Shown here: positions 1 to 64,000 of the stretch, in pieces
Position numbering within the stretch: the first letter of the stretch is position 1
How the letters are laid out: each line of letters begins with the position of its first letter
Program-made: the position numbers and the translations under genes
Assembly (NCBI GenBank): GCA_027488335.1
Contig: JAIYBU010000178.1
Location: forward strand, 1 to 64,000
Direction of reading: 5' to 3'
Source of the DNA: Cytophagaceae bacterium
Lineage (GTDB): Bacteria; Bacteroidota; Bacteroidia; Cytophagales; Spirosomataceae
Length of the DNA: 64,000 bases
Notes under the pieces: generated by a model
Databases searched by the model: none
What the model was told of the DNA's origin: nothing
What the model saw: the letters and a program-made list of their open reading frames with translations, nothing else

Positions 1-40
1 AACCCCTTTCTTACCAGCGTAAGAAGGGGCTTTTTTTTGA
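1..40 (+). terminator. Rho-independent terminator of an upstream gene
   Basis: A GC-rich stem (CCCCTTTCTTAC against GTAAGAAGGGG with one bulged base, loop CAGC) is followed by a run of eight T. It presumably ends a gene lying before the window, so leuA is likely to start its own transcript in the following 50 bases. Confidence 0.8.
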
Positions 41-88
41 AAAAGGTTTGACGGGATTCTTCCTTAACCAATATTAATCTCATCAGAA

Positions 89-1231
89 ATGAGCGATAAA
101 ATTTATGTTTTTGACACTACTTTGCGAGATGGCGAGCAAGTACCAGGTTGTCAGTTAACGACTGACGAAAAAGTAATGATTGCCAAAGAACTCGAAAAAT
201 TGGGTGTTGATATCATCGAAGCGGGATTTCCAGTATCAAGTCCTGGCGATTTTCGTTCGGTTGTGGAGGTTTCTAAAGCCGTTACCGAGCCAACAGTTTG
301 TGCCTTATCACGTGCCGTAAAAGGCGATATTGATTCCGCTGGCGAAGCTCTGAAATTTGCGAAGCGTCCTCGTATTCATACAGGAATTGGTGCATCGGAT
401 ATTCACATCAAACATAAATTTAATAGTAGCCGTGAAGCAATCATTGAGCAAGCCATTGATGCCGTAAAATATGCCCGAAACTTGGTGGATGATGTAGAGT
501 TTTATGCCGAAGATGCTGGTCGTGCCGATTTAGCGTTTTTAGCAAAATTGACTGAAAGTGTTATCAAAGCAGGTGCTACCGTGGTAAACTTGCCTGATAC
601 GACGGGCTATGTTTTACCAAACGAAATGTATGACCGTATCAATTATTTGATGAATAACGTACCAAATGTTGATAAAGCTATTCTTTCCATGCACAATCAT
701 AATGATTTGGGCATGGCAACTGCCAATACCATTGCGGGAATCAGAGCGGGGGCGAGACAAGTGGAGGTAACCATCAATGGAATTGGTGAAAGAGCAGGAA
801 ATACTTCGTTGGAAGAAGTTGCGATGATATTGAAAGTACATAAATCAATGGGATACCATACCAACATCAACAGCGAAATGCTATTTCCGATGAGTAATTT
901 GGTTTCGCAAACGATGCGTATGCCAGTGCAAGCCAATAAAGCAATCGTTGGACGCAACGCTTTTGCTCACTCGTCGGGTATTCACCAAGATGGTTTCTTG
1001 AAACATACGGATACTTACGAGATTATTAGCCCACAAGAAGTGGGTGTTCCGAAATCTTCAATTGTATTGACCGCTCGCAGTGGTCGCCACGCCTTGAAAC
1101 ACCGCCTCGAAATGCTCGGTTTTAAACTTGAAAAACCAGTTCTGGACGATACATATAAGCGTTTCCTTGACTTAGCCGACCAAATCAAAGAAGTAAACGA
1201 TAAGGATTTGGTGAAGTTGATGAGAGCTTAA
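89..1231 (+). CDS. leuA: 2-isopropylmalate synthase, short form (LeuA)
   Basis: This cytoplasmic enzyme condenses acetyl-CoA with 2-oxoisovalerate, the first committed step of leucine synthesis. The 380-residue protein is a DRE-TIM metallolyase. [10 protein letters not shown] is at residues 8-17, the metal-binding HNH is at 202-204, the NGIGERAGN signature at 230-238, and the conserved [10 protein letters not shown] at 293-302. It stops soon after the barrel and small linker, so the roughly 120-residue C-terminal leucine-binding regulatory domain of the long LeuA form is absent. Feedback control by that route is therefore not expected. It lies alone here, 41 kb from the ilv cluster and behind a terminator. 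A citramalate or homocitrate synthase role cannot be excluded from sequence alone, but LeuA is the common assignment for this form. Confidence 0.85.
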
Positions 1232-1303
1232 TTTTTTTAATGTATAATGGAGAATGAATAATGCCGAATAAGACATTATAAATTCTCCATTTTTCATTTT
1301 CAA

Positions 1304-4189
1304 TTAAATCAACGCTTCATATAAAATCTCGGCTGGATGTTGGGCGATTCTGCCCGTTCCATCTTTTATTTGGTGGCGGCAGCTTGTGCCTGGAGCGGCA
1401 ATAATTACCTCTTCGGCTTGTTTTCTGACTGTCGGGAAAAGTACCAACTCTCCTACTTTCATTGATACTTCATAATGCTCAGCCTCGTAGCCAAATGAAC
1501 CCGCCATTCCACAGCAACCCGATGGGATTAGATGCACTTCATAATTTGCTGGCAAAGACAAACTTTTCTTAGTAGGCGTAAGCGACGACAAAGCTTTTTG
1601 GTGGCAATGTCCGTGTAGTTTTATCAAACGTTTTTCGGTCGAAAATGCTTCTTTTTTGATATTTCCTCGGTCGATTTCTCGAGCAAACCATTCATCAAAT
1701 TGAAAAGTATTTTTAGCAATTTTTTCGGCAACATCTCTTAAATCTTGCGGTACAAGTTCCAGATATTCATCTCTCAAAGTTAAAATTGCTGATGGTTCGA
1801 GTCCAATAATTGGCGTATTTTCTGACACAATATTTTTTAGCAATTCAACATTTTTTATAGCGATTTTCTGAGCTTCACGCACCATTCCTTTTGATAAATA
1901 CGTACGTCCACTTTCTACATGTTTCGGTATAATTACCTCATAACCAAGCTTTTGTAGCAACAGAATAGCTTTTTTACCTACTTCTACATCATTATAATTC
2001 GTAAATTCATCGCAGAAGAGATAGACCTTTTTATCTTTTTTCGGAGAGGTTTGTTTGCCAAACCACTCTTTCAATGTCGTGCTATGCAATAACGGCATTG
2101 TGCGGTCAGGGTGAAAACCTACAATTCGATTAGCAAGTCGGCGAGTGGTTTCCGTTTTGAAAATGAAATTATACGCCCACGGAGCAATCGAGGCCAATTT
2201 CATTTGTTTGGTAAAAGTACCTATCAATTTTGAGCGGAACGGAATTCCTTTCGTGTCATACGTTTTCTGCAAAAACTCTGCTTTCATCTTACCCACATCT
2301 ACACTCGATGGACATTCTGACTTGCAACCTTTGCACGATAAACACAAATCAAGCACTTCTTTTACACTTTCCTGCGTAATGGCCTGCCCATTGGTGTAGT
2401 ATTGCCTCAAAACATTAGCTCTGGCACGAGTGGTATCTTTCTCGCTGCGAGTGGCCATGTAGCTCGGACACATCGTTCCGCCCGTGATTTCGGTTTTTCG
2501 GCAATCGCCCGAACCACTGCACTTTTCGGTCAAGCGTAAAATACTTTCTTGCTTCGAGAAATCAAAAATTGTTTGGTGTTTGGGTGTTGGTTGGTCGGCT
2601 TCATAACGCAAAAATTCGTTCATTGGTGGCGAATCAATGATTTTTCCTTGGTTAAAAATGCCTTTTTCGTCAAATATTTGCTTTACTTCTCTGAAAAGTG
2701 CGTAGTTTTTTTCACCCATCATAAACGGAATGAATTCGCCACGCAAACGTCCATCGCCGTGTTCGCCCGAGAGTGAGCCATCGTATTTTTTTACTAAAAC
2801 TGCCGTTTCGGCCAAAATAGTTCGGAAAAGTTGTCGACCTTCCGTGGTTTTCAGATTAACCATCGGCTCTACGTGCAGCTCGCCCGCCCCTGCGTGGGCG
2901 TACATGGAGTATTGCACATTGAGTTTTTTTAGTAAAACCTCTAAATCTTCGATATAGGCTGGCAAATCTTGCGGGTCAACGGCACAGTCTTCAATCAAAT
3001 TTACACACTGCGTATCGCCTTCGAGGTTGCGGAGTAAGCCCAAACCACCTTTTCGCACTTCCCACGCCTTTTTGGAGTCCTCACCGAGCAAGATTGGGTG
3101 AGCGTAGCCAAGATTTTTTTCTTTGAGAGCCTTAATTAAGTTTTCGGCTTTTTGCAGCAGACCTTCTTTGGTTTCATCGAAAAATTCAACCATCAAAATG
3201 GCTTTAGGTTCTCCTTCGATGAAAAACCTATTTTTTGACTGCTCAATATTGGTTTTTGTAAATTCCAGAATAAAATCATCGACCAACTCAGAAGCTGAGC
3301 AATTATGTTCGAGAGCCACCAAATTGGCCAAAAGCGACTCATTGAGCGTATGCGTATGCACGGCCACGATGCCTACCTCTTTCGGTGGGAGGTCGAAAAG
3401 TTTTAGTTTTGCTTCAGTAACAAAGCAAAGCGTACCTTCTGAACCTGCAATTAGTTTGGATAAATTCAGTTGCTCAACATTCAATAAGGCATCTAAAGCA
3501 TAACCTGTATTTCGACGTTTTACATTGGCTTTTGGAAAGCCCTCTTTTATGGCTGCTTGATTTTCTGAATTGTTGATTAACTTATCAAGACTTTGATAAA
3601 TTCTACCTTCAAGGGTTTCTAAGTTACATTTTTCTTGAAAAGTTTTTTGGTCTAAATCGCCGAAAACTACCTCACTTCCATCTGATAATAAAGCCTTTAC
3701 CTCCAAAAGATTATCACGGGTGGCTCCCCAAATAATTGAGTGAAGTCCGCACGAATTATTGCCAATCATGCCACCAATCATGGCTCGGCTCGATGTCGAG
3801 GTTTCTGGGCCAAACATTAGGCCGTAGGGTTTCAGATAAGCGTTGAGGTCGTCACGAATGACACCAGGCTGCACTCGTACCCATTTTTCGGCTTGATTTA
3901 CTTCGAGGATATTGATGAAGTTTTTTGAAATATCAACCACCAGTCCTTTTCCAACCACCTGCCCAGCCAGAGATGTACCCGCAGCACGTGGAATAAGTGT
4001 AACATGCTCATTATCAGCAAATTTGATGAGTTTTTTTATATCATTTACAGTCTTGGGAATGGCCACCGCCAAGGGTTCTTCTTGATAAACCGAGGCATCG
4101 GTCGAATAGACTTTCTTTAGGGCTTTGTCGGTAGTGGTATTTTTGAAGTAAAGTTCGCCTTCAAATTCGCTCTGCAACGCATCAAACAT
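1304..4189 (-). CDS. FAD-linked oxidase / Fe-S oxidoreductase fusion (YdiJ/GlcD-GlpC type)
   Basis: This is a 961-residue fusion of a PCMH-type FAD oxidase and an electron-transferring Fe-S module, related to E. coli YdiJ and D-2-hydroxyacid dehydrogenases. The FAD-binding segment PRAAGTSLAGQVVG is at residues 67-80, and the FAD-oxidase C-terminal region runs to about 520. Ferredoxin-like cysteines follow at about 557-574 (CSGSGDC, MCPSY) and at 616-626 (CLSCKGCKSEC). A CCG domain (GHCHQKAL, SGCCGMAGSFG) forms the C-terminus. By family it oxidises a D-2-hydroxyacid such as D-lactate or D-2-hydroxyglutarate and passes electrons onward, probably at the membrane. The exact substrate cannot be read from the sequence. 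The ATG at 4189 gives the normal family N-terminus. It converges on leuA. Confidence 0.85.
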   Translation of the reverse strand: MFDALQSEFEGELYFKNTTTDKALKKVYSTDASVYQEEPLAVAIPKTVNDIKKLIKFADNEHVTLIPRAAGTSLAGQVVGKGLVVDISKNFINILEVNQAEKWVRVQPGVIRDDLNAYLKPYGLMFGPETSTSSRAMIGGMIGNNSCGLHSIIWGATRDNLLEVKALLSDGSEVVFGDLDQKTFQEKCNLETLEGRIYQSLDKLINNSENQAAIKEGFPKANVKRRNTGYALDALLNVEQLNLSKLIAGSEGTLCFVTEAKLKLFDLPPKEVGIVAVHTHTLNESLLANLVALEHNCSASELVDDFILEFTKTNIEQSKNRFFIEGEPKAILMVEFFDETKEGLLQKAENLIKALKEKNLGYAHPILLGEDSKKAWEVRKGGLGLLRNLEGDTQCVNLIEDCAVDPQDLPAYIEDLEVLLKKLNVQYSMYAHAGAGELHVEPMVNLKTTEGRQLFRTILAETAVLVKKYDGSLSGEHGDGRLRGEFIPFMMGEKNYALFREVKQIFDEKGIFNQGKIIDSPPMNEFLRYEADQPTPKHQTIFDFSKQESILRLTEKCSGSGDCRKTEITGGTMCPSYMATRSEKDTTRARANVLRQYYTNGQAITQESVKEVLDLCLSCKGCKSECPSSVDVGKMKAEFLQKTYDTKGIPFRSKLIGTFTKQMKLASIAPWAYNFIFKTETTRRLANRIVGFHPDRTMPLLHSTTLKEWFGKQTSPKKDKKVYLFCDEFTNYNDVEVGKKAILLLQKLGYEVIIPKHVESGRTYLSKGMVREAQKIAIKNVELLKNIVSENTPIIGLEPSAILTLRDEYLELVPQDLRDVAEKIAKNTFQFDEWFAREIDRGNIKKEAFSTEKRLIKLHGHCHQKALSSLTPTKKSLSLPANYEVHLIPSGCCGMAGSFGYEAEHYEVSMKVGELVLFPTVRKQAEEVIIAAPGTSCRHQIKDGTGRIAQHPAEILYEALI

Positions 4190-4206
4190 ATAATCGGTAT
4201 TTTTTA

Positions 4207-4220
4207 CCCCAAAATTGGGG
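4207..4220. repeat. 14-bp perfect palindrome upstream of the oxidoreductase
   Basis: CCCCAAAATTGGGG is fully self-complementary and begins 18 bp upstream of the oxidoreductase start codon. It could be an operator half-site pair or a remnant of the CCCC...GGGG intergenic element seen elsewhere in the window. No regulator gene is adjacent. Confidence 0.35.
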
Positions 4221-4377
4221 AAGAAAAAGTAGATTTGCTATGAAAATATAACAGAACTTTTAGAATACTAAATTATGATTATACGTTGTTTGAGCTTAAA
4301 ACTGCTGCAACAGAATCTATTTATCCTTCTACAAATTAAAACTTATTAGAATTTTTGTCAAAAACGAATGAAACAAT

Positions 4378-5529
4378 ATGAATAATGAGAACATTTTTTC
4401 TATGGAAATGAATGATATTGTACATTCTCAATTCCATTTCAAAGAATATATGTCGATTATAGACGTAATACAACAGAATTCTAATATTCCTATTTCTGCT
4501 ATTGATTTTAAGCTGAGAATACCCATGATTAGTAATTGGAATGAGTTGAATGTAGGACAACATCTTTACTTTTTACAGAGTATCAATGTGATTAAATTTG
4601 AAATTATTGAAGGTAATCCAATAAAATACAGATGCAAAATCAATGTAGACAAAGCAAAGATTTTCAAAGAATGGACTGATAATACTTTTTTATTAGAATC
4701 TAACTATACAAAAGAGGAGTTTTATGCCTTGATTAAAAGAATTGAACAAGAAACTTATGATGAGTCGTTTCAATATTTTCTAAAATATTGGGAAGATACT
4801 ATTTTAAAAAAATACTCCATTTCCGAGAGAAAGCAAGCGTTAATTCAACAAAGGAATAAGGAAATAGACCAATACGACTCTGATAAGAATATAGTTAGAT
4901 TTTATGATTTATCAAACATTGCACAACTTGCTGAAAATATTCATGATGCAGTAAGATACAAACACAAAATTCCAATAGACCCTAATTATCCTGATACTTT
5001 TTTAGACAGAGGAATGCAATCTTTGGAACGGGCAATACGTCTCAGATTTCTGTGTTGGTACAAAATACAGACCTTAAACGAGTTAATAGATAATCAAAAT
5101 GGTGATTTAGAAGGAAAAAGTACAGCCCTCAGAAACGCACTTGATAATGAAAATATTGAAGAAATTATTAAGGTTTTCAATACTAATATTGCTAATATAC
5201 CCTATGACCATCTGAAGGGGGATAGTGAAGGCTTCTATAATGCCATATTGAACGTAATCTTACAGAACAACATTTCTATAGAAGAATTTATAGACCAAAA
5301 ACATAATAACATTGGGCGGTCAGATATAATAATTTTCAGACCTAAACATATCTATTGTATCGAACTAAAAATCAATAAAACAGCAAAAGAAGCATTAGAG
5401 CAAATTTTTGAAAAAAGATATTTAGAACCATATCGACTTGAGAAAAAAATGCTCATTGCAATAGGTTTAAATATTTCGACAATAAACAAGCGAATAGATG
5501 ATTATGCTGTAGAAAAGCTTTTGCAGTAG
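4378..5529 (+). CDS. Stand-alone PD-(D/E)XK nuclease-like protein (DUF1703-like C-terminus)
   Basis: This 383-residue protein has no recognised N-terminal family; its first 270 or so residues look mostly helical and charged. The C-terminal 110 residues resemble the PD-(D/E)XK domain usually found behind an AAA-ATPase-like domain (DUF1703). EGFYNAIL is near 284, GRSDIII at 313-319 supplies the catalytic Asp316, and IELK at 328-331 supplies Glu329 and Lys331. The family's ALEQIFEKRY stretch follows at 339-348. No Walker motif is present, so the ATPase half is missing or replaced. The gene is visibly richer in A and T than its neighbours and ends 3 bp from the stop of the convergent GNAT gene. 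A defence or mobile-element role is possible but inferred. An ATG at 4402 is an alternative start. Confidence 0.6.
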   Translation: MNNENIFSMEMNDIVHSQFHFKEYMSIIDVIQQNSNIPISAIDFKLRIPMISNWNELNVGQHLYFLQSINVIKFEIIEGNPIKYRCKINVDKAKIFKEWTDNTFLLESNYTKEEFYALIKRIEQETYDESFQYFLKYWEDTILKKYSISERKQALIQQRNKEIDQYDSDKNIVRFYDLSNIAQLAENIHDAVRYKHKIPIDPNYPDTFLDRGMQSLERAIRLRFLCWYKIQTLNELIDNQNGDLEGKSTALRNALDNENIEEIIKVFNTNIANIPYDHLKGDSEGFYNAILNVILQNNISIEEFIDQKHNNIGRSDIIIFRPKHIYCIELKINKTAKEALEQIFEKRYLEPYRLEKKMLIAIGLNISTINKRIDDYAVEKLLQ

Positions 5530-5532
5530 TGA

Positions 5533-6048
5533 TTAGATATTAGCTAAATCAAAATACATCAATCGAGTATCCTCGTTTTCATCAGCGGATGTGAGAAATT
5601 GAAAACCGTTCTTTTGGTAAAATTTTATGGATTGTCTATAGGCATCAAGAGTAATATATCGGCAACCTGCCAAATTTTTATCGCTTAAATAAAGGTCTTT
5701 GATAAAGTCGATAATATAACTACCCAAGCCTTTGCCTTGTACAGAAATATCTGTTCCTAAACGTCCAATTTTTACGGCAGGGTAGCTACTAAACCTTTTC
5801 CCTTCGGGAAGTGTATCTCTAATATTTTTTCGCCACCAATTTTTACTAACAGTGTCAATTATGGAAACTTTATCGTGGAGCAGGCTAAAAAACAAAATAG
5901 TGCGGTCGTTATCTTCTACAAAATAGGTATTTGCCAAAAGTTGTTTTTGGTAGTTAAAGGCATCATTAAGTCAAAAATCGTTTAAATCAGCATCACCACA
6001 ATCGAAAGGCTTCGGAATGTGGCTATCAGTCAAACGTTTTATTTCCAT
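5533..6048 (-). pseudogene. GNAT acetyltransferase toxin-like gene interrupted by in-frame TGA
   Basis: Read from the ATG at 6048, the frame gives 25 residues (including FDCGDADLNDF), then TGA at 5973-5971, then 145 more residues to the stop. Both sides belong to one GNAT protein of about 171 residues. The N-terminal FDCG...LNDF block and the acetyl-CoA-binding QGKGLG, followed by YRQSIKFYQKNGF, are those of the toxin-type GNATs that acetylate aminoacyl-tRNA or ribosome-associated targets. A single-base change from TTA (Leu) to TGA would explain the interruption. The part after the stop could start at TTG 5937, but it would lack the first 37 residues. The gene follows the 50-residue ORF by one base and converges on the nuclease-like gene. 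A sequencing error cannot be ruled out. Confidence 0.75.
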
Positions 6049-6049
6049 A

Positions 6050-6202
6050 CTAATTTGCAAACTTAAATTTTGAAGCGTTGTTTCTAATACGTTCCCTTTC
6101 TTTCAAATCGGGTTTCTTAGATTCGTTTTTTTTCATTTCATCTAAAAAACGAGTAGCATCGGCACCGTACAAAATCGGAGTTTCTTTGATTGGTCTTGCC
6201 AT
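6050..6202 (-). CDS. Small antitoxin-like protein upstream of the GNAT gene
   Basis: This 50-residue, highly charged protein begins MARPIKETPILYGADATRFL and is rich in Lys, Arg and Glu. Its TAG stop is separated from the GNAT ATG by a single base, the tight order typical of antitoxin-toxin operons. Similar short MARPIKETP-type proteins are known in front of GNAT genes in Bacteroidota, which supports a toxin-antitoxin pair, though I recognise no named DNA-binding fold. A -7 promoter element lies 62 bp upstream at 6264-6271. The pairing is clear from the sequence; the antitoxin function is inferred. Confidence 0.6.
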   Translation of the reverse strand: MARPIKETPILYGADATRFLDEMKKNESKKPDLKERERIRNNASKFKFAN

Positions 6203-6263
6203 TGTGATAAATGTTTAGAAATTGTGTAATATCAATTTATTTGCCCGATTAACACTTTTAAAG

Positions 6264-6271
6264 CAAATATA
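6264..6271 (-). promoter_or_regulatory. Candidate -7 element for the toxin-antitoxin-like pair
   Basis: On the minus strand the bases read TATATTTG, matching the Bacteroidota -7 consensus TAnnTTTG. It would place a start site about 55 bases before the small ORF. No good -33 TTG is visible, because that position falls in the tRNA terminator. Confidence 0.4.
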
Positions 6272-6283
6272 ATTATTAACAAC

Positions 6284-6318
6284 AAAAAACCCTAACCACT
6301 TTCACAAGTAAATTAGGG
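6284..6318 (-). terminator. Terminator of the initiator tRNA gene
   Basis: On the minus strand CCCTAA (6318-6313) pairs with TTAGGG (6295-6290), followed by six T. It starts 11 bases after the mature tRNA end and separates tRNA transcription from the toxin-antitoxin-like pair. Confidence 0.65.
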
Positions 6319-6328
6319 CTTTATTTCG

Positions 6329-6401
6329 TAGCGGGAACAGGACTCGAACCTGTGACCTTTGGGTTATGAGCCCAACGAGCTGCCAACTGCTCCATCCCGC
6401 G
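6329..6401 (-). tRNA. Initiator tRNA-fMet (CAT)
   Basis: This is a 73-base cloverleaf with anticodon CAT in the loop CTCATAA. Two initiator hallmarks are present. Position 1 C and position 72 T do not form a Watson-Crick pair, while pairs 2-71 to 7-66 are intact. The anticodon stem also ends in three G-C pairs (TTGGG/CCCAA). The T arm is ACAGG-TTCGAGT-CCTGT. The CCA end is not encoded; CGA follows the discriminator A. The minus-strand -7 element at 6424-6431 lies just upstream. Confidence 0.93.
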
Positions 6402-6423
6402 ATGTTGTTCCGTATATCGGACT

Positions 6424-6431
6424 GCAAAGGT
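6424..6431 (-). promoter_or_regulatory. -7 element of the initiator tRNA gene
   Basis: The minus strand reads TACCTTTG (consensus TAnnTTTG) 23 bases upstream of the mature tRNA 5' end. No consensus -33 element is evident at the usual spacing. Confidence 0.5.
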
Positions 6432-6456
6432 ACGAGAATTTTTCACAATAAAAAAC

Positions 6457-6464
6457 TATCTTTG
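6457..6464 (+). promoter_or_regulatory. -7 element for era
   Basis: TATCTTTG fits the Bacteroidota -7 consensus and lies 46 bases before the era ATG. It is divergent from the tRNA promoter, and the two -7 boxes are only about 25 bases apart. Confidence 0.5.
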
Positions 6465-6510
6465 CAAAAAAATAAAAAAACACGATTATTTTTTGTCGTG
6501 ACCAATTCAA

Positions 6511-7419
6511 ATGCAAGAAGAAAACATTTCTCCCGACCACAAAGCGGGCTTTATTAGTATCGTAGGAAAACCAAACGTCGGTAAATCGACGTTGATGAAT
6601 ATTCTCGTGGGTGAGCGACTTTCAATCATTACCTCTAAAGCACAAACTACTCGCCACCGTATCATGGGTATTGTGAATGGAGTGCATGAAGGTACTGATT
6701 TCCAGTTGGTGTACTCCGACACGCCTGGTATCATCAAGCCGATATACGAGTTACACAAATCAATGATGCACTTTGTGCATGGTTCGCTCGAAGATGCCGA
6801 CGTGATTTTGTTTGTAACGGATATTTTCGAAAAGCACGACGAAGATGATGTTATCACCAAACTCCAGCATACCGAAACACCTATTTTATTGATTATCAAC
6901 AAAATAGATTTGGCAACGCCAGAGCAAATTGAAGAAAAAGTAAGTTACTGGAAAGAAAACTTCAAGGCCATTGAAGTGATTCCGATTTCGGCATTACACC
7001 AACAAAATGTAGATGGTTTGTTTTCAAAAATCATTGGATTTTTGCCCGTTCATCACCCCTATTTTCCAAAAGATGAACTCACCGATAAGCCCGAACGCTT
7101 TTTTGCGGCCGAAATTATCCGTGAGAAAATCTTTACGAATTATACGAAAGAAGTGCCGTATAGCTGCGAAGTAGTAATTAACAGTTTCAAAGAAAAAGAG
7201 GATATGATTGTGGTAAGTGCCGAAATTTATGTGGAACGAACGACTCAGCGTGCGATTCTGTTGGGGCATAAAGGCGAACGTATCAAGAAAGTGGGTATTG
7301 AGGCTCGTCAAGAAATGGAGAATTTCTTTGGTAAGAAAATTTTCTTGGAGCAGTACATCAGAGTTGAGCCCGATTGGCGAAATAAACGCCAAAAATTGGA
7401 AAGATTTGGGTACGAGTGA
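6511..7419 (+). CDS. era: GTPase Era
   Basis: Era is an essential GTPase that binds 16S rRNA and assists 30S subunit maturation. The 302-residue protein has the usual order: P-loop GKPNVGKST at 19-27, DTPG at 70-73, NKID at 130-133, then a KH domain in the last 80 residues with GHKGERIKKVG and a C-terminal RVEPDWRN. The length matches the family. The ATG at 6511 is preceded by a -7 element and puts a short tail before the P-loop. The gene is followed by an interspersed repeat and a permease gene on the same strand. Confidence 0.97.
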   Translation: MQEENISPDHKAGFISIVGKPNVGKSTLMNILVGERLSIITSKAQTTRHRIMGIVNGVHEGTDFQLVYSDTPGIIKPIYELHKSMMHFVHGSLEDADVILFVTDIFEKHDEDDVITKLQHTETPILLIINKIDLATPEQIEEKVSYWKENFKAIEVIPISALHQQNVDGLFSKIIGFLPVHHPYFPKDELTDKPERFFAAEIIREKIFTNYTKEVPYSCEVVINSFKEKEDMIVVSAEIYVERTTQRAILLGHKGERIKKVGIEARQEMENFFGKKIFLEQYIRVEPDWRNKRQKLERFGYE

Positions 7420-7426
7420 TATTTCT

Positions 7427-7520
7427 TTATCACGGAGACATGGACGGTTCGCCGCTGCGATTACACAGAGTTTCATGGAAAAATTCGTGTCAATCTATGT
7501 AATTCGTGTCTCCGTGGTAA
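7427..7520. repeat. Interspersed palindromic element, copy 1
   Basis: The element has terminal inverted repeats TTATCACGGAGACA (7427-7440) and TGTCTCCGTGGTAA (7507-7520), differing at one position. Inside the left half is a GC-rich block, GACGGTTCGCCGCTGCGATT (7443-7462), which is identical to one in the copy at 8487-8596. The element fills the gap between era and the permease. Confidence 0.75.
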
Positions 7521-7561
7521 CAAAAAGTTAAATATGAAAATTATCAATATTTGAAAAAGCC

Positions 7562-8461
7562 ATGTTCTATCTTCTTCTAAGCATTATTTTCTCGGTTCTG
7601 TTACTAACTAACTTTCGTTTGTACCCGAAATTTGGCATCAGCACTTTTCAGGCAATTGCGTTTAATTACCCCATTTGCTTTCTAACTGGGCTGGCTTTGA
7701 TGCCCGAAGGACAAAGTTTTGAACTCAATTTTTCAGAAAACTGGACATTTTATGCTCTTATTTTGGGCGTTGGTTTTATCATAACATTCTTATTATCAGG
7801 ATTTTCTACCCAACGAATGGGCATGACGGCCACCTCGTTGGCCAATAATATTTCGTTGGTAATTCCAGTGCTTTGTAGTTTATTGATTTTCAAAACACAA
7901 GGGCGTGCTTTTGATGGATTAAACTATTTAGGTTTGGCTTTAGCATTAGGGGCGGTTGCACTCAGTACATTCAAAAAAAGCCATGAAAAAGTTTCGGGCA
8001 AAGGCCTCGATTTCCTTTTACCTGTGGCAGTTTTTTTGATGTATGGCGTTACGAATACTTCCATTAACTACTTGAATATCAACTTCATTAAATCGGCCGA
8101 CAGAACTGTTCCTGTAACTTTGGTGATGGTTTTGGGGGCAATTATTGCAGGGTTAGTGGTTTTGGTCATTCGAGTCATTCGTGGACAAGAAAAGATTGAA
8201 TTGAAGAATATTTTAGCCAGCATTACGCTTGGTGTTCCGAATTTCTTGTCGTTTTATTTCTTGATTTTGGCACTTACCGCCTACGGAAACAGCGGTGCTT
8301 TTGTTTATCCGCTTTATAATATTGGTGTTATTTTGGTTTCGGCTTTGGTGGCTTTTATTTTCTTCAAAGAAAAACTCACGACACTCAATAAAATCGGACT
8401 TTTGTTGGCCGTTGTGGCGATTGGTCTGATTTCGTGGCAAGATATTCAAGGTTTGTTTTAA
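7562..8461 (+). CDS. DMT/EamA-family membrane transporter
   Basis: This 299-residue, highly hydrophobic protein has about ten predicted membrane helices in two similar halves, as in the EamA (drug/metabolite transporter) family of the inner membrane. Short polar loops such as KTQGRAFDG and IRGQEKIE separate the helices. The second half ends FFKEKLTTLNKIGLLLAVVAIGL, the usual last two helices of the fold. The substrate cannot be inferred; relatives move amino acids, sugars or nucleosides. Repeats of the same family flank it on both sides (7427-7520 and 8487-8596). The ATG at 7562 begins directly in the first membrane helix. Confidence 0.8.
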   Translation: MFYLLLSIIFSVLLLTNFRLYPKFGISTFQAIAFNYPICFLTGLALMPEGQSFELNFSENWTFYALILGVGFIITFLLSGFSTQRMGMTATSLANNISLVIPVLCSLLIFKTQGRAFDGLNYLGLALALGAVALSTFKKSHEKVSGKGLDFLLPVAVFLMYGVTNTSINYLNINFIKSADRTVPVTLVMVLGAIIAGLVVLVIRVIRGQEKIELKNILASITLGVPNFLSFYFLILALTAYGNSGAFVYPLYNIGVILVSALVAFIFFKEKLTTLNKIGLLLAVVAIGLISWQDIQGLF

Positions 8462-8486
8462 ATCGTGAATGTCCATTTTGGAGGAA

Positions 8487-8596
8487 TTATACCACAGAGG
8501 CACGGACGGTTCGCCGCTGCGATTTCACAAATTTACACGGAGAAAAACAAAAATAATCTCTGTGAAAATCTTGAAATCTGTGCCTCTGTAGTAAAA
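8487..8596. repeat. Interspersed palindromic element, copy 2
   Basis: Left arm TTATACCACAGAGGCAC (8487-8503) pairs with GTGCCTCTGTAGTAAAA (8580-8596), with mismatches only near the outer end. The internal GC-rich block GACGGTTCGCCGCTGCGATT (8505-8524) is identical to that of copy 1, while the arms differ at several bases. Confidence 0.75.
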
Positions 8597-8675
8597 AACG
8601 AGTAAAAATTGCGAGTCTAAAACAACTAAACAAGCTATCTCACTGATAATCAATAGTTTTCTACATATTTTTTTG

Positions 8676-8683
8676 TACCTTTG
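8676..8683 (+). promoter_or_regulatory. -7 element for der
   Basis: TACCTTTG matches TAnnTTTG. It lies 128 bases before the der ATG, leaving a leader that begins with a small CCCC/GGGG hairpin (8687-8699). No clear -33 TTG is present. Confidence 0.5.
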
Positions 8684-8811
8684 CACCCCCGTTGTGGGGT
8701 ATAATCTTTTTTTAACGTCGATTGTGGACAAAAACATCGACAATTTTTCACAGTTCTCGCAAGAGAATCACTGTTTATTGTTTCAAAAACGATAACCGTT
8801 TACTGATTTTT

Positions 8812-10122
8812 ATGGCAAATATTGTTGCAATCGTAGGCCGACCGAATGTCGGCAAATCTACCCTTTTTAATCGCCTCATCGAGAGCCGTGTGGCCATCAC
8901 CGATGATATGCCTGGCGTAACCCGTGACCGTCATTACGGACAAGCGGTTTGGACTGAAAAATTTTTCACCGTTATTGATACTGGCGGCTACGTGGTTGGT
9001 TCTGAAGATACTTTCGAGGCAGCTATTCGTGAGCAAGTCGAGATAGCCATCGAAGAATCGACCGTTATTTTGTTTGTGGTTGATACCATGACTGGTTTGA
9101 CCGATTTAGATAATGACTTCGCTAATGTACTGCGTCGTTCTAAAAAACCTGTATTTGTTGTAGCCAATAAAGCCGAAACATTCGAGCGTCATCAAACCGC
9201 CGCCGAGTTTTATGAAATGGGCTTGGGCGATGAGGTTTTTCCGATTTCGGCTGCTGATGGTAGCGGAACGGGGGAATTACTCGATGCTGTTGTGGCAAAT
9301 TTTGAAGACGATGGTATTGAAGACCCAAATGCAGGTATTCCGAGAATTGCGATTTTGGGTCGCCCAAATGTAGGGAAATCATCTTTCTTGAATGCCCTAA
9401 CAGGAAAGGACAGAAGTATCGTAAACAGCATGGCTGGCACAACCCGTGACGCCATTGATACACACTATAAACTCTTCGGAAAAGATTTTATCTTAACCGA
9501 TACGGCTGGTATTCGTAAAAAAGCCAAAGTGCAGGAAAATATTGAGTTTTATTCGACACTCCGCTCAGTAAAAGCTCTCGAAAACTCAGATGTTTGTTTG
9601 GTTTTGATTGATGCTTCGGTAGGCTTAGAAATGCAAGATATTAGTATCATCGGTCATGCTCACAACGCTAAAAAAGCCATTGTTTTGATGGTGAATAAGT
9701 GGGATTTGGTAGAAAAAGATTCAAAAACGGCCGATACGATGAAGAAAGCAATTTTGGATAGATTGGCTCCGATGAACTATATGCCCGTAATTTTTGCTTC
9801 GGTGGTCGAAAAACAGCGTATTTTTCAAGTGATTGAAAAAGTAATGGAGGTTTATGAAAATAAAACTCAGAAAATTACGACTTCAAGACTCAATGAAGTA
9901 ATGTTACCGATTATCGAGCGTACGCCACCACCAATGTTGAAAGGTAAGCAAATCAAAATCAAATATTGTGTCCAAGTGCCTACGCCTTCGCCAACGTTTA
10001 TTTTCTTCTGTAATTTACCTCAATACGTGCAGGAATCATATTCTCGTTTCTTACAAAACAAACTCCGTGAGCATTTTGGCTTCGAGGGCGTTGCTATTAC
10101 GGTATTCTTTAGAGCAAAGTAA
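8812..10122 (+). CDS. der: Ribosome-associated GTPase Der (EngA)
   Basis: Der is a double-GTPase needed for 50S ribosomal subunit assembly. From the ATG at 8812 the protein has 436 residues. The first G domain has GRPNVGKST at 9-17 and DTGG. The second begins ILGRPNVGKSSFLNALTG near residue 180, with DTAGI and NKWD, and a KH-like domain follows at the C-terminus. The frame is open 30 codons further upstream (to 8722), but that stretch is not family-like and follows the -7 element at 8676, so 8812 is chosen. A terminator follows at 10192-10226. Confidence 0.95.
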   Translation: MANIVAIVGRPNVGKSTLFNRLIESRVAITDDMPGVTRDRHYGQAVWTEKFFTVIDTGGYVVGSEDTFEAAIREQVEIAIEESTVILFVVDTMTGLTDLDNDFANVLRRSKKPVFVVANKAETFERHQTAAEFYEMGLGDEVFPISAADGSGTGELLDAVVANFEDDGIEDPNAGIPRIAILGRPNVGKSSFLNALTGKDRSIVNSMAGTTRDAIDTHYKLFGKDFILTDTAGIRKKAKVQENIEFYSTLRSVKALENSDVCLVLIDASVGLEMQDISIIGHAHNAKKAIVLMVNKWDLVEKDSKTADTMKKAILDRLAPMNYMPVIFASVVEKQRIFQVIEKVMEVYENKTQKITTSRLNEVMLPIIERTPPPMLKGKQIKIKYCVQVPTPSPTFIFFCNLPQYVQESYSRFLQNKLREHFGFEGVAITVFFRAK

Positions 10123-10160
10123 GTTTGGTGACTGGTTATTGGGGAACTGGTTACTGGACA

Positions 10161-10272
10161 AATGGTTATTAGTTACTGGTTTTGAACGTATAAAAAAATC
10201 CTCGTCTCGGCGAGGATTTTTTTATATCAGTAATAGTAATCGAACGATAGCTCCGCAGTTCACTAATAACCA
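10161..10272. repeat. Imperfect inverted repeat around the der terminator
   Basis: TGGTTATTAGTTACTGG (about 10163-10179) recurs inverted as CAGTTCACTAATAACCA (about 10256-10272), enclosing the terminator. The left flank also contains short reiterations of CTGGTTA/ACTGG. It looks like an intergenic repeat rather than a gene. Confidence 0.45.
10192..10226 (+). terminator. Terminator after der
   Basis: The stem ATCCTCG/CGAGGAT is flanked by A7 and T7 runs, so it can act in both directions between der and the convergent DsbD-N-like gene. Confidence 0.8.
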
Positions 10273-10298
10273 ATTTTCCAGTTTACTAATCACCAACA

Positions 10299-10760
10299 TC
10301 AAATAGTCTTCACATCAAACTTAAATTTATCTTTGTTTGGTACGCACTTACCATCTTTCGTAGTGCAAGTTTGGCACTCGATTTTTCCTTCGATGATTGG
10401 ATTGGCCTTCGTGATTTTCACTTTCTGAATAAACTTGGCTTCATGCTCGAAATACTGCACTTTTCCGCCCCAAATCTCATCAAATTTTTCTTTGGGCTTC
10501 ACAGGTGTGAGTTTTCCTACAACTTGGTAGCCATCAGTTTTGGTAAAATTTACAGAAGTTGGCAATGGGCCCTCTACTTTTAGTTGAGATGAATACATGT
10601 ACCAATTATCGTCGATTTTAGCTGTGAAAACCAAGTCTATTGTTTCGCCAATTTTAGCTGATGTTTTTGAAGGTGTAAATGCCCATTTGGCTGGTTTTAG
10701 AATCTGAGCCGATGCCGCAAATGATGAAGCGACAAATAACAAAAAGAGTATTTTTTTCAT
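10299..10760 (-). CDS. Secreted stand-alone DsbD N-terminal-like domain protein
   Basis: This 153-residue protein has a clear signal peptide (MKKILFLLFVASSFAASAQ). The rest resembles the immunoglobulin-like N-terminal domain of the thiol-disulfide interchange protein DsbD: KIGETIDLVFTAKI, DNWYMYS, then a C-terminal ECQTC...GKC cysteine group that would form the redox pair. The membrane and thioredoxin domains of full DsbD are not present here, so it acts alone in the periplasm or with a partner encoded elsewhere. It converges on der across a two-way terminator. Its redox role is inferred from family resemblance. Confidence 0.7.
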   Translation of the reverse strand: MKKILFLLFVASSFAASAQILKPAKWAFTPSKTSAKIGETIDLVFTAKIDDNWYMYSSQLKVEGPLPTSVNFTKTDGYQVVGKLTPVKPKEKFDEIWGGKVQYFEHEAKFIQKVKITKANPIIEGKIECQTCTTKDGKCVPNKDKFKFDVKTI

Positions 10761-10856
10761 TTTTTGAATATAAATTAATTGAAACTTTAGCTTAATCTAC
10801 TGATAAATAATGACTTGTGATTTCTGTTGACCGTCGTGCATCGACTGTGGACTATC

Positions 10857-11594
10857 TCACAAAAGTACTTCAATATTTTCTTCTTCTATTAACGCACAAT
10901 TATTCATTTTCATATATAGCTGCGTTAAAACTACAACATCAGCCGCACAATATCGTTCGATTTTTGCTCTATCTTTTTCTACATGATAAACATGATTCAC
11001 TTGGTCGCCACTGATTTCGCTCTTGCTACTCGGAATATCAAAAATTGCCGCAAGTAAATCCAGTCCCGTAAAGTGCTTATAATCACCAAATTTCCAAAGG
11101 TCGAGCGTATCCAAATGGTTTATTTCCCACGGCTTTTTACCTGATAATTGCAAAACCCTCGGCAAACCGATTCCATTTACCAACATTCGTCGACACAAAT
11201 AAGCAAAATCAAATTCTTTGCCATTATGAGCACAAAGCATCAAGTTATTAGCGGCTTTGTGTTTTTCAACAATCTTCTTGAAGGATTGTAAAACCTCTCG
11301 CTCGTCGTCGCCACCAATCATTTTTACTCGAAGCGAAGGTTTATTTTCTTCATCAAATATTATTCCTCCTATTCCAACGCACAAAACCTTACCAAATTCA
11401 GCATAAATCCCTGCTTTTTTCAGATAAAAATCTCCATCTGATAGGTTTTCTTCGTTATTCAGATAAGCTGCTTTTTTAAGCCAAAGTTTCTGCAATCGCT
11501 CATTAAGCAGCTCAAAATCAGGCACTTGCGAAACCGTTTCAATGTCAATGAATAAGACATTTTTTAAGTGTTTGACAAAAGCATCATCTATCAT
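10857..11594 (-). CDS. DEDDy-type 3'-5' exonuclease (PolB-like)
   Basis: This 245-residue protein carries the three exonuclease motifs of the RNase H-like DEDDy group. FIDIETVS is near residue 15 (Exo I, D and E), CAHNGKEFDFAYLCRRM near 121 (Exo II, with the conserved Asp) and YCAADVVVLTQLY near 219 (Exo III). It matches the predicted 3'-5' exonuclease family related to DNA polymerase B proofreading domains, but no polymerase domain follows. A role in DNA or RNA end trimming is likely; the natural substrate is unknown. The gene stands alone, 117 bp upstream of the end of the acyltransferase gene. Confidence 0.75.
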   Translation of the reverse strand: MIDDAFVKHLKNVLFIDIETVSQVPDFELLNERLQKLWLKKAAYLNNEENLSDGDFYLKKAGIYAEFGKVLCVGIGGIIFDEENKPSLRVKMIGGDDEREVLQSFKKIVEKHKAANNLMLCAHNGKEFDFAYLCRRMLVNGIGLPRVLQLSGKKPWEINHLDTLDLWKFGDYKHFTGLDLLAAIFDIPSSKSEISGDQVNHVYHVEKDRAKIERYCAADVVVLTQLYMKMNNCALIEEENIEVLL

Positions 11595-11654
11595 AATCAG
11601 CAGTATTTAGGTGTAGGATTTCAGACCTCATTTTTTAGCAAAAGTTACATAATT

Positions 11655-11740
11655 TGGTGCGAACCGAGCGACGGCGGCATTCTGTTCGCTATGATATTCA
11701 TTCAGAAAACATCATAACAGCGAACAGGATGTTCGCACCA
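11655..11740. repeat. Long inverted repeat with a GC-rich insert in one arm
   Basis: The right arm AGCGAACAGGATGTTCGCACC (11719-11739, shown less its last A) predicts a left arm TGGTGCGAAC-ATC-CTGTTCGCT. The left arm (11655-11690) instead has CGAGCGACGGCGGCATT (11665-11681) in place of ATC. The right arm overlaps the last codons of the acyltransferase gene. A third, uninterrupted relative lies at 55990-56020. Confidence 0.75.
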
Positions 11741-12557
11741 CAAAAAATAGAATCAACCAATACAAAGGCATCAGTACAATCATTAGGCCAATCGTGATGG
11801 AATCGAAAAAGACGATGCCTCTCGTGAGTTTTTTTGATATAAAAGTGGCCAACCAAATGGCAGGAAAATGCGTGATATATCCAAGCGTGAAAAATGGCGT
11901 TTGTGCGGGCGATAGTTTCGGGAAATTCCAGCTTAAAATCTGGTTGAGTTTTTCGGTCAAAACCTCGTTGAATCTTCGCAAAAATACACCATCTTCGGCA
12001 GGATTCGGTAAATCTGACTTTTGGATTGCTTCACCAAAACTTAAGTTTATTACTTTTCCATAAGTTGTAAAAGTATTATAAGTAATAGCCACTGGAATTA
12101 CTGTCAACGGAATTTCATCGCTCCAAGCTTTCTGAGCCAAACGCCCCGTTCCTTTTTTAAGTGGCAAAAGTTTAGTTTGATTGGTGCAGAGTCCCTCCGA
12201 AAAAATCAGTACCATTTCGCCTTGCTTGAAGAGTTCGATACATTTCTTAAATGTCTCGTCGTTATCTCCCAAATGCTCTTTTCCTTCCGAAAGGCGATGC
12301 ACAGGCATCATAAAAAGGCTCGAAAGGGCTTTTTTTGCTAAACTTTTCTTGAAAACATCTCCCCGAGCCAACGACCAAATACGTCGGTGGTCGAGCGTGC
12401 AGCATAATAAAACCGCATCAAAAAACGAATTAGCGTGCGTACTGGCCAACATAACCGCCCCAGATTTTGGGATATTTTCGATACCCGTAATTTTACTTTG
12501 TTTGATAAAAAATTTCAGCAGAAACGTAACAAAAGGACGTAAGATATAATAAAGCAA
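11712..12557 (-). CDS. PlsC-like lysophospholipid acyltransferase
   Basis: This 281-residue membrane-associated acyltransferase probably esterifies lysophospholipid or a related alcohol during membrane lipid synthesis. The acceptor motif HANSFFD is at residues 41-47, in the H-x5-D spacing seen in HPNSxxD-type relatives. FSEGLCTNQTKLLPLKKGTGR carries the phosphate-binding motif III. The C-terminus has a membrane helix (IGLMIVLMPLYWLILFF). The last nine residues (VVRTSCSLL) and the stop codon are encoded by the right arm of the inverted repeat at 11655-11740, so the native C-terminus was replaced or extended by repeat DNA. The catalytic part is intact. Confidence 0.8.
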   Translation of the reverse strand: MLYYILRPFVTFLLKFFIKQSKITGIENIPKSGAVMLASTHANSFFDAVLLCCTLDHRRIWSLARGDVFKKSLAKKALSSLFMMPVHRLSEGKEHLGDNDETFKKCIELFKQGEMVLIFSEGLCTNQTKLLPLKKGTGRLAQKAWSDEIPLTVIPVAITYNTFTTYGKVINLSFGEAIQKSDLPNPAEDGVFLRRFNEVLTEKLNQILSWNFPKLSPAQTPFFTLGYITHFPAIWLATFISKKLTRGIVFFDSITIGLMIVLMPLYWLILFFVVRTSCSLL

Positions 12558-12606
12558 TTGACAAGTAAGTTTAGATGAAAGTTTTTAGTTATTCAAAAAT
12601 CTGAAT

Positions 12607-12710
12607 AAAAATCTATCGAACCAAATAGATTTTTGATTTTGGCACTTGTTTGACATTAAATTGTAGTTTTCTGCTGAATATTTCAAAAAAACCAAATTCT
12701 ATTTGGTTTT
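12607..12710. promoter_or_regulatory. Two AT-rich hairpins in the divergent plsC-like/gapN promoter region
   Basis: AAAAATCTA/TAGATTTTT (12607-12634) and AAAACCAAAT/ATTTGGTTTT (12688-12710) both form stems and share ACCAAAT. They lie between divergent start codons, where a terminator has no obvious purpose, so they may be operator sites or leader structures. Confidence 0.35.
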
Positions 12711-12773
12711 GCTTTTGAGGGGTGTAATTTCGTTTGTCTTTTACAACAAAACAGCTTGATTTTAAATAAAAAC

Positions 12774-14399
12774 ATGACAAATCTACCAGACAAAATTACG
12801 GCTATCTTCCCCGAAGTTGGTCAAATTCCCGAACAATTTCAGATTCAACCACTTCACCAAAAAGAATATTTGGTAGGTGGTGAAATGCGTCAGTGGTCGG
12901 GTGCTACGCAGGATGTTTATTCGCCGATTTATGTAAAAAACGGCGATAAATTTGAAAGTTTGCTTATAGGGAGTTATCCGATTACCGACGAAGCAGAAGC
13001 AATGGAAGCTCTAAATGCCGCTTTAAAAGCATACGATAATGGTCGTGGCGAATGGCCAACAATGAGCTTGGTTGAGCGTATTGCTTGCATGGAGAATTTC
13101 CTCAAAAAAATGCTTGAGAAAAAGGCTGAAATCGTAAATTTATTAATGTATGAAATTGGCAAATCATTGGCCGATTCAATCAAAGAATTCGACCGAACGA
13201 TTGAATACATTTATGATACCATTGATTGTTTGAAAGATATTGACCGTAATTCTTCTCGTTTCAAAATCGAACAAGGAATTATCGGACAAATCAGACGTTC
13301 GCCTTTGGGTGTGGTACTTTGTATGGGGCCATTCAATTATCCGTTGAATGAAACTTTTTGTACGTTGATTCCTGCTATCATTATGGGAAATACGATTTTG
13401 TTTAAGCCACCAAAACACGGTACACTTTTGCATTATCCATTGTTGAAGGCTTTCCAAGAATGTTTCCCGAAAGGCGTTGTCAATACGATTTACGGACGTG
13501 GAGCAAACGTAGTTCCGCCGTTGATGCAAACTGGCAAAATCAATGTACTTACGCTCATTGGGTCGAGCAAAGTGGCAAATGATTTGAAAAAAATGCACCC
13601 AAAACTCAATCGTTTGAGAGCTGTTTTGGGTCTTGATGCCAAAAATGCTGGTATCATTCTGAAAAATGCCGATGTAGAATTAGCAGTAAAAGAATGTATT
13701 TTGGGGTCGCTTTCATTTAATGGTCAACGTTGTACGGCCATCAAAATCATTTGGGTGCATCGCTCAATTGCAAAGAAATTCTTGAATAGATTTACGGAAG
13801 AACTTGAAAAATTGAAGTTCGGAATGCCGTGGGAAGCTGGTGTAAACTTAACGCCACTACCCGAACCAAACAAACCAACCTATTTGGCAGAGTGCATTGC
13901 CGATGCCCAAGCCAACGGTGCGGAAGTTGTGAACGAAGGTGGCGGAAGGACAGTAAACTCATTTGTATATCCTGCGGTGCTTTACCCAGTCAATAGTAAA
14001 ATGAAAGTTTACAGCGAAGAACAATTCGGGCCGCTCGTACCAGTTGTGCCTTTTGATGATGTTGAAGAGCCTATTCAATATATCATTGATTCGTCGCACG
14101 GACAGCAAGTAAGTATTTTTGGCTCAAATCCTGACCAAATTGCTCATTTGATTGACCCACTTGTGAATCAAGTTAGCCGTGTAAATATCAATGCTCAGTG
14201 CCAACGTGGGCCAGATACTTTTCCGTTTACAGGCAGAAAGGATTCGGCCGAAGGAACGCTTTCGGTAGAAGATGCTCTCAGAGCTTTCTCAATCCGAACG
14301 GTAGTTGCTACGAAAGATACCGATGCCAATAAGAAAATTTTCAATGAGATTGTCGAAGAGCATAGTTCGCACTTCCTTTCTACGAAATATGTTTTCTAA
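12774..14399 (+). CDS. gapN: NADP-dependent non-phosphorylating glyceraldehyde-3-phosphate dehydrogenase (GapN-like)
   Basis: This 541-residue aldehyde dehydrogenase of the GapN group would oxidise glyceraldehyde-3-phosphate directly to 3-phosphoglycerate, giving NADPH instead of ATP. The ALDH signature is complete: a cofactor segment with MGPFNYPLNE and KPPKHG, the catalytic cysteine in FNGQRCTAIKI, and the EEQFGP motif. The long N-terminus (YLVGGEMRQWSG) and the RGPDTFPFTGRKDS end are typical of GapN. The ATG at 12774 is preferred; a TTG 18 bases earlier only adds six residues. The substrate is inferred from family resemblance. A strong terminator follows. Confidence 0.8.
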   Translation: MTNLPDKITAIFPEVGQIPEQFQIQPLHQKEYLVGGEMRQWSGATQDVYSPIYVKNGDKFESLLIGSYPITDEAEAMEALNAALKAYDNGRGEWPTMSLVERIACMENFLKKMLEKKAEIVNLLMYEIGKSLADSIKEFDRTIEYIYDTIDCLKDIDRNSSRFKIEQGIIGQIRRSPLGVVLCMGPFNYPLNETFCTLIPAIIMGNTILFKPPKHGTLLHYPLLKAFQECFPKGVVNTIYGRGANVVPPLMQTGKINVLTLIGSSKVANDLKKMHPKLNRLRAVLGLDAKNAGIILKNADVELAVKECILGSLSFNGQRCTAIKIIWVHRSIAKKFLNRFTEELEKLKFGMPWEAGVNLTPLPEPNKPTYLAECIADAQANGAEVVNEGGGRTVNSFVYPAVLYPVNSKMKVYSEEQFGPLVPVVPFDDVEEPIQYIIDSSHGQQVSIFGSNPDQIAHLIDPLVNQVSRVNINAQCQRGPDTFPFTGRKDSAEGTLSVEDALRAFSIRTVVATKDTDANKKIFNEIVEEHSSHFLSTKYVF

Positions 14400-14425
14400 A
14401 ATATTATTTAGCTATCGACATATTC

Positions 14426-14460
14426 AACCCCTCAAAATCAAAAACTTTTGAGGGGTTTTT
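14426..14460 (+). terminator. Terminator after gapN
   Basis: AACCCCTCAAAA pairs with TTTTGAGGGGTT across an eight-base loop and is followed by T residues. Confidence 0.85.
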
Positions 14461-14481
14461 CGTTTCTATGTAGCAATACCG

Positions 14482-14489
14482 TAACTTTG
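14482..14489 (+). promoter_or_regulatory. -7 element for metG
   Basis: TAACTTTG matches TAnnTTTG and lies 29 bases before the metG ATG at 14519. A -33 TTG is not evident. Confidence 0.45.
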
Positions 14490-14518
14490 CACAATAATTT
14501 TTGAATACTAAAGAAGAT

Positions 14519-16564
14519 ATGACCGAAACTCCGCAAAAATATACCGTTACGGCTGCTTTGATTTATGCCAATGGCCCTATTCATATCGGACACTTGGCGG
14601 GCTGCTATATCCCTGCCGATATTTATGTGCGTTATCTCCGCTCAAAAGGGGCTGATGTAGCCTTTATTAGTGGCACTGACGAACACGGCGTGCCGATTAC
14701 AGTAAAGGCTCGCAAAGAAGGCAAAACACCTCAACAAGTCGTTGATTTTTACTACGAACAAATCAAAAAATCTTTTGCCGATTTTGGTATTTCGTTCGAT
14801 ATTTATTCTCGTACTTCAAACCAAACGCATCACAAAGTTTCGCAAGAAATCTTTACGACTTTGTATGAGAAAGGCTATTTCGATGAAGAAACCAGCGAAC
14901 AATATTTCGATGAAGTAGCTCAACAGTTTTTGGCGGATAGATACATCGTGGGTGAATGCCCGACGTGTGCCAACCCCAATGCGTATGGCGACCAATGCGA
15001 AAAATGTGGTTCGACACTCTCGCCGACTGAGTTGAAAAACCCTCGTTCAACACTTTCCGGCTCAAAACCAGTGATGAAAAGTACCAAAAACTGGTATTTG
15101 CCGCTCGACCGTATGCAGCCCGACATCGAGAAATACGTAAACAGCCACAAAGAATGGAAAACCAACGTATTTGGTCAGTGTCAATCTTGGTTAAAAGATG
15201 GTCTCAGACCTCGTGCCATGACTCGTGATTTAGATTGGGGAATCAGCGTGCCATTGCCAGACACCGAAGGAAAGGTTTTATACGTTTGGTTCGATGCACC
15301 GATTGGCTACATCACGTTTACACAAGAATGGGCTGCCCAAAATGGCAAAAACTGGGAAGATTATTGGAAAAATGGAAACACGAAGTTGGTTCACTTCATC
15401 GGTAAGGATAATATTGTTTTCCACTGTATTATTTTTCCTGCGATGTTGATGGCCGAAGGAAGCTATATTTTACCCGATAACGTGCCTGCACAAGAGTTCA
15501 TGAATTTGGAAGGTGATAAAATTTCAACTTCAAGAAACTGGGCGGTTTGGTTGCACGAATATTTGGAAGAATTGCCGAATAAACAAGATGTATTGCGTTA
15601 TGCACTTTCGGCCAATATGCCAGAGTCGAAAGATAATGACTTTACATGGAAAGACTTCCAAACCAAAAACAATAGCGAATTAGTTGCCATTTACGGAAAC
15701 TTCGTAAATCGTGCGGTGGTGCTTACGCATAAGTTTTACGGTGGAAAAGTACCAGCACAAGGCGAGTTGACCGATTACGACAAAGAAACGATTGCAACCT
15801 TGGCCGATTTTCCGAAGAAAATCGGTGATTCGATAGAAAATTATCGTTTCCGTGAAGGTTTGGCCAACATGATGGATTTGGCACGTTTGGGTAATAAATA
15901 TTTGGCCGAAACCGAGCCGTGGAAGGTTATCAAGGAAAATCCCGCTCGTGTGGAAACCATAATGAACATTGCTTTGCAACTTGCCGCTAATTTAGCAATT
16001 TTATCAGAGCCATTTTTGCCATTTACGGCCGAGAAATTAAGAAGCCAATTAGGTTTAAACGAAACAACTTGGGCCGAAACGGGCGGAGCAGATTTATTGC
16101 CAGTTGGCACTGTAATCGGCGAATCGAGTCTATTATTTGAGAAAATCGAAGATGATGCGATTGAAAAACAAGTAAAAAAATTACAAGAATCGAAGCGAAT
16201 GAATGAATTAGAAAACGCAAAAGTACCAGCTTTGAAAGAGAATATTCAGTTCGATGATTTTGCCAAATTGGATATTCGTATCGGTACAATCTTGGAAGCT
16301 GAGAAATTACCTAAGAGTGATAAGCTTTTGAAGTTCTTAATTGACGACGGATTCGGTAAACGTGTTATTTTAAGTGGTATTGCGAAATATTATTCTCCAG
16401 AAGACATGATTGGAAAGCAAGTTACGTTTATTGCAAACTTGGCTCCACGTAAAATGATGGGTATCGAATCAAACGGAATGATTCTAATGGCTGAAGACCG
16501 TGACGGAAGTTTGGCTCTTCTACAACCCAATAAACAAGTGTGGAATGGTGGAACGGTGAGTTAA
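14519..16564 (+). CDS. metG: Methionyl-tRNA synthetase with C-terminal tRNA-binding domain
   Basis: MetG charges tRNA-Met and the initiator tRNA. From the ATG at 14519 it has 681 residues. The class I HIGH motif is at 22-25. A zinc knuckle (CPTC...CEKC) lies in the connective peptide. DKISTSRN stands for KMSKS. An OB-fold tRNA-binding domain (Trbp111-like, [13 protein letters not shown] to GMILMAED) forms the last 110 residues, as in the dimeric bacterial form. A TTG six codons upstream is less likely as the start. The gene has its own -7 element and a convergent terminator behind it. Confidence 0.97.
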
Positions 16565-16579
16565 TTTTCAATGAAAGCA

Positions 16580-16614
16580 AAGAGTGAATGATAGATATTT
16601 TGTCATTCACTCTT
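16580..16614. terminator. Bidirectional hairpin between metG and the M28 peptidase gene
   Basis: A perfect 12-bp stem (AAGAGTGAATGA/TCATTCACTCTT) sits between convergent genes. The T tract is weak, so termination is likely but not certain. Confidence 0.55.
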
Positions 16615-16628
16615 ATAAAGCAATTTAT

Positions 16629-18098
16629 CTACCTTTCTAATTTAAAATTCTTATCAGTAGCTGGTCGTTTGGGGGCGTTGGCTACCTTCCAGCCAGTTCG
16701 GTACATCCAGTCGGCCATTTTCTTTAGTTTAGGGAAGTTAATATTCTCCACATTATCCTGCGGGGTATGATAATCGGGATGCAAAAGAGTTGTGTACATG
16801 AGTGAAGGAATACCCAAACGTGCATAAGGTAAGTGGTCACTTCTGAAATACCAGCCTTCAATATGCTTTACGTCGTCCCAAGTATAATCTAATTTAAAAT
16901 TAGGGCCTTCTTTATTAGCTTCTAAAGTCATATTTATTAATTCTTCCGAATTTCTATGTGGCGGAAGAGCTCCAAGAACCGTCGCACTATCAATATGGTT
17001 TCTTCCAATCATATCACCATTTAACACAGCTACGATATTGCCAATCGGCACCGTTGGATGAGCAGAATAATACCTTGAGCCAAGAAGTCCTCTTTCTTCA
17101 GCTCCGTGAATGACAAATAATACAGAACGTTTGGCTGGATTTTTTACAAATGCTCTTGCATTGCTGAGCATAGCTACATTTACGCTACCATTGTCATCAG
17201 CACCATAGCATATCGAATCTCCTTTGATTTCATTACGCACTCCATGAGCATCGGTATGGCCGCTATAAAGCAAGTATTCCGATTTTAAATTAGCGTCCGT
17301 TCCTTCTATTTTACCAATAATATTTACCGAAGGATAAGCGTATTTCGACACCACAATATTAGCTTTCAAAGTTGCCGAGTTACCTTCCAAATCTTTCTTC
17401 GAACCTTTGTGCAACCATAAAACAGGCACAGTTGTAGTTAAATTTACATTTGCTCCACCATCAATGTCATAATTACCTCTTTTAAAATTTTCATTGGCAT
17501 CTTTCCATGCGTTTTCGGCGGTATCATCAGCAATAAAAATGATGGCGGCTGCTCCTCTTCTGACCAAAGCTGCACCGTATTTGGTATAAATATATCGGCT
17601 GTAACGCCAAGTAGGGAGCGAAACATTGAGGCTTATACCTTTTGGATTGGCTTCGAGGGCTATAATTTTCCCTTTGACATTCAGAGAATTAGTATCTATT
17701 TCTGTGGCATTTCCTAAATAGGTAATTACTCCGTTTAAAGTTGTATTGGCCATTTGAGCAATAGAAACATCTTGCCAGAGCGTCAGTTTTTTGTTGTTTA
17801 GTTCGATACTTGTTTGCTCAGAAATTTGATTTCTCCACAGCGTAAAAAACTGAAAGTACGTACCATCATCGCCCGCTGGTTTCAGGCCAATGGCTAGGTA
17901 CTTTTCGCCCAGCCACATGGCAGCTTTTAGTTCGTCGAGTGTTCCTGCGGAACGACCTTTAAAATTTACTCCAGCCAGTGCCTCTAAGTCGCTTTTTAAA
18001 TCTGATTCTTTGATTTGGTTAAGAGCAGGTGGAAGATTTTGAGCAAGAATCGGACTGCTTATAATAAGAAATACCCAAAATAAAATTTTATTTTGCAT
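16629..18098 (-). CDS. Secreted M28-family zinc aminopeptidase
   Basis: This 489-residue exported peptidase begins with a signal peptide (MQNKILFWVFLIISSPILAQ). A PA-type insertion domain lies in the first half. The co-catalytic zinc ligands of family M28 are visible in order: SGHTDAHG (His and Asp), GADDNGS (the bridging Asp), HGAEERGLLGS (catalytic Glu and a Glu ligand), the NGDMIG Asp, and HPDYHTPQDN near the end. By family it removes N-terminal amino acids from peptides in the periplasm or outside the cell. It stands alone, facing metG. Confidence 0.88.
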   Translation of the reverse strand: MQNKILFWVFLIISSPILAQNLPPALNQIKESDLKSDLEALAGVNFKGRSAGTLDELKAAMWLGEKYLAIGLKPAGDDGTYFQFFTLWRNQISEQTSIELNNKKLTLWQDVSIAQMANTTLNGVITYLGNATEIDTNSLNVKGKIIALEANPKGISLNVSLPTWRYSRYIYTKYGAALVRRGAAAIIFIADDTAENAWKDANENFKRGNYDIDGGANVNLTTTVPVLWLHKGSKKDLEGNSATLKANIVVSKYAYPSVNIIGKIEGTDANLKSEYLLYSGHTDAHGVRNEIKGDSICYGADDNGSVNVAMLSNARAFVKNPAKRSVLFVIHGAEERGLLGSRYYSAHPTVPIGNIVAVLNGDMIGRNHIDSATVLGALPPHRNSEELINMTLEANKEGPNFKLDYTWDDVKHIEGWYFRSDHLPYARLGIPSLMYTTLLHPDYHTPQDNVENINFPKLKKMADWMYRTGWKVANAPKRPATDKNFKLER

Positions 18099-18236
18099 AA
18101 TAAATAGAGATTGAGTTTACTAATGAGAAATGATATTTGATGGAATTTCAAACCCATAAATATACAAAACTGTTGCGAATTCGAGATAAAAAACAATATA
18201 AACTAATTTTGTAAGAATCTGTACTCGAAAATAGCA

Positions 18237-18277
18237 ACGGTGGCATTGGATGCATTCAGCGTGACAAAACGCTGAGT
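18237..18277. repeat. Hairpin with a GC-rich flank between the M28 and Uma2-like genes
   Basis: ATTCAGCGT (18254-18262) pairs with ACGCTGAGT (18269-18277) with one G-T. The 5' side carries ACGGTGGCATTGG (18237-18249), which resembles the GGCGGCATT inserts at 11665 and 48069. Nothing else gene-like is seen in 18099-18385 apart from the terminator at 18327. Confidence 0.4.
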
Positions 18278-18326
18278 AAGAGAAAGTTTCAGTTTGCTAT
18301 TCTTTTTCTTCTAAAATTTCACTCAT

Positions 18327-18357
18327 AAAAAAGCCCTTCCTTGATTTTAGGAAGGGC
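18327..18357 (-). terminator. Terminator of the Uma2-like gene
   Basis: On the minus strand GCCCTTCCT pairs with AGGAAGGGC, followed by six T, 29 bases after the stop codon. Confidence 0.8.
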
Positions 18358-18385
18358 AGATATAAGTAGTTTTTCACCCTTATTC

Positions 18386-19003
18386 CTATGCAAAAGGTGA
18401 GCCTTTTTTACGTAAATATTCGCCGATATTAAAGATTATTCCGTCGAAAACCTCAATATCTTTATTCCAGTCTTTTACTTGCCAATCTTCGTTTCTGGTA
18501 GCTACTGTTACTTTTTTTGATTTAGTTGTAATCCAGATTACTTTTTCTACACCAAAATTCAATAGTTTTTGCGTTTTATTGAAAATATAACTATCAATTT
18601 CTAAACCAGGTGCTTCGATGTTAATATCCACTTCGATGGCCACTTTGGATGGAACGGTTGCGTAATGTTCGTCAATCGCTTCAATGGGTAACACATTATT
18701 TTCAAAAACAAGAATATCTCCTGCTAAATTATTGTATTTATTCAGATGAATTCCTGTTTCACTTGATAGAAGGGTGTACTTTTCTTCATCTACCTTTTTT
18801 CCAAGTAAAATGATTAAATGCGTAATAATAAGTGATTGAAGCGTACTTGAACCCATAATTTCAGCAAAAGTTTTTGTTCCATTTAATACTTCTTTATACC
18901 CTTTATAATAGACAGGTTTTCCATCCATTACTTCATGTATTAAGTAGTCAGGCACTTTTGGAGCTGATTTTCTAACTATCTGTGGTGATTTTGTTACAAC
19001 CAT
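18386..19003 (-). CDS. Uma2-family (DUF820) PD-(D/E)XK endonuclease-like protein
   Basis: This 205-residue protein belongs to the Uma2 family, restriction-endonuclease-fold proteins of unknown biological role that often occur in many copies. Recognisable parts are the HEVMDGKPVYYKGYKEVLNG N-terminus, AGDILVFEN (the Asp position), VAIEVDINIE (the E-x-D position where ExK is usual) and NFGVEKVIWITTKSKKV. The gene has its own terminator and no restriction-modification partner nearby. Because the third catalytic residue appears to be Asp rather than Lys or Gln, nuclease activity is uncertain. Confidence 0.7.
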   Translation of the reverse strand: MVVTKSPQIVRKSAPKVPDYLIHEVMDGKPVYYKGYKEVLNGTKTFAEIMGSSTLQSLIITHLIILLGKKVDEEKYTLLSSETGIHLNKYNNLAGDILVFENNVLPIEAIDEHYATVPSKVAIEVDINIEAPGLEIDSYIFNKTQKLLNFGVEKVIWITTKSKKVTVATRNEDWQVKDWNKDIEVFDGIIFNIGEYLRKKGSPFA

Positions 19004-19090
19004 TTTCTTCTAAATTTTATTAAATTTAAAAAGTTTTTCACAAATAACCGTCAAAAATAAGATTTCTTTAAGTCAATTTCTGCTGAATGC

Positions 19091-20191
19091 TTATACCCCT
19101 GCTTTCACAAAAGGCAATTTCGTAACTACGCCTTTTAGTAGTTTATCTCTTACTTTGATATACACTTCTGTTCCTACTTTAGCGAATACCGTTGGCACAT
19201 GGCCCATCGCAATTCCTTTTTGTAAAGTCGGCGATTGCGTTCCCGACGTAACTTCCCCAAGTTTATTACCTTCGGCATCACAGATTTCGTAATGACTGCG
19301 AGGAATCCCACGGTCAATCATTTCGATACCTACCAATTTACGTTGTAAACCTGCTTCTTTTTGAGCCTTTAGGTTTTCAGAGTTGATGAAGTTTTTAGTA
19401 AACTTCGTCACCCAACCCAAACCTGCTTCTAATGGCGAATCGGTATCGTTTAGTTCGTGACCGTATAAACAATAACCCATTTCCATACGAAGTGTATCTC
19501 TTGCACCTAAACCAATTGGCTTAATATCAAACTCTGCTCCTGCTTCAAAAATCGCATTCCACATTTTTTCGGCATCTTTATTCCAAACATAAATCTCAAA
19601 TCCACCCGCACCAGTGTAGCCTGTTGCCGAAACAATTACATCATCAATACCCGCTACTGAACCAGCCTTGAAAGTGTAATAATCCATTGCCGATACATCA
19701 ATATCGGTGAGTTTCTGAATTGTAGCTAAAGCTTTCGGACCTTGCACAGCAAACAAACAAAGCTTATCAGAAATATTTTCGAGTTCTACACCAAAGTTGT
19801 TGTTTTGATTGACCCAATTCCAGTCTTTTTCGATATTTGAGGCGTTTACTACTAAATAATATTCGTTTTCGTTCCAACGATAAACCAATAAATCATCTAC
19901 CACACCACCTTCGTTATTTGGGAAATAGGCGTACTGTACTTTTCCATCAAAAAGTGCCAAAACATCGTTTGAAACTATGTATTGCAAAAACTCCGTTGCA
20001 CGTTCACCTCTCACCACAAACTCGCCCATGTGCGACACATCAAAAACACCTACACCATTACGCACACAGTTGTGTTCTTCATTATCAGACGAGTAACGAA
20101 CGGGCATCATAAAGCCACCAAAAGGCACCATTTTTCCGCCCAGTTTTTCGTGTAAATCATTGAGAGGGATTCTCTTATTCTCTGCTTCCAT
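19091..20191 (-). CDS. gcvT: Aminomethyltransferase, glycine cleavage T protein
   Basis: GcvT moves the methylene group from the aminomethyl-lipoyl H protein to tetrahydrofolate, releasing ammonia. The 366-residue protein begins RIPLNDLHEKLGGKMVPFGG and has GVFDVSHMGE, the conserved YTGAGGFEIY and LGARDTLRMEMGYCLYG, and ends with the small barrel domain (GEVTSGTQSPTLQKGIAMG). Length and motifs are normal. The other glycine cleavage genes are not in the window. The lipoamide dehydrogenase at 58346-59737 could supply the L protein. Confidence 0.95.
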   Translation of the reverse strand: MEAENKRIPLNDLHEKLGGKMVPFGGFMMPVRYSSDNEEHNCVRNGVGVFDVSHMGEFVVRGERATEFLQYIVSNDVLALFDGKVQYAYFPNNEGGVVDDLLVYRWNENEYYLVVNASNIEKDWNWVNQNNNFGVELENISDKLCLFAVQGPKALATIQKLTDIDVSAMDYYTFKAGSVAGIDDVIVSATGYTGAGGFEIYVWNKDAEKMWNAIFEAGAEFDIKPIGLGARDTLRMEMGYCLYGHELNDTDSPLEAGLGWVTKFTKNFINSENLKAQKEAGLQRKLVGIEMIDRGIPRSHYEICDAEGNKLGEVTSGTQSPTLQKGIAMGHVPTVFAKVGTEVYIKVRDKLLKGVVTKLPFVKAGV

Positions 20192-20250
20192 TAAAATTTA
20201 ATAGTTATTGATGAAAAAATATTATTCTTAGCTAAAAATTAAAGGGGTTG

Positions 20251-20319
20251 AAATGTGGGACACCTTGAATGTACCCCACATTTTTCATCTCGCTCGATGA
20301 CAGATTACAAATCTGTCCT
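20251..20319. repeat. Compound hairpins between gcvT and murE, one arm interrupted
   Basis: AAATGTGGG/CCCACATTT (20251-20283) is one stem. GACAGATT/AATCTGTC (20299-20317) is the core of a second stem whose right side continues CTACAAGT. On the left, the expected complement is replaced by CATCTCGCTCGAT (20286-20298), the reverse complement of which contains CGAGCGA, as in the 11665 insert. Confidence 0.5.
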
Positions 20320-20326
20320 ACAAGTA

Positions 20327-21793
20327 TTACTCTCCAAAAGCCTCTTTCAAAACTTCCTTATCATCGAAATGATGCTTTATGCCTTTGACTTCTTGGTAGG
20401 TTTCGTGGCCTTTTCCTGCTACCAAAATAATATCTTCTGGTTTTGCCAGTTTTACGGCCGCCAAAATTGCTTCATGACGGTCTTCGATGATTTGAGTTTT
20501 TTTGAAATGAAGTGAAGGAACGCCTTTTTGCATTTGCTGCAAAATATCCATTGGGTCTTCGTTTCTTGGATTATCCGATGTCAGAATAACTTTATCGCTT
20601 AGTTTACAGGCAATTTCAGCCATAATCGGACGTTTAGTTGCATCTCGATTTCCGCCACAACCTACAACTGTAATGATTTGCGGAACGCCGCCCGTTTGAT
20701 TTCCTTCTCTTAAATCTACGATGGTTTCCAATACATTTTTCAAGGCATCGGGCGTGTGGGCATAATCAACGATTCCGACAATATTATTTTTTGAAACTAC
20801 TTGCTCAAAACGTCCTGCTGGTGGGCGAATATCAGACAATTGTACTAAAACTTCATCAGCATCTTCACCTAATAAAACGGCTGCCCCATAAACCCCTAAC
20901 AAGTTATAAGCATTGAAAGAGCCAATGAGTTTAAACCAAACCTCTTTGTTGTTAATCTCCATTTGTAGTCCAAACAAACCACAAGCCAGTACTTTTCCTT
21001 TGAACGTACCAATATTTTTGAGTGAATATGTCTCTTTTCGTGCTGCGGTATTTTGAATCATTACCTTCCCATTTTTGTCATCAGTATTTACTAACGCAAA
21101 AGCGGTTGCTGGAAGTTGGTCAAAGAAGCCTTTTTTAGCTTTTAGATAATTATCGAATGTTCCATGAAAATCAAGGTGGTCGTGTGTGATATTACTGAAT
21201 ATTCCACCTACAAAATGTAGCCCCGCAATACGTTCTTGCACTACCGAGTGAGAGCTAACTTCCATAAAACAGTAGCTAACGCCTTTTTGGTGCATATCGG
21301 CCAATAATTCATTGATTTTTACCGAATCGGGTGTGGTGTGTGTCGAAGGAATTATATCATCATCTATCTGATTTTGCACCGTGGAAAGCAAGCCACAACG
21401 ATATCCTAATCGGCGGAAAAGCCTAAAAAGTAACGTAGCTATCGAAGTTTTGCCGTTTGTGCCAGTTACACCTACTAATTTGAGTTTTTTAGAGGGATGT
21501 TGATAAAAATTTGCTGCTGCAAAACCCATTGCACGAGCCGAATTTTCGACTTGAATATAAGTAATTTCTTCGTTTAAAGATTCTGGTAAATGTTCGCACA
21601 AAATTGCCGAAGCACCCATTTCAACAGCTTTGTTGATAAACTGATGCCCATCTACTTGCGTACCACCGATAGCCACAAAGAGGCTATCTTTTTCTACCTG
21701 ACGAGAGTCGAATACTATCTTAGTTATTTCAATATCTGTCTTTCCCGAAACCACTTGGAGAGAAATTTTATAAAGAATTTCGCTTAATATCAT
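20327..21793 (-). CDS. murE: UDP-MurNAc-tripeptide synthetase, meso-diaminopimelate-adding (MurE)
   Basis: MurE adds meso-diaminopimelate to UDP-MurNAc-L-Ala-D-Glu in the cytoplasm. The 488-residue protein has the Mur ligase ATP loop GVTGTNGKTS at about 109-118, the STHTTPD substrate stretch and DYAHTPDAL. The signature DNPRNEDP marks diaminopimelate rather than lysine specificity. It stands apart from other mur genes here and is transcribed towards gcvT, with only hairpin repeats between them. Confidence 0.95.
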   Translation of the reverse strand: MILSEILYKISLQVVSGKTDIEITKIVFDSRQVEKDSLFVAIGGTQVDGHQFINKAVEMGASAILCEHLPESLNEEITYIQVENSARAMGFAAANFYQHPSKKLKLVGVTGTNGKTSIATLLFRLFRRLGYRCGLLSTVQNQIDDDIIPSTHTTPDSVKINELLADMHQKGVSYCFMEVSSHSVVQERIAGLHFVGGIFSNITHDHLDFHGTFDNYLKAKKGFFDQLPATAFALVNTDDKNGKVMIQNTAARKETYSLKNIGTFKGKVLACGLFGLQMEINNKEVWFKLIGSFNAYNLLGVYGAAVLLGEDADEVLVQLSDIRPPAGRFEQVVSKNNIVGIVDYAHTPDALKNVLETIVDLREGNQTGGVPQIITVVGCGGNRDATKRPIMAEIACKLSDKVILTSDNPRNEDPMDILQQMQKGVPSLHFKKTQIIEDRHEAILAAVKLAKPEDIILVAGKGHETYQEVKGIKHHFDDKEVLKEAFGE

Positions 21794-21984
21794 TGTTAAT
21801 AATTGTTTGTATTAAGTGTATTTTTGTTGATGTTGAATGTTTCTACCGCTAAAATGCCCCTTAAATAAGCAAATGCTGGCTTAGTTTTTTATATTGTTGG
21901 CAAGTTATTCAAAAAAACGTTTACCATCAAACGAACTATTTAAGCACATCAACTTGCCCTCATTTTATTCAAACAATTTTATTG

Positions 21985-21992
21985 TACTTTTG
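21985..21992 (+). promoter_or_regulatory. -7 element for the methyltransferase gene
   Basis: TACTTTTG matches TAnnTTTG, 31 bases before the ATG at 22024. The rest of the 230-bp divergent gap (21794-22023) shows nothing else definite. Confidence 0.45.
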
Positions 21993-22023
21993 GCAAAATT
22001 TATTTTAACTTTTTTTCAAAATC

Positions 22024-22818
22024 ATGAGTCAATCCCATCAAACACGGGCAGAAATGCCACAAGGGGCAAATAAAGTTCTTGACCGCCGCAACATCGAAAA
22101 TAGTTATTCGAGCCTACTCGGACTGCTGAAAGATGAGCTGTCGGTGTTTGATGTAGGTTGCGGGTCAGGTGGAATCACGGCCGATATTGCTCAACGTACC
22201 AGCGGAAAGGTAGTCGGCATTGATTTTAGCGAACATTTGATTGAGCTGGCTCAAAAAAACTATATACAACTCCCAAATTTAAGCTTTGAAGTAGCCAATA
22301 TCAATGAGTATGTTTCGGCTGAAAAATTTGATTTAGTGATTGCAGCCCGAACGTTACAGTGGGTAAATAACCCTGCGGAAGTTGTGCAAAAAATGGTCGG
22401 TTTATTGAAAAAAGGCGGAAAAATATCAATCAACGACTATAATCATCTAAAAGTTGAATGGTCGCCCACTCCGCCGAAATCCATGTTAGATTTTTATGAA
22501 GCATTTCTCAATTGGCGACACGATGCAGGTTTTGATAACGAAATTGCCGATAATCTAACAAAAATCTACAAAAAGACAGGTTTAACATTGATAAACGTCG
22601 TGCCACAACACGAAGTAAGTACAAAAGGAGAAGATGAGTTTGCTGCAGCCGTCAGAATTTGGAGTATCGTGGCCGAAACTCGTGGAAAACAAGTGGTAGC
22701 AGATGGCTACTGCTCAGAAGAATTACGCCTACAAGCCATTGAAGAATACGATGCTTGGATTGCTAATGAAGCTCAAAACATGACGCTTTATTTGTTGGCG
22801 GTAGAAGGGCAGATTTAA
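22024..22818 (+). CDS. Class I SAM-dependent methyltransferase
   Basis: This 264-residue Rossmann-fold methyltransferase has motif I VFDVGCGSGGITADI at about 41-55, an acidic end to strand two (VVGIDFSEH) and the post-I motif with AARTLQWVNNPAEVV, typical of the UbiE/Tam-like subgroup. The C-terminal third is a helical lid. The acceptor is unknown; relatives methylate small molecules. The gene stands alone behind a -7 element and is followed by a hairpin that carries a GC-rich insert. Confidence 0.8.
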   Translation: MSQSHQTRAEMPQGANKVLDRRNIENSYSSLLGLLKDELSVFDVGCGSGGITADIAQRTSGKVVGIDFSEHLIELAQKNYIQLPNLSFEVANINEYVSAEKFDLVIAARTLQWVNNPAEVVQKMVGLLKKGGKISINDYNHLKVEWSPTPPKSMLDFYEAFLNWRHDAGFDNEIADNLTKIYKKTGLTLINVVPQHEVSTKGEDEFAAAVRIWSIVAETRGKQVVADGYCSEELRLQAIEEYDAWIANEAQNMTLYLLAVEGQI

Positions 22819-22828
22819 TTAAAAATAC

Positions 22829-22879
22829 AGGCATAAAAATTGGGGCTTCGACTTCGCTCAGCCACCGATTTTTATGCCT
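22829..22879. repeat. Hairpin with a 21-bp GC-rich insert (CTTCGACTTCGCTCAG type)
   Basis: AGGCATAAAAATTGG (22829-22843) pairs with CCGATTTTTATGCCT (22865-22879). The loop is GC-rich and contains CTTCGACTTCGCTCAGCCA. It lies between the convergent methyltransferase and argD genes and may also terminate both. The TCGCTCAGCCA end is shared with the hairpin at 58271-58331, whose stem is unrelated. Confidence 0.7.
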
Positions 22880-22907
22880 TTGATTTCATTATAAAGCTTA
22901 TTTTGTA

Positions 22908-24035
22908 CTACACATTCGCCAGCACTTTCTTCAAAGCATCTAAGAAAATATCTGCTTCTTTGGTTGTTACGGCCAAACTTGGCAATAGACGCATCGTATG
23001 ATTGCCCGCAACACCCGTGAAAATTTTATGGTCGAATAACAATGAATTTCTGATTGGTCCAACTGGTTTTTCAAACTCAATTCCTATCATTAGGCCTTGT
23101 CCACGTAGTTCTTTGATTCCTGTCATTCCTTTGAGGTTTTCCATGAAATAATCACCAACAGTAGCTGCGTTTTGAATCAATTTTTCTTTTTTCATTATAT
23201 CCAAAACAGCATTGGCGGCCGTACAAGCCAAATGATTTCCACCGAAAGTTGTACCTAATAGACCATGTTTTGCCTGGAATTTTGGCGAAATTAATATCGC
23301 ACCAATCGGAAACCCATTTCCCATTCCTTTGGCGGTTGAGATAATATCAGGTTTTACACCACTATGCTGGAAAGTAAAGAATTTTCCCGAACGACCATAA
23401 CCACATTGAACGGAATCATGAATAAAAATTGCCCCAGTTTTATCGCAAGCCTTGCGAATGGCTTTCATAAATTCATCAGTCGCAACGTTGATTCCACCCA
23501 CACCTTGAATACCCTCCACGATTACCGCACAAGTTTCGTTATCAATGGCTTTTTTGACTGCTTCAACGTCATTATATGGTAGAATCTGAACGTGGTCAGC
23601 AAAGTTAATAGGTGCTTGAATCGATGGATTATCAGTTACAGCAACCGCTGCCGATGTACGCCCATGAAAACCTTTCGAGAAAGCAATTACTTTCTTTCTT
23701 CCATTATAAAAAGACGCCAATTTCAAGGCATTTTCATTGGCTTCTGCCCCCGAATTAACCAAAAACAAAGAATAATCTTTCAAACCCGAAAGTTTACCCA
23801 ATTTATCAGCCAATTCTTCTTGAGAAGGAATTTTTACAGAATTTGAGTAAAAACCGATATTTTTAAGCTGTTGAGTTAGTTTTCGTACATAATATGGGTG
23901 TGTATGCCCAACCGAAATAACGGCGTGACCACCATAAAGGTCAAGATATTCTTGTCCGTTCTTGTCCCAAAGATAAGAACCTTGAGCTTTTACAGGCTCG
24001 ATGTCGTAAAGAGGATATACGTTAAAAAGAGTCAT
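22908..24035 (-). CDS. argD: Acetylornithine-type aminotransferase (ArgD-like)
   Basis: This is a class III PLP aminotransferase of 375 residues. It probably converts N-acyl-glutamate semialdehyde to N-acylornithine in arginine synthesis. YGGHAVISVGHTHP lies near the N-terminus, VNSGAEANENALKLA near 98-112, the cofactor Asp is in HDSVQCGYGRSG, and the Schiff-base lysine is in STAKGMGNGFPIGA. Members of this phylum often use succinylated intermediates, so the acyl group cannot be assigned. No other arg genes are in the window. Confidence 0.85.
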   Translation of the reverse strand: MTLFNVYPLYDIEPVKAQGSYLWDKNGQEYLDLYGGHAVISVGHTHPYYVRKLTQQLKNIGFYSNSVKIPSQEELADKLGKLSGLKDYSLFLVNSGAEANENALKLASFYNGRKKVIAFSKGFHGRTSAAVAVTDNPSIQAPINFADHVQILPYNDVEAVKKAIDNETCAVIVEGIQGVGGINVATDEFMKAIRKACDKTGAIFIHDSVQCGYGRSGKFFTFQHSGVKPDIISTAKGMGNGFPIGAILISPKFQAKHGLLGTTFGGNHLACTAANAVLDIMKKEKLIQNAATVGDYFMENLKGMTGIKELRGQGLMIGIEFEKPVGPIRNSLLFDHKIFTGVAGNHTMRLLPSLAVTTKEADIFLDALKKVLANV

Positions 24036-24129
24036 TATTTTATAGTCGAAAGTAAACTATAGACAGTGTTCTGCCCCATAGTAAAAATTTAAAATTCGAT
24101 GATTTTATATCAATGTTGACTGTGGACTT

Positions 24130-25362
24130 TTATTTCAATTGTTCAGCCAATTTATTGATACTTGTTTCGATAGAAGCTACCACTTTTTTGAGATTCGGGT
24201 CGGTTACTTTAGCTTTTGCGATAGTGATGCTGGTTTTGGCAGCAGTAATATCCTTCTTTGCATTGGCTAAATCACCCGATTTCTGGTACAAGCGAGCAGA
24301 TTCGTAGTTAAGATTAGCTATCTCTTGCTCTGTTTTGAGTTGTGGTCGAGCAGAAGATAGCCATCGTCGGACTTCAGCTGCGAACTTCCCATCGGGGAAA
24401 GTATTGTTGTAGAATGTAACGTAATAAACCAATAATTGTGGTTGGGTTTGGGCATTGACTAAACTTTTCAGGAAATTAAATGCTACCTCTTGCCCTTTTT
24501 CACGAAGCAAAGCAGGGCATTCAATTTGCCAAGTATTGGCCGTAACGTAAGGCCCAGCACCAAGCAATTCCATGTAACCTTTCAATTTATTTACTTTCGC
24601 CAACGAATAAGTAGCGGCTTTGGGCGAAAAAATCTCTACTTGTAATAATCGTCCGAGTGCGTTTCCTTCTTGCCCTGCGTGACCTTCTTCGGCTTCATAT
24701 TTTCCGCCAATAGCCAAATTATTCAACCAAAACTGCGAAAAACCATTTTCCAAATCCATGATACACTTCTTCATGATGGCCCAACTGAATTTATCGCCCA
24801 GTTGCTCTTTCGGATAAGCCGCATAAAGTGCATTAGCTACTTCCTTATTTTTTAGTGTATCTTGCGTAATACGTAAATAATACGCCAAACCAACCATTGT
24901 ATTGATGTCTCTATCGCCAGCTTGAAATTTCTTCCAAAAACCACCTGTTTGTTGATTAGGGTCGAGAGCGGTTTGAGCGTGCTTGATGAAGTCTTTTGGG
25001 GTATTAGTTGGGTCGGTGTTATGAATCAGGTTTTGGTCTTTATCGAAATAGAAGAACAAGGGAAAACCGGGTAAAAAGATATTCTTTTTGTTCAAAAAAG
25101 CCACTTGTTTGGCATCTTCAACGTTGAGTTTGAAACTTACAAAATTTTGGTTGTAGAATTTCCCTACTTCGGCATTTTTGAGCGTTGGCTCTAAACTCAT
25201 ACAAATGGGGCAATGTGGCGAATAACACTCCACAAAAACATTCTTCCCCGAAGCCTTTGCTTTCTGAAAAGCGGCTTCAATAGTAGGTTCAAACGCTATG
25301 CCTTGTGCAAACGCAAAATTGATGATGAGAAGAAAACTGCCAAGCAAAAATGTCTTTTTCAT
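24130..25362 (-). CDS. Exported thioredoxin-fold protein
   Basis: This 410-residue protein starts with a signal peptide (MKKTFLLGSFLLIINFAFA). A thioredoxin-like domain covers about residues 25-135, with VFVECYSPHCPICMSLEPT holding a CPIC redox motif in place of CGPC. The remaining 270 residues look helical and repeat-like (LANAKKDITAAKTS near the end) and resemble the C-terminal halves of periplasmic thioredoxin-family proteins in this phylum. It may reduce or shuffle disulfides outside the cytoplasm. The partner is unknown. The gene is monocistronic. Confidence 0.7.
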   Translation of the reverse strand: MKKTFLLGSFLLIINFAFAQGIAFEPTIEAAFQKAKASGKNVFVECYSPHCPICMSLEPTLKNAEVGKFYNQNFVSFKLNVEDAKQVAFLNKKNIFLPGFPLFFYFDKDQNLIHNTDPTNTPKDFIKHAQTALDPNQQTGGFWKKFQAGDRDINTMVGLAYYLRITQDTLKNKEVANALYAAYPKEQLGDKFSWAIMKKCIMDLENGFSQFWLNNLAIGGKYEAEEGHAGQEGNALGRLLQVEIFSPKAATYSLAKVNKLKGYMELLGAGPYVTANTWQIECPALLREKGQEVAFNFLKSLVNAQTQPQLLVYYVTFYNNTFPDGKFAAEVRRWLSSARPQLKTEQEIANLNYESARLYQKSGDLANAKKDITAAKTSITIAKAKVTDPNLKKVVASIETSINKLAEQLK

Positions 25363-25484
25363 GTTTTTTTGATATTTTGAACAGCAAATTAGTCGATTTT
25401 TGAGCGAAAATGCTTTATAATTACCATTCTTTAACAGGTTATTAACAGCAATTATAACAAAAAACCACAGGTTCGTTCCACAAA

Positions 25485-26255
25485 TCAGTTATTTAATTTC
25501 ACGAAACCACCATCAATCAAATAATCGCAGCCTGTAATAAACGCTGCCTCGTCGGAGCAAAGATACACTGCCAGTGAGCCAATTTCTTCGGGCTTTGCCA
25601 TTCGTCCGATTGGTTGAGTTTTTGAAAGTTTATCAAACATTTCCTTTTCTTTGCCAGGGTAAGTTTTCTTCAAGAAACCATCCACAAATGGCGTATGCAC
25701 ACGAGCAGGCGAAAGGCTATTGCAACGAATATTATATTTGAGATAATCTTTTGCCACTTGCAAAGTCATCGTATAAACCGCTCCTTTCGACATCGAATAA
25801 GCAAATCTATCAGGAATACCGACCGTTGCTGCAATCGAAGCTACATTTAGAATTACGCCACCACGGTCTTTCATGTAAGGAATAACTGAATGAAGACAAT
25901 TATAAGTTCCTTTCACGTTTACATTGTAAATTCGGTCTAAATCTTCTTCCGTAGTAGATTCTACTGTTCCGACGTGGGCGATTCCTGCATTATTCACCAA
26001 GATATCAATCGCATTTTCTTTCGCTATTTTATCAATAACTTTCTTGACTTCTTTCTGCTTCGAGACATCTACTTTATGAAAATACGCTTCTCCGCCATTG
26101 GCATTGATGAGGTCGGCTTCACGCTCGGCTTGGTTGATGTTTAATTCCAAAATATGTACGGCCGCCCCTTGTTGGGCAAAAAGTCGAGAAATAGAAAGTC
26201 CGATACCACTTGCACCACCTGTTACGATAGCCACTTTATTGTCAAGACGAAACAT
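25485..26255 (-). CDS. SDR-family NAD(P)-dependent oxidoreductase
   Basis: This is a classical short-chain dehydrogenase of 256 residues. The cofactor loop TGGASGIG is at about 12-19, NNAG follows near residue 89, the catalytic Ser is in NVASIA, and YSMSKGA holds the Tyr-x-x-x-Lys pair. The C-terminus (GCDYLIDGGFV) is standard. It is divergent from the altronate dehydratase-like gene, so it may act on a sugar or sugar acid in the same pathway. That link is only positional. Confidence 0.8.
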   Translation of the reverse strand: MFRLDNKVAIVTGGASGIGLSISRLFAQQGAAVHILELNINQAEREADLINANGGEAYFHKVDVSKQKEVKKVIDKIAKENAIDILVNNAGIAHVGTVESTTEEDLDRIYNVNVKGTYNCLHSVIPYMKDRGGVILNVASIAATVGIPDRFAYSMSKGAVYTMTLQVAKDYLKYNIRCNSLSPARVHTPFVDGFLKKTYPGKEKEMFDKLSKTQPIGRMAKPEEIGSLAVYLCSDEAAFITGCDYLIDGGFVKLNN

Positions 26256-26475
26256 GTTTATTATTTATTTAGATTTGTTTCAAATGGTTTAGAAATCATT
26301 GTTGATAGGCTGTTGAACCATGTGCAACCAAAACACCAACAATGCAACAATTTTCAACCTTATGTTTTTGTGAAAAATAACTTAATTCTAATATTTTTTT
26401 GATATTTGGGCTAAAAACAGCACTTTTCCCCTTCAAAATTACTTGTCAATTCTGGAACAAAAAATAAATTGCAAC

Positions 26476-26483
26476 TACATTTG
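26476..26483 (+). promoter_or_regulatory. -7 element for the altronate dehydratase-like gene
   Basis: TACATTTG matches TAnnTTTG, 38 bases before the ATG at 26522. No -33 TTG lies at the usual distance. Confidence 0.4.
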
Positions 26484-26521
26484 CTAAAATAATTATTCAA
26501 CCTATAATATTTTTGGGGTAC

Positions 26522-28189
26522 ATGGCTATGCATACTGTTCTGAAACTACATAAAAACGACAACGTAATTGTTGCCTTACAAAACTTAAAATCAGGTGAAA
26601 TTGTAACTTACGAAGGCGAAAGCTACGAAATTCAACACGATATTGAGGCAAAACATAAATTTGTTACGGAAGATTTATCAGTAGGCGACCACGTGACCAT
26701 GTACGGAGTTTTGGTAGGAAAGGCTACGCAACCCATCAAACGTGGAGCTCAAATAACGACTTTCAACCTCAAACACGAGTCTGACCCTTATTCGGTCGAA
26801 AAACGCCAACCAGCCTCTGCTTGGACTCCACTCGATGTTGAATCATGGAAAACCAAAACTTTCAATGGTTATCACCGAGCCAATGGTAGCGTTGGAACTC
26901 GTAACTTTTGGTTGGTTGTGCCATTGGTTTTTTGCGAAAACCGTAATATTTTAATTATAAAAGATGCGTTTGAGCGTGAATTGGGCTATGCTCAACCCGA
27001 AATCTATCGTAATCAAGTAAGAGATTTATTGACTGCCTATCAATCGGGAAATACCGAAGCTCTTGAAACAATCACTTTGGCCGACCCAAGCAGCGAAAAA
27101 ATAAAAATTTCGCCTACCCATATATTTCAGAATGTTGATGGCATTAAATTTTTAACGCACGAAACTGGTTGCGGTGGCACAAATCAAGATACCGATGCTC
27201 TTTGCGATTTGTTTGCAGGAATGATTGTAAACCCCAATGTGGCAGGCGTAACAGTATTGAGTTTAGGTTGCCAGAAATCACAGATTGATTACTTAAAGGA
27301 GCAAATTCTAAAGCGTGACCCATTGTTCGAGCGTCCGATTTTGTATTTCGACCAACAAACCTATGGCACCGAACACACGATGATGTCAGATGCCATTCGT
27401 GAGACATTCAAAGGCATTGTCGAAATCAATAAACAAACTCGCCAACCAGCTCCAATTAGCAAACTAACCATTGGCTTAAAATGCGGTGGTTCAGATGGTT
27501 TTTCAGGAATTTCGGCTAACCCAGCTATTGGGCATTTATCTGATATGATGGTAAGTTTGGGTGGAACAACACTTCTGGCTGAATTTCCAGAACTTTGTGG
27601 CGTTGAGCAAGAATTAATCAATCGTTGTGTTGATGAAGCCAAAGCCCAAAAATTTGCCGATTTAATGAAAGAATACTCCGACCAAGCAGCCGCCGTAGGA
27701 GCAACTTTCGATATGAATCCATCAGTTGGAAATATCAAAGATGGTTTGATTACCGACGCTATCAAGTCGGCAGGTGCTGCCAAAAAAGGCGGAAATGCTC
27801 CAGTAGTCGATGTCTTGAATTATACCGAACAACCTACTCAAGGTGGCTTGCACTTACTTTGTACGCCAGGAAATGATGTATTGGCAACTACAGGAATGGC
27901 CGCTTCGAGTGCAACAATCATCTTATTTACGACTGGACTTGGTACGCCAACTGGGAACCCTGTAACACCAACCGTCAAGATTTCTACAAATAATAAATTG
28001 GCAGAAAAAATGCCTGACATTATTGACTTTAGTTGCGGAAAAATCATTACGGGCGAAGAAACCATTGAGCAAAATGCCGAATCTTTGTTGAACTGGTTGA
28101 TTGGACTCGCCAACGGAGAGTACCTCACAAAAGCCGAACTTTTGGGTCAAGACGACTTCATTCCGTGGAAACGTGGCGTGAATTTGTAA
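26522..28189 (+). CDS. UxaA-family altronate dehydratase-like hydrolyase
   Basis: This 555-residue protein consists of an N-terminal SAF domain (about residues 1-85, with VGDHVTMYGVLVGKATQPIK) and the large UxaA catalytic region. Conserved stretches are GYHRANGSVGTRNFW, ETGCGGTNQDTD, LGCQKSQ, GLKCGGSDGFSG and PTGNPVTPTVKISTN. By family it dehydrates altronate, or a related aldonate such as galactarate, to a 2-keto-3-deoxy acid in uronate catabolism. Other uronate genes are not adjacent, except possibly the divergent SDR. The ATG at 26522 is preferred over the upstream TTG; the ATG at 26528 is also possible. Confidence 0.8.
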   Translation: MAMHTVLKLHKNDNVIVALQNLKSGEIVTYEGESYEIQHDIEAKHKFVTEDLSVGDHVTMYGVLVGKATQPIKRGAQITTFNLKHESDPYSVEKRQPASAWTPLDVESWKTKTFNGYHRANGSVGTRNFWLVVPLVFCENRNILIIKDAFERELGYAQPEIYRNQVRDLLTAYQSGNTEALETITLADPSSEKIKISPTHIFQNVDGIKFLTHETGCGGTNQDTDALCDLFAGMIVNPNVAGVTVLSLGCQKSQIDYLKEQILKRDPLFERPILYFDQQTYGTEHTMMSDAIRETFKGIVEINKQTRQPAPISKLTIGLKCGGSDGFSGISANPAIGHLSDMMVSLGGTTLLAEFPELCGVEQELINRCVDEAKAQKFADLMKEYSDQAAAVGATFDMNPSVGNIKDGLITDAIKSAGAAKKGGNAPVVDVLNYTEQPTQGGLHLLCTPGNDVLATTGMAASSATIILFTTGLGTPTGNPVTPTVKISTNNKLAEKMPDIIDFSCGKIITGEETIEQNAESLLNWLIGLANGEYLTKAELLGQDDFIPWKRGVNL

Positions 28190-28203
28190 AATTCCATAGC
28201 CCT

Positions 28204-28248
28204 TTGTTTTTATGCAAATAAATTTTTCTCTTATTTGCATAAAAACAA
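28204..28248. repeat. 18-bp perfect inverted repeat
   Basis: TTGTTTTTATGCAAATAA (28204-28221) and its exact complement (28231-28248) flank a nine-base loop, 26 bases before the MBL-fold gene. There is no T tract after the stem. It could be a terminator of the preceding gene or a leader structure for the next. Confidence 0.6.
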
Positions 28249-28273
28249 CAAAACGCCATTTGGGCTGAGTATT

Positions 28274-29668
28274 ATGAAAATTCAATTTTACGGAGCGGCT
28301 CAACGAGTGACGGGCAGCAAACACCTCATTACAACCAACAAAGGAACAAAAATATTACTCGATTGTGGGCTTTTCCAAGGAATTGGCACCACCGAACTAA
28401 ATCTACATTTTGGGTTTGACCCCAAAGAAGTAGATTTTCTTATTTTGAGCCACGCTCATATCGACCACACAGGTTTGGTGCCTCGTTTGGTCAGAAAAGG
28501 TTTCAAAGGAACTATCTATGCCACACCTGCCACCAAAGATTTGTGCGAAATAATGCTCATGGATTCGGCCTTTATTCAAGAAAAAGACCTCGAACGCATC
28601 AATAAACGAAGAATTGGACGAAACGAAGAGCCTTACGAATTGCTTTACAATGGCGAAGATGTAACAGCATCTTTAAGTTTATTCAAAACAATTGATTACG
28701 AAACTCCTTTCGTAATTGAAGAAGGTATTACCGCAAAATTCTATGATGCAGGACATTTACTTGGTAGTGCAGGAATTTACCTAAGTTTTGAAGAAGAAAA
28801 CACTAAAAAAAGTTTGTTTTTTACGGGTGATATTGGCCGACCAAACGATAAAATTTTAAGAAGTCCGCAGCCATTTCCAAAAACCGATTATATTATTTGT
28901 GAATCGACCTACGGCAATAAACTACACGAACCCGAAGCCGATATTAAAGCCCATTTACTCAGAATTGTCAACGAAACTTGTGTAAAGAAAAAAGGGAAAT
29001 TACTCATTCCTGCCTTTGCCGTTGACCGTACACAAGAATTAATTTACGCCCTCGACCAACTGGCTAATGAAGGACTTTTACCAAAAATACCTGTTTACAT
29101 TGATAGTCCATTGTCAGTAAAAGCAACAATGGCGATGCGAGAAAACGAAGAATGTTTTAATCCCGAAATTTTGGCGTACATCAAACACGACGGTGATGCT
29201 TTTAATTTTGAAAACCTCCATTATATAAGTGATGTTATGGCCTCAAAAGCACTCAACGACAGTCACGAGGCGTGTATAATCATTTCGTCGTCGGGTATGG
29301 CCGAAGCTGGGCGTATCAAGCATCATATCAAAAATAATGTTGAGAAATCTTCAACAACCATTCTTTTGGTGGGTTATTGTTCGCCCGAAAGCTTAGGGGC
29401 TATTTTGAAAACAAAACCAAAAGAAGTAAAAATTTTTGGCGAAAGATTTGAGGTCAATGCCGATATTGAGGTCATGGATTCGTTTTCGGGTCATGCCGAT
29501 TATAGCGAAATGATAACACATTTATCGTGTCAGGATGCAGCTAAAGTCAAAAAACTTTTCTTGGTTCATGGCGAAATTGATAATCAACTTATGTTTAAAA
29601 TTAGATTAAATAAGGTGGGTTTTCAAGATATTTTTATTCCCACACAAGGCGAAGGCTTCGATTTGTGA
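28274..29668 (+). CDS. MBL-fold/beta-CASP RNA-processing exonuclease-like protein
   Basis: This 464-residue protein has a metallo-beta-lactamase domain. SHAHIDHTG carries the HxHxDH zinc motif, and zinc ligands follow in DAGHLLGSAG and FTGDIGR. A beta-CASP domain (PAFAVDRTQELIYAL, then IISSSGMAEAGRIKHHI) and a C-terminal RMMBL segment (DSFSGHADYSEM, VHGE) complete it. This order matches the bacterial Ysh1/CPSF73-like ribonuclease group. It is probably a cytoplasmic RNase; its RNA targets are unknown. The ATG at 28274 starts the domain correctly; an upstream ATG in the same frame at 28235 overlaps the inverted repeat and is unlikely. Confidence 0.85.
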   Translation: MKIQFYGAAQRVTGSKHLITTNKGTKILLDCGLFQGIGTTELNLHFGFDPKEVDFLILSHAHIDHTGLVPRLVRKGFKGTIYATPATKDLCEIMLMDSAFIQEKDLERINKRRIGRNEEPYELLYNGEDVTASLSLFKTIDYETPFVIEEGITAKFYDAGHLLGSAGIYLSFEEENTKKSLFFTGDIGRPNDKILRSPQPFPKTDYIICESTYGNKLHEPEADIKAHLLRIVNETCVKKKGKLLIPAFAVDRTQELIYALDQLANEGLLPKIPVYIDSPLSVKATMAMRENEECFNPEILAYIKHDGDAFNFENLHYISDVMASKALNDSHEACIIISSSGMAEAGRIKHHIKNNVEKSSTTILLVGYCSPESLGAILKTKPKEVKIFGERFEVNADIEVMDSFSGHADYSEMITHLSCQDAAKVKKLFLVHGEIDNQLMFKIRLNKVGFQDIFIPTQGEGFDL

Positions 29669-29700
29669 TAATTTAAAATAGCTTTTATAACATTCCTTCG

Positions 29701-29708
29701 TAATTTTG
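29701..29708 (+). promoter_or_regulatory. -7 element for nadK
   Basis: TAATTTTG matches TAnnTTTG, 78 bases before the nadK ATG. Confidence 0.4.
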
Positions 29709-29754
29709 CCACTAAATTGATGTGCCTCAAAGTATATAAATTACTTTAGTAATA

Positions 29755-29777
29755 ACCCCCCTTTAGGGGCTGGGGGT
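29755..29777. repeat. CCCCTTTAGGGG element at the nadK start
   Basis: CCCCCCTTTAGGGGCTGGGGG lies 10 bases before the nadK ATG. It is the uninterrupted form of the element that carries inserts at 46359 and 51650. Confidence 0.6.
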
Positions 29778-29786
29778 GTATTTCCA

Positions 29787-30671
29787 ATGAAAATAGCCAT
29801 TCACGGTCGAAAATTTAGTGTAGAATCTGTTCCGTACATTCAACAAGTTTTCGATGAATTGAAGCAACACAAGGTTGAAGTACAAGTTTCTGAGCCATTT
29901 AAACGTATTCTGTTACAATCAGGTATTCGTTTAGACACCAAAGCTATTTACACCACTCCCGAAGAAATTTTTGATGCTGATTTCGCCTTTAGTCTTGGCG
30001 GAGATGGTACTTTCCTCGAAACTCTCGCCCATGTAGGCAAGCGGGAAATACCCATTTTGGGTTTCAATTTTGGGCGTTTGGGATTTCTGGCAGCCATTTC
30101 TCCCGAAAAAATACAGCGTACTGTTTATCAACTCATTAACGGCTATTATACCGTTGATGAGCGGACAATGATTTCGGCTACTTCCGAAACTGAGCTTTTT
30201 GAAGAAGGCACGAATTTTGCACTCAACGAAATAGCGATTTCAAAAACCGATACATCTTCGATGATTGTGGTTCATGCTTACATCAACGGAGAGTTTCTGA
30301 ATACTTATTGGGCCGATGGCTTGATGGTTGCAACAGCTACTGGCTCTACCGGTTACTCACTGAGCTGCGGTGGGCCTTTGGTTATGCCTCATTCGGCCAA
30401 CTTTATCATTACGCCTATTTGTCCGCACAATTTATTTGTTCGACCAATGATTGTTTCTGACGATAGCGTGATTTCATTTAAAGTAGAAAGTAGAAGTAAT
30501 AATTTTCTGGTTTCGATGGATTCAAGAGCAAAAATTATTGGCTCTGACGAAGAAACAACTATTACCGTCAAGAAAGAAAATTTCAAGGCAAAAATGGTCA
30601 GAATGGAAGGCGATGATTTCTTGAGTACCTTACGAGGAAAACTAAAATGGGGTATTGATGCCCGAAATTAA
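29787..30671 (+). CDS. nadK: NAD kinase
   Basis: NadK phosphorylates NAD to NADP. The 294-residue protein has the diagnostic GGDGTFLETL near residue 71, NEIAISK near 149 and the glycine-rich TATGSTGYSLSCGGP around 185-199. Its length is usual. The gene begins the conserved envelope cluster running to 37542. The next gene starts 53 bases downstream and is probably co-transcribed. Confidence 0.96.
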   Translation: MKIAIHGRKFSVESVPYIQQVFDELKQHKVEVQVSEPFKRILLQSGIRLDTKAIYTTPEEIFDADFAFSLGGDGTFLETLAHVGKREIPILGFNFGRLGFLAAISPEKIQRTVYQLINGYYTVDERTMISATSETELFEEGTNFALNEIAISKTDTSSMIVVHAYINGEFLNTYWADGLMVATATGSTGYSLSCGGPLVMPHSANFIITPICPHNLFVRPMIVSDDSVISFKVESRSNNFLVSMDSRAKIIGSDEETTITVKKENFKAKMVRMEGDDFLSTLRGKLKWGIDARN

Positions 30672-30724
30672 CAATAAAGCTTTCTGTGATTACGTTAAAT
30701 AATTCGACAAACCTTACTAATTGT

Positions 30725-31804
30725 ATGAAATTGTTAAAACCTAATAAACTGGCGTTCGGCCTTATATTCAGCTTTTCGATAGTGCTTCTGGCAACGCAAG
30801 AAAACTTCGCCCAATCTGGAATTTTTAGTAAAAAAAACAAACTCAATCAATATTCTACCTTAGGAATTGGTGGTGGAAGCTCACACTATTTTGGTGATTT
30901 ATCTCCTTATCAGTATTTTTACTATGGACTTATTACAAATGTAAGGTGGAATGCTACCATTAATTATACTCGACAACTGTCGCCCCAAGTGGCCGCTCGT
31001 GTAGGTTTTACGTGGGCGAGAATAGCAGGTGATGACTATACTTATTCTCAGCATAATATTGACAAATTCTTTCAACCTTTTCTTCGTAATCTTCATTTTA
31101 GAAACGATATAAAAGAATTTACCCTTACTGGCTTATTTAACCTTCTACCACAATATAGCAAAGGGCCACAAGGTAGAAGTGCCATTATGCCTTATACATT
31201 TATTGGTTTCGGATTTTATGCACACAATCCACAGGCAAGAGATGTGGCAACCGTCAACCCTGCAACGGGTGCTGTTACATTAGGCGGCTGGACAAACCTA
31301 AAAGACAAACAAACATCAGGACAAGGCATCAATCCAACAGCACCTAAGGCTTATTCATTGATACAACCAGTAGTTCCATTGGGGTTAGGTCTGAAGATAA
31401 AGATAAACGAAAAGTTTGATTTAGGTATTGAAGGTGGTTTAAGAATCACTCCATTCGATTACTTAGATGATGTAGGTAAAAGCGATTACCCAGACCCTGC
31501 ATCTTTGGCGGCCATTTCTCCGCTAAGTGTAGCCTTCGCCAATCGTGCAGGAGAAGATTATTCTGCCATGACGGGGAGTAGTCGTTTAAAAGACTTTTTT
31601 AATATTACAACAGACCCCGTCAAAATGACTCCTTATATTGGTGGTGCTCTTGCTGGAAATCCAACACCAGCACTTAATGGAACTTCAATCGTAGGTTATC
31701 CAAATAGTGCAAGAGGGTCAAAAAGGTGGGATTCTTATTTTACTACTCAACTAACATTGAGTTATGTCATCTCAAGCCCAATAAAATGTCCGCCTATTAA
31801 ATAA
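30725..31804 (+). CDS. DUF6089-type outer-membrane beta-barrel protein, first copy
   Basis: This 359-residue exported protein has a signal peptide ending near residue 35 (ATQENFAQS). It continues with amphipathic strands and aromatic-rich segments (GGGSSHYFGDLSPYQY, GLGLKIKINEKFDLGIEGGLR) like small outer-membrane barrels. The C-terminus ends in a strand followed by IKCPPIK, a tail shared with the next gene (HCPPRR). It lies between nadK and uppS-bamA in an arrangement common in this group, which suggests a role in envelope assembly or organisation. The ATG at 30725 is chosen because it gives a normal signal peptide. No biochemical function is known. Confidence 0.65.
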   Translation: MKLLKPNKLAFGLIFSFSIVLLATQENFAQSGIFSKKNKLNQYSTLGIGGGSSHYFGDLSPYQYFYYGLITNVRWNATINYTRQLSPQVAARVGFTWARIAGDDYTYSQHNIDKFFQPFLRNLHFRNDIKEFTLTGLFNLLPQYSKGPQGRSAIMPYTFIGFGFYAHNPQARDVATVNPATGAVTLGGWTNLKDKQTSGQGINPTAPKAYSLIQPVVPLGLGLKIKINEKFDLGIEGGLRITPFDYLDDVGKSDYPDPASLAAISPLSVAFANRAGEDYSAMTGSSRLKDFFNITTDPVKMTPYIGGALAGNPTPALNGTSIVGYPNSARGSKRWDSYFTTQLTLSYVISSPIKCPPIK

Positions 31805-31848
31805 ACCCACTACTCTGTATTCTGTGTAAGCATTAAAACTAATCCTTA

Positions 31849-32628
31849 ATGATTATTTATAATTCGGTAGTACGAATAACCTTCGGCTTCCTATTTTTAT
31901 TTGTTTTACCTGCAAGTGTTATTGCCCAAAAATGGGAAGTCGGTACTGGGGTTGGAGTATGTAACTATAAAGGAGACATTATGCCTTCTTTCAAACCCTT
32001 TTTTGCTCGGCCAGCAGGTAGTGCATTTGTACGAATGAACTGGACACGTTCTATTTCCTTAAAAGTACAAGGCATGTACGGCGGAATTGCAGGTAATGAT
32101 AAAGCCATAAAATCAGACCCTTACCATCAAGCAAGAGGGCATAGTTTTACCGCTACAATCTTGGAAGGAATGGGACAAATAGAATATAACTTTGCTAACT
32201 TTCGTACGACAGCCTCAAGAATAGTTAATAACTGGACTCCATACGTTTTTTGGGGGGCTGGTGGAGCGATGGTTCAAACAAATGCTCAACTTTTGAGTAT
32301 CAATAATGCAGTATACATAACCAAGTCAAGCCCTACGTTTCTTGCTTTAGGAATTGGATTCAAAAAAGAGTGGCGAAATCAATGGAATTGGGGTGTAGAG
32401 TTTGGCAGTAGATGGACTGATACAGATTATTTAGATAATAAAGGCTATGCCAGAGATGGTACAGTACAAGCTCCTACCAGTAGCAGTCCTTCAACACCAA
32501 GCATTACATTTCCATATTCATTCCAAAAATACCAAACACCTGGCACAAAAGCCAAGGATATGTATTATTACACAAACTTTTCTGTCAGCTATGTATTCTA
32601 CAAAGTACATTGCCCTCCTCGTCGATAA
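31849..32628 (+). CDS. DUF6089-type outer-membrane protein, second copy
   Basis: This 259-residue exported protein begins with a signal peptide (ITFGFLFLFVLPASVIAQ). It has the same pattern as its upstream neighbour: WEVGTGVGVCNYKGDIMPSFKP, an aromatic barrel-like body with FALGIGF-type strands (here FLALGIGFKKEW), and a conserved ending in a beta strand plus HCPPRR. The two are probably diverged tandem duplicates. A Ser/Thr/Pro-rich loop (SSSPSTPS) lies near residue 215. Function unknown. Confidence 0.65.
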   Translation: MIIYNSVVRITFGFLFLFVLPASVIAQKWEVGTGVGVCNYKGDIMPSFKPFFARPAGSAFVRMNWTRSISLKVQGMYGGIAGNDKAIKSDPYHQARGHSFTATILEGMGQIEYNFANFRTTASRIVNNWTPYVFWGAGGAMVQTNAQLLSINNAVYITKSSPTFLALGIGFKKEWRNQWNWGVEFGSRWTDTDYLDNKGYARDGTVQAPTSSSPSTPSITFPYSFQKYQTPGTKAKDMYYYTNFSVSYVFYKVHCPPRR

Positions 32629-32746
32629 TACATGCCTAAAACAATTTTTTATAACCCAAATCACTGTTCAGCCCACATTTTAAATATAAAAGTGTTACAG
32701 TCAGCTACAATTCATTAAAAACTTATCAAACACCGTTCTTTTTTTC

Positions 32747-32754
32747 TACCTTTG
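32747..32754 (+). promoter_or_regulatory. -7 element for uppS
   Basis: TACCTTTG matches TAnnTTTG, 48 bases before the uppS ATG, so uppS-bamA can be transcribed separately from nadK. Confidence 0.45.
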
Positions 32755-32801
32755 CAGTCCTTTTTGCACTATTAGTCAAATAGAGTGTTGATATTTTGTT
32801 A

Positions 32802-33557
32802 ATGATAATTGATTTACCAGTGAAAGAAAACATTGATTTAGGCAATTTACCTGCTCATATAGCCGTTATAATGGATGGCAATGGGCGTTGGGCAAAACAA
32901 CAAGGTGCATTGCGAATATTCGGACACCATCACGGAGTAAAATCGGTGCGTGATACCGTTGAAGCTTGTGTAGAATTAGGTATAAAATACCTAACATTAT
33001 ATACTTTTTCGACTGAAAACTGGAATCGCCCTAAATTAGAAGTTGACGGAATTATGCAATTATTGGTAAAAACAATTGCAGAAGAAGTTCCTGACTTACA
33101 TAAAAACAATGTGAGAGTCAAAACAATAGGAGACCTTGAAAGCCTTCCAACATCCGCTCGAAAAAAAATGGCGGATGCCATTGAATTGACAAAAAATAAT
33201 ACAGGCCTAACACTCATACTGGCGTTAAGTTATAGCGGAAAATGGGAAATTGTTCAAGCTACAAAACAGATTGCCACGAAAGTTAAAACTGGAGAACTCG
33301 CTGTCGAAGCTATTTCTGAAGATGTTTTTTCACAATATTTGGCCACTGGAGATGCTCCCGATGTTGATTTAATGATTCGTACGGGTGGCGACCACCGTAT
33401 CAGTAATTACCTACTTTGGCAACTGGCGTATGCGGAACTGTATTTTATGGACGATTTATTTTGGCCAGAATTCCGAAAAAATCACTTATTCGAAGCAATA
33501 GTATCTTATCAAAACCGTGAAAGACGTTTCGGAAAAACCAGTGAACAATTAAAGTAG
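32802..33557 (+). CDS. uppS: Undecaprenyl diphosphate synthase (cis-prenyltransferase)
   Basis: UppS makes the C55 lipid carrier for peptidoglycan and surface glycans. From the ATG at 32802 the protein has 251 residues. The catalytic Asp25 is in AVIMDGNGRWAKQQG. YTFSTENWNRP follows, and the conserved C-terminal RTGGDHRISNYLLWQLAYAE contains the substrate-binding Arg and Ser. A TTG two codons upstream is less likely. It directly precedes bamA. Confidence 0.96.
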   Translation: MIIDLPVKENIDLGNLPAHIAVIMDGNGRWAKQQGALRIFGHHHGVKSVRDTVEACVELGIKYLTLYTFSTENWNRPKLEVDGIMQLLVKTIAEEVPDLHKNNVRVKTIGDLESLPTSARKKMADAIELTKNNTGLTLILALSYSGKWEIVQATKQIATKVKTGELAVEAISEDVFSQYLATGDAPDVDLMIRTGGDHRISNYLLWQLAYAELYFMDDLFWPEFRKNHLFEAIVSYQNRERRFGKTSEQLK

Positions 33558-33633
33558 TAACAAGAAATTAACATTAAAATTATATACAATAGAAGCATTC
33601 CTCAAATAGATTTTTCTGACATCTTATTATATT

Positions 33634-36240
33634 ATGCGTATCCAAAAGTTACTTTCTTTTCTTGTTTTACTGCTTGTTACTACCAATGCCATAGCACAAT
33701 TTCCTTTGGGGCTTGGACGTAAATACGACCAACCAAAAGATGCTGCTGTTAGCTATGAACGACCAAAAGAATATACCATTTCTAAAATCTCGGTTAGTGG
33801 TGTAAAATTCTTAGACCCAAATACGCTTATTTCGGTTTCTGGTCTAAACATCAACGATAAAATCAGTATCCCAGGCGAGCGTATTAGTACCGCTATTCGC
33901 CGTTTGATGGAACAAGGTATCATCGAAGATGTTGCTATCAATATCACAAAAATCGAACTCGATAAAGTAGAACTTGATATTCATCTTCGTGAGCGTCCAC
34001 GTCTCAATAAATTTGTTTTCAAGGGCATCCGTAAAGGTGAAATTGATGCTGTTTCAGAAAAAGTAAAGGCTAATAAGGGAAAGGTGATAACTGATGCCCT
34101 AATTAAAAATATTCAATTGACTATTAAGCGTATATTTATAGAGAAGGGTTTTCTGAATACAAGCGTACAGATAAAGCAAATTTCGGATACAATAAGGGCA
34201 AATAATGCCGCTTTAATTGTAACTATTGATAAAAAGAGTAAAGTAAAAATTGATGATATTAAATTAGTTGGTGTAACAGAGCTTCCTGATTATAAGGTAT
34301 TATCGAAATTGAAAGCAACTAAAATCAAAGCTCCGCTTCGTATTTTTACGCCATCGAAATTTATTCCTAAAAAGTTTGAAGAAGACAAAGTAAAAATCGT
34401 AGAGTATTATAACAAAAAAGGCTACCGTGATGCACAAGTAACTTCTGACTCAGTAATTTCGACTGATGGAAATAATATTAGATTAGTATTAAATATCAAC
34501 GAAGGAACTCGTTTTTACTACCGAAACATCACTTGGACAGGAAATTACCTCCGCAAAACTAAAGATTTAGAGACAATCCTTGCCATCAAAAAAGGCGATA
34601 TTTATAATCCAGAAGAACTCAACAAAAAAATAAATGGTATTCCACAAGGCGACGTAAGCTCGGCCTACATGGATGATGGCTACTTATTTTTTCAATGTGA
34701 GCCAGTAGAAGTTGCCGTTGATGGCGACTCTATCGACATCGAAATGCGTATCAGAGAAGGTAAACAAGCCACTATCAACCGTATTATCTTAAACGGAAAT
34801 ACTAAAACCAGCGACCACGTAGTAATGCGTGAACTTTTGACTCGTCCAGGACAGAAATTCAGCAAAACTGACCTTATAGAAACACAGCAGACGCTTTCAA
34901 GATTGGGTTATTTCGACCCACAAAAAATCGAACCAAAACCAATTCCACAAGCCGATGGAACGGTTGATATTGAGTATAATGTTGAAGAAAAACCAAGCGA
35001 TAATATCGAACTTTCGGGTGGTTGGGGAGGTCTTCAAGGCTTTGTTGGTACGTTTGGGGTTATCTTCAATAACTTCTCTGCAAGAAATATCAATAATTTC
35101 AAGAAATGGAAGCCACTTCCTGCGGGCGATGGCCAACGTTTAGCTCTAAGATTACAAGCCAGTGGACGTTTCTATCAAACCTATTCTTTATCATTTACAG
35201 AACCATGGCTCGGTGGAAAAAAACCAAATTCATTTGCGGTAAGTATCTTCCATACATCATCTGACAACCGAGGCTATCAAAGAGCTTTAGAGCGTCAGTA
35301 TGGCTCGGCTTATGCTTCTTTTTATGGAGGCGGTACGTCAGGTATTTACTCAGGATATTTTAAGAATACAGGTGGTTCGATTACTTATGGTAAACGTCTA
35401 AACTGGCCTGACCGTAACTTTAGTTTCAACGCTTCTCTTTCTTACCAGAGATACAATGTTGATAACAGTTATTTTATCCCAGGTTTTCAGAAAGGGGTTG
35501 CCAACGACCTTTCTACCTCATTCGTTCTATCAAGATATAGCTTAGATAACCCACAGTTTACACGTTCGGGTTCTCAGTTTACCATCAATGCAACCTTTAA
35601 CCCTCCTTATTCATTATTTAGAAGTACACCAGTTACTGATAAATACAAATGGGTAGAAGGCCACAAATGGATGTTTGATGGCGACTGGTACGTGCCAGTT
35701 GTTGGCAAATTAGTTTTCCACGCAAAAGCCAATATGGGTTTCTTGGGTAAATATAGTACCAGTTCCGACTTTAGTCCGTTTGGCCGCTTTATCTTAGGTG
35801 GTGCGGGTATGGGTATGCAAAATGCTTATAACGTAGGTGCCGACCTCATTGGTCTAAGAGGCTATGATGAAGGTGTAGTTCACGAGCTTTCGTATGCAGA
35901 AGCCGAAAAGCTCCGTACCAGTGATGGAAGCGTAACGTTGAGTCGTATGGGTGGTATCATTTATAGTAAATATGCCACCGAACTTCGTTACCCAGTATCG
36001 CTCAACCCACAAGCTACTATCTTTGTGTTAGGTTTTGCTGAAGCTGGTAATAGCTGGGGAAGCTATAAAGATTATAACCCATTCAAACTCCGTCGTACGG
36101 CAGGTGTTGGAGCGAGAATCTTCATGCCAGCCTTCGGTATGATTGGTCTTGATTTCGGAAAAGGCTTCGACCCAATCCCAGGAATCACAAACCGTGGTTT
36201 GAAATCATTTACCTTTAGTATTGGTCAGCAAATTCGTTAA
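33634..36240 (+). CDS. bamA: Outer-membrane protein assembly factor BamA
   Basis: BamA inserts beta-barrel proteins into the outer membrane. The 868-residue protein has a signal peptide (ending AIAQ near residue 22) and a series of POTRA domains to about residue 460. These include YTISKISVSGVKFLDPNTLI, LNKFVFKGIRKGE and INRIILNGNTKTSDHVVMRE. A C-terminal 16-strand-type barrel follows, with FILGGAGMGMQNAYNVGADLIGLRGYDEG, close to the usual G-x-x-x-RG(F/Y) lid motif. The terminal SFTFSIGQQIR is a BAM-recognised last strand. It is followed by two chaperone genes of the same pathway. Confidence 0.95.
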   Translation: MRIQKLLSFLVLLLVTTNAIAQFPLGLGRKYDQPKDAAVSYERPKEYTISKISVSGVKFLDPNTLISVSGLNINDKISIPGERISTAIRRLMEQGIIEDVAINITKIELDKVELDIHLRERPRLNKFVFKGIRKGEIDAVSEKVKANKGKVITDALIKNIQLTIKRIFIEKGFLNTSVQIKQISDTIRANNAALIVTIDKKSKVKIDDIKLVGVTELPDYKVLSKLKATKIKAPLRIFTPSKFIPKKFEEDKVKIVEYYNKKGYRDAQVTSDSVISTDGNNIRLVLNINEGTRFYYRNITWTGNYLRKTKDLETILAIKKGDIYNPEELNKKINGIPQGDVSSAYMDDGYLFFQCEPVEVAVDGDSIDIEMRIREGKQATINRIILNGNTKTSDHVVMRELLTRPGQKFSKTDLIETQQTLSRLGYFDPQKIEPKPIPQADGTVDIEYNVEEKPSDNIELSGGWGGLQGFVGTFGVIFNNFSARNINNFKKWKPLPAGDGQRLALRLQASGRFYQTYSLSFTEPWLGGKKPNSFAVSIFHTSSDNRGYQRALERQYGSAYASFYGGGTSGIYSGYFKNTGGSITYGKRLNWPDRNFSFNASLSYQRYNVDNSYFIPGFQKGVANDLSTSFVLSRYSLDNPQFTRSGSQFTINATFNPPYSLFRSTPVTDKYKWVEGHKWMFDGDWYVPVVGKLVFHAKANMGFLGKYSTSSDFSPFGRFILGGAGMGMQNAYNVGADLIGLRGYDEGVVHELSYAEAEKLRTSDGSVTLSRMGGIIYSKYATELRYPVSLNPQATIFVLGFAEAGNSWGSYKDYNPFKLRRTAGVGARIFMPAFGMIGLDFGKGFDPIPGITNRGLKSFTFSIGQQIR

Positions 36241-36278
36241 GCCCATCAACAAATGTTAAATATCTGTTAATGGTATAA

Positions 36279-36286
36279 TAATTTTG
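36279..36286 (+). promoter_or_regulatory. Candidate -7 element for the ompH pair
   Basis: TAATTTTG matches TAnnTTTG, 114 bases before the first ompH gene. The transcript leader would contain the hairpin at 36302-36352. Confidence 0.35.
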
Positions 36287-36301
36287 TATATATCATACGT
36301 T

Positions 36302-36352
36302 AGTTAGGTCACAATCAAAAATGGCTCGCCGCTGTGGTTGTCTTCACTAACT
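36302..36352. repeat. Hairpin with GC-rich loop between bamA and ompH
   Basis: AGTTAG (36302-36307) and ACAA pair with TTGT and CTAACT (36347-36352). The apex holds GGCTCGCCGCTGTGG (36323-36337), which shares TCGCCGCTG with the inserts at 7443 and 8505. Confidence 0.5.
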
Positions 36353-36399
36353 TTTAGATAAAAACATTCAATAATTCACGCATTGAAAAAATTTTTTGA

Positions 36400-36957
36400 A
36401 TGAAAAAGACAATATTTTTATTATTTTTGGCACTTGTTTCTGTACAAAGCTTTGCCCAAAAGTTTGGATACATTGATTCTGAGTTCATTACAAGTAAAAT
36501 GCCTGAGTATAAGAAAGCCCAAGAGGATATGGATAAGTATTCCGAAAAATGGGTGATTGATATTCAAGCGAAATATTCGGAATTAGAAAAAATGCGTCAA
36601 CAGTTTCAGCAAGAAGAAATATTGCTTACGGCCGAAATGAAACGTGAACGCCAAAAAGCAATTGACGATAAAGAGGCCGAAGTAAAAGAATTAAATAATA
36701 AAGTCTTTGGTATGAATGGCCTAATTTTTCTGAAAAAGAAAGAAATAATGAAACCGATACTTGACCAAGTATATAAAGCATTTGAAAAAGTAGCTCGACA
36801 AAAACAATTAATGTTTCTTTTTGACAAAGCATCGGATATGAGTATGGTGTATACAGACCCTCGCCACGACTATACTGATTATGTTTTAGAAGCTTTAGGT
36901 ATTTCGTTGAAAGAAGATAAAAATCAAAATAACCAAGTAACCAAACCAAAAAAATAA
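36400..36957 (+). CDS. OmpH/Skp-family periplasmic chaperone, first copy
   Basis: This 185-residue protein has a signal peptide (MKKTIFLLFLALVSVQSFAQ). The mature start KFGYIDSEFITSKMPEYKKAQ is typical of Skp. A long charged coiled coil follows (about 55-110, rich in Lys/Glu/Gln), then FDKASDMSMVYTDPRHDYTDYVLEALG as the distal body. Skp holds unfolded outer-membrane proteins and hands them to BamA, encoded just upstream. The C-terminus ends in a Lys/Asn/Gln-rich tail. The second copy starts 9 bases after this stop. Confidence 0.88.
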   Translation: MKKTIFLLFLALVSVQSFAQKFGYIDSEFITSKMPEYKKAQEDMDKYSEKWVIDIQAKYSELEKMRQQFQQEEILLTAEMKRERQKAIDDKEAEVKELNNKVFGMNGLIFLKKKEIMKPILDQVYKAFEKVARQKQLMFLFDKASDMSMVYTDPRHDYTDYVLEALGISLKEDKNQNNQVTKPKK

Positions 36958-36966
36958 GTATAAAAG

Positions 36967-37542
36967 ATGAAGACAAAATTTTTCGCCGCAATTATCACGG
37001 CTCTAATGTTTGTTGGTATGGCAAATGCCCAAACTACAAAAATTGGATATACCAACGTTGACTATATCCTAAACAACATTCCTGATGCAAAAGACATTGA
37101 AAATAAATTAAAAACCGAAAAAGCTCAATACGACAAGCTTTTGCAAGATAAAATTGCTGCGTTTCAAGCAAAATACGAAGATTATCAAAAAAACCAAGCA
37201 ACGATGTCGCCTGTAATCAAAGCTGACCGTGAGAAAGAATTACAATCAGGCCAAAATTCTATCCAAGAGTTTCAACAAAGCTCTGAAACTGCTTTGCAAC
37301 AAAAACAACAACAGTTGTTAGCTCCAGTTTTAGAAAAAATCGACAAAACTGTAAAAGATGTAGCGAAAGAAAATGGTTACACTTACGTTTTCAATACGGA
37401 TGCTGGCCCTGGTACAACGCCAATCCTTTTGGTTGCTCCAGACGCAGATAATATTTCTGACTTAGTATTCAAGAAATTAGGCGTTACTCCTCCTGCAAAA
37501 ACAGCAGCGGCAGCAGCTCCAGCAGCAGCACCTAAGAAGTAA
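36967..37542 (+). CDS. OmpH/Skp-family periplasmic chaperone, second copy
   Basis: This 191-residue protein has a signal peptide ending ANAQ and a mature start KIGYTNVDYILNNIPDAKDIENKL. A Gln/Lys-rich coiled coil (IQEFQQSSETALQQKQQQLL) is followed by NGYTYVFNTDAGPGTTPILLVA. The last 20 residues are a low-complexity Ala/Pro/Lys tail, which the first copy lacks. Skp works as a trimer; the tandem pair may form mixed or separate trimers. A strong terminator follows. Confidence 0.88.
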   Translation: MKTKFFAAIITALMFVGMANAQTTKIGYTNVDYILNNIPDAKDIENKLKTEKAQYDKLLQDKIAAFQAKYEDYQKNQATMSPVIKADREKELQSGQNSIQEFQQSSETALQQKQQQLLAPVLEKIDKTVKDVAKENGYTYVFNTDAGPGTTPILLVAPDADNISDLVFKKLGVTPPAKTAAAAAPAAAPKK

Positions 37543-37560
37543 TTGAAGCAAAAAGCATAT

Positions 37561-37596
37561 AAAAACCGCAAAGATAAACCAATCTTTGCGGTTTTT
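37561..37596 (+). terminator. Terminator after the ompH pair
   Basis: AAAACCGCAAAGAT/ATCTTTGCGGTTTT with a six-base loop, followed by further T. Confidence 0.85.
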
Positions 37597-37844
37597 TCAT
37601 TTAATTTAGTTTGTCTTTTTTGATAAAACCTACTAAAGATTGGTTACTTTTGTATGAGAAATCTAAACTATTTCTAAAAACCGTATCTTCTTCAAACGGT
37701 TATAACGCTAAAGAGTGAGCCAGTTAAACAAAATATTTTTTAGTATTTTGTGCTTTTTTACGTTAATTGCTTATTGTTTGCGAATAATTATACGAAGAGA
37801 AACATAAGTATTGCCAAAACTATTTTGTCCCCCTCCCACCCACA
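37597..37844. other. Gene-free gap before the WG-repeat gene
   Basis: Together with the terminator this gap is about 300 bases. The only recognisable signal is TACTTTTG at 37645-37652, a possible -7 element 193 bases before the next ATG. I see no RNA gene or repeat here. Confidence 0.4.
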
Positions 37845-39899
37845 ATGAAGAAAATCTACTCTACTCTGTTTTTGCTTATTGGCTTTGGTTATAGCTCGTT
37901 GGCACAAGGTCAAGTGGTACAGACCGTACCCGTTTCTCCAAAAGATTCAACTAAAGATTTTGCTAATATACAACCACAATATGTATCGGGTGCAGTAGCT
38001 CGAAAATCGGTTGTGAATTATGCAAAAAGTACGATGTCACAATTTGAGGATAATAAGAAAAAAACACTACCAAAAGAATTAGATAGTTTACTCGTAAAAC
38101 AAGATTTTCTGACACACGAGCAGTTTCCAAATTATCTTTCGCAAATCGAAAATGCTTATAAAAGAGAGTTGGAAATTGTCAATAAAATTACCATTGATAA
38201 TGTTTCTAAACTTGAGCAAGCCAGCCAGCTGAATAAGACTTATTCGTTTAGTCAAAGTGGGCAGTGTTTTACCGAAAAAGACAAAGGCTCTTTTATTTTA
38301 ACCAAAGATGATGAAGGAAAAGAAATTACAAGTTTTGCTTTAGAGTCATTGAAAGGAAATCCTCGTTATGGTTTGATTGATAACTATCATCAAGGATACG
38401 CACGTATCAAAAAAGATATGGTGTTTGGTTTCTTAAACCTTTGTGGTGAAGAAGTAATTCCTGCACAGTATGACTACGCTGAACCATTCAATGATGGAAA
38501 AGCATTAGTAAAAAAATTCTTTTGGCATTTCATAACAGCCGAAGGTATTGAGAGCGAAGTTTTAACCGACATCATTGATGCAAAAGCAATTCGATATGGC
38601 ATTAGTCTTGCCAAATTCAAAAGCAATAAATTTGCTTTGATTGATAATAACTACGATGTAATAAAAAAACCAATCTCTGCTGGTTTTGATGAGATTGAAG
38701 CTTTTGTTGGCAATATTTTTAAAGTAAGAAATGGTAAGCAATACGGTTTGATAAAAATTGATGGCTCGGTTATTACAGATGTTGTTTTTGATAAAATTAG
38801 TCTTTCAGAAGCAAACCGTTGGATTCTGGTTGAACAAAACAAGAAAGTTGGTTTAATTGACTCAGAAGGTAATACTCGTATCAAACCTTCGTATGACTAC
38901 ATCAGAACCGTGGTGATTGACCCATCCATATCACCAACGGCGGCTTCGGTCGTGGCCAAAGATGCCGCAGGTTTACGCATTATTGAGTTAAATGAGCGTA
39001 AATTAAGCGAAACATATTCTTCCATTGGTGATTTCAATAAATTCGGATTAGCTTCCGCTTGCAAAACAACAGGTGATAAAGCTTCAACCAAGTGTGGCTA
39101 TATCAGTTTTGATGGTAGTGAAGTAATTCCTCCTGTATATGATGAAGTTCAACCATTTAATATAACTGGTTTAACGGTTGTTTCTGAAAAAGTAGCGAAT
39201 TGTAGTAAACCTGTTGGAAATTGTGTAGTTGACATGGTTTATGACCGATTCGGACGTATCGTAATCGACCGTGTAAATCCAGCTGCTCCAGAAGGTATCC
39301 GCTATATGGTTACGGATACTATTTTAGCAAGTACCCTAATCGTAATCCGTACCGAAACGCCACACGAAAAAGGTGGATTTGATGAAGGCTACAATTTAGT
39401 TGATAAAAATACCTTGAAAAGATTCACAACTGAAGCCTATAAAAACATTCGTAAATTCGACAAAACCAATTTGGCAATGTTGAAAGGCGACAAGTGGGGA
39501 TTACTTGATTTCACAGGAAAAGAAGCATTAGCACCCCTTTACAATGAAGTATTATTCTCATCAGAGGGCCTAATTGGTGTGAAATATGATAATAATAAGT
39601 ACGGCTTTATTGACAAGAAAGGCAAAGTGCAGATAACATTTGAATACGTCGAAATTAACCCATTTAAGAATGGAATGGCGGTAGTCTCGAAAGGGAATAA
39701 TAAGTATGGAATTATTAATAAATTCAATGCTAAGATTGCCCCTTGTGTTTTCAAATCGGTTAAATACAGCGAAGAAACATCTCAATACGAAATTACAGAT
39801 ACATCGAATAACCAATATAATTTGAATAATGCTGGTGATTGTATTTCAGCGAATAGTGCAAAATTCTATGAATTAGTAAGAAAAGCTAATCAGAAATAA
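37845..39899 (+). CDS. Exported WG-repeat protein
   Basis: This 684-residue protein has a signal peptide (MKKIYSTLFLLIGFGYSSLAQ). After a helical region (about 60-150) it consists of WG-like repeats, each with a hydrophobic G-(L/F)-(I/L)-(D/N) turn followed by I.P.YD. Examples are FGFLNLCGEEVIPAQYDYAEPF, YGLIKIDGSVITDVVFDKI, VGLIDSEGNTRIKPSYDYI, WGLLDFTGKEALAPLYNEV and YGFIDKKGKVQITFEYVEI. Such repeats form beta-rich extracellular or periplasmic scaffolds of mostly unknown function. The gene is single, bounded by terminators. Confidence 0.8.
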   Translation: MKKIYSTLFLLIGFGYSSLAQGQVVQTVPVSPKDSTKDFANIQPQYVSGAVARKSVVNYAKSTMSQFEDNKKKTLPKELDSLLVKQDFLTHEQFPNYLSQIENAYKRELEIVNKITIDNVSKLEQASQLNKTYSFSQSGQCFTEKDKGSFILTKDDEGKEITSFALESLKGNPRYGLIDNYHQGYARIKKDMVFGFLNLCGEEVIPAQYDYAEPFNDGKALVKKFFWHFITAEGIESEVLTDIIDAKAIRYGISLAKFKSNKFALIDNNYDVIKKPISAGFDEIEAFVGNIFKVRNGKQYGLIKIDGSVITDVVFDKISLSEANRWILVEQNKKVGLIDSEGNTRIKPSYDYIRTVVIDPSISPTAASVVAKDAAGLRIIELNERKLSETYSSIGDFNKFGLASACKTTGDKASTKCGYISFDGSEVIPPVYDEVQPFNITGLTVVSEKVANCSKPVGNCVVDMVYDRFGRIVIDRVNPAAPEGIRYMVTDTILASTLIVIRTETPHEKGGFDEGYNLVDKNTLKRFTTEAYKNIRKFDKTNLAMLKGDKWGLLDFTGKEALAPLYNEVLFSSEGLIGVKYDNNKYGFIDKKGKVQITFEYVEINPFKNGMAVVSKGNNKYGIINKFNAKIAPCVFKSVKYSEETSQYEITDTSNNQYNLNNAGDCISANSAKFYELVRKANQK

Positions 39900-39910
39900 G
39901 CGGCATTAGT

Positions 39911-39960
39911 AACACAATAAAAAATCCCGAATCGAATGATTCGGGATTTTTTATTGTGTT
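39911..39960. terminator. Bidirectional terminator with a 23-bp perfect stem
   Basis: The core is AATCCCGAATC-gaat-GATTCGGGATT, and the complementarity extends through the flanking A and T runs to 23 pairs. It serves the WG-repeat gene and the convergent aldehyde dehydrogenase gene, overlapping the latter's stop codon. Confidence 0.88.
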
Positions 39961-41521
39961 ACTTTTTCAGTTCTCCGTCAACCAATCGCCAAATATTCAG
40001 CGGATTTTCAGCTTTCAGTTCATCAACTAATAAACTATCGGGGAAATTCTGATAACAAACTGGTCGAGTAAAACGTGTAATGGCCATCGTACCAACCGAA
40101 GTGCTTCTTGCATCAGTGGTAGCAGGAAAAGGCCCACCGTGCACCATTGCGTGCGAAACCTCAACGCCAGTCGGGAAACCATTAATCAAAATTCTACCAA
40201 CTTTCTGTTCCAAAATCTCAATTAAATCGGCGTATTCGGCCAAATCTTCGGGCGTTCCGTGAACGGTTGCCGTTAAATGCCCAGTTAGACTTCGAGCAGC
40301 TGCCAACAATTCATCTTTTGAGTTAGCTTCTACAACCAAACTCGTTGGCCCAAAAATCTCTTCTGACAAATGTGGGTTTTGCGTAAACTCTTCAATTGAA
40401 GCATGAAAAATGATAGGCTCGACGGCTGTAAAACCTTCGGGTGCTTTTCCTACTCCTATTACTTTCGTATAATTTTTAGTATTTTCAATGCCTCTCACAT
40501 ACGCATCACGTATGCCAGTTGTGAGCATTACACCACCCATGCTGGTGTTGGCGTGTTGTTCGAGAGCAGCGATGAATGCTTCATTTTTTTGCAATAATAA
40601 CATCCCGGGGTTTGTACAAAACTGACCCACGCCCAAGGTAACAGAACCAACAAAATTTTGAGCCAAAGCTGCTCCATTTGCTTCGAGCGTGCGAGGTAAT
40701 ACAAACACAGGGTTTACGCTTCCCATTTCAGCATATACAGGAATTGGTTCGGGGCGAGCCGCCGCCGCATCATAAAGTGCTTTTCCTCCTTTATATGAAC
40801 CCGTAAAACCAATGGCTTTTACACTTGGATGTTTTACAAGTGCCAAACCTATTTCGTATCCATCATCGAACAATAACGAGAAAACACCATCAGGCATATT
40901 TGTTATTTCGGCTGCTTTTTGAATCGCTTTTCCAACAAGTTCGGATGTTCCTAAGTGAGCTGGGTGAGCTTTAAAAATAACAGGACAACCAGCCGCCAAT
41001 GCCGAAGCAGTATCGCCACCCGCTACCGAAAAAGCCAGCGGAAAATTACTGGCACCAAAAACTCCCACTACACCAAGCGGACGCTCAACCGAACGAATAT
41101 CAGGGCGTGGCAATGGCTGGCGGTCGGGCAAAGCCGTGTCAATTCGGGCATTTACCCAAGAACCATCTTTTAATAATTGAGCAAATAATCGAAGTTGACC
41201 AGTTGTACGTCCACGCTCGCCCATGGCTCGGCCTTGAGGAAGTCCAGATTCGGCAATGTATCTTTCAACTAGTGCATCGCCTAAGTTTTCTATTTCTTCG
41301 GCAATTTTCTCCAAAAACTCGGCTTTTTGTTTCCCTGATTTCTTTCTATAAACTTGAAAGGCCTGCTCTGCTTTCTCTGCTGCAAGGTCTAATTCGTCAA
41401 TCGTTGCTTTATAAAATAATGGAGCGAGGGTTTCACCATTGGCTGGATTAATGGCTTGAATGGCTACTGTTCCTTCCGAAAAAGTTTCAAAACCAATAAT
41501 ATTTCTTCCTGTAAGTTGCAT
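39959..41521 (-). CDS. Alpha-ketoglutarate semialdehyde (2,5-dioxovalerate) dehydrogenase-like ALDH
   Basis: This 520-residue aldehyde dehydrogenase is of the NADP-dependent 2,5-dioxopentanoate group. GASNFPLAFSVAGGDTASALAAGCPVIFKAHP is the cofactor region, AEMGSVNPVF holds the general-base Glu, and GQFCTNPG the catalytic Cys. By family it oxidises 2-oxoglutarate semialdehyde to 2-oxoglutarate, the last step of oxidative pentose or hydroxyproline breakdown. The FAH-fold gene 44 bases upstream on the same strand fits the dehydratase step that produces this semialdehyde, so the two are probably one operon. Confidence 0.8.
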   Translation of the reverse strand: MQLTGRNIIGFETFSEGTVAIQAINPANGETLAPLFYKATIDELDLAAEKAEQAFQVYRKKSGKQKAEFLEKIAEEIENLGDALVERYIAESGLPQGRAMGERGRTTGQLRLFAQLLKDGSWVNARIDTALPDRQPLPRPDIRSVERPLGVVGVFGASNFPLAFSVAGGDTASALAAGCPVIFKAHPAHLGTSELVGKAIQKAAEITNMPDGVFSLLFDDGYEIGLALVKHPSVKAIGFTGSYKGGKALYDAAAARPEPIPVYAEMGSVNPVFVLPRTLEANGAALAQNFVGSVTLGVGQFCTNPGMLLLQKNEAFIAALEQHANTSMGGVMLTTGIRDAYVRGIENTKNYTKVIGVGKAPEGFTAVEPIIFHASIEEFTQNPHLSEEIFGPTSLVVEANSKDELLAAARSLTGHLTATVHGTPEDLAEYADLIEILEQKVGRILINGFPTGVEVSHAMVHGGPFPATTDARSTSVGTMAITRFTRPVCYQNFPDSLLVDELKAENPLNIWRLVDGELKK

Positions 41522-41565
41522 TTAAAGGGCTAATAATGTATTAGAAAAAGAGAAAAATATCGAAA

Positions 41566-42408
41566 TTATTTCATTTCAACGGTATTGATTAATGTTCCAA
41601 TTCCTTCGATAGTAATAATCACGACATCGCCCACTTCGAGCGTAAAATCATCGTGCGGCACAATGCCTGTACCTGTCATCAAAAAACAACCGTGCGGAAA
41701 CGACATTTCACGGTATAGGTATTCTACTAAATCAGTGTGTTTACGTTTCATTCGATTAATTTCGATAGAATCTGTAAAAAGTGGAATATCATAACGAGAA
41801 ATTTCAAGACTTATTTTCGTGTCAGAGTCGATAGGTTTGTCAAAAATTGCAATACATGGCCCAATAGCTGCACTTTTATCATAAGATTTGGCTTGCGGCA
41901 GATAAAGCGGATTTTCTCCCTCAATATCTCGTGAACTCATATCATTTCCAACGGTATAACCCGAAATCTGACCTTTTGAATTAATAAAAAGCGTAAGTTC
42001 AGGCTCTGGTACATTCCATTTGGAATCTTTTCTGATTCTTACGGCTTGACCCGACCCTACTACTCGTTGCGGTGCCGACTTAAAAAATAACTCTGGACGC
42101 TCAGCATCATACACTCTATCATAAAAATTATCACCACCAGCCACTTTCGACTCTTCCATCCGTGCATCACGGCTACGCAGATACGTAACGCCAGATGCCC
42201 AAACTTCTTGCGACTGAATTGGGGTTTGCAAGCCATTATCTATTAAAGATTTATATTCGGCAGCAGCAGGTAAAAGCTGAATTTCTCGCTGTAATTCAAA
42301 AAATAGGTCTTCACGATTAATGAATAAATCCCAATCGGTGTGTCGAGAGATATAATATTGTGCATCATGTTCGATAACGAACCCTTGTATAGTCTTATAA
42401 ATTTTCAT
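41566..42408 (-). CDS. Fumarylacetoacetase-fold hydrolase/dehydratase (2-keto-3-deoxy acid type)
   Basis: This 280-residue FAH-superfamily protein shows [15 protein letters not shown], the metal-binding PEPELTLFI, and [30 protein letters not shown], all conserved in the fold. Given the adjacent semialdehyde dehydrogenase it probably dehydrates a 2-keto-3-deoxy-pentonate (from arabinose or xylose) to 2-oxoglutarate semialdehyde. The upstream steps (sugar dehydrogenase, lactonase, sugar-acid dehydratase) are not visible nearby. Other FAH-fold activities such as acylpyruvase remain possible. It is divergent from the ilv leader. Confidence 0.75.
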
Positions 42409-42536
42409 AAGGTCGAAATGTCAATTATTAGACTTCAATATTAATCAAAAAGAACCATATTAAACATCTTTTTCCTGCTACTTTTTTCTAAAAATCATAA
42501 AGAAAATAAGTTGCAGCCAAATTTTTTTAAAAAAGT

Positions 42537-42567
42537 TTGGAATTATAAACGAAAGTAAATTTCTTTG
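42537..42567 (+). promoter_or_regulatory. Candidate promoter of the ilv cluster
   Basis: A TTG (42537-42539) lies 20 bases before TTTCTTTG (42560-42567), which differs from TAnnTTTG only at its second base. Transcription would start near 42574, about 47 bases before the leader peptide ATG. Confidence 0.4.
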
Positions 42568-42620
42568 TCATAGAAACTGTTCGCACATAGCGAATATTCG
42601 CAATTAGAGAATATTTTATA

Positions 42621-42671
42621 ATGGAAAATAACACTGTTCGTATCATCCCAATTATTCTTCTGCTCAATTAA
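42621..42671 (+). CDS. ilv leader peptide (16 residues, Ile/Leu-rich)
   Basis: The short frame encodes MENNTVRIIPIILLLN. Four Ile, three Leu and one Val make up half of the residues, and Ile/Leu run from residue 8 to 15 (42642-42665). The stop codon ends 5 bases before the antiterminator arm begins at 42677. A ribosome stalled on Ile or Leu codons would leave that arm free; one that reaches the stop would cover it. This is the arrangement of a branched-chain amino acid attenuator. The peptide itself presumably has no other function. Confidence 0.8.
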   Translation: MENNTVRIIPIILLLN

Positions 42672-42676
42672 AAAGA

Positions 42677-42738
42677 GTGGAGAAGGGTTTGCTATGAACA
42701 ACAAAAGCCTTCTTCACACCGAGTGAAGAAGGCTTTTG
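42677..42738 (+). promoter_or_regulatory. Transcription attenuator of the ilv cluster
   Basis: The terminator is a perfect 16-bp stem, CAAAAGCCTTCTTCAC (42702-42717) with GTGAAGAAGGCTTTTG (42723-42738). The upstream segment GTGGAGAAGG (42677-42686) can pair with CCTTCTTCAC (42708-42717), the same bases as the 5' arm of the terminator, with one G-T pair. The two structures are mutually exclusive. The weak point is that no long T tract follows the stem beyond TTTTG and TATT. Confidence 0.8.
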
Positions 42739-42789
42739 TATTATGAAAACGAGTATTTATGACTATTCAAAAAGCTTTTAACTTGAAAT

Positions 42790-44466
42790 ATGGAACTAAA
42801 TAAATTCAGTCGCACCCTTACGCAAGAAGTTCATAACCCTGCTGCCAAAGCCATGCTTTATGGTATTGGTTTGACAGAAGAAGATATGCAAAAAGCACAA
42901 ATCGGTATTGCAAGTACTGGTTATGAAGGAAATACCTGCAATATGCACCTTAATGGCTTGTCTGTTCACGTAAAGAAAGGTATCCAAGAAAACGGAATGG
43001 TAGGCTTAATTTTTCATACAATCGGAGTTTCAGATGGCATGACAAACGGCAATAACGGTATGAGCTACTCATTACCAAGCCGTGATATTATCGCCGATTC
43101 AATTGAAGATATTGTCGCTGCTCAATGGTACGATGGCGTAATTGCCGTTGTGGGTTGTGATAAAAATATGCCAGGAGCAATGATAGCGATTGCCCGACTA
43201 AATCGCCCAGCTATGTTAGTTTACGGAGGAACGATTCGTACTGGACAATATAAAGGTAAAAAACTCGACATCGTTTCAGCTTTTGAAGCATTGGGACAAA
43301 AATTTGCAGGAACAATCTCTGACGAAGACTACGAAGGAGTTATCAAAAATGCTATTCCAGGTGCGGGTGCTTGCGGTGGAATGTACACGGCCAACACAAT
43401 GGCTTCTTCTATGGAAGCGATGGGCTTGACTTTACCAAATTCATCAAGCTACCCAGCAACGCACGAAGGCAAAAAAGCTGAGTGTATTGCTATCGGTGCA
43501 GCCATGAAAAATATGTTGGAGAAAAACATTTGCCCTCGTGACATCATGACTCGCAAGGCGTTTGAAAACGCCATGACGATGGTAATGGTTATGGGTGGCT
43601 CAACAAATGCCGTTCTTCATTATTTGGCTATTGCAAGTGCAGCAGGTGTAGATTTTACATTAAAAGATATTCAAGATATTTCAGACCGTACGCCATTAAT
43701 TGCCGATTTAAAACCATCAGGCAAGTATTACATGGAAGATATGCTCGAAATCGGTGGTGTACCTGCTTTGATGAAATATTTGCTCAAGAAAGGTTTCATT
43801 CACGGTGATTGTATGACGATTACAGGCAAAACAATTGCTGAAAATTTAGAAGATGTACCAGACTTGGATTTCGATACACAAAAGATTATTCAACCAATCG
43901 AATCTCCAATCAAACCAACAGGTCACTTACAGATTCTTTACGGAAACTTGGCCGAAGGTGGTGCTGTTGCTAAGATTACCGGAAAAGAGGGCGAAAAGTT
44001 TGAAGGAATTGCCAAAGTCTGTGAGCGTGAAGAAGAAGTAATTGAATACTTAGAAAAAGGAGAAATCAAGGCGGGTCACGTAATCGTCATTCGTAATGAA
44101 GGCCCGAAAGGTGGCCCTGGAATGCCAGAAATGCTTAAACCAACATCAGCCGTGATGGGTGCAGGCTTAGGTAATAGTGTAGCGATGATTACTGATGGGC
44201 GTTTTTCGGGCGGAACACACGGTTTCGTAGTTGGACACGTCACGCCAGAGGCTTTTGAAGGAGGTACAATTGCTTTAGTAAAAGACGGCGATAAAATCAC
44301 GATTGATGCCGTTGATAACAAATTGATTTTGCATGTTTCAGACGAAGAATTGGCCGAACGTAGAGCTGCTTGGAAGCAAATTCCATCGGAACACACCAGA
44401 GGCGTACTTCGTAAATATATCAAAAACGTAAGTTCTGCCAGCGAAGGTTGCGTAACAGACTTATAA
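42790..44466 (+). CDS. ilvD: Dihydroxy-acid dehydratase
   Basis: IlvD dehydrates 2,3-dihydroxy-isovalerate and 2,3-dihydroxy-3-methylvalerate in valine, leucine and isoleucine synthesis. The 558-residue protein has the Fe-S cysteine motifs [28 protein letters not shown] and [14 protein letters not shown], and the C-terminal [18 protein letters not shown]. IlvD/Edd relatives include sugar-acid dehydratases. The leader attenuator in front and ilvB 57 bases behind settle the amino-acid role. The ATG at 42790 follows the attenuator by 52 bases. Confidence 0.95.
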
Positions 44467-44523
44467 GAAATAAGGAGTAAAGCAAACCAACTAAAAACTT
44501 CATCCTAAAATATCTCAGACGAT

Positions 44524-46284
44524 ATGGGAAATTTACTCGAAATCGAATTAAAACAAGAAACACTTGCAGCACCTGCTCAAGCAAAAGAAGGTCAAACCTT
44601 CCTTTCGGGAGCTCAAGCCATGATGGAGTGTTTGTTGGCCGAAAGTGTAGACAATATTTTTGGTTATCCAGGTGGAGCAATTATGCCTACCTACGATGCC
44701 CTTTATGATTATATTGATAGAATAAAACATACCTTAGTTCGCCACGAGCAAGGTGCAGGTCATGCCGCACAAGGCTACGCCCGTGTGAGTGGACGCACAG
44801 GGGTTTGCTTGGTAACTTCTGGCCCGGGTGGTACGAACCTCATCACGCCAATTGCCGATGCAATCATTGACTGTACACCTATGGTTTGTATTGTAGGTCA
44901 AGTAAAGTCAAATTTGTTAGGTACTGATGCGTTCCAAGAAACAGATATGATAGGTGTAACTACACCCGTCTGTAAATGGAATTATCAGATAACTGACCCC
45001 GATGAAGTGCCAGAAATCATGGCCAAGGCCTTTTTTATTGCCAAGTCGGGAAAACCAGGCCCAGTAGTAATTGATTTTGCTCGTGATGCCCAAGCAGCTA
45101 AAATGACGAAACCTTTTGTCTATAAAAAAGTAGAGAAAATGGTAAGTTATAGCCCTCGTGTAGTACCAAAACAAGACCAAATCGAAAAGGCTGCGGAGTT
45201 AATCAATAAAGCGAAACGCCCATACATTTTATTCGGACACGGAGTTTTAATTGCCGATGCCGTTCAGGAATTACTTGATTTTGTTGAAAAAACGGATATT
45301 CCTTGTGCAAGTACTTTGCTTGGCCTTTCGGCAATGCCAAATAATCACTCTAATTATATGGGTTGGTTGGGTATGCACGGCATGTACGCTCCCAACGTAA
45401 TGACCGACGAGTGCGATGTTTTAATTGCCATCGGTATGCGTTTCGACGACCGTGTGACGGGCGATTCAACAAAATTTGCCAAACAAGCACGCATTGTTCA
45501 TATAGAAATCGACCCTTCTGAGGTTGATAAAATCAAAAAAGCTGAAGCTCCTGTAATCGGAGATGCCAAAGAAGCCTTAAAAATGCTCATGCCTTTAGTA
45601 AAAAAAGGAGATTTTACTGGCTGGAAAAATGAATTCCGTAAACTTGATGTAAAAGAATACGATAAAGTTACCCTTCGTGATTTAGGCCAAGAAGGCAAAA
45701 TCAAAATGGCTGAGGTTGTGGCTTTGCTTTCTGATAAAACGAATGGTGAAGCTTGTATTGTTGTTGACGTAGGTCAGCACCAAATGGTTACGGCACGTTA
45801 TTATCAATTCAAAAAAGCAAATTCATTCATTGCTTCGGGTGGACTCGGAACGATGGGCTTTGCAATTCCTGCATCATTTGGTGCGAAAGTTGGAGCTCCA
45901 GACCGTGAAGTTGTCGGAATCATAGGTGATGGGTGTTTCCAAATGACGATTCAAGAACTCGGAACAATTGCCCAGAGTGGTTTGGCTGTAAAAATGATTA
46001 TCTTGAATAATAATTTCTTAGGAATGGTACGTCAGTGGCAGCAACTATTCTTTGATAATCGCTACTCATTTGTAGAATTACAAAACCCTGATTTTATTAC
46101 AATTGCTCGTGGTTTCGGAATTGATGGACACACTTGTACAGAAAGAGAAAACCTGAGTAATTCATTGGATAAAATGCTCGATTCAAAGAAAGCCTACTTA
46201 CTCGAAGTTATCGTAGAAAAAGAAGAAAACGTATTCCCGATGGTTCCTGCAGGAACGAGCGTAAGCGAGATTCGCTTGGAATAA
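44524..46284 (+). CDS. ilvB: Acetolactate synthase large subunit
   Basis: IlvB forms 2-acetolactate or 2-aceto-2-hydroxybutyrate from pyruvate with thiamine diphosphate. The 586-residue protein has the expected order. The N-terminal domain carries NIFGYPGGAIMPTYDALY, the HEQGAGHAAQGYARVSGRTGVCLVTSGPG active-site region follows, and MRFDDRVTG lies in the FAD-binding domain. GDGCFQMTIQEL begins the diphosphate-binding motif, and VPAGTSVSEIRLE ends the protein. It works with IlvN, encoded 110 bases downstream across an intergenic repeat. Confidence 0.96.
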   Translation: MGNLLEIELKQETLAAPAQAKEGQTFLSGAQAMMECLLAESVDNIFGYPGGAIMPTYDALYDYIDRIKHTLVRHEQGAGHAAQGYARVSGRTGVCLVTSGPGGTNLITPIADAIIDCTPMVCIVGQVKSNLLGTDAFQETDMIGVTTPVCKWNYQITDPDEVPEIMAKAFFIAKSGKPGPVVIDFARDAQAAKMTKPFVYKKVEKMVSYSPRVVPKQDQIEKAAELINKAKRPYILFGHGVLIADAVQELLDFVEKTDIPCASTLLGLSAMPNNHSNYMGWLGMHGMYAPNVMTDECDVLIAIGMRFDDRVTGDSTKFAKQARIVHIEIDPSEVDKIKKAEAPVIGDAKEALKMLMPLVKKGDFTGWKNEFRKLDVKEYDKVTLRDLGQEGKIKMAEVVALLSDKTNGEACIVVDVGQHQMVTARYYQFKKANSFIASGGLGTMGFAIPASFGAKVGAPDREVVGIIGDGCFQMTIQELGTIAQSGLAVKMIILNNNFLGMVRQWQQLFFDNRYSFVELQNPDFITIARGFGIDGHTCTERENLSNSLDKMLDSKKAYLLEVIVEKEENVFPMVPAGTSVSEIRLE

Positions 46285-46286
46285 GC

Positions 46287-46394
46287 AACACCTTTAGCTC
46301 CTCAAGGGGTATAAAAGTAAGGTGAAAATATATCAACAAAATAATTAAAAAACTTATTCCCCATTGGGGACGGTCCGACGATTCGGCTGGGGGC
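46287..46394. repeat. CCCC...GGGG element with a 15-bp insert at the ilvN start
   Basis: CCCCATTGGGG (46359-46369) and GGCTGGGGGC (46385-46394) are separated by ACGGTCCGACGATTC (46370-46384). The ilvN ATG follows directly. A degenerate inverted partner (GCTCCTCAAGGGG) lies at about 46299-46311. The uninterrupted form is seen at 29755. The insert's GTCCGA core recurs at 51663 and 58271. Confidence 0.6.
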
Positions 46395-46934
46395 ATGACA
46401 ACATACACTATTTGCGTATTTACCGAAAATAGCATCGGCTTACTCAACAAAATCACAATCATATTTACCCGTCGAAGAATCAATATTGAATCGCTGACGG
46501 TTTCGGAAACTGAGCGTAAGGGTATTTCTCGTTTCACCATCGTTATCAAACACGAAAAACGTGAAGAAGTAGAAAAACTCGTACGCCAGATTCGTAAAAT
46601 CATCGAAGTTTTAGCGGTATTTGGTTATCTCAATGAAGACATTGTTTACAATGAAATCGCCCTTTTTAAAATTTCTACACCACTTAACGGAAAATCGGTT
46701 GATGTAGAAACCATCAATAAAGTCTATAAAGCGTGGGTCGTTTATTGGGGTCTTGACTATGTAGTCATCGAAAAGACAGGGACTGAAACTGAGATTTTTG
46801 AATTTTTCAAATACATCAAACCGCACGGAATCATCGAATTCGTTCGTTCGGGAAGAGTGGCAGTAGGTAAAACTCCTCAAGGACTAATCGAATACTTACC
46901 CGAGGAAATTACCGAATGGGAGTATTATTTGTAA
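46395..46934 (+). CDS. ilvN: Acetolactate synthase small regulatory subunit
   Basis: IlvN makes the synthase sensitive to valine feedback. The 179-residue protein starts with an ACT domain (TYTICVFTENSIGLLNKITIIFTRRRINIESLTVS), followed by KHEKREEVEKLVRQIRKIIEVLAVFGY. The second domain contains IEFVRSGRVAVGKTPQGLIEY. The ATG at 46395 lies directly against the repeat element, so its ribosome-binding region is repeat DNA (GGCTGGGGGC). Confidence 0.94.
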   Translation: MTTYTICVFTENSIGLLNKITIIFTRRRINIESLTVSETERKGISRFTIVIKHEKREEVEKLVRQIRKIIEVLAVFGYLNEDIVYNEIALFKISTPLNGKSVDVETINKVYKAWVVYWGLDYVVIEKTGTETEIFEFFKYIKPHGIIEFVRSGRVAVGKTPQGLIEYLPEEITEWEYYL

Positions 46935-47000
46935 ATTTGTCTATAACAAAGTATAAAATAAATTTTAGTTGTCGCATTCAATAAAACAAATTAAATAAAA

Positions 47001-48044
47001 ATGGCAAAATTAAATTTCGGCGGTGTTGAAGAAGAAGTAGTAACCCGTGAAGAGTACCCACTCGAAAAAGCGAGAGAGTTCTTGAAAAAACAAACTATTG
47101 CAGTAATTGGCTACGGTGTGCAAGGCCCAGGTCAAGCAATGAACATGCGTGACAATGGTTTCAACGTAATCGTTGGACAACGCCCTGGTAAAACTTACGA
47201 CAAAGCAGTTGCTGATGGTTGGGTTCCAGGTAAAACGCTTTTCAGCATCGAAGACGCATTGAAAAAAGGTACAGTTATTTGTTTCCTTCTTTCAGATGCT
47301 GCTCAAATTGCCTTATGGCCAACAGTGAAACAATACCTCAAAAAAGGTAAAACTTTATATTTCTCTCACGGATTCGGTATCACGTACAGCAAAAAAACGG
47401 GTATCAAACCACCTAAAAATGTTGACGTAGTTTTGGTAGCTCCAAAAGGCTCGGGTACTTCACTTCGTCGTTTGTTCGTGGAAGGAAAAGGTCTTAACTC
47501 ATCTTTCGCTGTTTATCAAGATGCTTCAGGTCACGCTCGTGAGACTGCTATTGCAATGGGTATTGGTGTGGGTTCTGGTTATTTGTTTGAAACTGATTTC
47601 TACCGTGAAGTAACATCTGACCTAACAGGTGAGCGTGGAACTTTAATGGGTGCTATCCAAGGTATTTTCGCTGCCCAATACGAAGTATTGCGTGAAAATG
47701 GTCACTCTCCATCAGAAGCTTTCAACGAAACTGTTGAAGAACTAACGCAATCGTTGATGCCACTCGTAGCAGAAAATGGAATGGACTGGATGTATGCTAA
47801 CTGCTCTACCACTGCTCAACGTGGTGCATTAGACTGGTGGAAACCTTTCCATGATGCTACAAAACCTGTTTTCAAGAAATTGTATCAAAGTGTAAAATCA
47901 CAAAAAGAAGCTACTCAATCAATCACTCGTAACTCTGAGCCAGATTACCGTGAGAAATTAGAAGTTGAATTAGCTGAACTTCGTGAGTCGGAAATGTGGC
48001 AAGCAGGTAAGACTGTTCGTAGCTTACGTCCAGAAAATAATTAA
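47001..48044 (+). CDS. ilvC: Ketol-acid reductoisomerase, class I
   Basis: IlvC isomerises and reduces acetohydroxy acids to dihydroxy acids with NAD(P)H and magnesium. The 347-residue protein has the Rossmann motif GYGVQGPGQAMNMRDNG, the cofactor loop GQRPGKTYDKA and the knotted domain with TDFYREVTSDLTGERGTLMGAIQGI. The last comprises the conserved Asp and Glu metal ligands. Its length marks the short class I form. The gene ends before a hairpin and a terminator that separate it from ilvA. Confidence 0.95.
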   Translation: MAKLNFGGVEEEVVTREEYPLEKAREFLKKQTIAVIGYGVQGPGQAMNMRDNGFNVIVGQRPGKTYDKAVADGWVPGKTLFSIEDALKKGTVICFLLSDAAQIALWPTVKQYLKKGKTLYFSHGFGITYSKKTGIKPPKNVDVVLVAPKGSGTSLRRLFVEGKGLNSSFAVYQDASGHARETAIAMGIGVGSGYLFETDFYREVTSDLTGERGTLMGAIQGIFAAQYEVLRENGHSPSEAFNETVEELTQSLMPLVAENGMDWMYANCSTTAQRGALDWWKPFHDATKPVFKKLYQSVKSQKEATQSITRNSEPDYREKLEVELAELRESEMWQAGKTVRSLRPENN

Positions 48045-48058
48045 TCTTTGTAATCTAC

Positions 48059-48101
48059 GGAAGGCTTCACTGGGCGGCATTCGCTTGAAGCGAAGCCTTC
48101 C
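48059..48101. repeat. Hairpin interrupted by a 14-bp GC-rich insert after ilvC
   Basis: If ACTGGGCGGCATTC (48069-48082) is removed, GGAAGGCTTC plus GCTT pairs perfectly with AAGCGAAGCCTTCC (48088-48101), a 14-bp stem. The insert shares GGCGGCATTC with the one at 11665-11681. Confidence 0.7.
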
Positions 48102-48117
48102 TTTACATGATATATTT

Positions 48118-48150
48118 AAAAAGCACAGGGGCAAAATCTCTGTGCTTTTT
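48118..48150 (+). terminator. Terminator between ilvC and ilvA
   Basis: AAAAAGCACAG pairs with CTGTGCTTTTT across an eleven-base loop. Confidence 0.75.
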
Positions 48151-48151
48151 G

Positions 48152-48159
48152 TATATTTG
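48152..48159 (+). promoter_or_regulatory. -7 element for ilvA
   Basis: TATATTTG matches TAnnTTTG directly after the terminator, 36 bases before the ilvA ATG. ilvA may therefore have its own promoter in addition to read-through. Confidence 0.45.
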
Positions 48160-48195
48160 GGCATATTATGAAAATACGCAACAAAACTTCATATA

Positions 48196-49479
48196 ATGTC
48201 ATCAACAAACACCAAGACAAAATCAGATTTTATATTTCCTGATTTAGACAATATCTACCTCGCCGCCGAACGTCTGCAAGGAGTGGCTGTGCATACCCCA
48301 TTGATGCACAATCTGAACCTTTCAGAACGCTATGGAGCAAATATTTATCTTAAACGTGAAGATTTACAGGTTGTTCGTTCCTATAAAATCAGAGGAGCTT
48401 ATAATAAAATGGCAACGCTCTCAGATGAACAACTTGACAAGGGCGTAGTATGTGCCAGTGCGGGCAATCACGCACAGGGGCTTGCGTATGCGTGCAGAAA
48501 ATTGCAAGTAAATGGTACAATCTTTATGCCTACCACCACACCCGCTCAAAAAATCAAGCAAGTGGGGATGTTCGGGAAAGAATTTGTAAAAATCGAACTC
48601 GTAGGCGACACTTACGATGATGCTTTTTATGCGGCGAAAAAATACTGTGAAGAACAAAACGCCACTTTCGTACATCCATTCGATGATTTACAAGTAATGG
48701 AAGGACAAGGAACGGTTGGGCTGGAAATCTTCAAAGACTCTAATTTTAAGATAGATTATTTGGTTTTTGCTATCGGTGGTGGCGGCTTAGCTTCGGGGGT
48801 TTCAACGGTTTTTAAGCAACTTTCGCCAAAAACAAAACTCATAGCGGTTGAGCCACTTGGTTCGCCAACCATGAAAACTGCTTTAGAAAGAGACCAAGTA
48901 GTTACGCTCGAAGAAATTGATAAATTTGTTGACGGTGCAGCCGTAAAACGTGCAGGAGACATAACGTTCCAAGTGTGTAAACAAAACCTCAACCACGAAA
49001 TTCTATTAATTCCCGAAGGAAAGGTTTGCTCTACGATTCTTCAACTGTATAACGAAGAAGCCATCGTAGCCGAGCCAGCAGGAGCATTGTCGGTTTCAGC
49101 TCTGGATTTTATCAAGGATGAAATAAAAGGCAAAAATGTAGTTTGTATCATCGGTGGAGGAAATAATGATATCACTCGAACCGAAGAAATAAAAGAGCGT
49201 TCGCTGCTTTACGAAGGTCTAAAACATTACTTCATTATCCGTTTCCCGCAACGGGCGGGGGCTTTCAAAACCTTCTTGAATGATGTGTTAAGCCCGACCG
49301 ATACTATTGTATTTTTTGAATATTCCAAGAAAACCGCTCGTGAACGTGGCCCAGCTTTAGTGGGTATCGAATTGAAACAACAATCCGACTTTCAGCCACT
49401 TATCGAACGCATGAAAGAGAACAACGTTCAGTTTGAGTACATCAACGATAAGCCCGAACTTTTCGAGTTTTTGATATAG
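48196..49479 (+). CDS. ilvA: Biosynthetic threonine dehydratase (deaminase)
   Basis: IlvA deaminates threonine to 2-oxobutyrate, the entry to isoleucine. The 427-residue PLP enzyme has YLKREDLQVVRSYKIRGAYNKM with the cofactor lysine, CASAGNHAQGLAYACR, the glycine loop AIGGGGLASG and IIGGGNND. A single ACT-like regulatory domain makes up the last 90 residues (YFIIRFPQRAGAFKTFLNDVL). This size fits the one-regulatory-domain biosynthetic form rather than the short catabolic TdcB. A terminator and a promoter element upstream suggest partly independent expression. Confidence 0.93.
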   Translation: MSSTNTKTKSDFIFPDLDNIYLAAERLQGVAVHTPLMHNLNLSERYGANIYLKREDLQVVRSYKIRGAYNKMATLSDEQLDKGVVCASAGNHAQGLAYACRKLQVNGTIFMPTTTPAQKIKQVGMFGKEFVKIELVGDTYDDAFYAAKKYCEEQNATFVHPFDDLQVMEGQGTVGLEIFKDSNFKIDYLVFAIGGGGLASGVSTVFKQLSPKTKLIAVEPLGSPTMKTALERDQVVTLEEIDKFVDGAAVKRAGDITFQVCKQNLNHEILLIPEGKVCSTILQLYNEEAIVAEPAGALSVSALDFIKDEIKGKNVVCIIGGGNNDITRTEEIKERSLLYEGLKHYFIIRFPQRAGAFKTFLNDVLSPTDTIVFFEYSKKTARERGPALVGIELKQQSDFQPLIERMKENNVQFEYINDKPELFEFLI

Positions 49480-49515
49480 TTTATTCCTAAAAGCATTTAA
49501 AAGAAGGGTTTTCAC

Positions 49516-49523
49516 TATCTTTG
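49516..49523 (+). promoter_or_regulatory. -7 element of the glycan-like operon
   Basis: TATCTTTG matches TAnnTTTG, 27 bases before the ATG at 49551. It decides against the upstream TTG at 49521, which would overlap the promoter. Confidence 0.5.
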
Positions 49524-49550
49524 CACCGTGAAAGCCCCCATTCTGATTCA

Positions 49551-51578
49551 ATGTATCTACTTTTTATAGTCTTATTTCTTGTTTTTCTTTGGCAAATTCA
49601 TCGGAATACTTCGTATATCTCTGAAAGCCTAAACGACTATCTTATCAAGTTTTTTGTTGGGTTAGCTTCTTGTATTATTCCAACAGGCTTCCTTTTATCT
49701 GAACTCAATCAGATTAGTTATGCAATATCTTGGGGTATTGGCGTAAATATTTTGGCGTTTTTATTTTATTTATTTTTTACTAAAATCTCCGAAAACTACC
49801 AATATTCGCTTAGAAATTCACTTAAAAAGCTTCCCAAAAGCTTATCCGATATTTGGCAAAATCAAAGTTTTTTAGGCAAAACGGTATTTGGAATATTGAG
49901 CATTGGCTTAGTGATTGTCAGTATTTTAAACGTAGGGATATTTTTCTTGACTTATCCAAACGAATGGGACAGTATGACTGGGCATTTAGTAAAATGTGCT
50001 TTATATCTCCAAAATGGCAACATGAATCGCCTGCAAGGAACCACATGGACGATTGATTTTTACCCTAATTCATTGCCAACTTTACAGATGTTTGGCTTTC
50101 ATCTTTTTGGCGAACAAGGCTTCAAGGTAATTCACTATTTATCGTATTGGATTTTTGCAATTTCAGGTTATGGAATAGCTTTCAGAATAACTCAAAACAA
50201 AGTTGCCGCTCTACTCGTTTTTTTGCTTTCTGCCTTATTGCCAACTGCTTTAGTTCAAGCTACTACTACCGAAACAGACATTGTTTTATCGGCATATTTA
50301 GGTTGTCTGACGTACTTCATGTTTTCATTTAAATCCAACCCTTCTCGACTCAATGTTTCACTCATTGCTTTAGTATCGGGCATCTGGATTGGGCATAAAG
50401 TGACCTTTCTACTTATTGCCCCTGCTGCTGTGTTGGTGGCTTTTCATACGGTTTTGTTGAAAAAACAATTCTATCAACACATCAAGCTATTTATTATTGC
50501 ATTTATAACGTCAATTGGTATTTATACGCTACCAACTGGCTATATTAGTAATATTAAAGAATCTAAAAAATTTAGTTTGGGAAGCCTTTCTGCCCCCGAA
50601 ATGGTGATGCAATGGCACGGAGTTGTACATTATACAGCAAAAGAAAAAATCAAAAATTTGGCATTCAATATTGGTAGATATTCATCTGATTTTTTGAATA
50701 TAGATGGCCTTAGGAGTTCTCCTGTAGGTAAAGAATTGAATGATATTGTACGATATTGGCCAAATAAAATCTTAGGAAAACTGAACCTCGAAGGCGAACA
50801 CTTTACGGTTGTTTCGTATTTTTCTTTTGAGCATCCAGTACGCTTTTATCTCGAAAGACCTTTTTGGGGGGTTATTGGCTTTGGTTTAGTACTACCAATT
50901 ATGCTCATTTTGGGTTGGAAAGCTTTGCGAAGTTTCAAGAAATTTAATAGCGTTGAAAAAAGCCTTTCGGTCCTTGCTCTTGCGGCAACGCTACACTTTT
51001 TATCATTGTGTTATTCAGCACCTTACGACCCCATTAAAGCCCGTTATTTTCTGAATATGGCAGTTTGGTGTATGCCGATGGCTGCATTAATTGGTGTATC
51101 GTGGTTCAAAAAAAAATCTATCATCAATGAAATTTTCTTAATAAGCATTAGTTTTTTTGTAATTATTTCTGCCATTCCGACAATTCTTTTCATGCGAATA
51201 CATCCTGTTTTTGAGACGAAAAACATATTTAATGCTAATCGTTTAGAGCTAATTACAATTGCCCGACCAAATGTTTATGAAGCTTATAAAAAATTTGATG
51301 AAATCGTACCAAAAGATGCTATTGTCGCACTCGGAACTCAGCAAGAACACGAAGATTTTGAATATCCACTTTGGGGCAAAGACTTTAAACGAAAACTGAT
51401 TCCAATTCATCCATTCAGAAGTGCAGTGAAACCTATTCCTGCCGAAGCACAATATTTATTTTACTCAAAAGGGGTTATTCCATATCAAGAAGGCGATATT
51501 CAGCTCAATTCTATTAACACCAAATCGCATATTCCTGTAAATGATAGTGAGTTTTATTTAAGAAAGTTAAAACCCTAA
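49551..51578 (+). CDS. GT-C-type integral membrane glycosyltransferase-like protein
   Basis: This 675-residue protein has roughly a dozen membrane helices and a soluble C-terminal part. The first large loop contains NEWDSMTGHLVKCALYLQNG, the acidic WD..xxH arrangement of GT39/GT83-type glycosyltransferases that use polyprenyl-phosphate sugars. DFYPNSLPTLQMFGFHLFGEQG also recalls that group. It would act at the inner membrane on the periplasmic side. It heads a run of six same-strand genes with small gaps that look like surface-glycan synthesis and modification. The donor and acceptor are unknown. The ATG at 49551 is set by the -7 element. Confidence 0.7.
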   Translation: MYLLFIVLFLVFLWQIHRNTSYISESLNDYLIKFFVGLASCIIPTGFLLSELNQISYAISWGIGVNILAFLFYLFFTKISENYQYSLRNSLKKLPKSLSDIWQNQSFLGKTVFGILSIGLVIVSILNVGIFFLTYPNEWDSMTGHLVKCALYLQNGNMNRLQGTTWTIDFYPNSLPTLQMFGFHLFGEQGFKVIHYLSYWIFAISGYGIAFRITQNKVAALLVFLLSALLPTALVQATTTETDIVLSAYLGCLTYFMFSFKSNPSRLNVSLIALVSGIWIGHKVTFLLIAPAAVLVAFHTVLLKKQFYQHIKLFIIAFITSIGIYTLPTGYISNIKESKKFSLGSLSAPEMVMQWHGVVHYTAKEKIKNLAFNIGRYSSDFLNIDGLRSSPVGKELNDIVRYWPNKILGKLNLEGEHFTVVSYFSFEHPVRFYLERPFWGVIGFGLVLPIMLILGWKALRSFKKFNSVEKSLSVLALAATLHFLSLCYSAPYDPIKARYFLNMAVWCMPMAALIGVSWFKKKSIINEIFLISISFFVIISAIPTILFMRIHPVFETKNIFNANRLELITIARPNVYEAYKKFDEIVPKDAIVALGTQQEHEDFEYPLWGKDFKRKLIPIHPFRSAVKPIPAEAQYLFYSKGVIPYQEGDIQLNSINTKSHIPVNDSEFYLRKLKP

Positions 51579-51684
51579 CACCCCAACCCCTAAAGGGGAG
51601 TTTCAAATACTATGATAACAGACTCAATAAAAAATAGCGTTAGTAGTAGCTCCCCTTTAGGGAAGTCCGATGCGGTTGGGGGTG
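51578..51684. repeat. Inverted CCCCTTTAGGGG repeat enclosing the WbqC-like start
   Basis: ACCCCAACCCCTAAAGGGGA (51580-51599) is inverted at CTCCCCTTTAGGG (51650-51662) plus GGTTGGGGGTG (51674-51684). The right arm is split by AAGTCCGATGC (51663-51673). The ATG at 51612 lies in the loop, and the right arm is translated. Confidence 0.75.
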
Positions 51685-52391
51685 CTGTTGTTGGCATCAT
51701 GCAGCCCTACGTTTTTCCTTATATTGGCTATTTTCAACTCATTAAAGCGGTTGATAAGTTTGTAGTGTATGATGATGTGGCATTTATCAATAAAGGCTGG
51801 ATAAACCGAAATAATATTTTGGTCAACGGCAAAGCTTCCATGTTTACGATTCCGTTGGTTGGGGCAAGTCAAAACCGACTGATTCGAGATATTGAAGTAG
51901 ATAATTTGGCGGCTTGGAGTAAAAAGTTTCTAAAGACCATTGAACAATCGTACAAGAAAGCACCGTTCTATAAAGAAGGGTTTGAGGTAATAGAGCAAGT
52001 TTTCAACTTGCCAGTAGCAAGCATTGCAGAATTGGCCGTAAATAGTTTAAAAGAAACCTGCAATTATTTAGGTATCAAAACCGAAATCGTAGAAAGTTCA
52101 ACGATTTACCATAATCAAGAGCTAAAAGCACAAGGCAGGATTTTGAATATTTGTTTGCAAGAAAAAGCCAATCATTACATCAATCCCATTGGAGGAGTAG
52201 CTATCTACGATAAACAACTTTTTGCGGATAGCGAAATCTTACTTAATTTTATCAAAGCAAAATCTATTCATTACAAGCAATTTAATAAAGACGAGTCATC
52301 TTTTGTACCGTGGCTTTCGATAATTGATTTATTGATGTTTTGCTCAGTAGAAGAAATCAACGAACATTTAAATAAATTTGAATTAGTCTGA
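51612..52391 (+). CDS. WbqC-like family protein with repeat-encoded N-terminus
   Basis: The conserved part, GIMQPYVFPYIGYFQLIKAVDKFVVYDDVAFINKGWINRNNIL onward, is the WbqC-like family, found in O-antigen and other surface-sugar loci but without an assigned reaction. From the ATG at 51612 the protein has 259 residues. Residues 14-26 (SPLGKSDAVGGAV region) come from the right arm of an intergenic repeat. Starting instead at ATG 51699 (MQPYVFPY) gives 230 residues, close to the usual family length, but would drop the conserved Val-Gly-Ile before MQPY. The repeat therefore seems to have landed at the gene's 5' end and become coding. It lies 33 bases after the glycosyltransferase-like gene. Confidence 0.75.
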   Translation: MITDSIKNSVSSSSPLGKSDAVGGAVVGIMQPYVFPYIGYFQLIKAVDKFVVYDDVAFINKGWINRNNILVNGKASMFTIPLVGASQNRLIRDIEVDNLAAWSKKFLKTIEQSYKKAPFYKEGFEVIEQVFNLPVASIAELAVNSLKETCNYLGIKTEIVESSTIYHNQELKAQGRILNICLQEKANHYINPIGGVAIYDKQLFADSEILLNFIKAKSIHYKQFNKDESSFVPWLSIIDLLMFCSVEEINEHLNKFELV

Positions 52392-52456
52392 TATGTCGAT
52401 AGACCACAGACGATAATCCATATATATTACTTTAAATTTTAAAACTCAAAATAAAA

Positions 52457-53116
52457 ATGGCAAAAGTAGTAGTTTTCGGTACGGAACTGGTGGCAGAATT
52501 AGCCCATTATTATCTCACAAATGATTCAGAACACGAAATTGTAGCATTTACTGTCAACCGAGAATATATCAAAGAAGATACTTTCTGCAATCTACCAGTT
52601 GTGCCTTTTGAAGACGTAACTACCCTTTATCCACCTGCCGACTACCAATTTTTTGCCCCTTTGAGCGAGCGTAAAATGAATATGATTCGTGCGAAGGTTT
52701 ATGGTGAAGCCAAAGAAAAAGGTTATTCTTTTATCTCATATATTAGTTCAAAAGCAACCGTTTTGACAGACCAAATCGGCGAAAATTGTTTTATTTTGGA
52801 AGATAACACGATTCAACCCTTCGTAAAAATTGGCAACGATGTTGTACTTTGGAGCGGCAATCATATCGGGCATCACAGCGAAATCAAAGACCACGTTTAT
52901 TTTACTTCGCACGTAGTTTTGTCGGGTCGTTGCGTAGTTGGCGAATACTCATTCTTTGGCGTAAATGCAACGATTAGAGACGGCTGCACGCTTGGCGAAG
53001 GTACGCTTGTAGCAATGGGTGCCAACGTGACCAAAGCCAAAACTGACTCTTGGAGTATCTGGAAAGGTAATCCAGCCATAAAATCTGAGGTGTCGAGTAA
53101 AGACATTAATTTATAA
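52457..53116 (+). CDS. NeuD-like sugar O/N-acyltransferase (left-handed beta-helix)
   Basis: This 219-residue protein has two parts. A small Rossmann-like N-terminus (VVVFGTELVAELAHYYL) is followed from about residue 95 by hexapeptide repeats of a left-handed beta helix (IGENCFILEDNTIQPFVKIGNDVVLWSGNHIGHHSEIKDHV, then VVGEYSFFGVNATIRDGCTLGEGTLVAMGANV). The His in GNHIGHHSEI is the expected catalytic base. By family it transfers an acetyl or other acyl group to a sugar or nucleotide sugar. It is the third gene of the glycan-like operon. Confidence 0.8.
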   Translation: MAKVVVFGTELVAELAHYYLTNDSEHEIVAFTVNREYIKEDTFCNLPVVPFEDVTTLYPPADYQFFAPLSERKMNMIRAKVYGEAKEKGYSFISYISSKATVLTDQIGENCFILEDNTIQPFVKIGNDVVLWSGNHIGHHSEIKDHVYFTSHVVLSGRCVVGEYSFFGVNATIRDGCTLGEGTLVAMGANVTKAKTDSWSIWKGNPAIKSEVSSKDINL

Positions 53117-53186
53117 TAAAACGTAGATAGCTTTTAAAAACCGCTCAAAAACTCGAACTTTGAGCTTTAATCTTTGAACATTTCTG

Positions 53187-54074
53187 ATGATGAATCAATT
53201 TTTTGACCAACTGATTTGCCCCAAAACACATACAAAACTTGTTTTATCGGCTGATGGCAAAACCCTCAATAATACTTCAACCGAAGAACCCGTAAGTTAC
53301 GACGTAAACGACATCGTTGATTTGGTTTACCCTCGTGAACTCTTCGAGCAAGACCGAAAAGAACAAGTGGCCTATAATGACGCTCATGCTCGCTACGACC
53401 GTGGTGTTTCGTGGGTTTTTGAATCACTTCACGCCAATGAAGCCGCTACTCGTAAGCAAATGATTAGCTTATTAAAATTAAAGCCTGGTATGAAAGTGCT
53501 TGAAGTGGGTGCAGGAACTGGCAAAGATTCAGCTTTTATTATTGATAAAATCACCCCAGGCGGACACGCCGTTTTATCGGATTTATCGCCAGCGATGTTA
53601 AGCCACGCAAAAGAGAAGTTTGCCGATAAAAAAGACGTTACGATTGATTATTTCATTGGAAATGGCTCGTATTTACCATTTGAAGATAATTCGTTTGATG
53701 CACTTTTCCATTTCGGAGGAATCAATACTTTCTCGGAAAGAGCCAAGGCTTTTGCAGAATTTAACCGTGTTGTAAAAGTGGGTGGACGAATAGTTGTGGG
53801 TGATGAAAGTGTAGGTGCATGGCTTCGTGACCAAAAAACCTATCAGATTTTGATGGACGCCAATCCGATGTTTGCCGATTTAGTACCTATGCAAGATTTA
53901 CCGAAAAATATCAAAGACGTAAAACTCCAATGGATTTTCGGAAATGGCTACTACGTACTTGATTTCAAGAAAACAAAAAAAGCTCCAACGGTAAATGTAA
54001 ATCTTCAAATTCCTAATAAAGATTTTAAAGACAACTGGAAAATTAGAGCTGAAAGAAATCGTAAGAACAAATAA
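53187..54074 (+). CDS. SAM-dependent methyltransferase with Trm112-like N-terminus
   Basis: This 295-residue protein begins with a short Trm112-like segment (FFDQLICPKTHTKL, ending VYPRELFEQD). A Rossmann methyltransferase domain follows, with motif I VLEVGAGTGKDS, SDLSPAM, and DALFHFGGINTFSERAKAFAEFNRVVKVGGRIVVGDE. The C-terminal tail is lysine-rich. The acceptor is unknown; the setting suggests a sugar or lipid-linked glycan intermediate. Two adjacent ATG codons (53187 and 53190) are possible starts. Confidence 0.75.
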   Translation: MMNQFFDQLICPKTHTKLVLSADGKTLNNTSTEEPVSYDVNDIVDLVYPRELFEQDRKEQVAYNDAHARYDRGVSWVFESLHANEAATRKQMISLLKLKPGMKVLEVGAGTGKDSAFIIDKITPGGHAVLSDLSPAMLSHAKEKFADKKDVTIDYFIGNGSYLPFEDNSFDALFHFGGINTFSERAKAFAEFNRVVKVGGRIVVGDESVGAWLRDQKTYQILMDANPMFADLVPMQDLPKNIKDVKLQWIFGNGYYVLDFKKTKKAPTVNVNLQIPNKDFKDNWKIRAERNRKNK

Positions 54075-54075
54075 T

Positions 54076-54100
54076 CCTCATCCCCAAAGGGCGAAGGTGT
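54076..54100. repeat. Short CCCCAAAGGG repeat fragment
   Basis: CTCATCCCCAAAGGGCGAAGG resembles a worn member of the CCCC...GGGG intergenic repeats. It lies 16 bases before the ATG at 54117. Confidence 0.4.
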
Positions 54101-54116
54101 GAATTATACCGAAATA

Positions 54117-55091
54117 ATGAGTAATATAGATAATAAAGAATTAGCTAAAACTGGGGGCATGTGGCAAAAGAAAGGCCTTGTTTATAAACCCGATGGTAGC
54201 TTATCACATAGTCGTTCGCACGCACAAGTGCCTTATGCGTACAAACACAAAGATTTTTTAAGAGTTTACTTCTCATCAAGAGATGATAACGGGTATTCTC
54301 GCCCAACATTTATTGATGTTGATTACGACGACCCAACCAAAATTCTTTACATCCACGATACGTTTGTATTGGACTTAGGTGGCCCAGGCGAATACGATGA
54401 AACTGGAGCAATGCCATCATGGTTTGTTCCACAAGCCAACGGTGATATTTGGTTGTATTACACTGGCTGGAACAGAACTCACAATTCCTACCGCCTTTCG
54501 ATGGGACTTGCCATAAGTACAGATGGTGGTTTGAATTTCAAGAAAATGTTTCGTGGCCCAATCATGGACCGCTCAATTCATAACCCAATTTGGGCAGCCC
54601 AACCTTCGGTGATGTTTATCAACGGGAAATGGATGATGTGGCATATTTCAGGTCAGAAATGCGAGTATATTCACGATTATCCAGAACCATTCTACGATTG
54701 TCGAGTGGCGGTTTCGGATGATGGTATTAATTGGACTCCAACGGGTGATGTTGCCCTTCCGTTTGATGACTTTCTTCATGCTGTGGGTCGTCCGAGTGTA
54801 TTTCACGAAGATGGTATTTTCAAGATGTATTATTCTTACCGTCATACGCGTGATTATCGCACTGACCGTAACCAAAGTTATCGTTTGGGCTACGCCGAGT
54901 CAGTTGATGGTTATAAATGGGAGCGTAAAGATGATTTAGTGGGCATTCATAAGTCAGAAAATCCTGCTGATTTTGATTACCAAATGATAAATTATGCTCA
55001 CTGCTATGAACATAATGGCAAGAAATATTTGTTATATAATGGTAATGGTTTCGGAGCAGCAGGTTTTGCCTATGCTGTTTTAGAAAAATAA
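54117..55091 (+). CDS. Five-bladed beta-propeller, GH43/GH130-like protein
   Basis: This 324-residue protein with repeated propeller blades resembles the glycosidase/phosphorylase propellers: YFSSRDDNGYSRPTFIDVDYDD, GAMPSWFVPQANGDIWLYYTGWNRTHN, IWAAQPSVMFINGKWMMWHISGQ, GRPSVFHEDGIFKMYYSYRHTRDYRTDRNQSYRLGYAESVDG. There is no signal peptide, so it would act in the cytoplasm. In a biosynthetic cluster it may process or transfer a glycan instead of digesting food polysaccharide. The catalytic residues cannot be assigned by eye. The ATG at 54117 is chosen over a GTG at 54099 inside a repeat. Confidence 0.65.
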   Translation: MSNIDNKELAKTGGMWQKKGLVYKPDGSLSHSRSHAQVPYAYKHKDFLRVYFSSRDDNGYSRPTFIDVDYDDPTKILYIHDTFVLDLGGPGEYDETGAMPSWFVPQANGDIWLYYTGWNRTHNSYRLSMGLAISTDGGLNFKKMFRGPIMDRSIHNPIWAAQPSVMFINGKWMMWHISGQKCEYIHDYPEPFYDCRVAVSDDGINWTPTGDVALPFDDFLHAVGRPSVFHEDGIFKMYYSYRHTRDYRTDRNQSYRLGYAESVDGYKWERKDDLVGIHKSENPADFDYQMINYAHCYEHNGKKYLLYNGNGFGAAGFAYAVLEK

Positions 55092-55156
55092 ATCAATTAT
55101 TGACAATTATCATTATTTTCTCAATCAGTAACAGCTAATTTTACTGAAAATTAAAA

Positions 55157-55179
55157 TCCCCCTTTAGGGGTTAGGGGTT
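55157..55179. repeat. CCCCCTTTAGGGG element at the PhyH-like start
   Basis: CCCCCTTTAGGGGTTAGGGG lies three bases before the ATG at 55180, so the ribosome-binding region is made of repeat DNA. Confidence 0.6.
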
Positions 55180-55986
55180 ATGAAAGAACAATTCAACAAA
55201 AACGGATATATTATTATCAAAAACTTCTTTTCTAAAGAAGAAATTAATAGAATTTACACCGAAGCACGTAATCTTTTCGCGTTGCAAATAGAGCGAGTTT
55301 TGGGCAAAAAAGTTGACATCAACGACCGTGATAAGTTCGAGCAAGCCATGTTCGATTTGTTTGAGGCCGATTTTACAACTTTTGTGAATACTGGAAAACA
55401 AGCACAACACTTAATTTCGTTACACCATTTGGGCACAGACCCTAAAATCATCAATGTTTTGAAAGATTTAGGATATGAATTCCCGATGATTGGTGTGCGT
55501 CCTGCGATGCAATTCAATAGCCGTTATCTATCAAAAGGCGGTAGCCACTGGAAACTCGGTGCTCACCAAGATTGGCGAACAGGTCAAGGCTCATTGGATA
55601 GTATTGTTATGTGGTTTCCGATGGTTGATTGTGGTGCAGATTTAGGTGCATTGCAAATCGTACCTGCAAGCCATACAATCGGTCTTTTAAAAGCCGATAC
55701 TTCGGGTTATTTGGGAAGTATTCAAGAAGCTATTCCCGAAGAAGACTACGTACAAACTCAATTTGAAGTAGGTGATTTATTAGTTTTCTCGGCATTTTTA
55801 GTGCATCGTTCGGGCGAAAATATCACCAAAAATATCCGTTGGTCAATTCAGTTGCGTTATAACAACATGGCCGAGCCAACTTTCAAAGAAAGAGGTTTCC
55901 CGATGCCATATATCTATAAACCAGAAGAAAACTTGGTAACGCCCGACTTCCCAAAAAAAGAACAACTCGAAGAAGTTTTTGCGTAA
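55180..55986 (+). CDS. Phytanoyl-CoA dioxygenase (PhyH)-family protein
   Basis: This 268-residue protein is of the Fe(II)/2-oxoglutarate dioxygenase fold. KNGYIIIKNFFSKEEINRIY starts the family pattern, HQDWRTGQGSLDSIVMWFPM supplies the HxD iron ligands, and VHRSGENITKNIRWSIQLRYN supplies the distal His and the Arg that binds 2-oxoglutarate. The substrate is unknown. As the last gene of the glycan-like operon it may hydroxylate a sugar or lipid part of the product. A long-loop terminator follows. Confidence 0.75.
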   Translation: MKEQFNKNGYIIIKNFFSKEEINRIYTEARNLFALQIERVLGKKVDINDRDKFEQAMFDLFEADFTTFVNTGKQAQHLISLHHLGTDPKIINVLKDLGYEFPMIGVRPAMQFNSRYLSKGGSHWKLGAHQDWRTGQGSLDSIVMWFPMVDCGADLGALQIVPASHTIGLLKADTSGYLGSIQEAIPEEDYVQTQFEVGDLLVFSAFLVHRSGENITKNIRWSIQLRYNNMAEPTFKERGFPMPYIYKPEENLVTPDFPKKEQLEEVFA

Positions 55987-55989
55987 ATC

Positions 55990-56020
55990 ATCATAGGCGA
56001 ACAAGGAAGTTCGCCCCACA
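55990..56020. repeat. GGCGAAC/GTTCGCC hairpin, relative of the 11655 repeat
   Basis: The minus strand reads TGTGGGGCGAACTTCCTTG then TTCGCC, closely matching the uninterrupted arm of the repeat at 11719-11740 (TGGTGCGAACATCCTGTTCG on the minus strand). Confidence 0.5.
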
Positions 56021-56028
56021 TACATACC

Positions 56029-56093
56029 AAGCGTATCAAATGAAGAATAAAACCATTATTTCAGATGGAATTTCTTGACTTGATACGCTTTTT
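56029..56093 (+). terminator. Terminator-like long hairpin after the PhyH-like gene
   Basis: AAGCGTATCAA (56029-56039) pairs exactly with TTGATACGCTT (56080-56090), followed by T5. The 40-base loop is unusually long for a simple terminator. The rest of the gap to 56276 is very AT-rich with only a -7 element. Confidence 0.6.
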
Positions 56094-56222
56094 GCGTATT
56101 TTCGCCAATATAGCTTTCCATTGATTGAAAATTTATTAAAAAAATATTTTTTAATAAATTAAATTATAATAAAATAATATATCTTTCAACCTTAATGATG
56201 ATGTACTAAAATAAATAATTTT

Positions 56223-56230
56223 TACCTTTG
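56223..56230 (+). promoter_or_regulatory. -7 element for nagB-PIG-L
   Basis: TACCTTTG matches TAnnTTTG, 46 bases before the ATG at 56277. Confidence 0.5.
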
Positions 56231-56276
56231 TGAAATATTTTTATTTTAGCGAATAAAACCAAAAACTACGACAATA

Positions 56277-58199
56277 ATGGAGCAACAGCTTATTACAACT
56301 GACCCTATTGCTTACGAAAAGATTCCAACCAAGATTTTTAAAGATTCAAAGGAAGCATCAAATGCCGTGGCTCACGAAATAGCCGAGTTAATCAAAGAAC
56401 GCCAACGCCAAAACCGAAATTGTATTTTAGGTCTTGCTACGGGCTCCTCTCCAAAATCGGTTTATGCGGAGCTAATCCGAATGCACCGTGAAGAGGGTTT
56501 GAGTTTTAAAAATGTGGTTTCTTTTAACTTAGATGAGTATTTCCCGATGGAACCTGACTCATTACAGAGCTATGTGCGTTTCATGAAAGAGCAGCTTTTC
56601 GACCATGTGGACATTCCAAAAGAGAATTATTTTATACCAGACGGAACTATACCTGCCAACAAAGTAAAAGATTTCAGCGAGGAATATGAACGTAAAATAG
56701 AGGCTGTTGGTGGTTTAGATTTTCAATTACTGGGTATTGGTGCAAACGGACACATTGGTTTCAATGAGCCAGGTTCTTTAATCAATTCACGCACTCGTTT
56801 GATGATGCTCGACCATTCAACTCGTGTAGCAGCTGCTTCCGATTTTGGAGGAAGTTTAGTAAAAGTGCCGAAAAAGGCCATTACGATGGGCGTTGCTAAA
56901 ATCTTGAGTGCGAAAAGAGTAGTTTTACTCGCTTGGGGTGAAAGAAAAGCACCTGTCATTGCCGAAGCCGTTGAAGGTCGTGTAACAGAAACTATCCCAG
57001 CATCGTATTTACAAACACACCCTAATGCCATGTTTGTAATAGATGAGCGTGCCGCCCACGAACTCACTCGTATGCGTACACCTTGGGTGGTAGAAGACGT
57101 TGAGTGGACAAGCAAAATGGTCAAAAAAGCCGTTACGAACTTGGCACTTACGCTTGGAAAGCCTATCTTAAAACTAACGAATAAAGATTATAACGATAAT
57201 GGTTTAAGCGACTTATTGGCTCGCCACGGACAAGCCTATGAGATAAATATTGATGTCTTTAATCAATTACAGCATAGTATTTCGGGTTGGCCAGGCGGTA
57301 AACCAAATGCTGACGACACCAACCGTCCAGAAAGAGCTTTGCCTGCTAAAAAACGAGTAATTATCTTTAGCCCACACCCAGACGATGATATTATCTCAAT
57401 GGGTGGAACATTCCAACGTTTGGTTGACCAAGGTCACGATGTACATATTGGTTATCAAACTTCGGGCAATATCGCCGTAGCCGATGATGAGACTATTCGT
57501 TTTATTGACTTTGTTGTAGATTTTAACGAAAAGTTTGGCATCGAAAATAAAGAAACGCAAAAACTATTTGCTGATGCAAAAGCATTCTTAAAAAACAAAA
57601 AAGACAGCGATGTGGATACCGATGCAGTTAGGTACGTAAAAGGTATTATTCGCCGAGGAGAAGCAAAGGCAACTTGCCGTTTTGTGGGTATTCCCGAAGA
57701 AAACGTTCATTTTATGGATATGCCTTTCTACGAAACAGGGCGTATTGAGAAAAAACCGTTGGGTGCCGATGATATTACGATTGTAGCTGATTTAATAGAA
57801 TCTATCAAGCCTCATCAAGTATATGCCGCTGGCGATTTAGCTGACCCACACGGTACGCACAAGGTTTGTTTAGATGCTATTTTTGCAGCCGTTGAGCAAC
57901 TCAAACACAAAAATTTCATGAAAGACTGTTGGGTTTGGTTGTATCGTGGTGCTTGGGCAGAGTGGGACATTCACGAAATCGAAATGGCAGTACCGATGTC
58001 GCCCGACCAAGTTTTGCAAAAACGTATGGGTATTTTCAAGCACCAATCGCAAAAAGATGGTGTGGTGTTTCAAGGAACAGATGCTCGTGAGTTTTGGCAA
58101 CGTGCCGAAGAGCGTAACCGTGGAACGGCTCAACTTTATAACAAACTTGGCTTGGCAGAATACGAAGCAATGGAAGCTTTTGTTAGATGGAAGTTCTGA
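56277..58199 (+). CDS. nagB: Glucosamine-6-phosphate deaminase fused to a PIG-L (LmbE-like) deacetylase domain
   Basis: The 640-residue protein has two catalytic parts. Residues 1 to about 290 are NagB: GLATGSSPKSVYAEL, NLDEYFPM, GIGANGHIGFNEPGS and TMGVAKIL, sufficient to turn glucosamine-6-phosphate into fructose-6-phosphate and ammonia. From about 355 to the end is a PIG-L/LmbE zinc deacetylase domain: FSPHPDDDIISMGGTFQRL with the HPDD metal motif, DMPFYETG, and DLADPHGTHKVCLDAI. The second domain could deacetylate an N-acetylglucosamine derivative, so one chain may link deacetylation to deamination. The fusion is known in Bacteroidota, but the substrate of its second half is not settled here. 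It has its own promoter and terminator. Confidence 0.88.
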   Translation: MEQQLITTDPIAYEKIPTKIFKDSKEASNAVAHEIAELIKERQRQNRNCILGLATGSSPKSVYAELIRMHREEGLSFKNVVSFNLDEYFPMEPDSLQSYVRFMKEQLFDHVDIPKENYFIPDGTIPANKVKDFSEEYERKIEAVGGLDFQLLGIGANGHIGFNEPGSLINSRTRLMMLDHSTRVAAASDFGGSLVKVPKKAITMGVAKILSAKRVVLLAWGERKAPVIAEAVEGRVTETIPASYLQTHPNAMFVIDERAAHELTRMRTPWVVEDVEWTSKMVKKAVTNLALTLGKPILKLTNKDYNDNGLSDLLARHGQAYEINIDVFNQLQHSISGWPGGKPNADDTNRPERALPAKKRVIIFSPHPDDDIISMGGTFQRLVDQGHDVHIGYQTSGNIAVADDETIRFIDFVVDFNEKFGIENKETQKLFADAKAFLKNKKDSDVDTDAVRYVKGIIRRGEAKATCRFVGIPEENVHFMDMPFYETGRIEKKPLGADDITIVADLIESIKPHQVYAAGDLADPHGTHKVCLDAIFAAVEQLKHKNFMKDCWVWLYRGAWAEWDIHEIEMAVPMSPDQVLQKRMGIFKHQSQKDGVVFQGTDAREFWQRAEERNRGTAQLYNKLGLAEYEAMEAFVRWKF

Positions 58200-58222
58200 T
58201 AGAATAAAATGATAAAGGCATA

Positions 58223-58258
58223 AAAAATAGCCGATTGCATTCGCAATCGGCTATTTTT
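58223..58258. terminator. Bidirectional terminator after nagB-PIG-L
   Basis: A perfect 16-bp stem (AAAAATAGCCGATTGC and its complement) with loop ATTC. It is able to end both the nagB transcript and the opposing lpdA transcript. Confidence 0.85.
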
Positions 58259-58270
58259 ATATCTTAGATG

Positions 58271-58331
58271 TATCAAAGTTGGTGGCTGAGCGAATCGGAC
58301 TGCCGAAGCAGCCGAAGTCCCAACTTTGATA
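58271..58331. repeat. Hairpin with a 37-bp GC-rich loop downstream of lpdA
   Basis: TATCAAAGTTGG (58271-58282) pairs perfectly with CCAACTTTGATA (58320-58331). The loop contains TGGCTGAGCGA, the complement of the TCGCTCAGCCA end at 22829-22879, and AATCGGACT, the complement of the AGTCCGAT core at 51663. It thus joins two insert types in one loop. Confidence 0.7.
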
Positions 58332-58345
58332 CTTATCGAATATTC

Positions 58346-59737
58346 TTACAAGTGAATAACCTCACCATAAGCAGCGGCGGCCGCTTCCATGATAGCTTCT
58401 GACATGGTTGGGTGCGGGTGAACCGACTTGATGATTTCCATACCTGTTGTTTCAAGTTTACGAGCTACAACGGCCTCGGCAATCATTTCGGTTACGTTGC
58501 TGCCAATCATGTGGCAACCTAACCATTCGCCGTATTTAGCATCGAAAATAACTTTCACGAAACCTTCTGGTACACCACCAGCTTTTGCCTTACCCGATGC
58601 AGAGAATGGGAACTTACCAACTTTGATTTCGTAACCTGCTTCTTTAGCTGCTTTTTCGGTATAACCTACTGATGCTATTTCTGGCGAACAATATGTACAA
58701 CCTGGGATATTTTTGTAGTCGAGTGGTTGTGGGTGGTGTCCAGCAATTTTCTCTACACAAATAATACCTTCGGCCGATGCTACGTGAGCCAATGCTTGTC
58801 CTGGAGTTACGTCACCGATGGCATAATATCCTGGAATATTTGTTTCGGCATAACCATTTACCAAGATTTTGCCTCTGTCGGTAGCGATACCTACATCTTC
58901 TAAACCAATGTTTTCGATGTTTGCTACTATACCCGCTGCCGAAAGAACAACATCCGTTTCGATTTTGATTTCGCCCGATGGTGTCTTAACCGTCGAAACG
59001 CAACCTTTACCCGAAGTATCTACTTTCTCTACGCTTGAACTTGTGTAGATTTCGATACCCATTTTCTTGTAGATTTTTGCCAATTCCTTAGAAACATCCT
59101 CGTCTTCTACTGGAACAATATTTGGCATAAATTCTACGATGGTTACTTTCGTACCCATGCTTGCATATACATACGCAAACTCAACGCCGATTGCACCCGA
59201 ACCCATCACCAACATCGAAGCTGGTTGTTTTTCAAGGCTCATGGCTTTGCGGTATTCGATTACTTTTTCGCCATCAAGCGGCACGTTTGGTAATTGTCTT
59301 GCTCTTGCACCCGTTGCAATGATGATGTGCTTTCCTTCTACGTCAGATTTTTTACCTTCGGCATCCGTAACTTCTACTTTTTTGCCCGGTTTTACTTTCC
59401 CGTAACCATTGATTACGTCAATTTTATTTTTCTTCATCAAGAAAGTTACACCTTTGCTCATTCCTTCAGCCACACCACGAGAACGCTTAATAACTGCTTC
59501 AAAATTTGCATTGGCTTCGCCAACTTCAATACCATAATCTTTTGCGTGCTTGATGTACTCAAATACTTGAGCAGATTTTAACAACGCTTTTGTTGGAATA
59601 CAACCCCAGTTGAGGCAAATACCACCTAAATTTTCTTTTTCGATGATGGCTGTTTTCAAGCCTAATTGTGATGCACGAATAGCAGCTACATAGCCGCCCG
59701 GCCCACTTCCAAGTATTACAACGTCGTATTGTGCCAT
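58346..59737 (-). CDS. lpdA: Dihydrolipoamide dehydrogenase (E3/L protein)
   Basis: Lpd reoxidises dihydrolipoamide in 2-oxoacid dehydrogenase complexes and the glycine cleavage system, passing electrons to NAD. The 463-residue flavoprotein has the FAD motif GSGPGGYVAA at 10-19, the redox-active pair Cys41 and Cys46 (GGICLNWGCIPTK), an NAD-binding MGSGAIGVEFAYVYASMG, and the C-terminal HPHPTMSEAIMEAA with the active-site His. Length is normal. It is monocistronic, with a promoter at 59769-59797 and hairpins behind it. Confidence 0.96.
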   Translation of the reverse strand: MAQYDVVILGSGPGGYVAAIRASQLGLKTAIIEKENLGGICLNWGCIPTKALLKSAQVFEYIKHAKDYGIEVGEANANFEAVIKRSRGVAEGMSKGVTFLMKKNKIDVINGYGKVKPGKKVEVTDAEGKKSDVEGKHIIIATGARARQLPNVPLDGEKVIEYRKAMSLEKQPASMLVMGSGAIGVEFAYVYASMGTKVTIVEFMPNIVPVEDEDVSKELAKIYKKMGIEIYTSSSVEKVDTSGKGCVSTVKTPSGEIKIETDVVLSAAGIVANIENIGLEDVGIATDRGKILVNGYAETNIPGYYAIGDVTPGQALAHVASAEGIICVEKIAGHHPQPLDYKNIPGCTYCSPEIASVGYTEKAAKEAGYEIKVGKFPFSASGKAKAGGVPEGFVKVIFDAKYGEWLGCHMIGSNVTEMIAEAVVARKLETTGMEIIKSVHPHPTMSEAIMEAAAAAYGEVIHL

Positions 59738-59768
59738 AAAATGTTTCTTGTTAATTGAAAACTTGGTG

Positions 59769-59797
59769 CAAAATTAGACAAAATCGCTGATACTCAA
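59769..59797 (-). promoter_or_regulatory. Promoter of lpdA
   Basis: On the minus strand TTG (59797-59795) and TAATTTTG (59776-59769) match the Bacteroidota -33 and -7 elements with 18 bases between them. The expected start is about 25 bases before the lpdA ATG. Confidence 0.55.
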
Positions 59798-59919
59798 AAG
59801 GTAGGGCAGAATATGTTAGAAATGAGGCAGAAAAGTATTGAGGGAGAGCAAAATCCCGTAGAATAATTTTCTAAATTATTGACTTTCACCAGCCTGAACA
59901 ATTTGGAAAATTGTTATAC

Positions 59920-59945
59920 AACCTTCTCTACTATGAGAGAAGGTT
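59920..59945. terminator. Terminator-like hairpin before the metallopeptidase gene
   Basis: AACCTTCTCT/AGAGAAGGTT with a six-base loop. No gene is visible upstream on either strand that needs it, so it may be a remnant or a leader structure. Confidence 0.45.
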
Positions 59946-59999
59946 TGGTTCTTGCCTTTTGTTTACATAAATTTGTCTAAACCTATTTCCGTACAAGAC

Positions 60000-61087
60000 A
60001 TGAAAAATTGCACACTCTTGTTCTTAATTTTAAGTATCCTCTATTTTGGTTGCTCAAAAGAAAACTTAAAACCTGTTATTGATTCAGATTTACAAACCTA
60101 TTATGATTCTTTTTAAAGGAAGCCCAAAGCAGAAATATAACTATTAATATACCCAAAAATATGGTTATACAATTTGGTTTGGTAGATAGTGTAGCAGGAC
60201 GCACGTATTATGCTGAAAATAAAATCGTAATTGATTCAATTGTATGGAAAAAGGCAACTGTTTTAGACAAAGAATTTTTGTTATTTCATGAGTTTGGTCA
60301 TTTACTTCTAAATAGACCTCATAATTTACAAACTCTTCCTAATGGAGAGTATAAATCTATGATGCAGAGTTATGAAAATATTCCAATAATTGAAAATACT
60401 CTTCTCTATTTAGGGGTTCGTCGAAAATACTATATTGACGAACTTTTTGATATAAACACACCCACACCTGATTGGTCAAAATCTCAATATGACCCTTTTC
60501 CTATAACAAATTCAACCAGAAAGCTTTTGGCATCACAAGATTTTGACGAATCAAAAGAATTAAGCACTTATTTAGACCAATCCCCAAATGCACAATTTAA
60601 AATACAAGAAAAAGGTATTTTAAATGTCAAACTGCCCAAAGGTTATGGTTTTGGTTTATATACTGACAAAGTTTTGGAACTGGCTAATATCTTACCAGCA
60701 AAGAGGAATGATTTCATAAAATCAAACAATTATGAAGTGGAAGTTCGTTATCGACTCAAATCTGGAACTTTCAATTACTCGTATTCTCCAAATACCTATC
60801 AAAATCAAGCCGTCTTTTCCCATACTTTTAATCCAATTTCTTGCAAGGTTTTTTCATCTATATTCTATTTTCGTTTTAGTAATTACACAATCAATAATGA
60901 TTTTAATACCGTAAGGTTAGTAAGAAAAGGAAACTTCTGGAGTATATATCTAAACGGCAAACATCTATTTTATACAGATGTATGGTCTGCCGACCAAGCT
61001 AATCAACTTATATTTACTATTTATGGTAATGAAGAAAACGCGGAAGCAGAATTTGACCTTGATTATTTTAGACTTTATGAACTCTAA
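60000..61087 (+). pseudogene. Frameshifted metallopeptidase-like lipoprotein
   Basis: The ATG at 60000 starts a lipoprotein signal (MKNCTLLFLILSILYFGC, Cys18) and runs 38 codons to a TAA at 60114. The reading then continues without interruption in the next frame from TTA at 60113: LKEAQSRNITINIPKNM, then 307 further residues to 61087. Adding one T to the five-T run at 60110-60114 restores a protein of about 362 residues. It carries a zinc motif FHEFGHLLLNRPH, like the putative metallopeptidases of this phylum, and a C-terminal beta-sandwich-like region (YEVEVRYR, FDLDYFRLYEL). It may be a true pseudogene, a slippage-dependent gene or a homopolymer sequencing error. Without correction the second part could start at ATG 60161, but it would then lack an export signal. 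Confidence 0.75.
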
Positions 61088-61214
61088 TATAAAAAACCTC
61101 ATTTTTATCTACTTTTTCTTGGTGATTGCTGCCCAAGCACAAACCTTTTTTCCTGACGAAAAACTATTTTTGCGAGTTCAAAATGATATTTTTTCACGTT
61201 TTGAATTAGTATAA
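61077..61214 (+). CDS. 45-residue secreted protein or truncated gene remnant
   Basis: The ATG at 61077 overlaps the end of the metallopeptidase frame by 11 bases. It encodes a convincing signal peptide (MNSNIKNLIFIYFFLVIAAQAQ) followed by only 23 residues (TFFPDEKLFLRVQNDIFSRF and a short end). It is probably the 5' remnant of a larger exported protein whose body is gone; repeat-like DNA follows. A genuine small secreted peptide cannot be excluded. Confidence 0.4.
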   Translation: MNSNIKNLIFIYFFLVIAAQAQTFFPDEKLFLRVQNDIFSRFELV

Positions 61215-61280
61215 AAGCATCTTGGTCTGGAAAATCTCCGCATTTGCAAAGCAAAGTTTCATACCTACGGCATGAGAAAT

Positions 61281-61320
61281 ATTAGGGGTTTATCAACTTC
61301 TACCAATATAAAATCCCTAA
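61281..61320. repeat. TTAGGG...CCCTAA hairpin in degenerate intergenic DNA
   Basis: TTAGGG (about 61283-61288) and CCCTAA (61315-61320), with inner TTTAT/ATAAA, form a stem after the 45-residue ORF. The whole stretch 61215-61370 looks like worn intergenic repeats (CTCCGCATTTGCAAAGC, TACCTACGGCATGAG) and holds no gene. Confidence 0.4.
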
Positions 61321-61376
61321 CGGGATAACTCGAAAATCACATCTAAACTCACTTTTTCGATTTTTTGGCATAAGAT

Positions 61377-61408
61377 TTGACTTATTTCGAGAAATTCTTG
61401 TAGCTTTG
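61377..61408 (+). promoter_or_regulatory. Strong Bacteroidota-type promoter before the 120-residue ORF
   Basis: TTTG ending at 61379 and TAGCTTTG at 61401-61408, separated by 21 bases, match both promoter elements. Transcription should begin near 61414, only about five bases before the ATG at 61419. Confidence 0.6.
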
Positions 61409-61418
61409 CGTTCCTAAA

Positions 61419-61781
61419 ATGAAGAAGTACTCCTACATATCACGTGCTTTTGGACTTTTGATGTTCACGATGGTGATGCTGACGAGCGTTTTCGGCAAGC
61501 AGCTACCCCAACATAAACATGATAAGCCCAATAAACCAAAGCAAGAAAAAACCGACAAAAAGCAACAACCCGAAAACCAAACAGTTGTTAGCGAGTTGTC
61601 GTTGGAGGTGGTTGTACCCAGCCATGCGTTCGACTTTAACCACGACGCCCTCATTTTACCTACTCCGCAAGTTATTTATCTAAATATCGAGAAAACGGCT
61701 AAAGTTTTTACTAAGCCTATTTTCGTACTTTCTTATTTCGAGAATCTCTACGAGCATTTTATTGCTCCCAATGCCCCATAA
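61419..61781 (+). CDS. Small exported or membrane-anchored protein upstream of secDF
   Basis: This 120-residue protein of unknown function has an N-terminal hydrophobic segment (FGLLMFTMVMLTSVFG) that may be a signal peptide or anchor. A Lys/Pro/Gln-rich linker (about 30-55) follows, and then a short ordered part (SELSLEVVVPSHAFDFNHDALILP, ending FVLSYFENLYEHFIAPNAP). It lies 120 bases before secDF on the same strand and has a strong promoter with almost no leader, so it could be co-transcribed with secDF. I do not recognise a family. Confidence 0.6.
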   Translation: MKKYSYISRAFGLLMFTMVMLTSVFGKQLPQHKHDKPNKPKQEKTDKKQQPENQTVVSELSLEVVVPSHAFDFNHDALILPTPQVIYLNIEKTAKVFTKPIFVLSYFENLYEHFIAPNAP

Positions 61782-61901
61782 ATCTTTCGCTTTGAGAGAA
61801 AACTTTTTTTCTTTCTTAATTTTTCTGTCAAAATCATGACTCGCTCATGATTCCATGTATTATTTTCTATCAAATTTTATTATTACAAACATTTCCCTAA
61901 A

Positions 61902-64000
61902 ATGAGAAACAAAGGTGGTATAGTCGCCCTATTGGTGGCTTTTTTAGCAATTAGTATCTATTTCTTGGCTCGTACTTGGAAAGCCAACGATATTAGAAAA
62001 GACGCAGAAGCGTATGCAACAGATAAATCTGGCAAAGTAGATTACACAAAAAAACAACGCTACTTAGATTCACTTTGGAAACAACCTGTTTTCTTAGGAA
62101 TGACTACTACCGAAGACCTAATGAAACAAGAATTAGGCTTAGGTCTTGACCTTCAAGGTGGTATGAGCGTAATTTTGGAGGTTTCTCCGACCGAAATCGT
62201 TCGTGCATTGGCTGGCTCACGTGACCCTAAAGTAGCAGAAGCTATCTCAAAAGCACAAGAAAGAGCGGCAACAAGTAGTACAAATTTCGTTGATTTGTTT
62301 GCTGAAGAGTTCAAAAAAGTTGCTCCAGATACAAAATTGGCGAGCATTTTCTCAAATAGCTCTAACCGTGGTGTATTGAGCTTAGAATCTTCTGACAGCC
62401 AAGTTGTTAGCTACATCAAAAAAGAAGTTGATGGTGCTTTCGACCGTGCGTTCCGTATTATCCAAACACGTGTGGATAAATTTGGTGTGGCTAACCCTAA
62501 CTTACAACGTTTGTCAGGTACTAACCGTATCCAAGTTGAATTACCAGGTGTTGATAATCCACAACGTGTGCGTAAATTACTTTCGGGTGCTGCAAAATTG
62601 GAATTCTGCGAGGTTTACACCATGCAAGAAATTGCTCCTGCATTTGATGGTTTGGCAGCAATTTTATTACAAATGGATGCTGAGGCTAAGGCTTCTGCTA
62701 AAACTGATTTAGGCAAAATAGCAGGAAAAGGCGATAACGTAGCAACTGCTACGAAAGATTCTTCAAAAAATAGCTTGGCGGCTAAATTGGCTGGTGGAAG
62801 CAAAACAGATACTTCTAAGAAAGATTCGGCTGCTTTGGCTCAACGCCAAACAAACGCATTCAGTAACTTATTTATCGGAACTGGTTACGGTGTGGCTGTA
62901 CGTGTAAAAGATACTTCACGTGTGAACCAAATCATGCGTCGCCCTGATGTTCAGACGCTTTTCCCTGCGAATGCAAGTGCCGTATATGATGTTAAGCCTC
63001 GTGCAAACGGTACAAACGTGAACGAAGAAATCGTTGATATGTATTTCGTGAAAGATTTAGGTAAAGCTCCATTGGAAGGTGATGTTGTAACTAACGCAAC
63101 ACAAGATTTTGACGAAAGAGGTAAGCCAGCAGTAGAAATGCAAATGAATGCAGAAGGTGCAAGAAAATGGAAAGCGTTGACAGGTGCAAACATCGGCCGT
63201 CCGATTGCTATCATTCTTGATAACTTCGTTTACTCAGCTCCAAACGTAAACGGTGAAATCGGTGGTGGACGCTCAAGCATCAGCGGTAACTTTACTGTAG
63301 AAGAAGCTCTTGACCTTGCAAACGTATTGAAAGCTGGTAAACTTCCTGCTCCAACCAACGTAATCTCTGAAGACATCGTGGGTGCAACCGTAGGTTCGGA
63401 AGCAGCTCGTGCGGGTATTCTTTCTTCGGTAATTGGTGTATTGTTTGTATTGGCTTTCGTAATGATTTATTACAACAAAGCTGGTTTGATTGCCAACATC
63501 GCCCTTATCGTTAACTTATTCTTGTTGTTGGGTGTAATGGCATCTTTTGGTGCAACGCTTACATTACCGGGTATCGCAGGTTTAGTACTCTCGGTTGGTA
63601 TGTCGGTCGATGCGAACGTTTTGATTTACGAGCGTATCAAAGAAGAATTATTGTTGGGTAAAACTTTCCCAGTGGCGGTGCGTGATGGTTTCCAAAATGC
63701 AATGTCATCAATCATTGACTCAAACGTTACGACTTTAATTACGGGTGCTGTATTGTTTATCTTTGGTTCGGGCTTGATTCTTGGTTTTGCAACGACGCTT
63801 TTGATTGGTATTTTCACATCATTGTTCTCGGCGATTTTTGTTTCAAGATTATTCTTCGAATACTATATCAGCAAAGGAAAAACGGTTTCTTTCTTCACGA
63901 AATTTACTGAAAAATTATTCAAAGACTCAAACTTTGATTTTGTGTCGAAACGTAAATTGTACTACACTATTTCAAGTGCGATTATCATCTTAGGTATTGT
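61902..64000 (+). CDS. secDF: Protein translocase subunit SecDF (fused), 5' part
   Basis: SecDF uses the proton gradient to help pull proteins across the inner membrane after SecYEG. The window shows 699 codons; the frame is open at the right edge. A first membrane helix (GGIVALLVAFLAISIYFLA) is followed by LGLGLDLQGGMSVILEV and the large periplasmic P1 domain. FTVEEALDLANVLKAGKLP precedes the SecD helices IGVLFVLAFVMIYYNKAG and LVLSVGMSVDANVLIYERIKEEL, the latter holding the conserved Asp. A new helix (KLYYTISSAIIILGIV) at the edge starts the SecF half, so the fused form is likely. A low-complexity Lys/Ser/Asp insertion (SKKDSAALAQ region) lies near residue 300. Confidence 0.93.
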   Translation, partial: MRNKGGIVALLVAFLAISIYFLARTWKANDIRKDAEAYATDKSGKVDYTKKQRYLDSLWKQPVFLGMTTTEDLMKQELGLGLDLQGGMSVILEVSPTEIVRALAGSRDPKVAEAISKAQERAATSSTNFVDLFAEEFKKVAPDTKLASIFSNSSNRGVLSLESSDSQVVSYIKKEVDGAFDRAFRIIQTRVDKFGVANPNLQRLSGTNRIQVELPGVDNPQRVRKLLSGAAKLEFCEVYTMQEIAPAFDGLAAILLQMDAEAKASAKTDLGKIAGKGDNVATATKDSSKNSLAAKLAGGSKTDTSKKDSAALAQRQTNAFSNLFIGTGYGVAVRVKDTSRVNQIMRRPDVQTLFPANASAVYDVKPRANGTNVNEEIVDMYFVKDLGKAPLEGDVVTNATQDFDERGKPAVEMQMNAEGARKWKALTGANIGRPIAIILDNFVYSAPNVNGEIGGGRSSISGNFTVEEALDLANVLKAGKLPAPTNVISEDIVGATVGSEAARAGILSSVIGVLFVLAFVMIYYNKAGLIANIALIVNLFLLLGVMASFGATLTLPGIAGLVLSVGMSVDANVLIYERIKEELLLGKTFPVAVRDGFQNAMSSIIDSNVTTLITGAVLFIFGSGLILGFATTLLIGIFTSLFSAIFVSRLFFEYYISKGKTVSFFTKFTEKLFKDSNFDFVSKRKLYYTISSAIIILGI

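Follow-up and report, generated by a model that had tools for sequence, protein, structure and literature searches.

What controls the branched-chain amino acid genes ilvDBNC when the stretch between their likely promoter and ilvD holds both a 16-codon open reading frame crowded with isoleucine and leucine codons and a strong hairpin? The locus lies in the window, by which we mean the whole 64,000-nucleotide stretch of DNA analysed here. From comparison of its sequence with that of relatives, positions 42621-42739 are very probably a ribosome-mediated transcription attenuator of ilvDBNC in Emticicia-like Bacteroidota.

Elements of the ilvD leader region

The ilv genes were identified with NCBIfam equivalog models, all above their cut-offs. 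The features on which the argument draws are the following:

42536-42567, plus strand: likely Bacteroidota-type promoter, TTTG (42536-42539), 20 nt, then TTTCTTTG (42560-42567); from sequence
42589-42601, no strand assigned: palindrome AGCGAATATTCGC, putative operator; from conservation between promoter box and leader
42621-42671, plus strand: leader ORF encoding MENNTVRIIPIILLLN and a stop codon; control run at codons 8-15 (42642-42665)
42654-42665, plus strand: arm 1 (protector), within the Ile/Leu codons, able to pair with arm 2; from folding
42677-42686, plus strand: arm 2, GTGGAGAAGG, antiterminator 5' arm; from folding, spacing and covariation
42701-42717, plus strand: arm 3, terminator 5' arm, the inner part of which (42708-42717) also pairs with arm 2; from folding and covariation
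42723-42739, plus strand: arm 4, terminator 3' arm and short U-tract; from sequence, folding and covariation
42790-44466, plus strand: ilvD, dihydroxy-acid dehydratase; TIGR00110, 710 bits (cut-off 618)
44524-46284, plus strand: ilvB, acetolactate synthase large subunit; TIGR00118, 693 bits (cut-off 538)
46395-46934, plus strand: ilvN, acetolactate synthase small subunit; TIGR00119, 115 bits (cut-off 57)
47001-48044, plus strand: ilvC, ketol-acid reductoisomerase; TIGR00465, 319 bits (cut-off 226)
48117-48159, plus strand: terminator-like hairpin (48117-48151) followed directly by a TATATTTG box (48152-48159), between ilvC and ilvA; from sequence
48196-49479, plus strand: ilvA, threonine ammonia-lyase; TIGR02079, 633 bits (cut-off 441)

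Bacteroidota promoters follow the consensus TTTG-N19-TANNTTTG, which the TTTCTTTG box matches at 7/8 positions; the TTTG of this -7 box is invariant in 11 congeners, four of which have a perfect TACATTTG. Around the leader, simple scans for promoters and for terminators returned no plus-strand site; the promoter scan used is one that does not cover Bacteroidota promoters, and the terminator scan did not call the 17-bp hairpin.

The leader ORF reads ATG GAA AAT AAC ACT GTT CGT ATC ATC CCA ATT ATT CTT CTG CTC AAT TAA, and its start has no obvious Shine-Dalgarno sequence upstream. An earlier note on this DNA had described it as a 16-codon leader with eight Ile/Leu/Val residues, seven of them Ile or Leu within codons 8-15, and had placed its stop, which ends at 42671, five bases before GTGGAGAAGG; all of this is borne out by the sequence. 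Taken by itself this composition is mildly unusual, eight such residues being reached by 43/2000 nucleotide shuffles, so the case rests on comparison across leaders.

Folding of the region agrees with two alternative structures. As the earlier note had it, GTGGAGAAGG can pair with CCTTCTTCAC (42708-42717), a segment that is also the inner 5' arm of the terminator, and sequence, folding and covariation all uphold this. The terminator was rightly called perfect and its length was misjudged: it comprises 17 bp around a 5-nt loop (42701-42717 with 42723-42739), not 16 bp spanning 42702-42738. It folds at -27.2 kcal/mol (z -9.55; 0/200 shuffles as stable), the antiterminator segment at -16.0 kcal/mol (z -3.70; 1/200), and the fold of the whole leader has a z of -7.93 (0/200). 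The protector hairpin between arms 1 and 2 is present in the MFE fold and is weak alone (z -1.37; 22/200 shuffles as good). The U-tract of the window strain is short, CTTTTGTATT. When the window was searched with the 4227 families of Rfam release 15 at gathering score, only a tRNA was found, and a search of 42540-42790 with a loose E-value gave sub-threshold matches only, nothing convincing.

Which genes would the attenuator govern? Between ilvC and ilvA, the hairpin at 48117-48151 and the TATATTTG box directly behind it probably mark where ilvDBNC ends and an ilvA transcript begins. The genes under the attenuator are thus most likely ilvDBNC, ilvA having its own start. This agrees with the unit proposed in the earlier note and supports its suggestion that ilvA is perhaps partly independent; we consider ilvA probably independent of the attenuator. 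TANNTTTG boxes are no rarer than by chance (17 seen in 18 kb, 22.6 expected), so the separate start of ilvA is something we infer.

Conservation, covariation and spacing among relatives

Relatives were collected by IlvD. The search covered 58 genomes including the window's own, 49 of them with a match, and 222 genomes of the family, 209 with a match at E 1e-200; among the matches listed, 149 ilvD upstream regions were read, of which 135 belong to the family and 14 to different families within the order. By IlvD, the two nearest named records include an Emticicia MAG (97% identity; records of the window's own genome may be excluded from this ranking), which is why we call the genus Emticicia-like. 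All 11 genomes of the genus have an ATG-started, I/L/V-rich leader of 16-17 codons at the homologous place, together with antiterminator and terminator, so the short ORF and its Ile/Leu codons are kept in close relatives. The named Emticicia MAG (L155) departs from this in part: scanning upstream of its ilvD did not find an ATG leader. The ATG is altered there, and translation from an in-frame TTG, one codon farther upstream, would yield MRKNNIVLIYPVFILLV, with the run intact. In a congener whose IlvD is 99% identical to that of the window, the leader is MKSIIVLIVPIILLLI; between these two genomes the leader peptide has drifted while the branched-chain codon run is retained.

Beyond the genus, upstream regions were scanned for a leader with at least a third I/L/V and a terminator at most 45 nt from the leader stop. 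Among the matches listed, 52/135 family regions from 14/31 genera qualified, as did one genome from a different family. Runella and Arcicella records are among the named carriers, family leaders are 14-21 codons long, and in two of the 52 matches, G033 and G119, the leader is degenerate. L053, L009 and L084, as well as L094 with a TTG start, were added on closer reading. The scan did not find the attenuator in 83/135 family regions among the matches listed, nor upstream of ilvD in Spirosoma, Fibrella, Rudanella and Lacihabitans records. Much of the family thus lacks the attenuator, which was either lost or gained more than once.

The 53 leaders of the scan, less G033, gave 52 for codon counts. 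In frame, 512/863 codons after the start encode I/L/V (0.59), as against 178/811 (0.22) and 56/811 (0.07) in the other two frames. Other hydrophobic residues are scarce (F 32, A 15, M 4 and W 1 of 863). From this content, valine would be included in the set of amino acids sensed across the family. Leucine is written mostly as CTC (0.41), CTA (0.21), CTT (0.15) and CTG (0.12) in the leaders; in eight genes of the window TTA (0.32) and TTG (0.25) are preferred. Rare control codons would sharpen sensing, and pairing by arm 1 may equally require CTN, two causes that are inseparable here.

The earlier note had proposed a comparative alignment in search of covariation of both stems. Aligned over 51 leaders, from which G033 and G119 were excluded, both stems covary above shuffled and slid controls, the shuffles being of a kind that ignores relatedness of the sequences. 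For the antiterminator helix 2:3, 84.7% of cells are paired, 8/12 pairs changed on both sides (reached by 3/500 shuffles), and the covariation score is 0.335, compared with 0.167 in shuffles (0/500 as high) and 0.143 in the best slid version. Corresponding values for the terminator helix 3:4 are 88.7%, 9/15 pairs (8/500 shuffles) and a score of 0.444, compared with 0.226 (0/500) and 0.190; 37/500 shuffles match its count of further pair types, which is hence less telling. Arm-3 columns are shared by the two helices, and their changes are matched in arm 2 as well as in arm 4. Columns 39/76/94 allow both pairings in every one of the 51 sequences (G-C-G in 39, A/G-U-A in 12), and columns 40/75/95 do so in 46/51, with several combinations. 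Outer columns pair both ways less often, four of nine columns being of this kind (36/79/91, 41/74/96, 43/72/98 and 44/71/99, with only 26 to 35 of 51). These three-way changes in the core are the signature of two mutually exclusive helices. Arms were also exchanged between genera: a leader's own arm 2 pairs with its own arm 3 at a mean of -14.2 kcal/mol, as against -10.8 for arms from different genera, and own pairing was better in 1946/2444 comparisons, not in every one because several genera share arm types. When spacers were shuffled instead, it was in just 14/53 leaders that none of 300 shuffled spacers equalled the leader's own arm pairing.

The earlier note had also argued that the geometry fits ribosome-stalling attenuation, and the spacing in relatives strengthens that argument. 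Counted from where the final codon of the I/L/V run begins, arm 2 lies a median of 13 nt away (interquartile range 12-14; 53 leaders), and 14 nt away in the window, while the stop codon floats between -4 and +4 (interquartile range) relative to arm 2. Near-constant run-to-arm spacing with a floating stop is what control by a stalled ribosome predicts, since the footprint of a stalled ribosome puts its front edge just before arm 2. In lineages where the stop codon and arm 2 share bases, the run finishes sooner and is followed by a tail such as RQSV or STQTV. Taken as genus medians, run-to-arm distances are slightly tighter than stop-to-arm distances (sd 3.16 vs 3.50), or 2.29 vs 3.52 without G033. 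With arm 2 sought solely downstream of the run, 42/51 leaders fall within 11-16 nt, compared with a mean of 10.0 and a maximum of 19 when spacers were shuffled 100 times; with one leader per genus, 10/14 do so, compared with a mean of 2.5 and a maximum of 9 in 200 shuffles.

A sister element at leuA, distant loci and the upstream palindrome

A covariance model built from the 51-leader alignment was searched in the window's own genome and gave 38 matches in all at E up to 10. The ilvD element was recovered at E 1.4e-15, and an element before leuA at E 1.3e-9. The latter (G000:C72:15157-15252) is present in 11/11 congeners, own genome included (L262, L285-L289 and L291-L295), with the start of LeuA downstream in each; two of these LeuA proteins were searched and scored 590 and 596 against NF002086, 2-isopropylmalate synthase (cut-off 532). 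Its leader is TTG-started, for example MKHSSIAISLLLLLSPSV, and has five consecutive Leu in 10/11 congeners and ILLLL in the remaining one, 11-15 nt before an arm 2 sought solely downstream of the run. In this genus leuA appears to have a leucine leader-peptide attenuator of its own. Leader codon content fits the pathway controlled, with I/L/V in ilvD leaders and a Leu run in leuA leaders.

The third-best match, on another contig (C39), shows no evident long plus-strand gene downstream and was not taken as an attenuator. As a separate observation, this match (L263, G000:C39:38-129; L296-L299) occurs in 5/11 congeners as a conserved terminator, perhaps the end of a small RNA.

We also read 48 named loci whose IlvD is no more than 69% identical (L213 left out), under a looser leader criterion. 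An I/L/V leader with a terminator was found in 20/48, including Pedobacter, Saprospiraceae and Lewinella records (L190-L232). The run lies a median of 13 nt from arm 2 in these leaders (16/20 within 11-16) and the stop a median of -13.5, a spacing that, as a raw tally in which five of six Pedobacter leaders nearly duplicate one another, is suggestive. The records from outside Bacteroidota among the 48 (Colwellia, Psychromonas, an Ignavibacteria MAG and a gammaproteobacterial MAG) were all without a leader.

Between the promoter box and the leader lies the palindrome AGCGAATATTCGC, within a half-site array TTCGC-n5-GCGAA-n2-TTCGC-n5-GAGAA (42580-42611). This conserved palindrome, TNAGCGAAWWTTCGCTNA, was absent from the earlier note. 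Among the matches listed, 98/135 family regions have the palindrome at 12 or 13 of its 13 positions, compared with 0/675 shuffled regions, and L053 has it too after correct framing. It is present in lineages without the attenuator, mostly 38-70 nt before ilvD, and was not found in the ilvD upstream regions of genera g13 (0/26) or g21 (0/6), the latter with the attenuator in 6/6 regions. Genus g13, with small genomes, has neither palindrome nor attenuator detected before ilvD in its 26 regions. The palindrome is unlikely to act as an RNA hairpin, because changes such as TTCAC for TTCGC break pairing without compensation. Exact longer copies occur in some congeners upstream of gltB (assigned to its family from a partial piece, below its cut-off), of an oligopeptide symporter gene and of fbp, and between aceB and glmS. 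Four genomes outside the genus were searched for the exact 14-base sequence: three have a single copy, at ilvD, and one has none, which argues against a broad regulon of exact sites there. Lrp/AsnC proteins occur in 222/222 genomes, so that presence or absence is uninformative about what reads the palindrome; an Lrp-like protein would be a guess.

Proposed mechanism, alternatives and known systems

In the model that we propose, transcription would start just past the TTTCTTTG box, and a ribosome would trail the polymerase into the 16-codon leader. Were charged tRNA for Ile, Leu or Val scarce, this ribosome would stall within codons 8-15 and cover arm 1, its front edge just before 42677. Arm 2 (42677-42686) could then pair with inner arm 3 (42708-42717), blocking the terminator and allowing the operon to be transcribed. 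With amino acids sufficient, the ribosome would reach the stop at 42669-42671 and cover much of arm 2, arm 3 would pair with arm 4, and transcription would end before ilvD. In an untranslated leader, pairing of arms 1 and 2 would likewise let the terminator form. At a stop codon, the ribosome shields as many as 12 nt beyond it, according to a passage in PMC4833913.

Could the ORF instead encode a small hydrophobic peptide that functions in the membrane, as a type I toxin or another small protein, with its own terminator, ilvD having a separate promoter and the neighbourhood being incidental? Ibs-type peptides are short and hydrophobic with a strong hairpin downstream, and the leader, with its I/L/V share of 512/863 residues, resembles them. 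We hold this to be highly improbable, since peptide sequence and length vary greatly while the I/L/V run keeps a near fixed distance from arm 2, few other hydrophobic residues are used, arm 2 covaries with arm 3, and leucine replaces the mixed run in the leuA leader. Scarcely credible is the idea that the region is a T-box, a riboswitch or a protein-sensed leader of a known RNA family around an untranslated ORF. A structured leader with a terminator ahead of an amino acid operon would suit such an element; no Rfam family matches at gathering score, however, and the in-frame I/L/V content and the codon-to-arm spacing are sensible only with a translated ORF.

It is also very unlikely, in our assessment, that a protein at the palindrome provides the main control, with leader and terminator a minor or constitutive brake. 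Such an arrangement would account for a palindrome found in 98/135 regions, including lineages without the attenuator, and for the congener copies upstream of gltB, the symporter gene, fbp and aceB. It would not explain why selection kept competing helices and the spacing of control codons, nor why g21 retains the attenuator (6/6) without the palindrome. The two layers are compatible, and the palindrome points to a second, unnamed control layer beside ribosome-mediated attenuation.

On a broader scale, we give an even chance to a picture in which ilvD leader-peptide attenuation is old and widespread in Bacteroidota, leader and arms being rewritten in each lineage while the codon-to-arm distance of about 13 nt stays constant, and in which it sits, in this family, atop an operator-like palindrome, perhaps part of an uncharacterised nitrogen/carbon regulon (ilvD, gltB, peptide transport, fbp and aceB). 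Bacteroidota initiate translation largely without Shine-Dalgarno pairing. If attenuation operates as proposed, a ribosome would closely trail RNA polymerase in such a phylum, and a well understood control circuit would be firmly placed where it has been hinted at and little described. With the codon-to-arm distance, close coupling of transcription and translation becomes readily testable in Bacteroidota, and leaders can be sought that sequence similarity fails to reveal. The ilvD and leuA leaders of one genus are a natural pair for tests of codon specificity.

Leader-peptide attenuation is a textbook mechanism, and the ilv/leu attenuators of enterobacteria (ilvL-GMEDA, ilvB and leuL) are the obvious comparison. 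Like them, the element described here has a short leader enriched in the pathway's own amino acids, a stop codon near the antiterminator, and an antiterminator and terminator that share one arm. It differs in its phylum, in matching no Rfam family, in leaders of 14-21 codons, in having no obvious Shine-Dalgarno sequence and in the ilvDBNC gene order with ilvA apart. Bacteroid-trp (RF01692), which we take to be a leader-peptide attenuator, has no match in the window and serves a different operon. It is nonetheless akin, being listed as a candidate cis-regulatory RNA of Bacteroidetes and linked by name to trp genes in PMC2864571. For Flavobacterium psychrophilum, a section of PMC9723704 reports strong clues for leader-peptide attenuation before amino acid operons: phylum and proposed mechanism are the same and Rfam hits are likewise lacking; pheA and hisG are among the structured 5' elements, and ilvD and leuA are not named in that section. 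Bacteroides sORFs reminiscent of leader peptides are mentioned in a passage of PMC7366714. The Corynebacterium ilvBNC attenuators, as outlined in PMC10272879 and PMC11857589, share a branched-chain operon with an upstream short ORF or hairpin attenuator; they belong to Actinobacteria and are presumably unrelated in sequence. No report of ilvD attenuation in Bacteroidota was found among the literature matches listed, whose coverage omits most subscription journals, so that absence is unproven. Given this and the missing Rfam match, we file the element as a new instance, at ilvD in Bacteroidota, of a known control circuit documented mainly in other bacterial groups.
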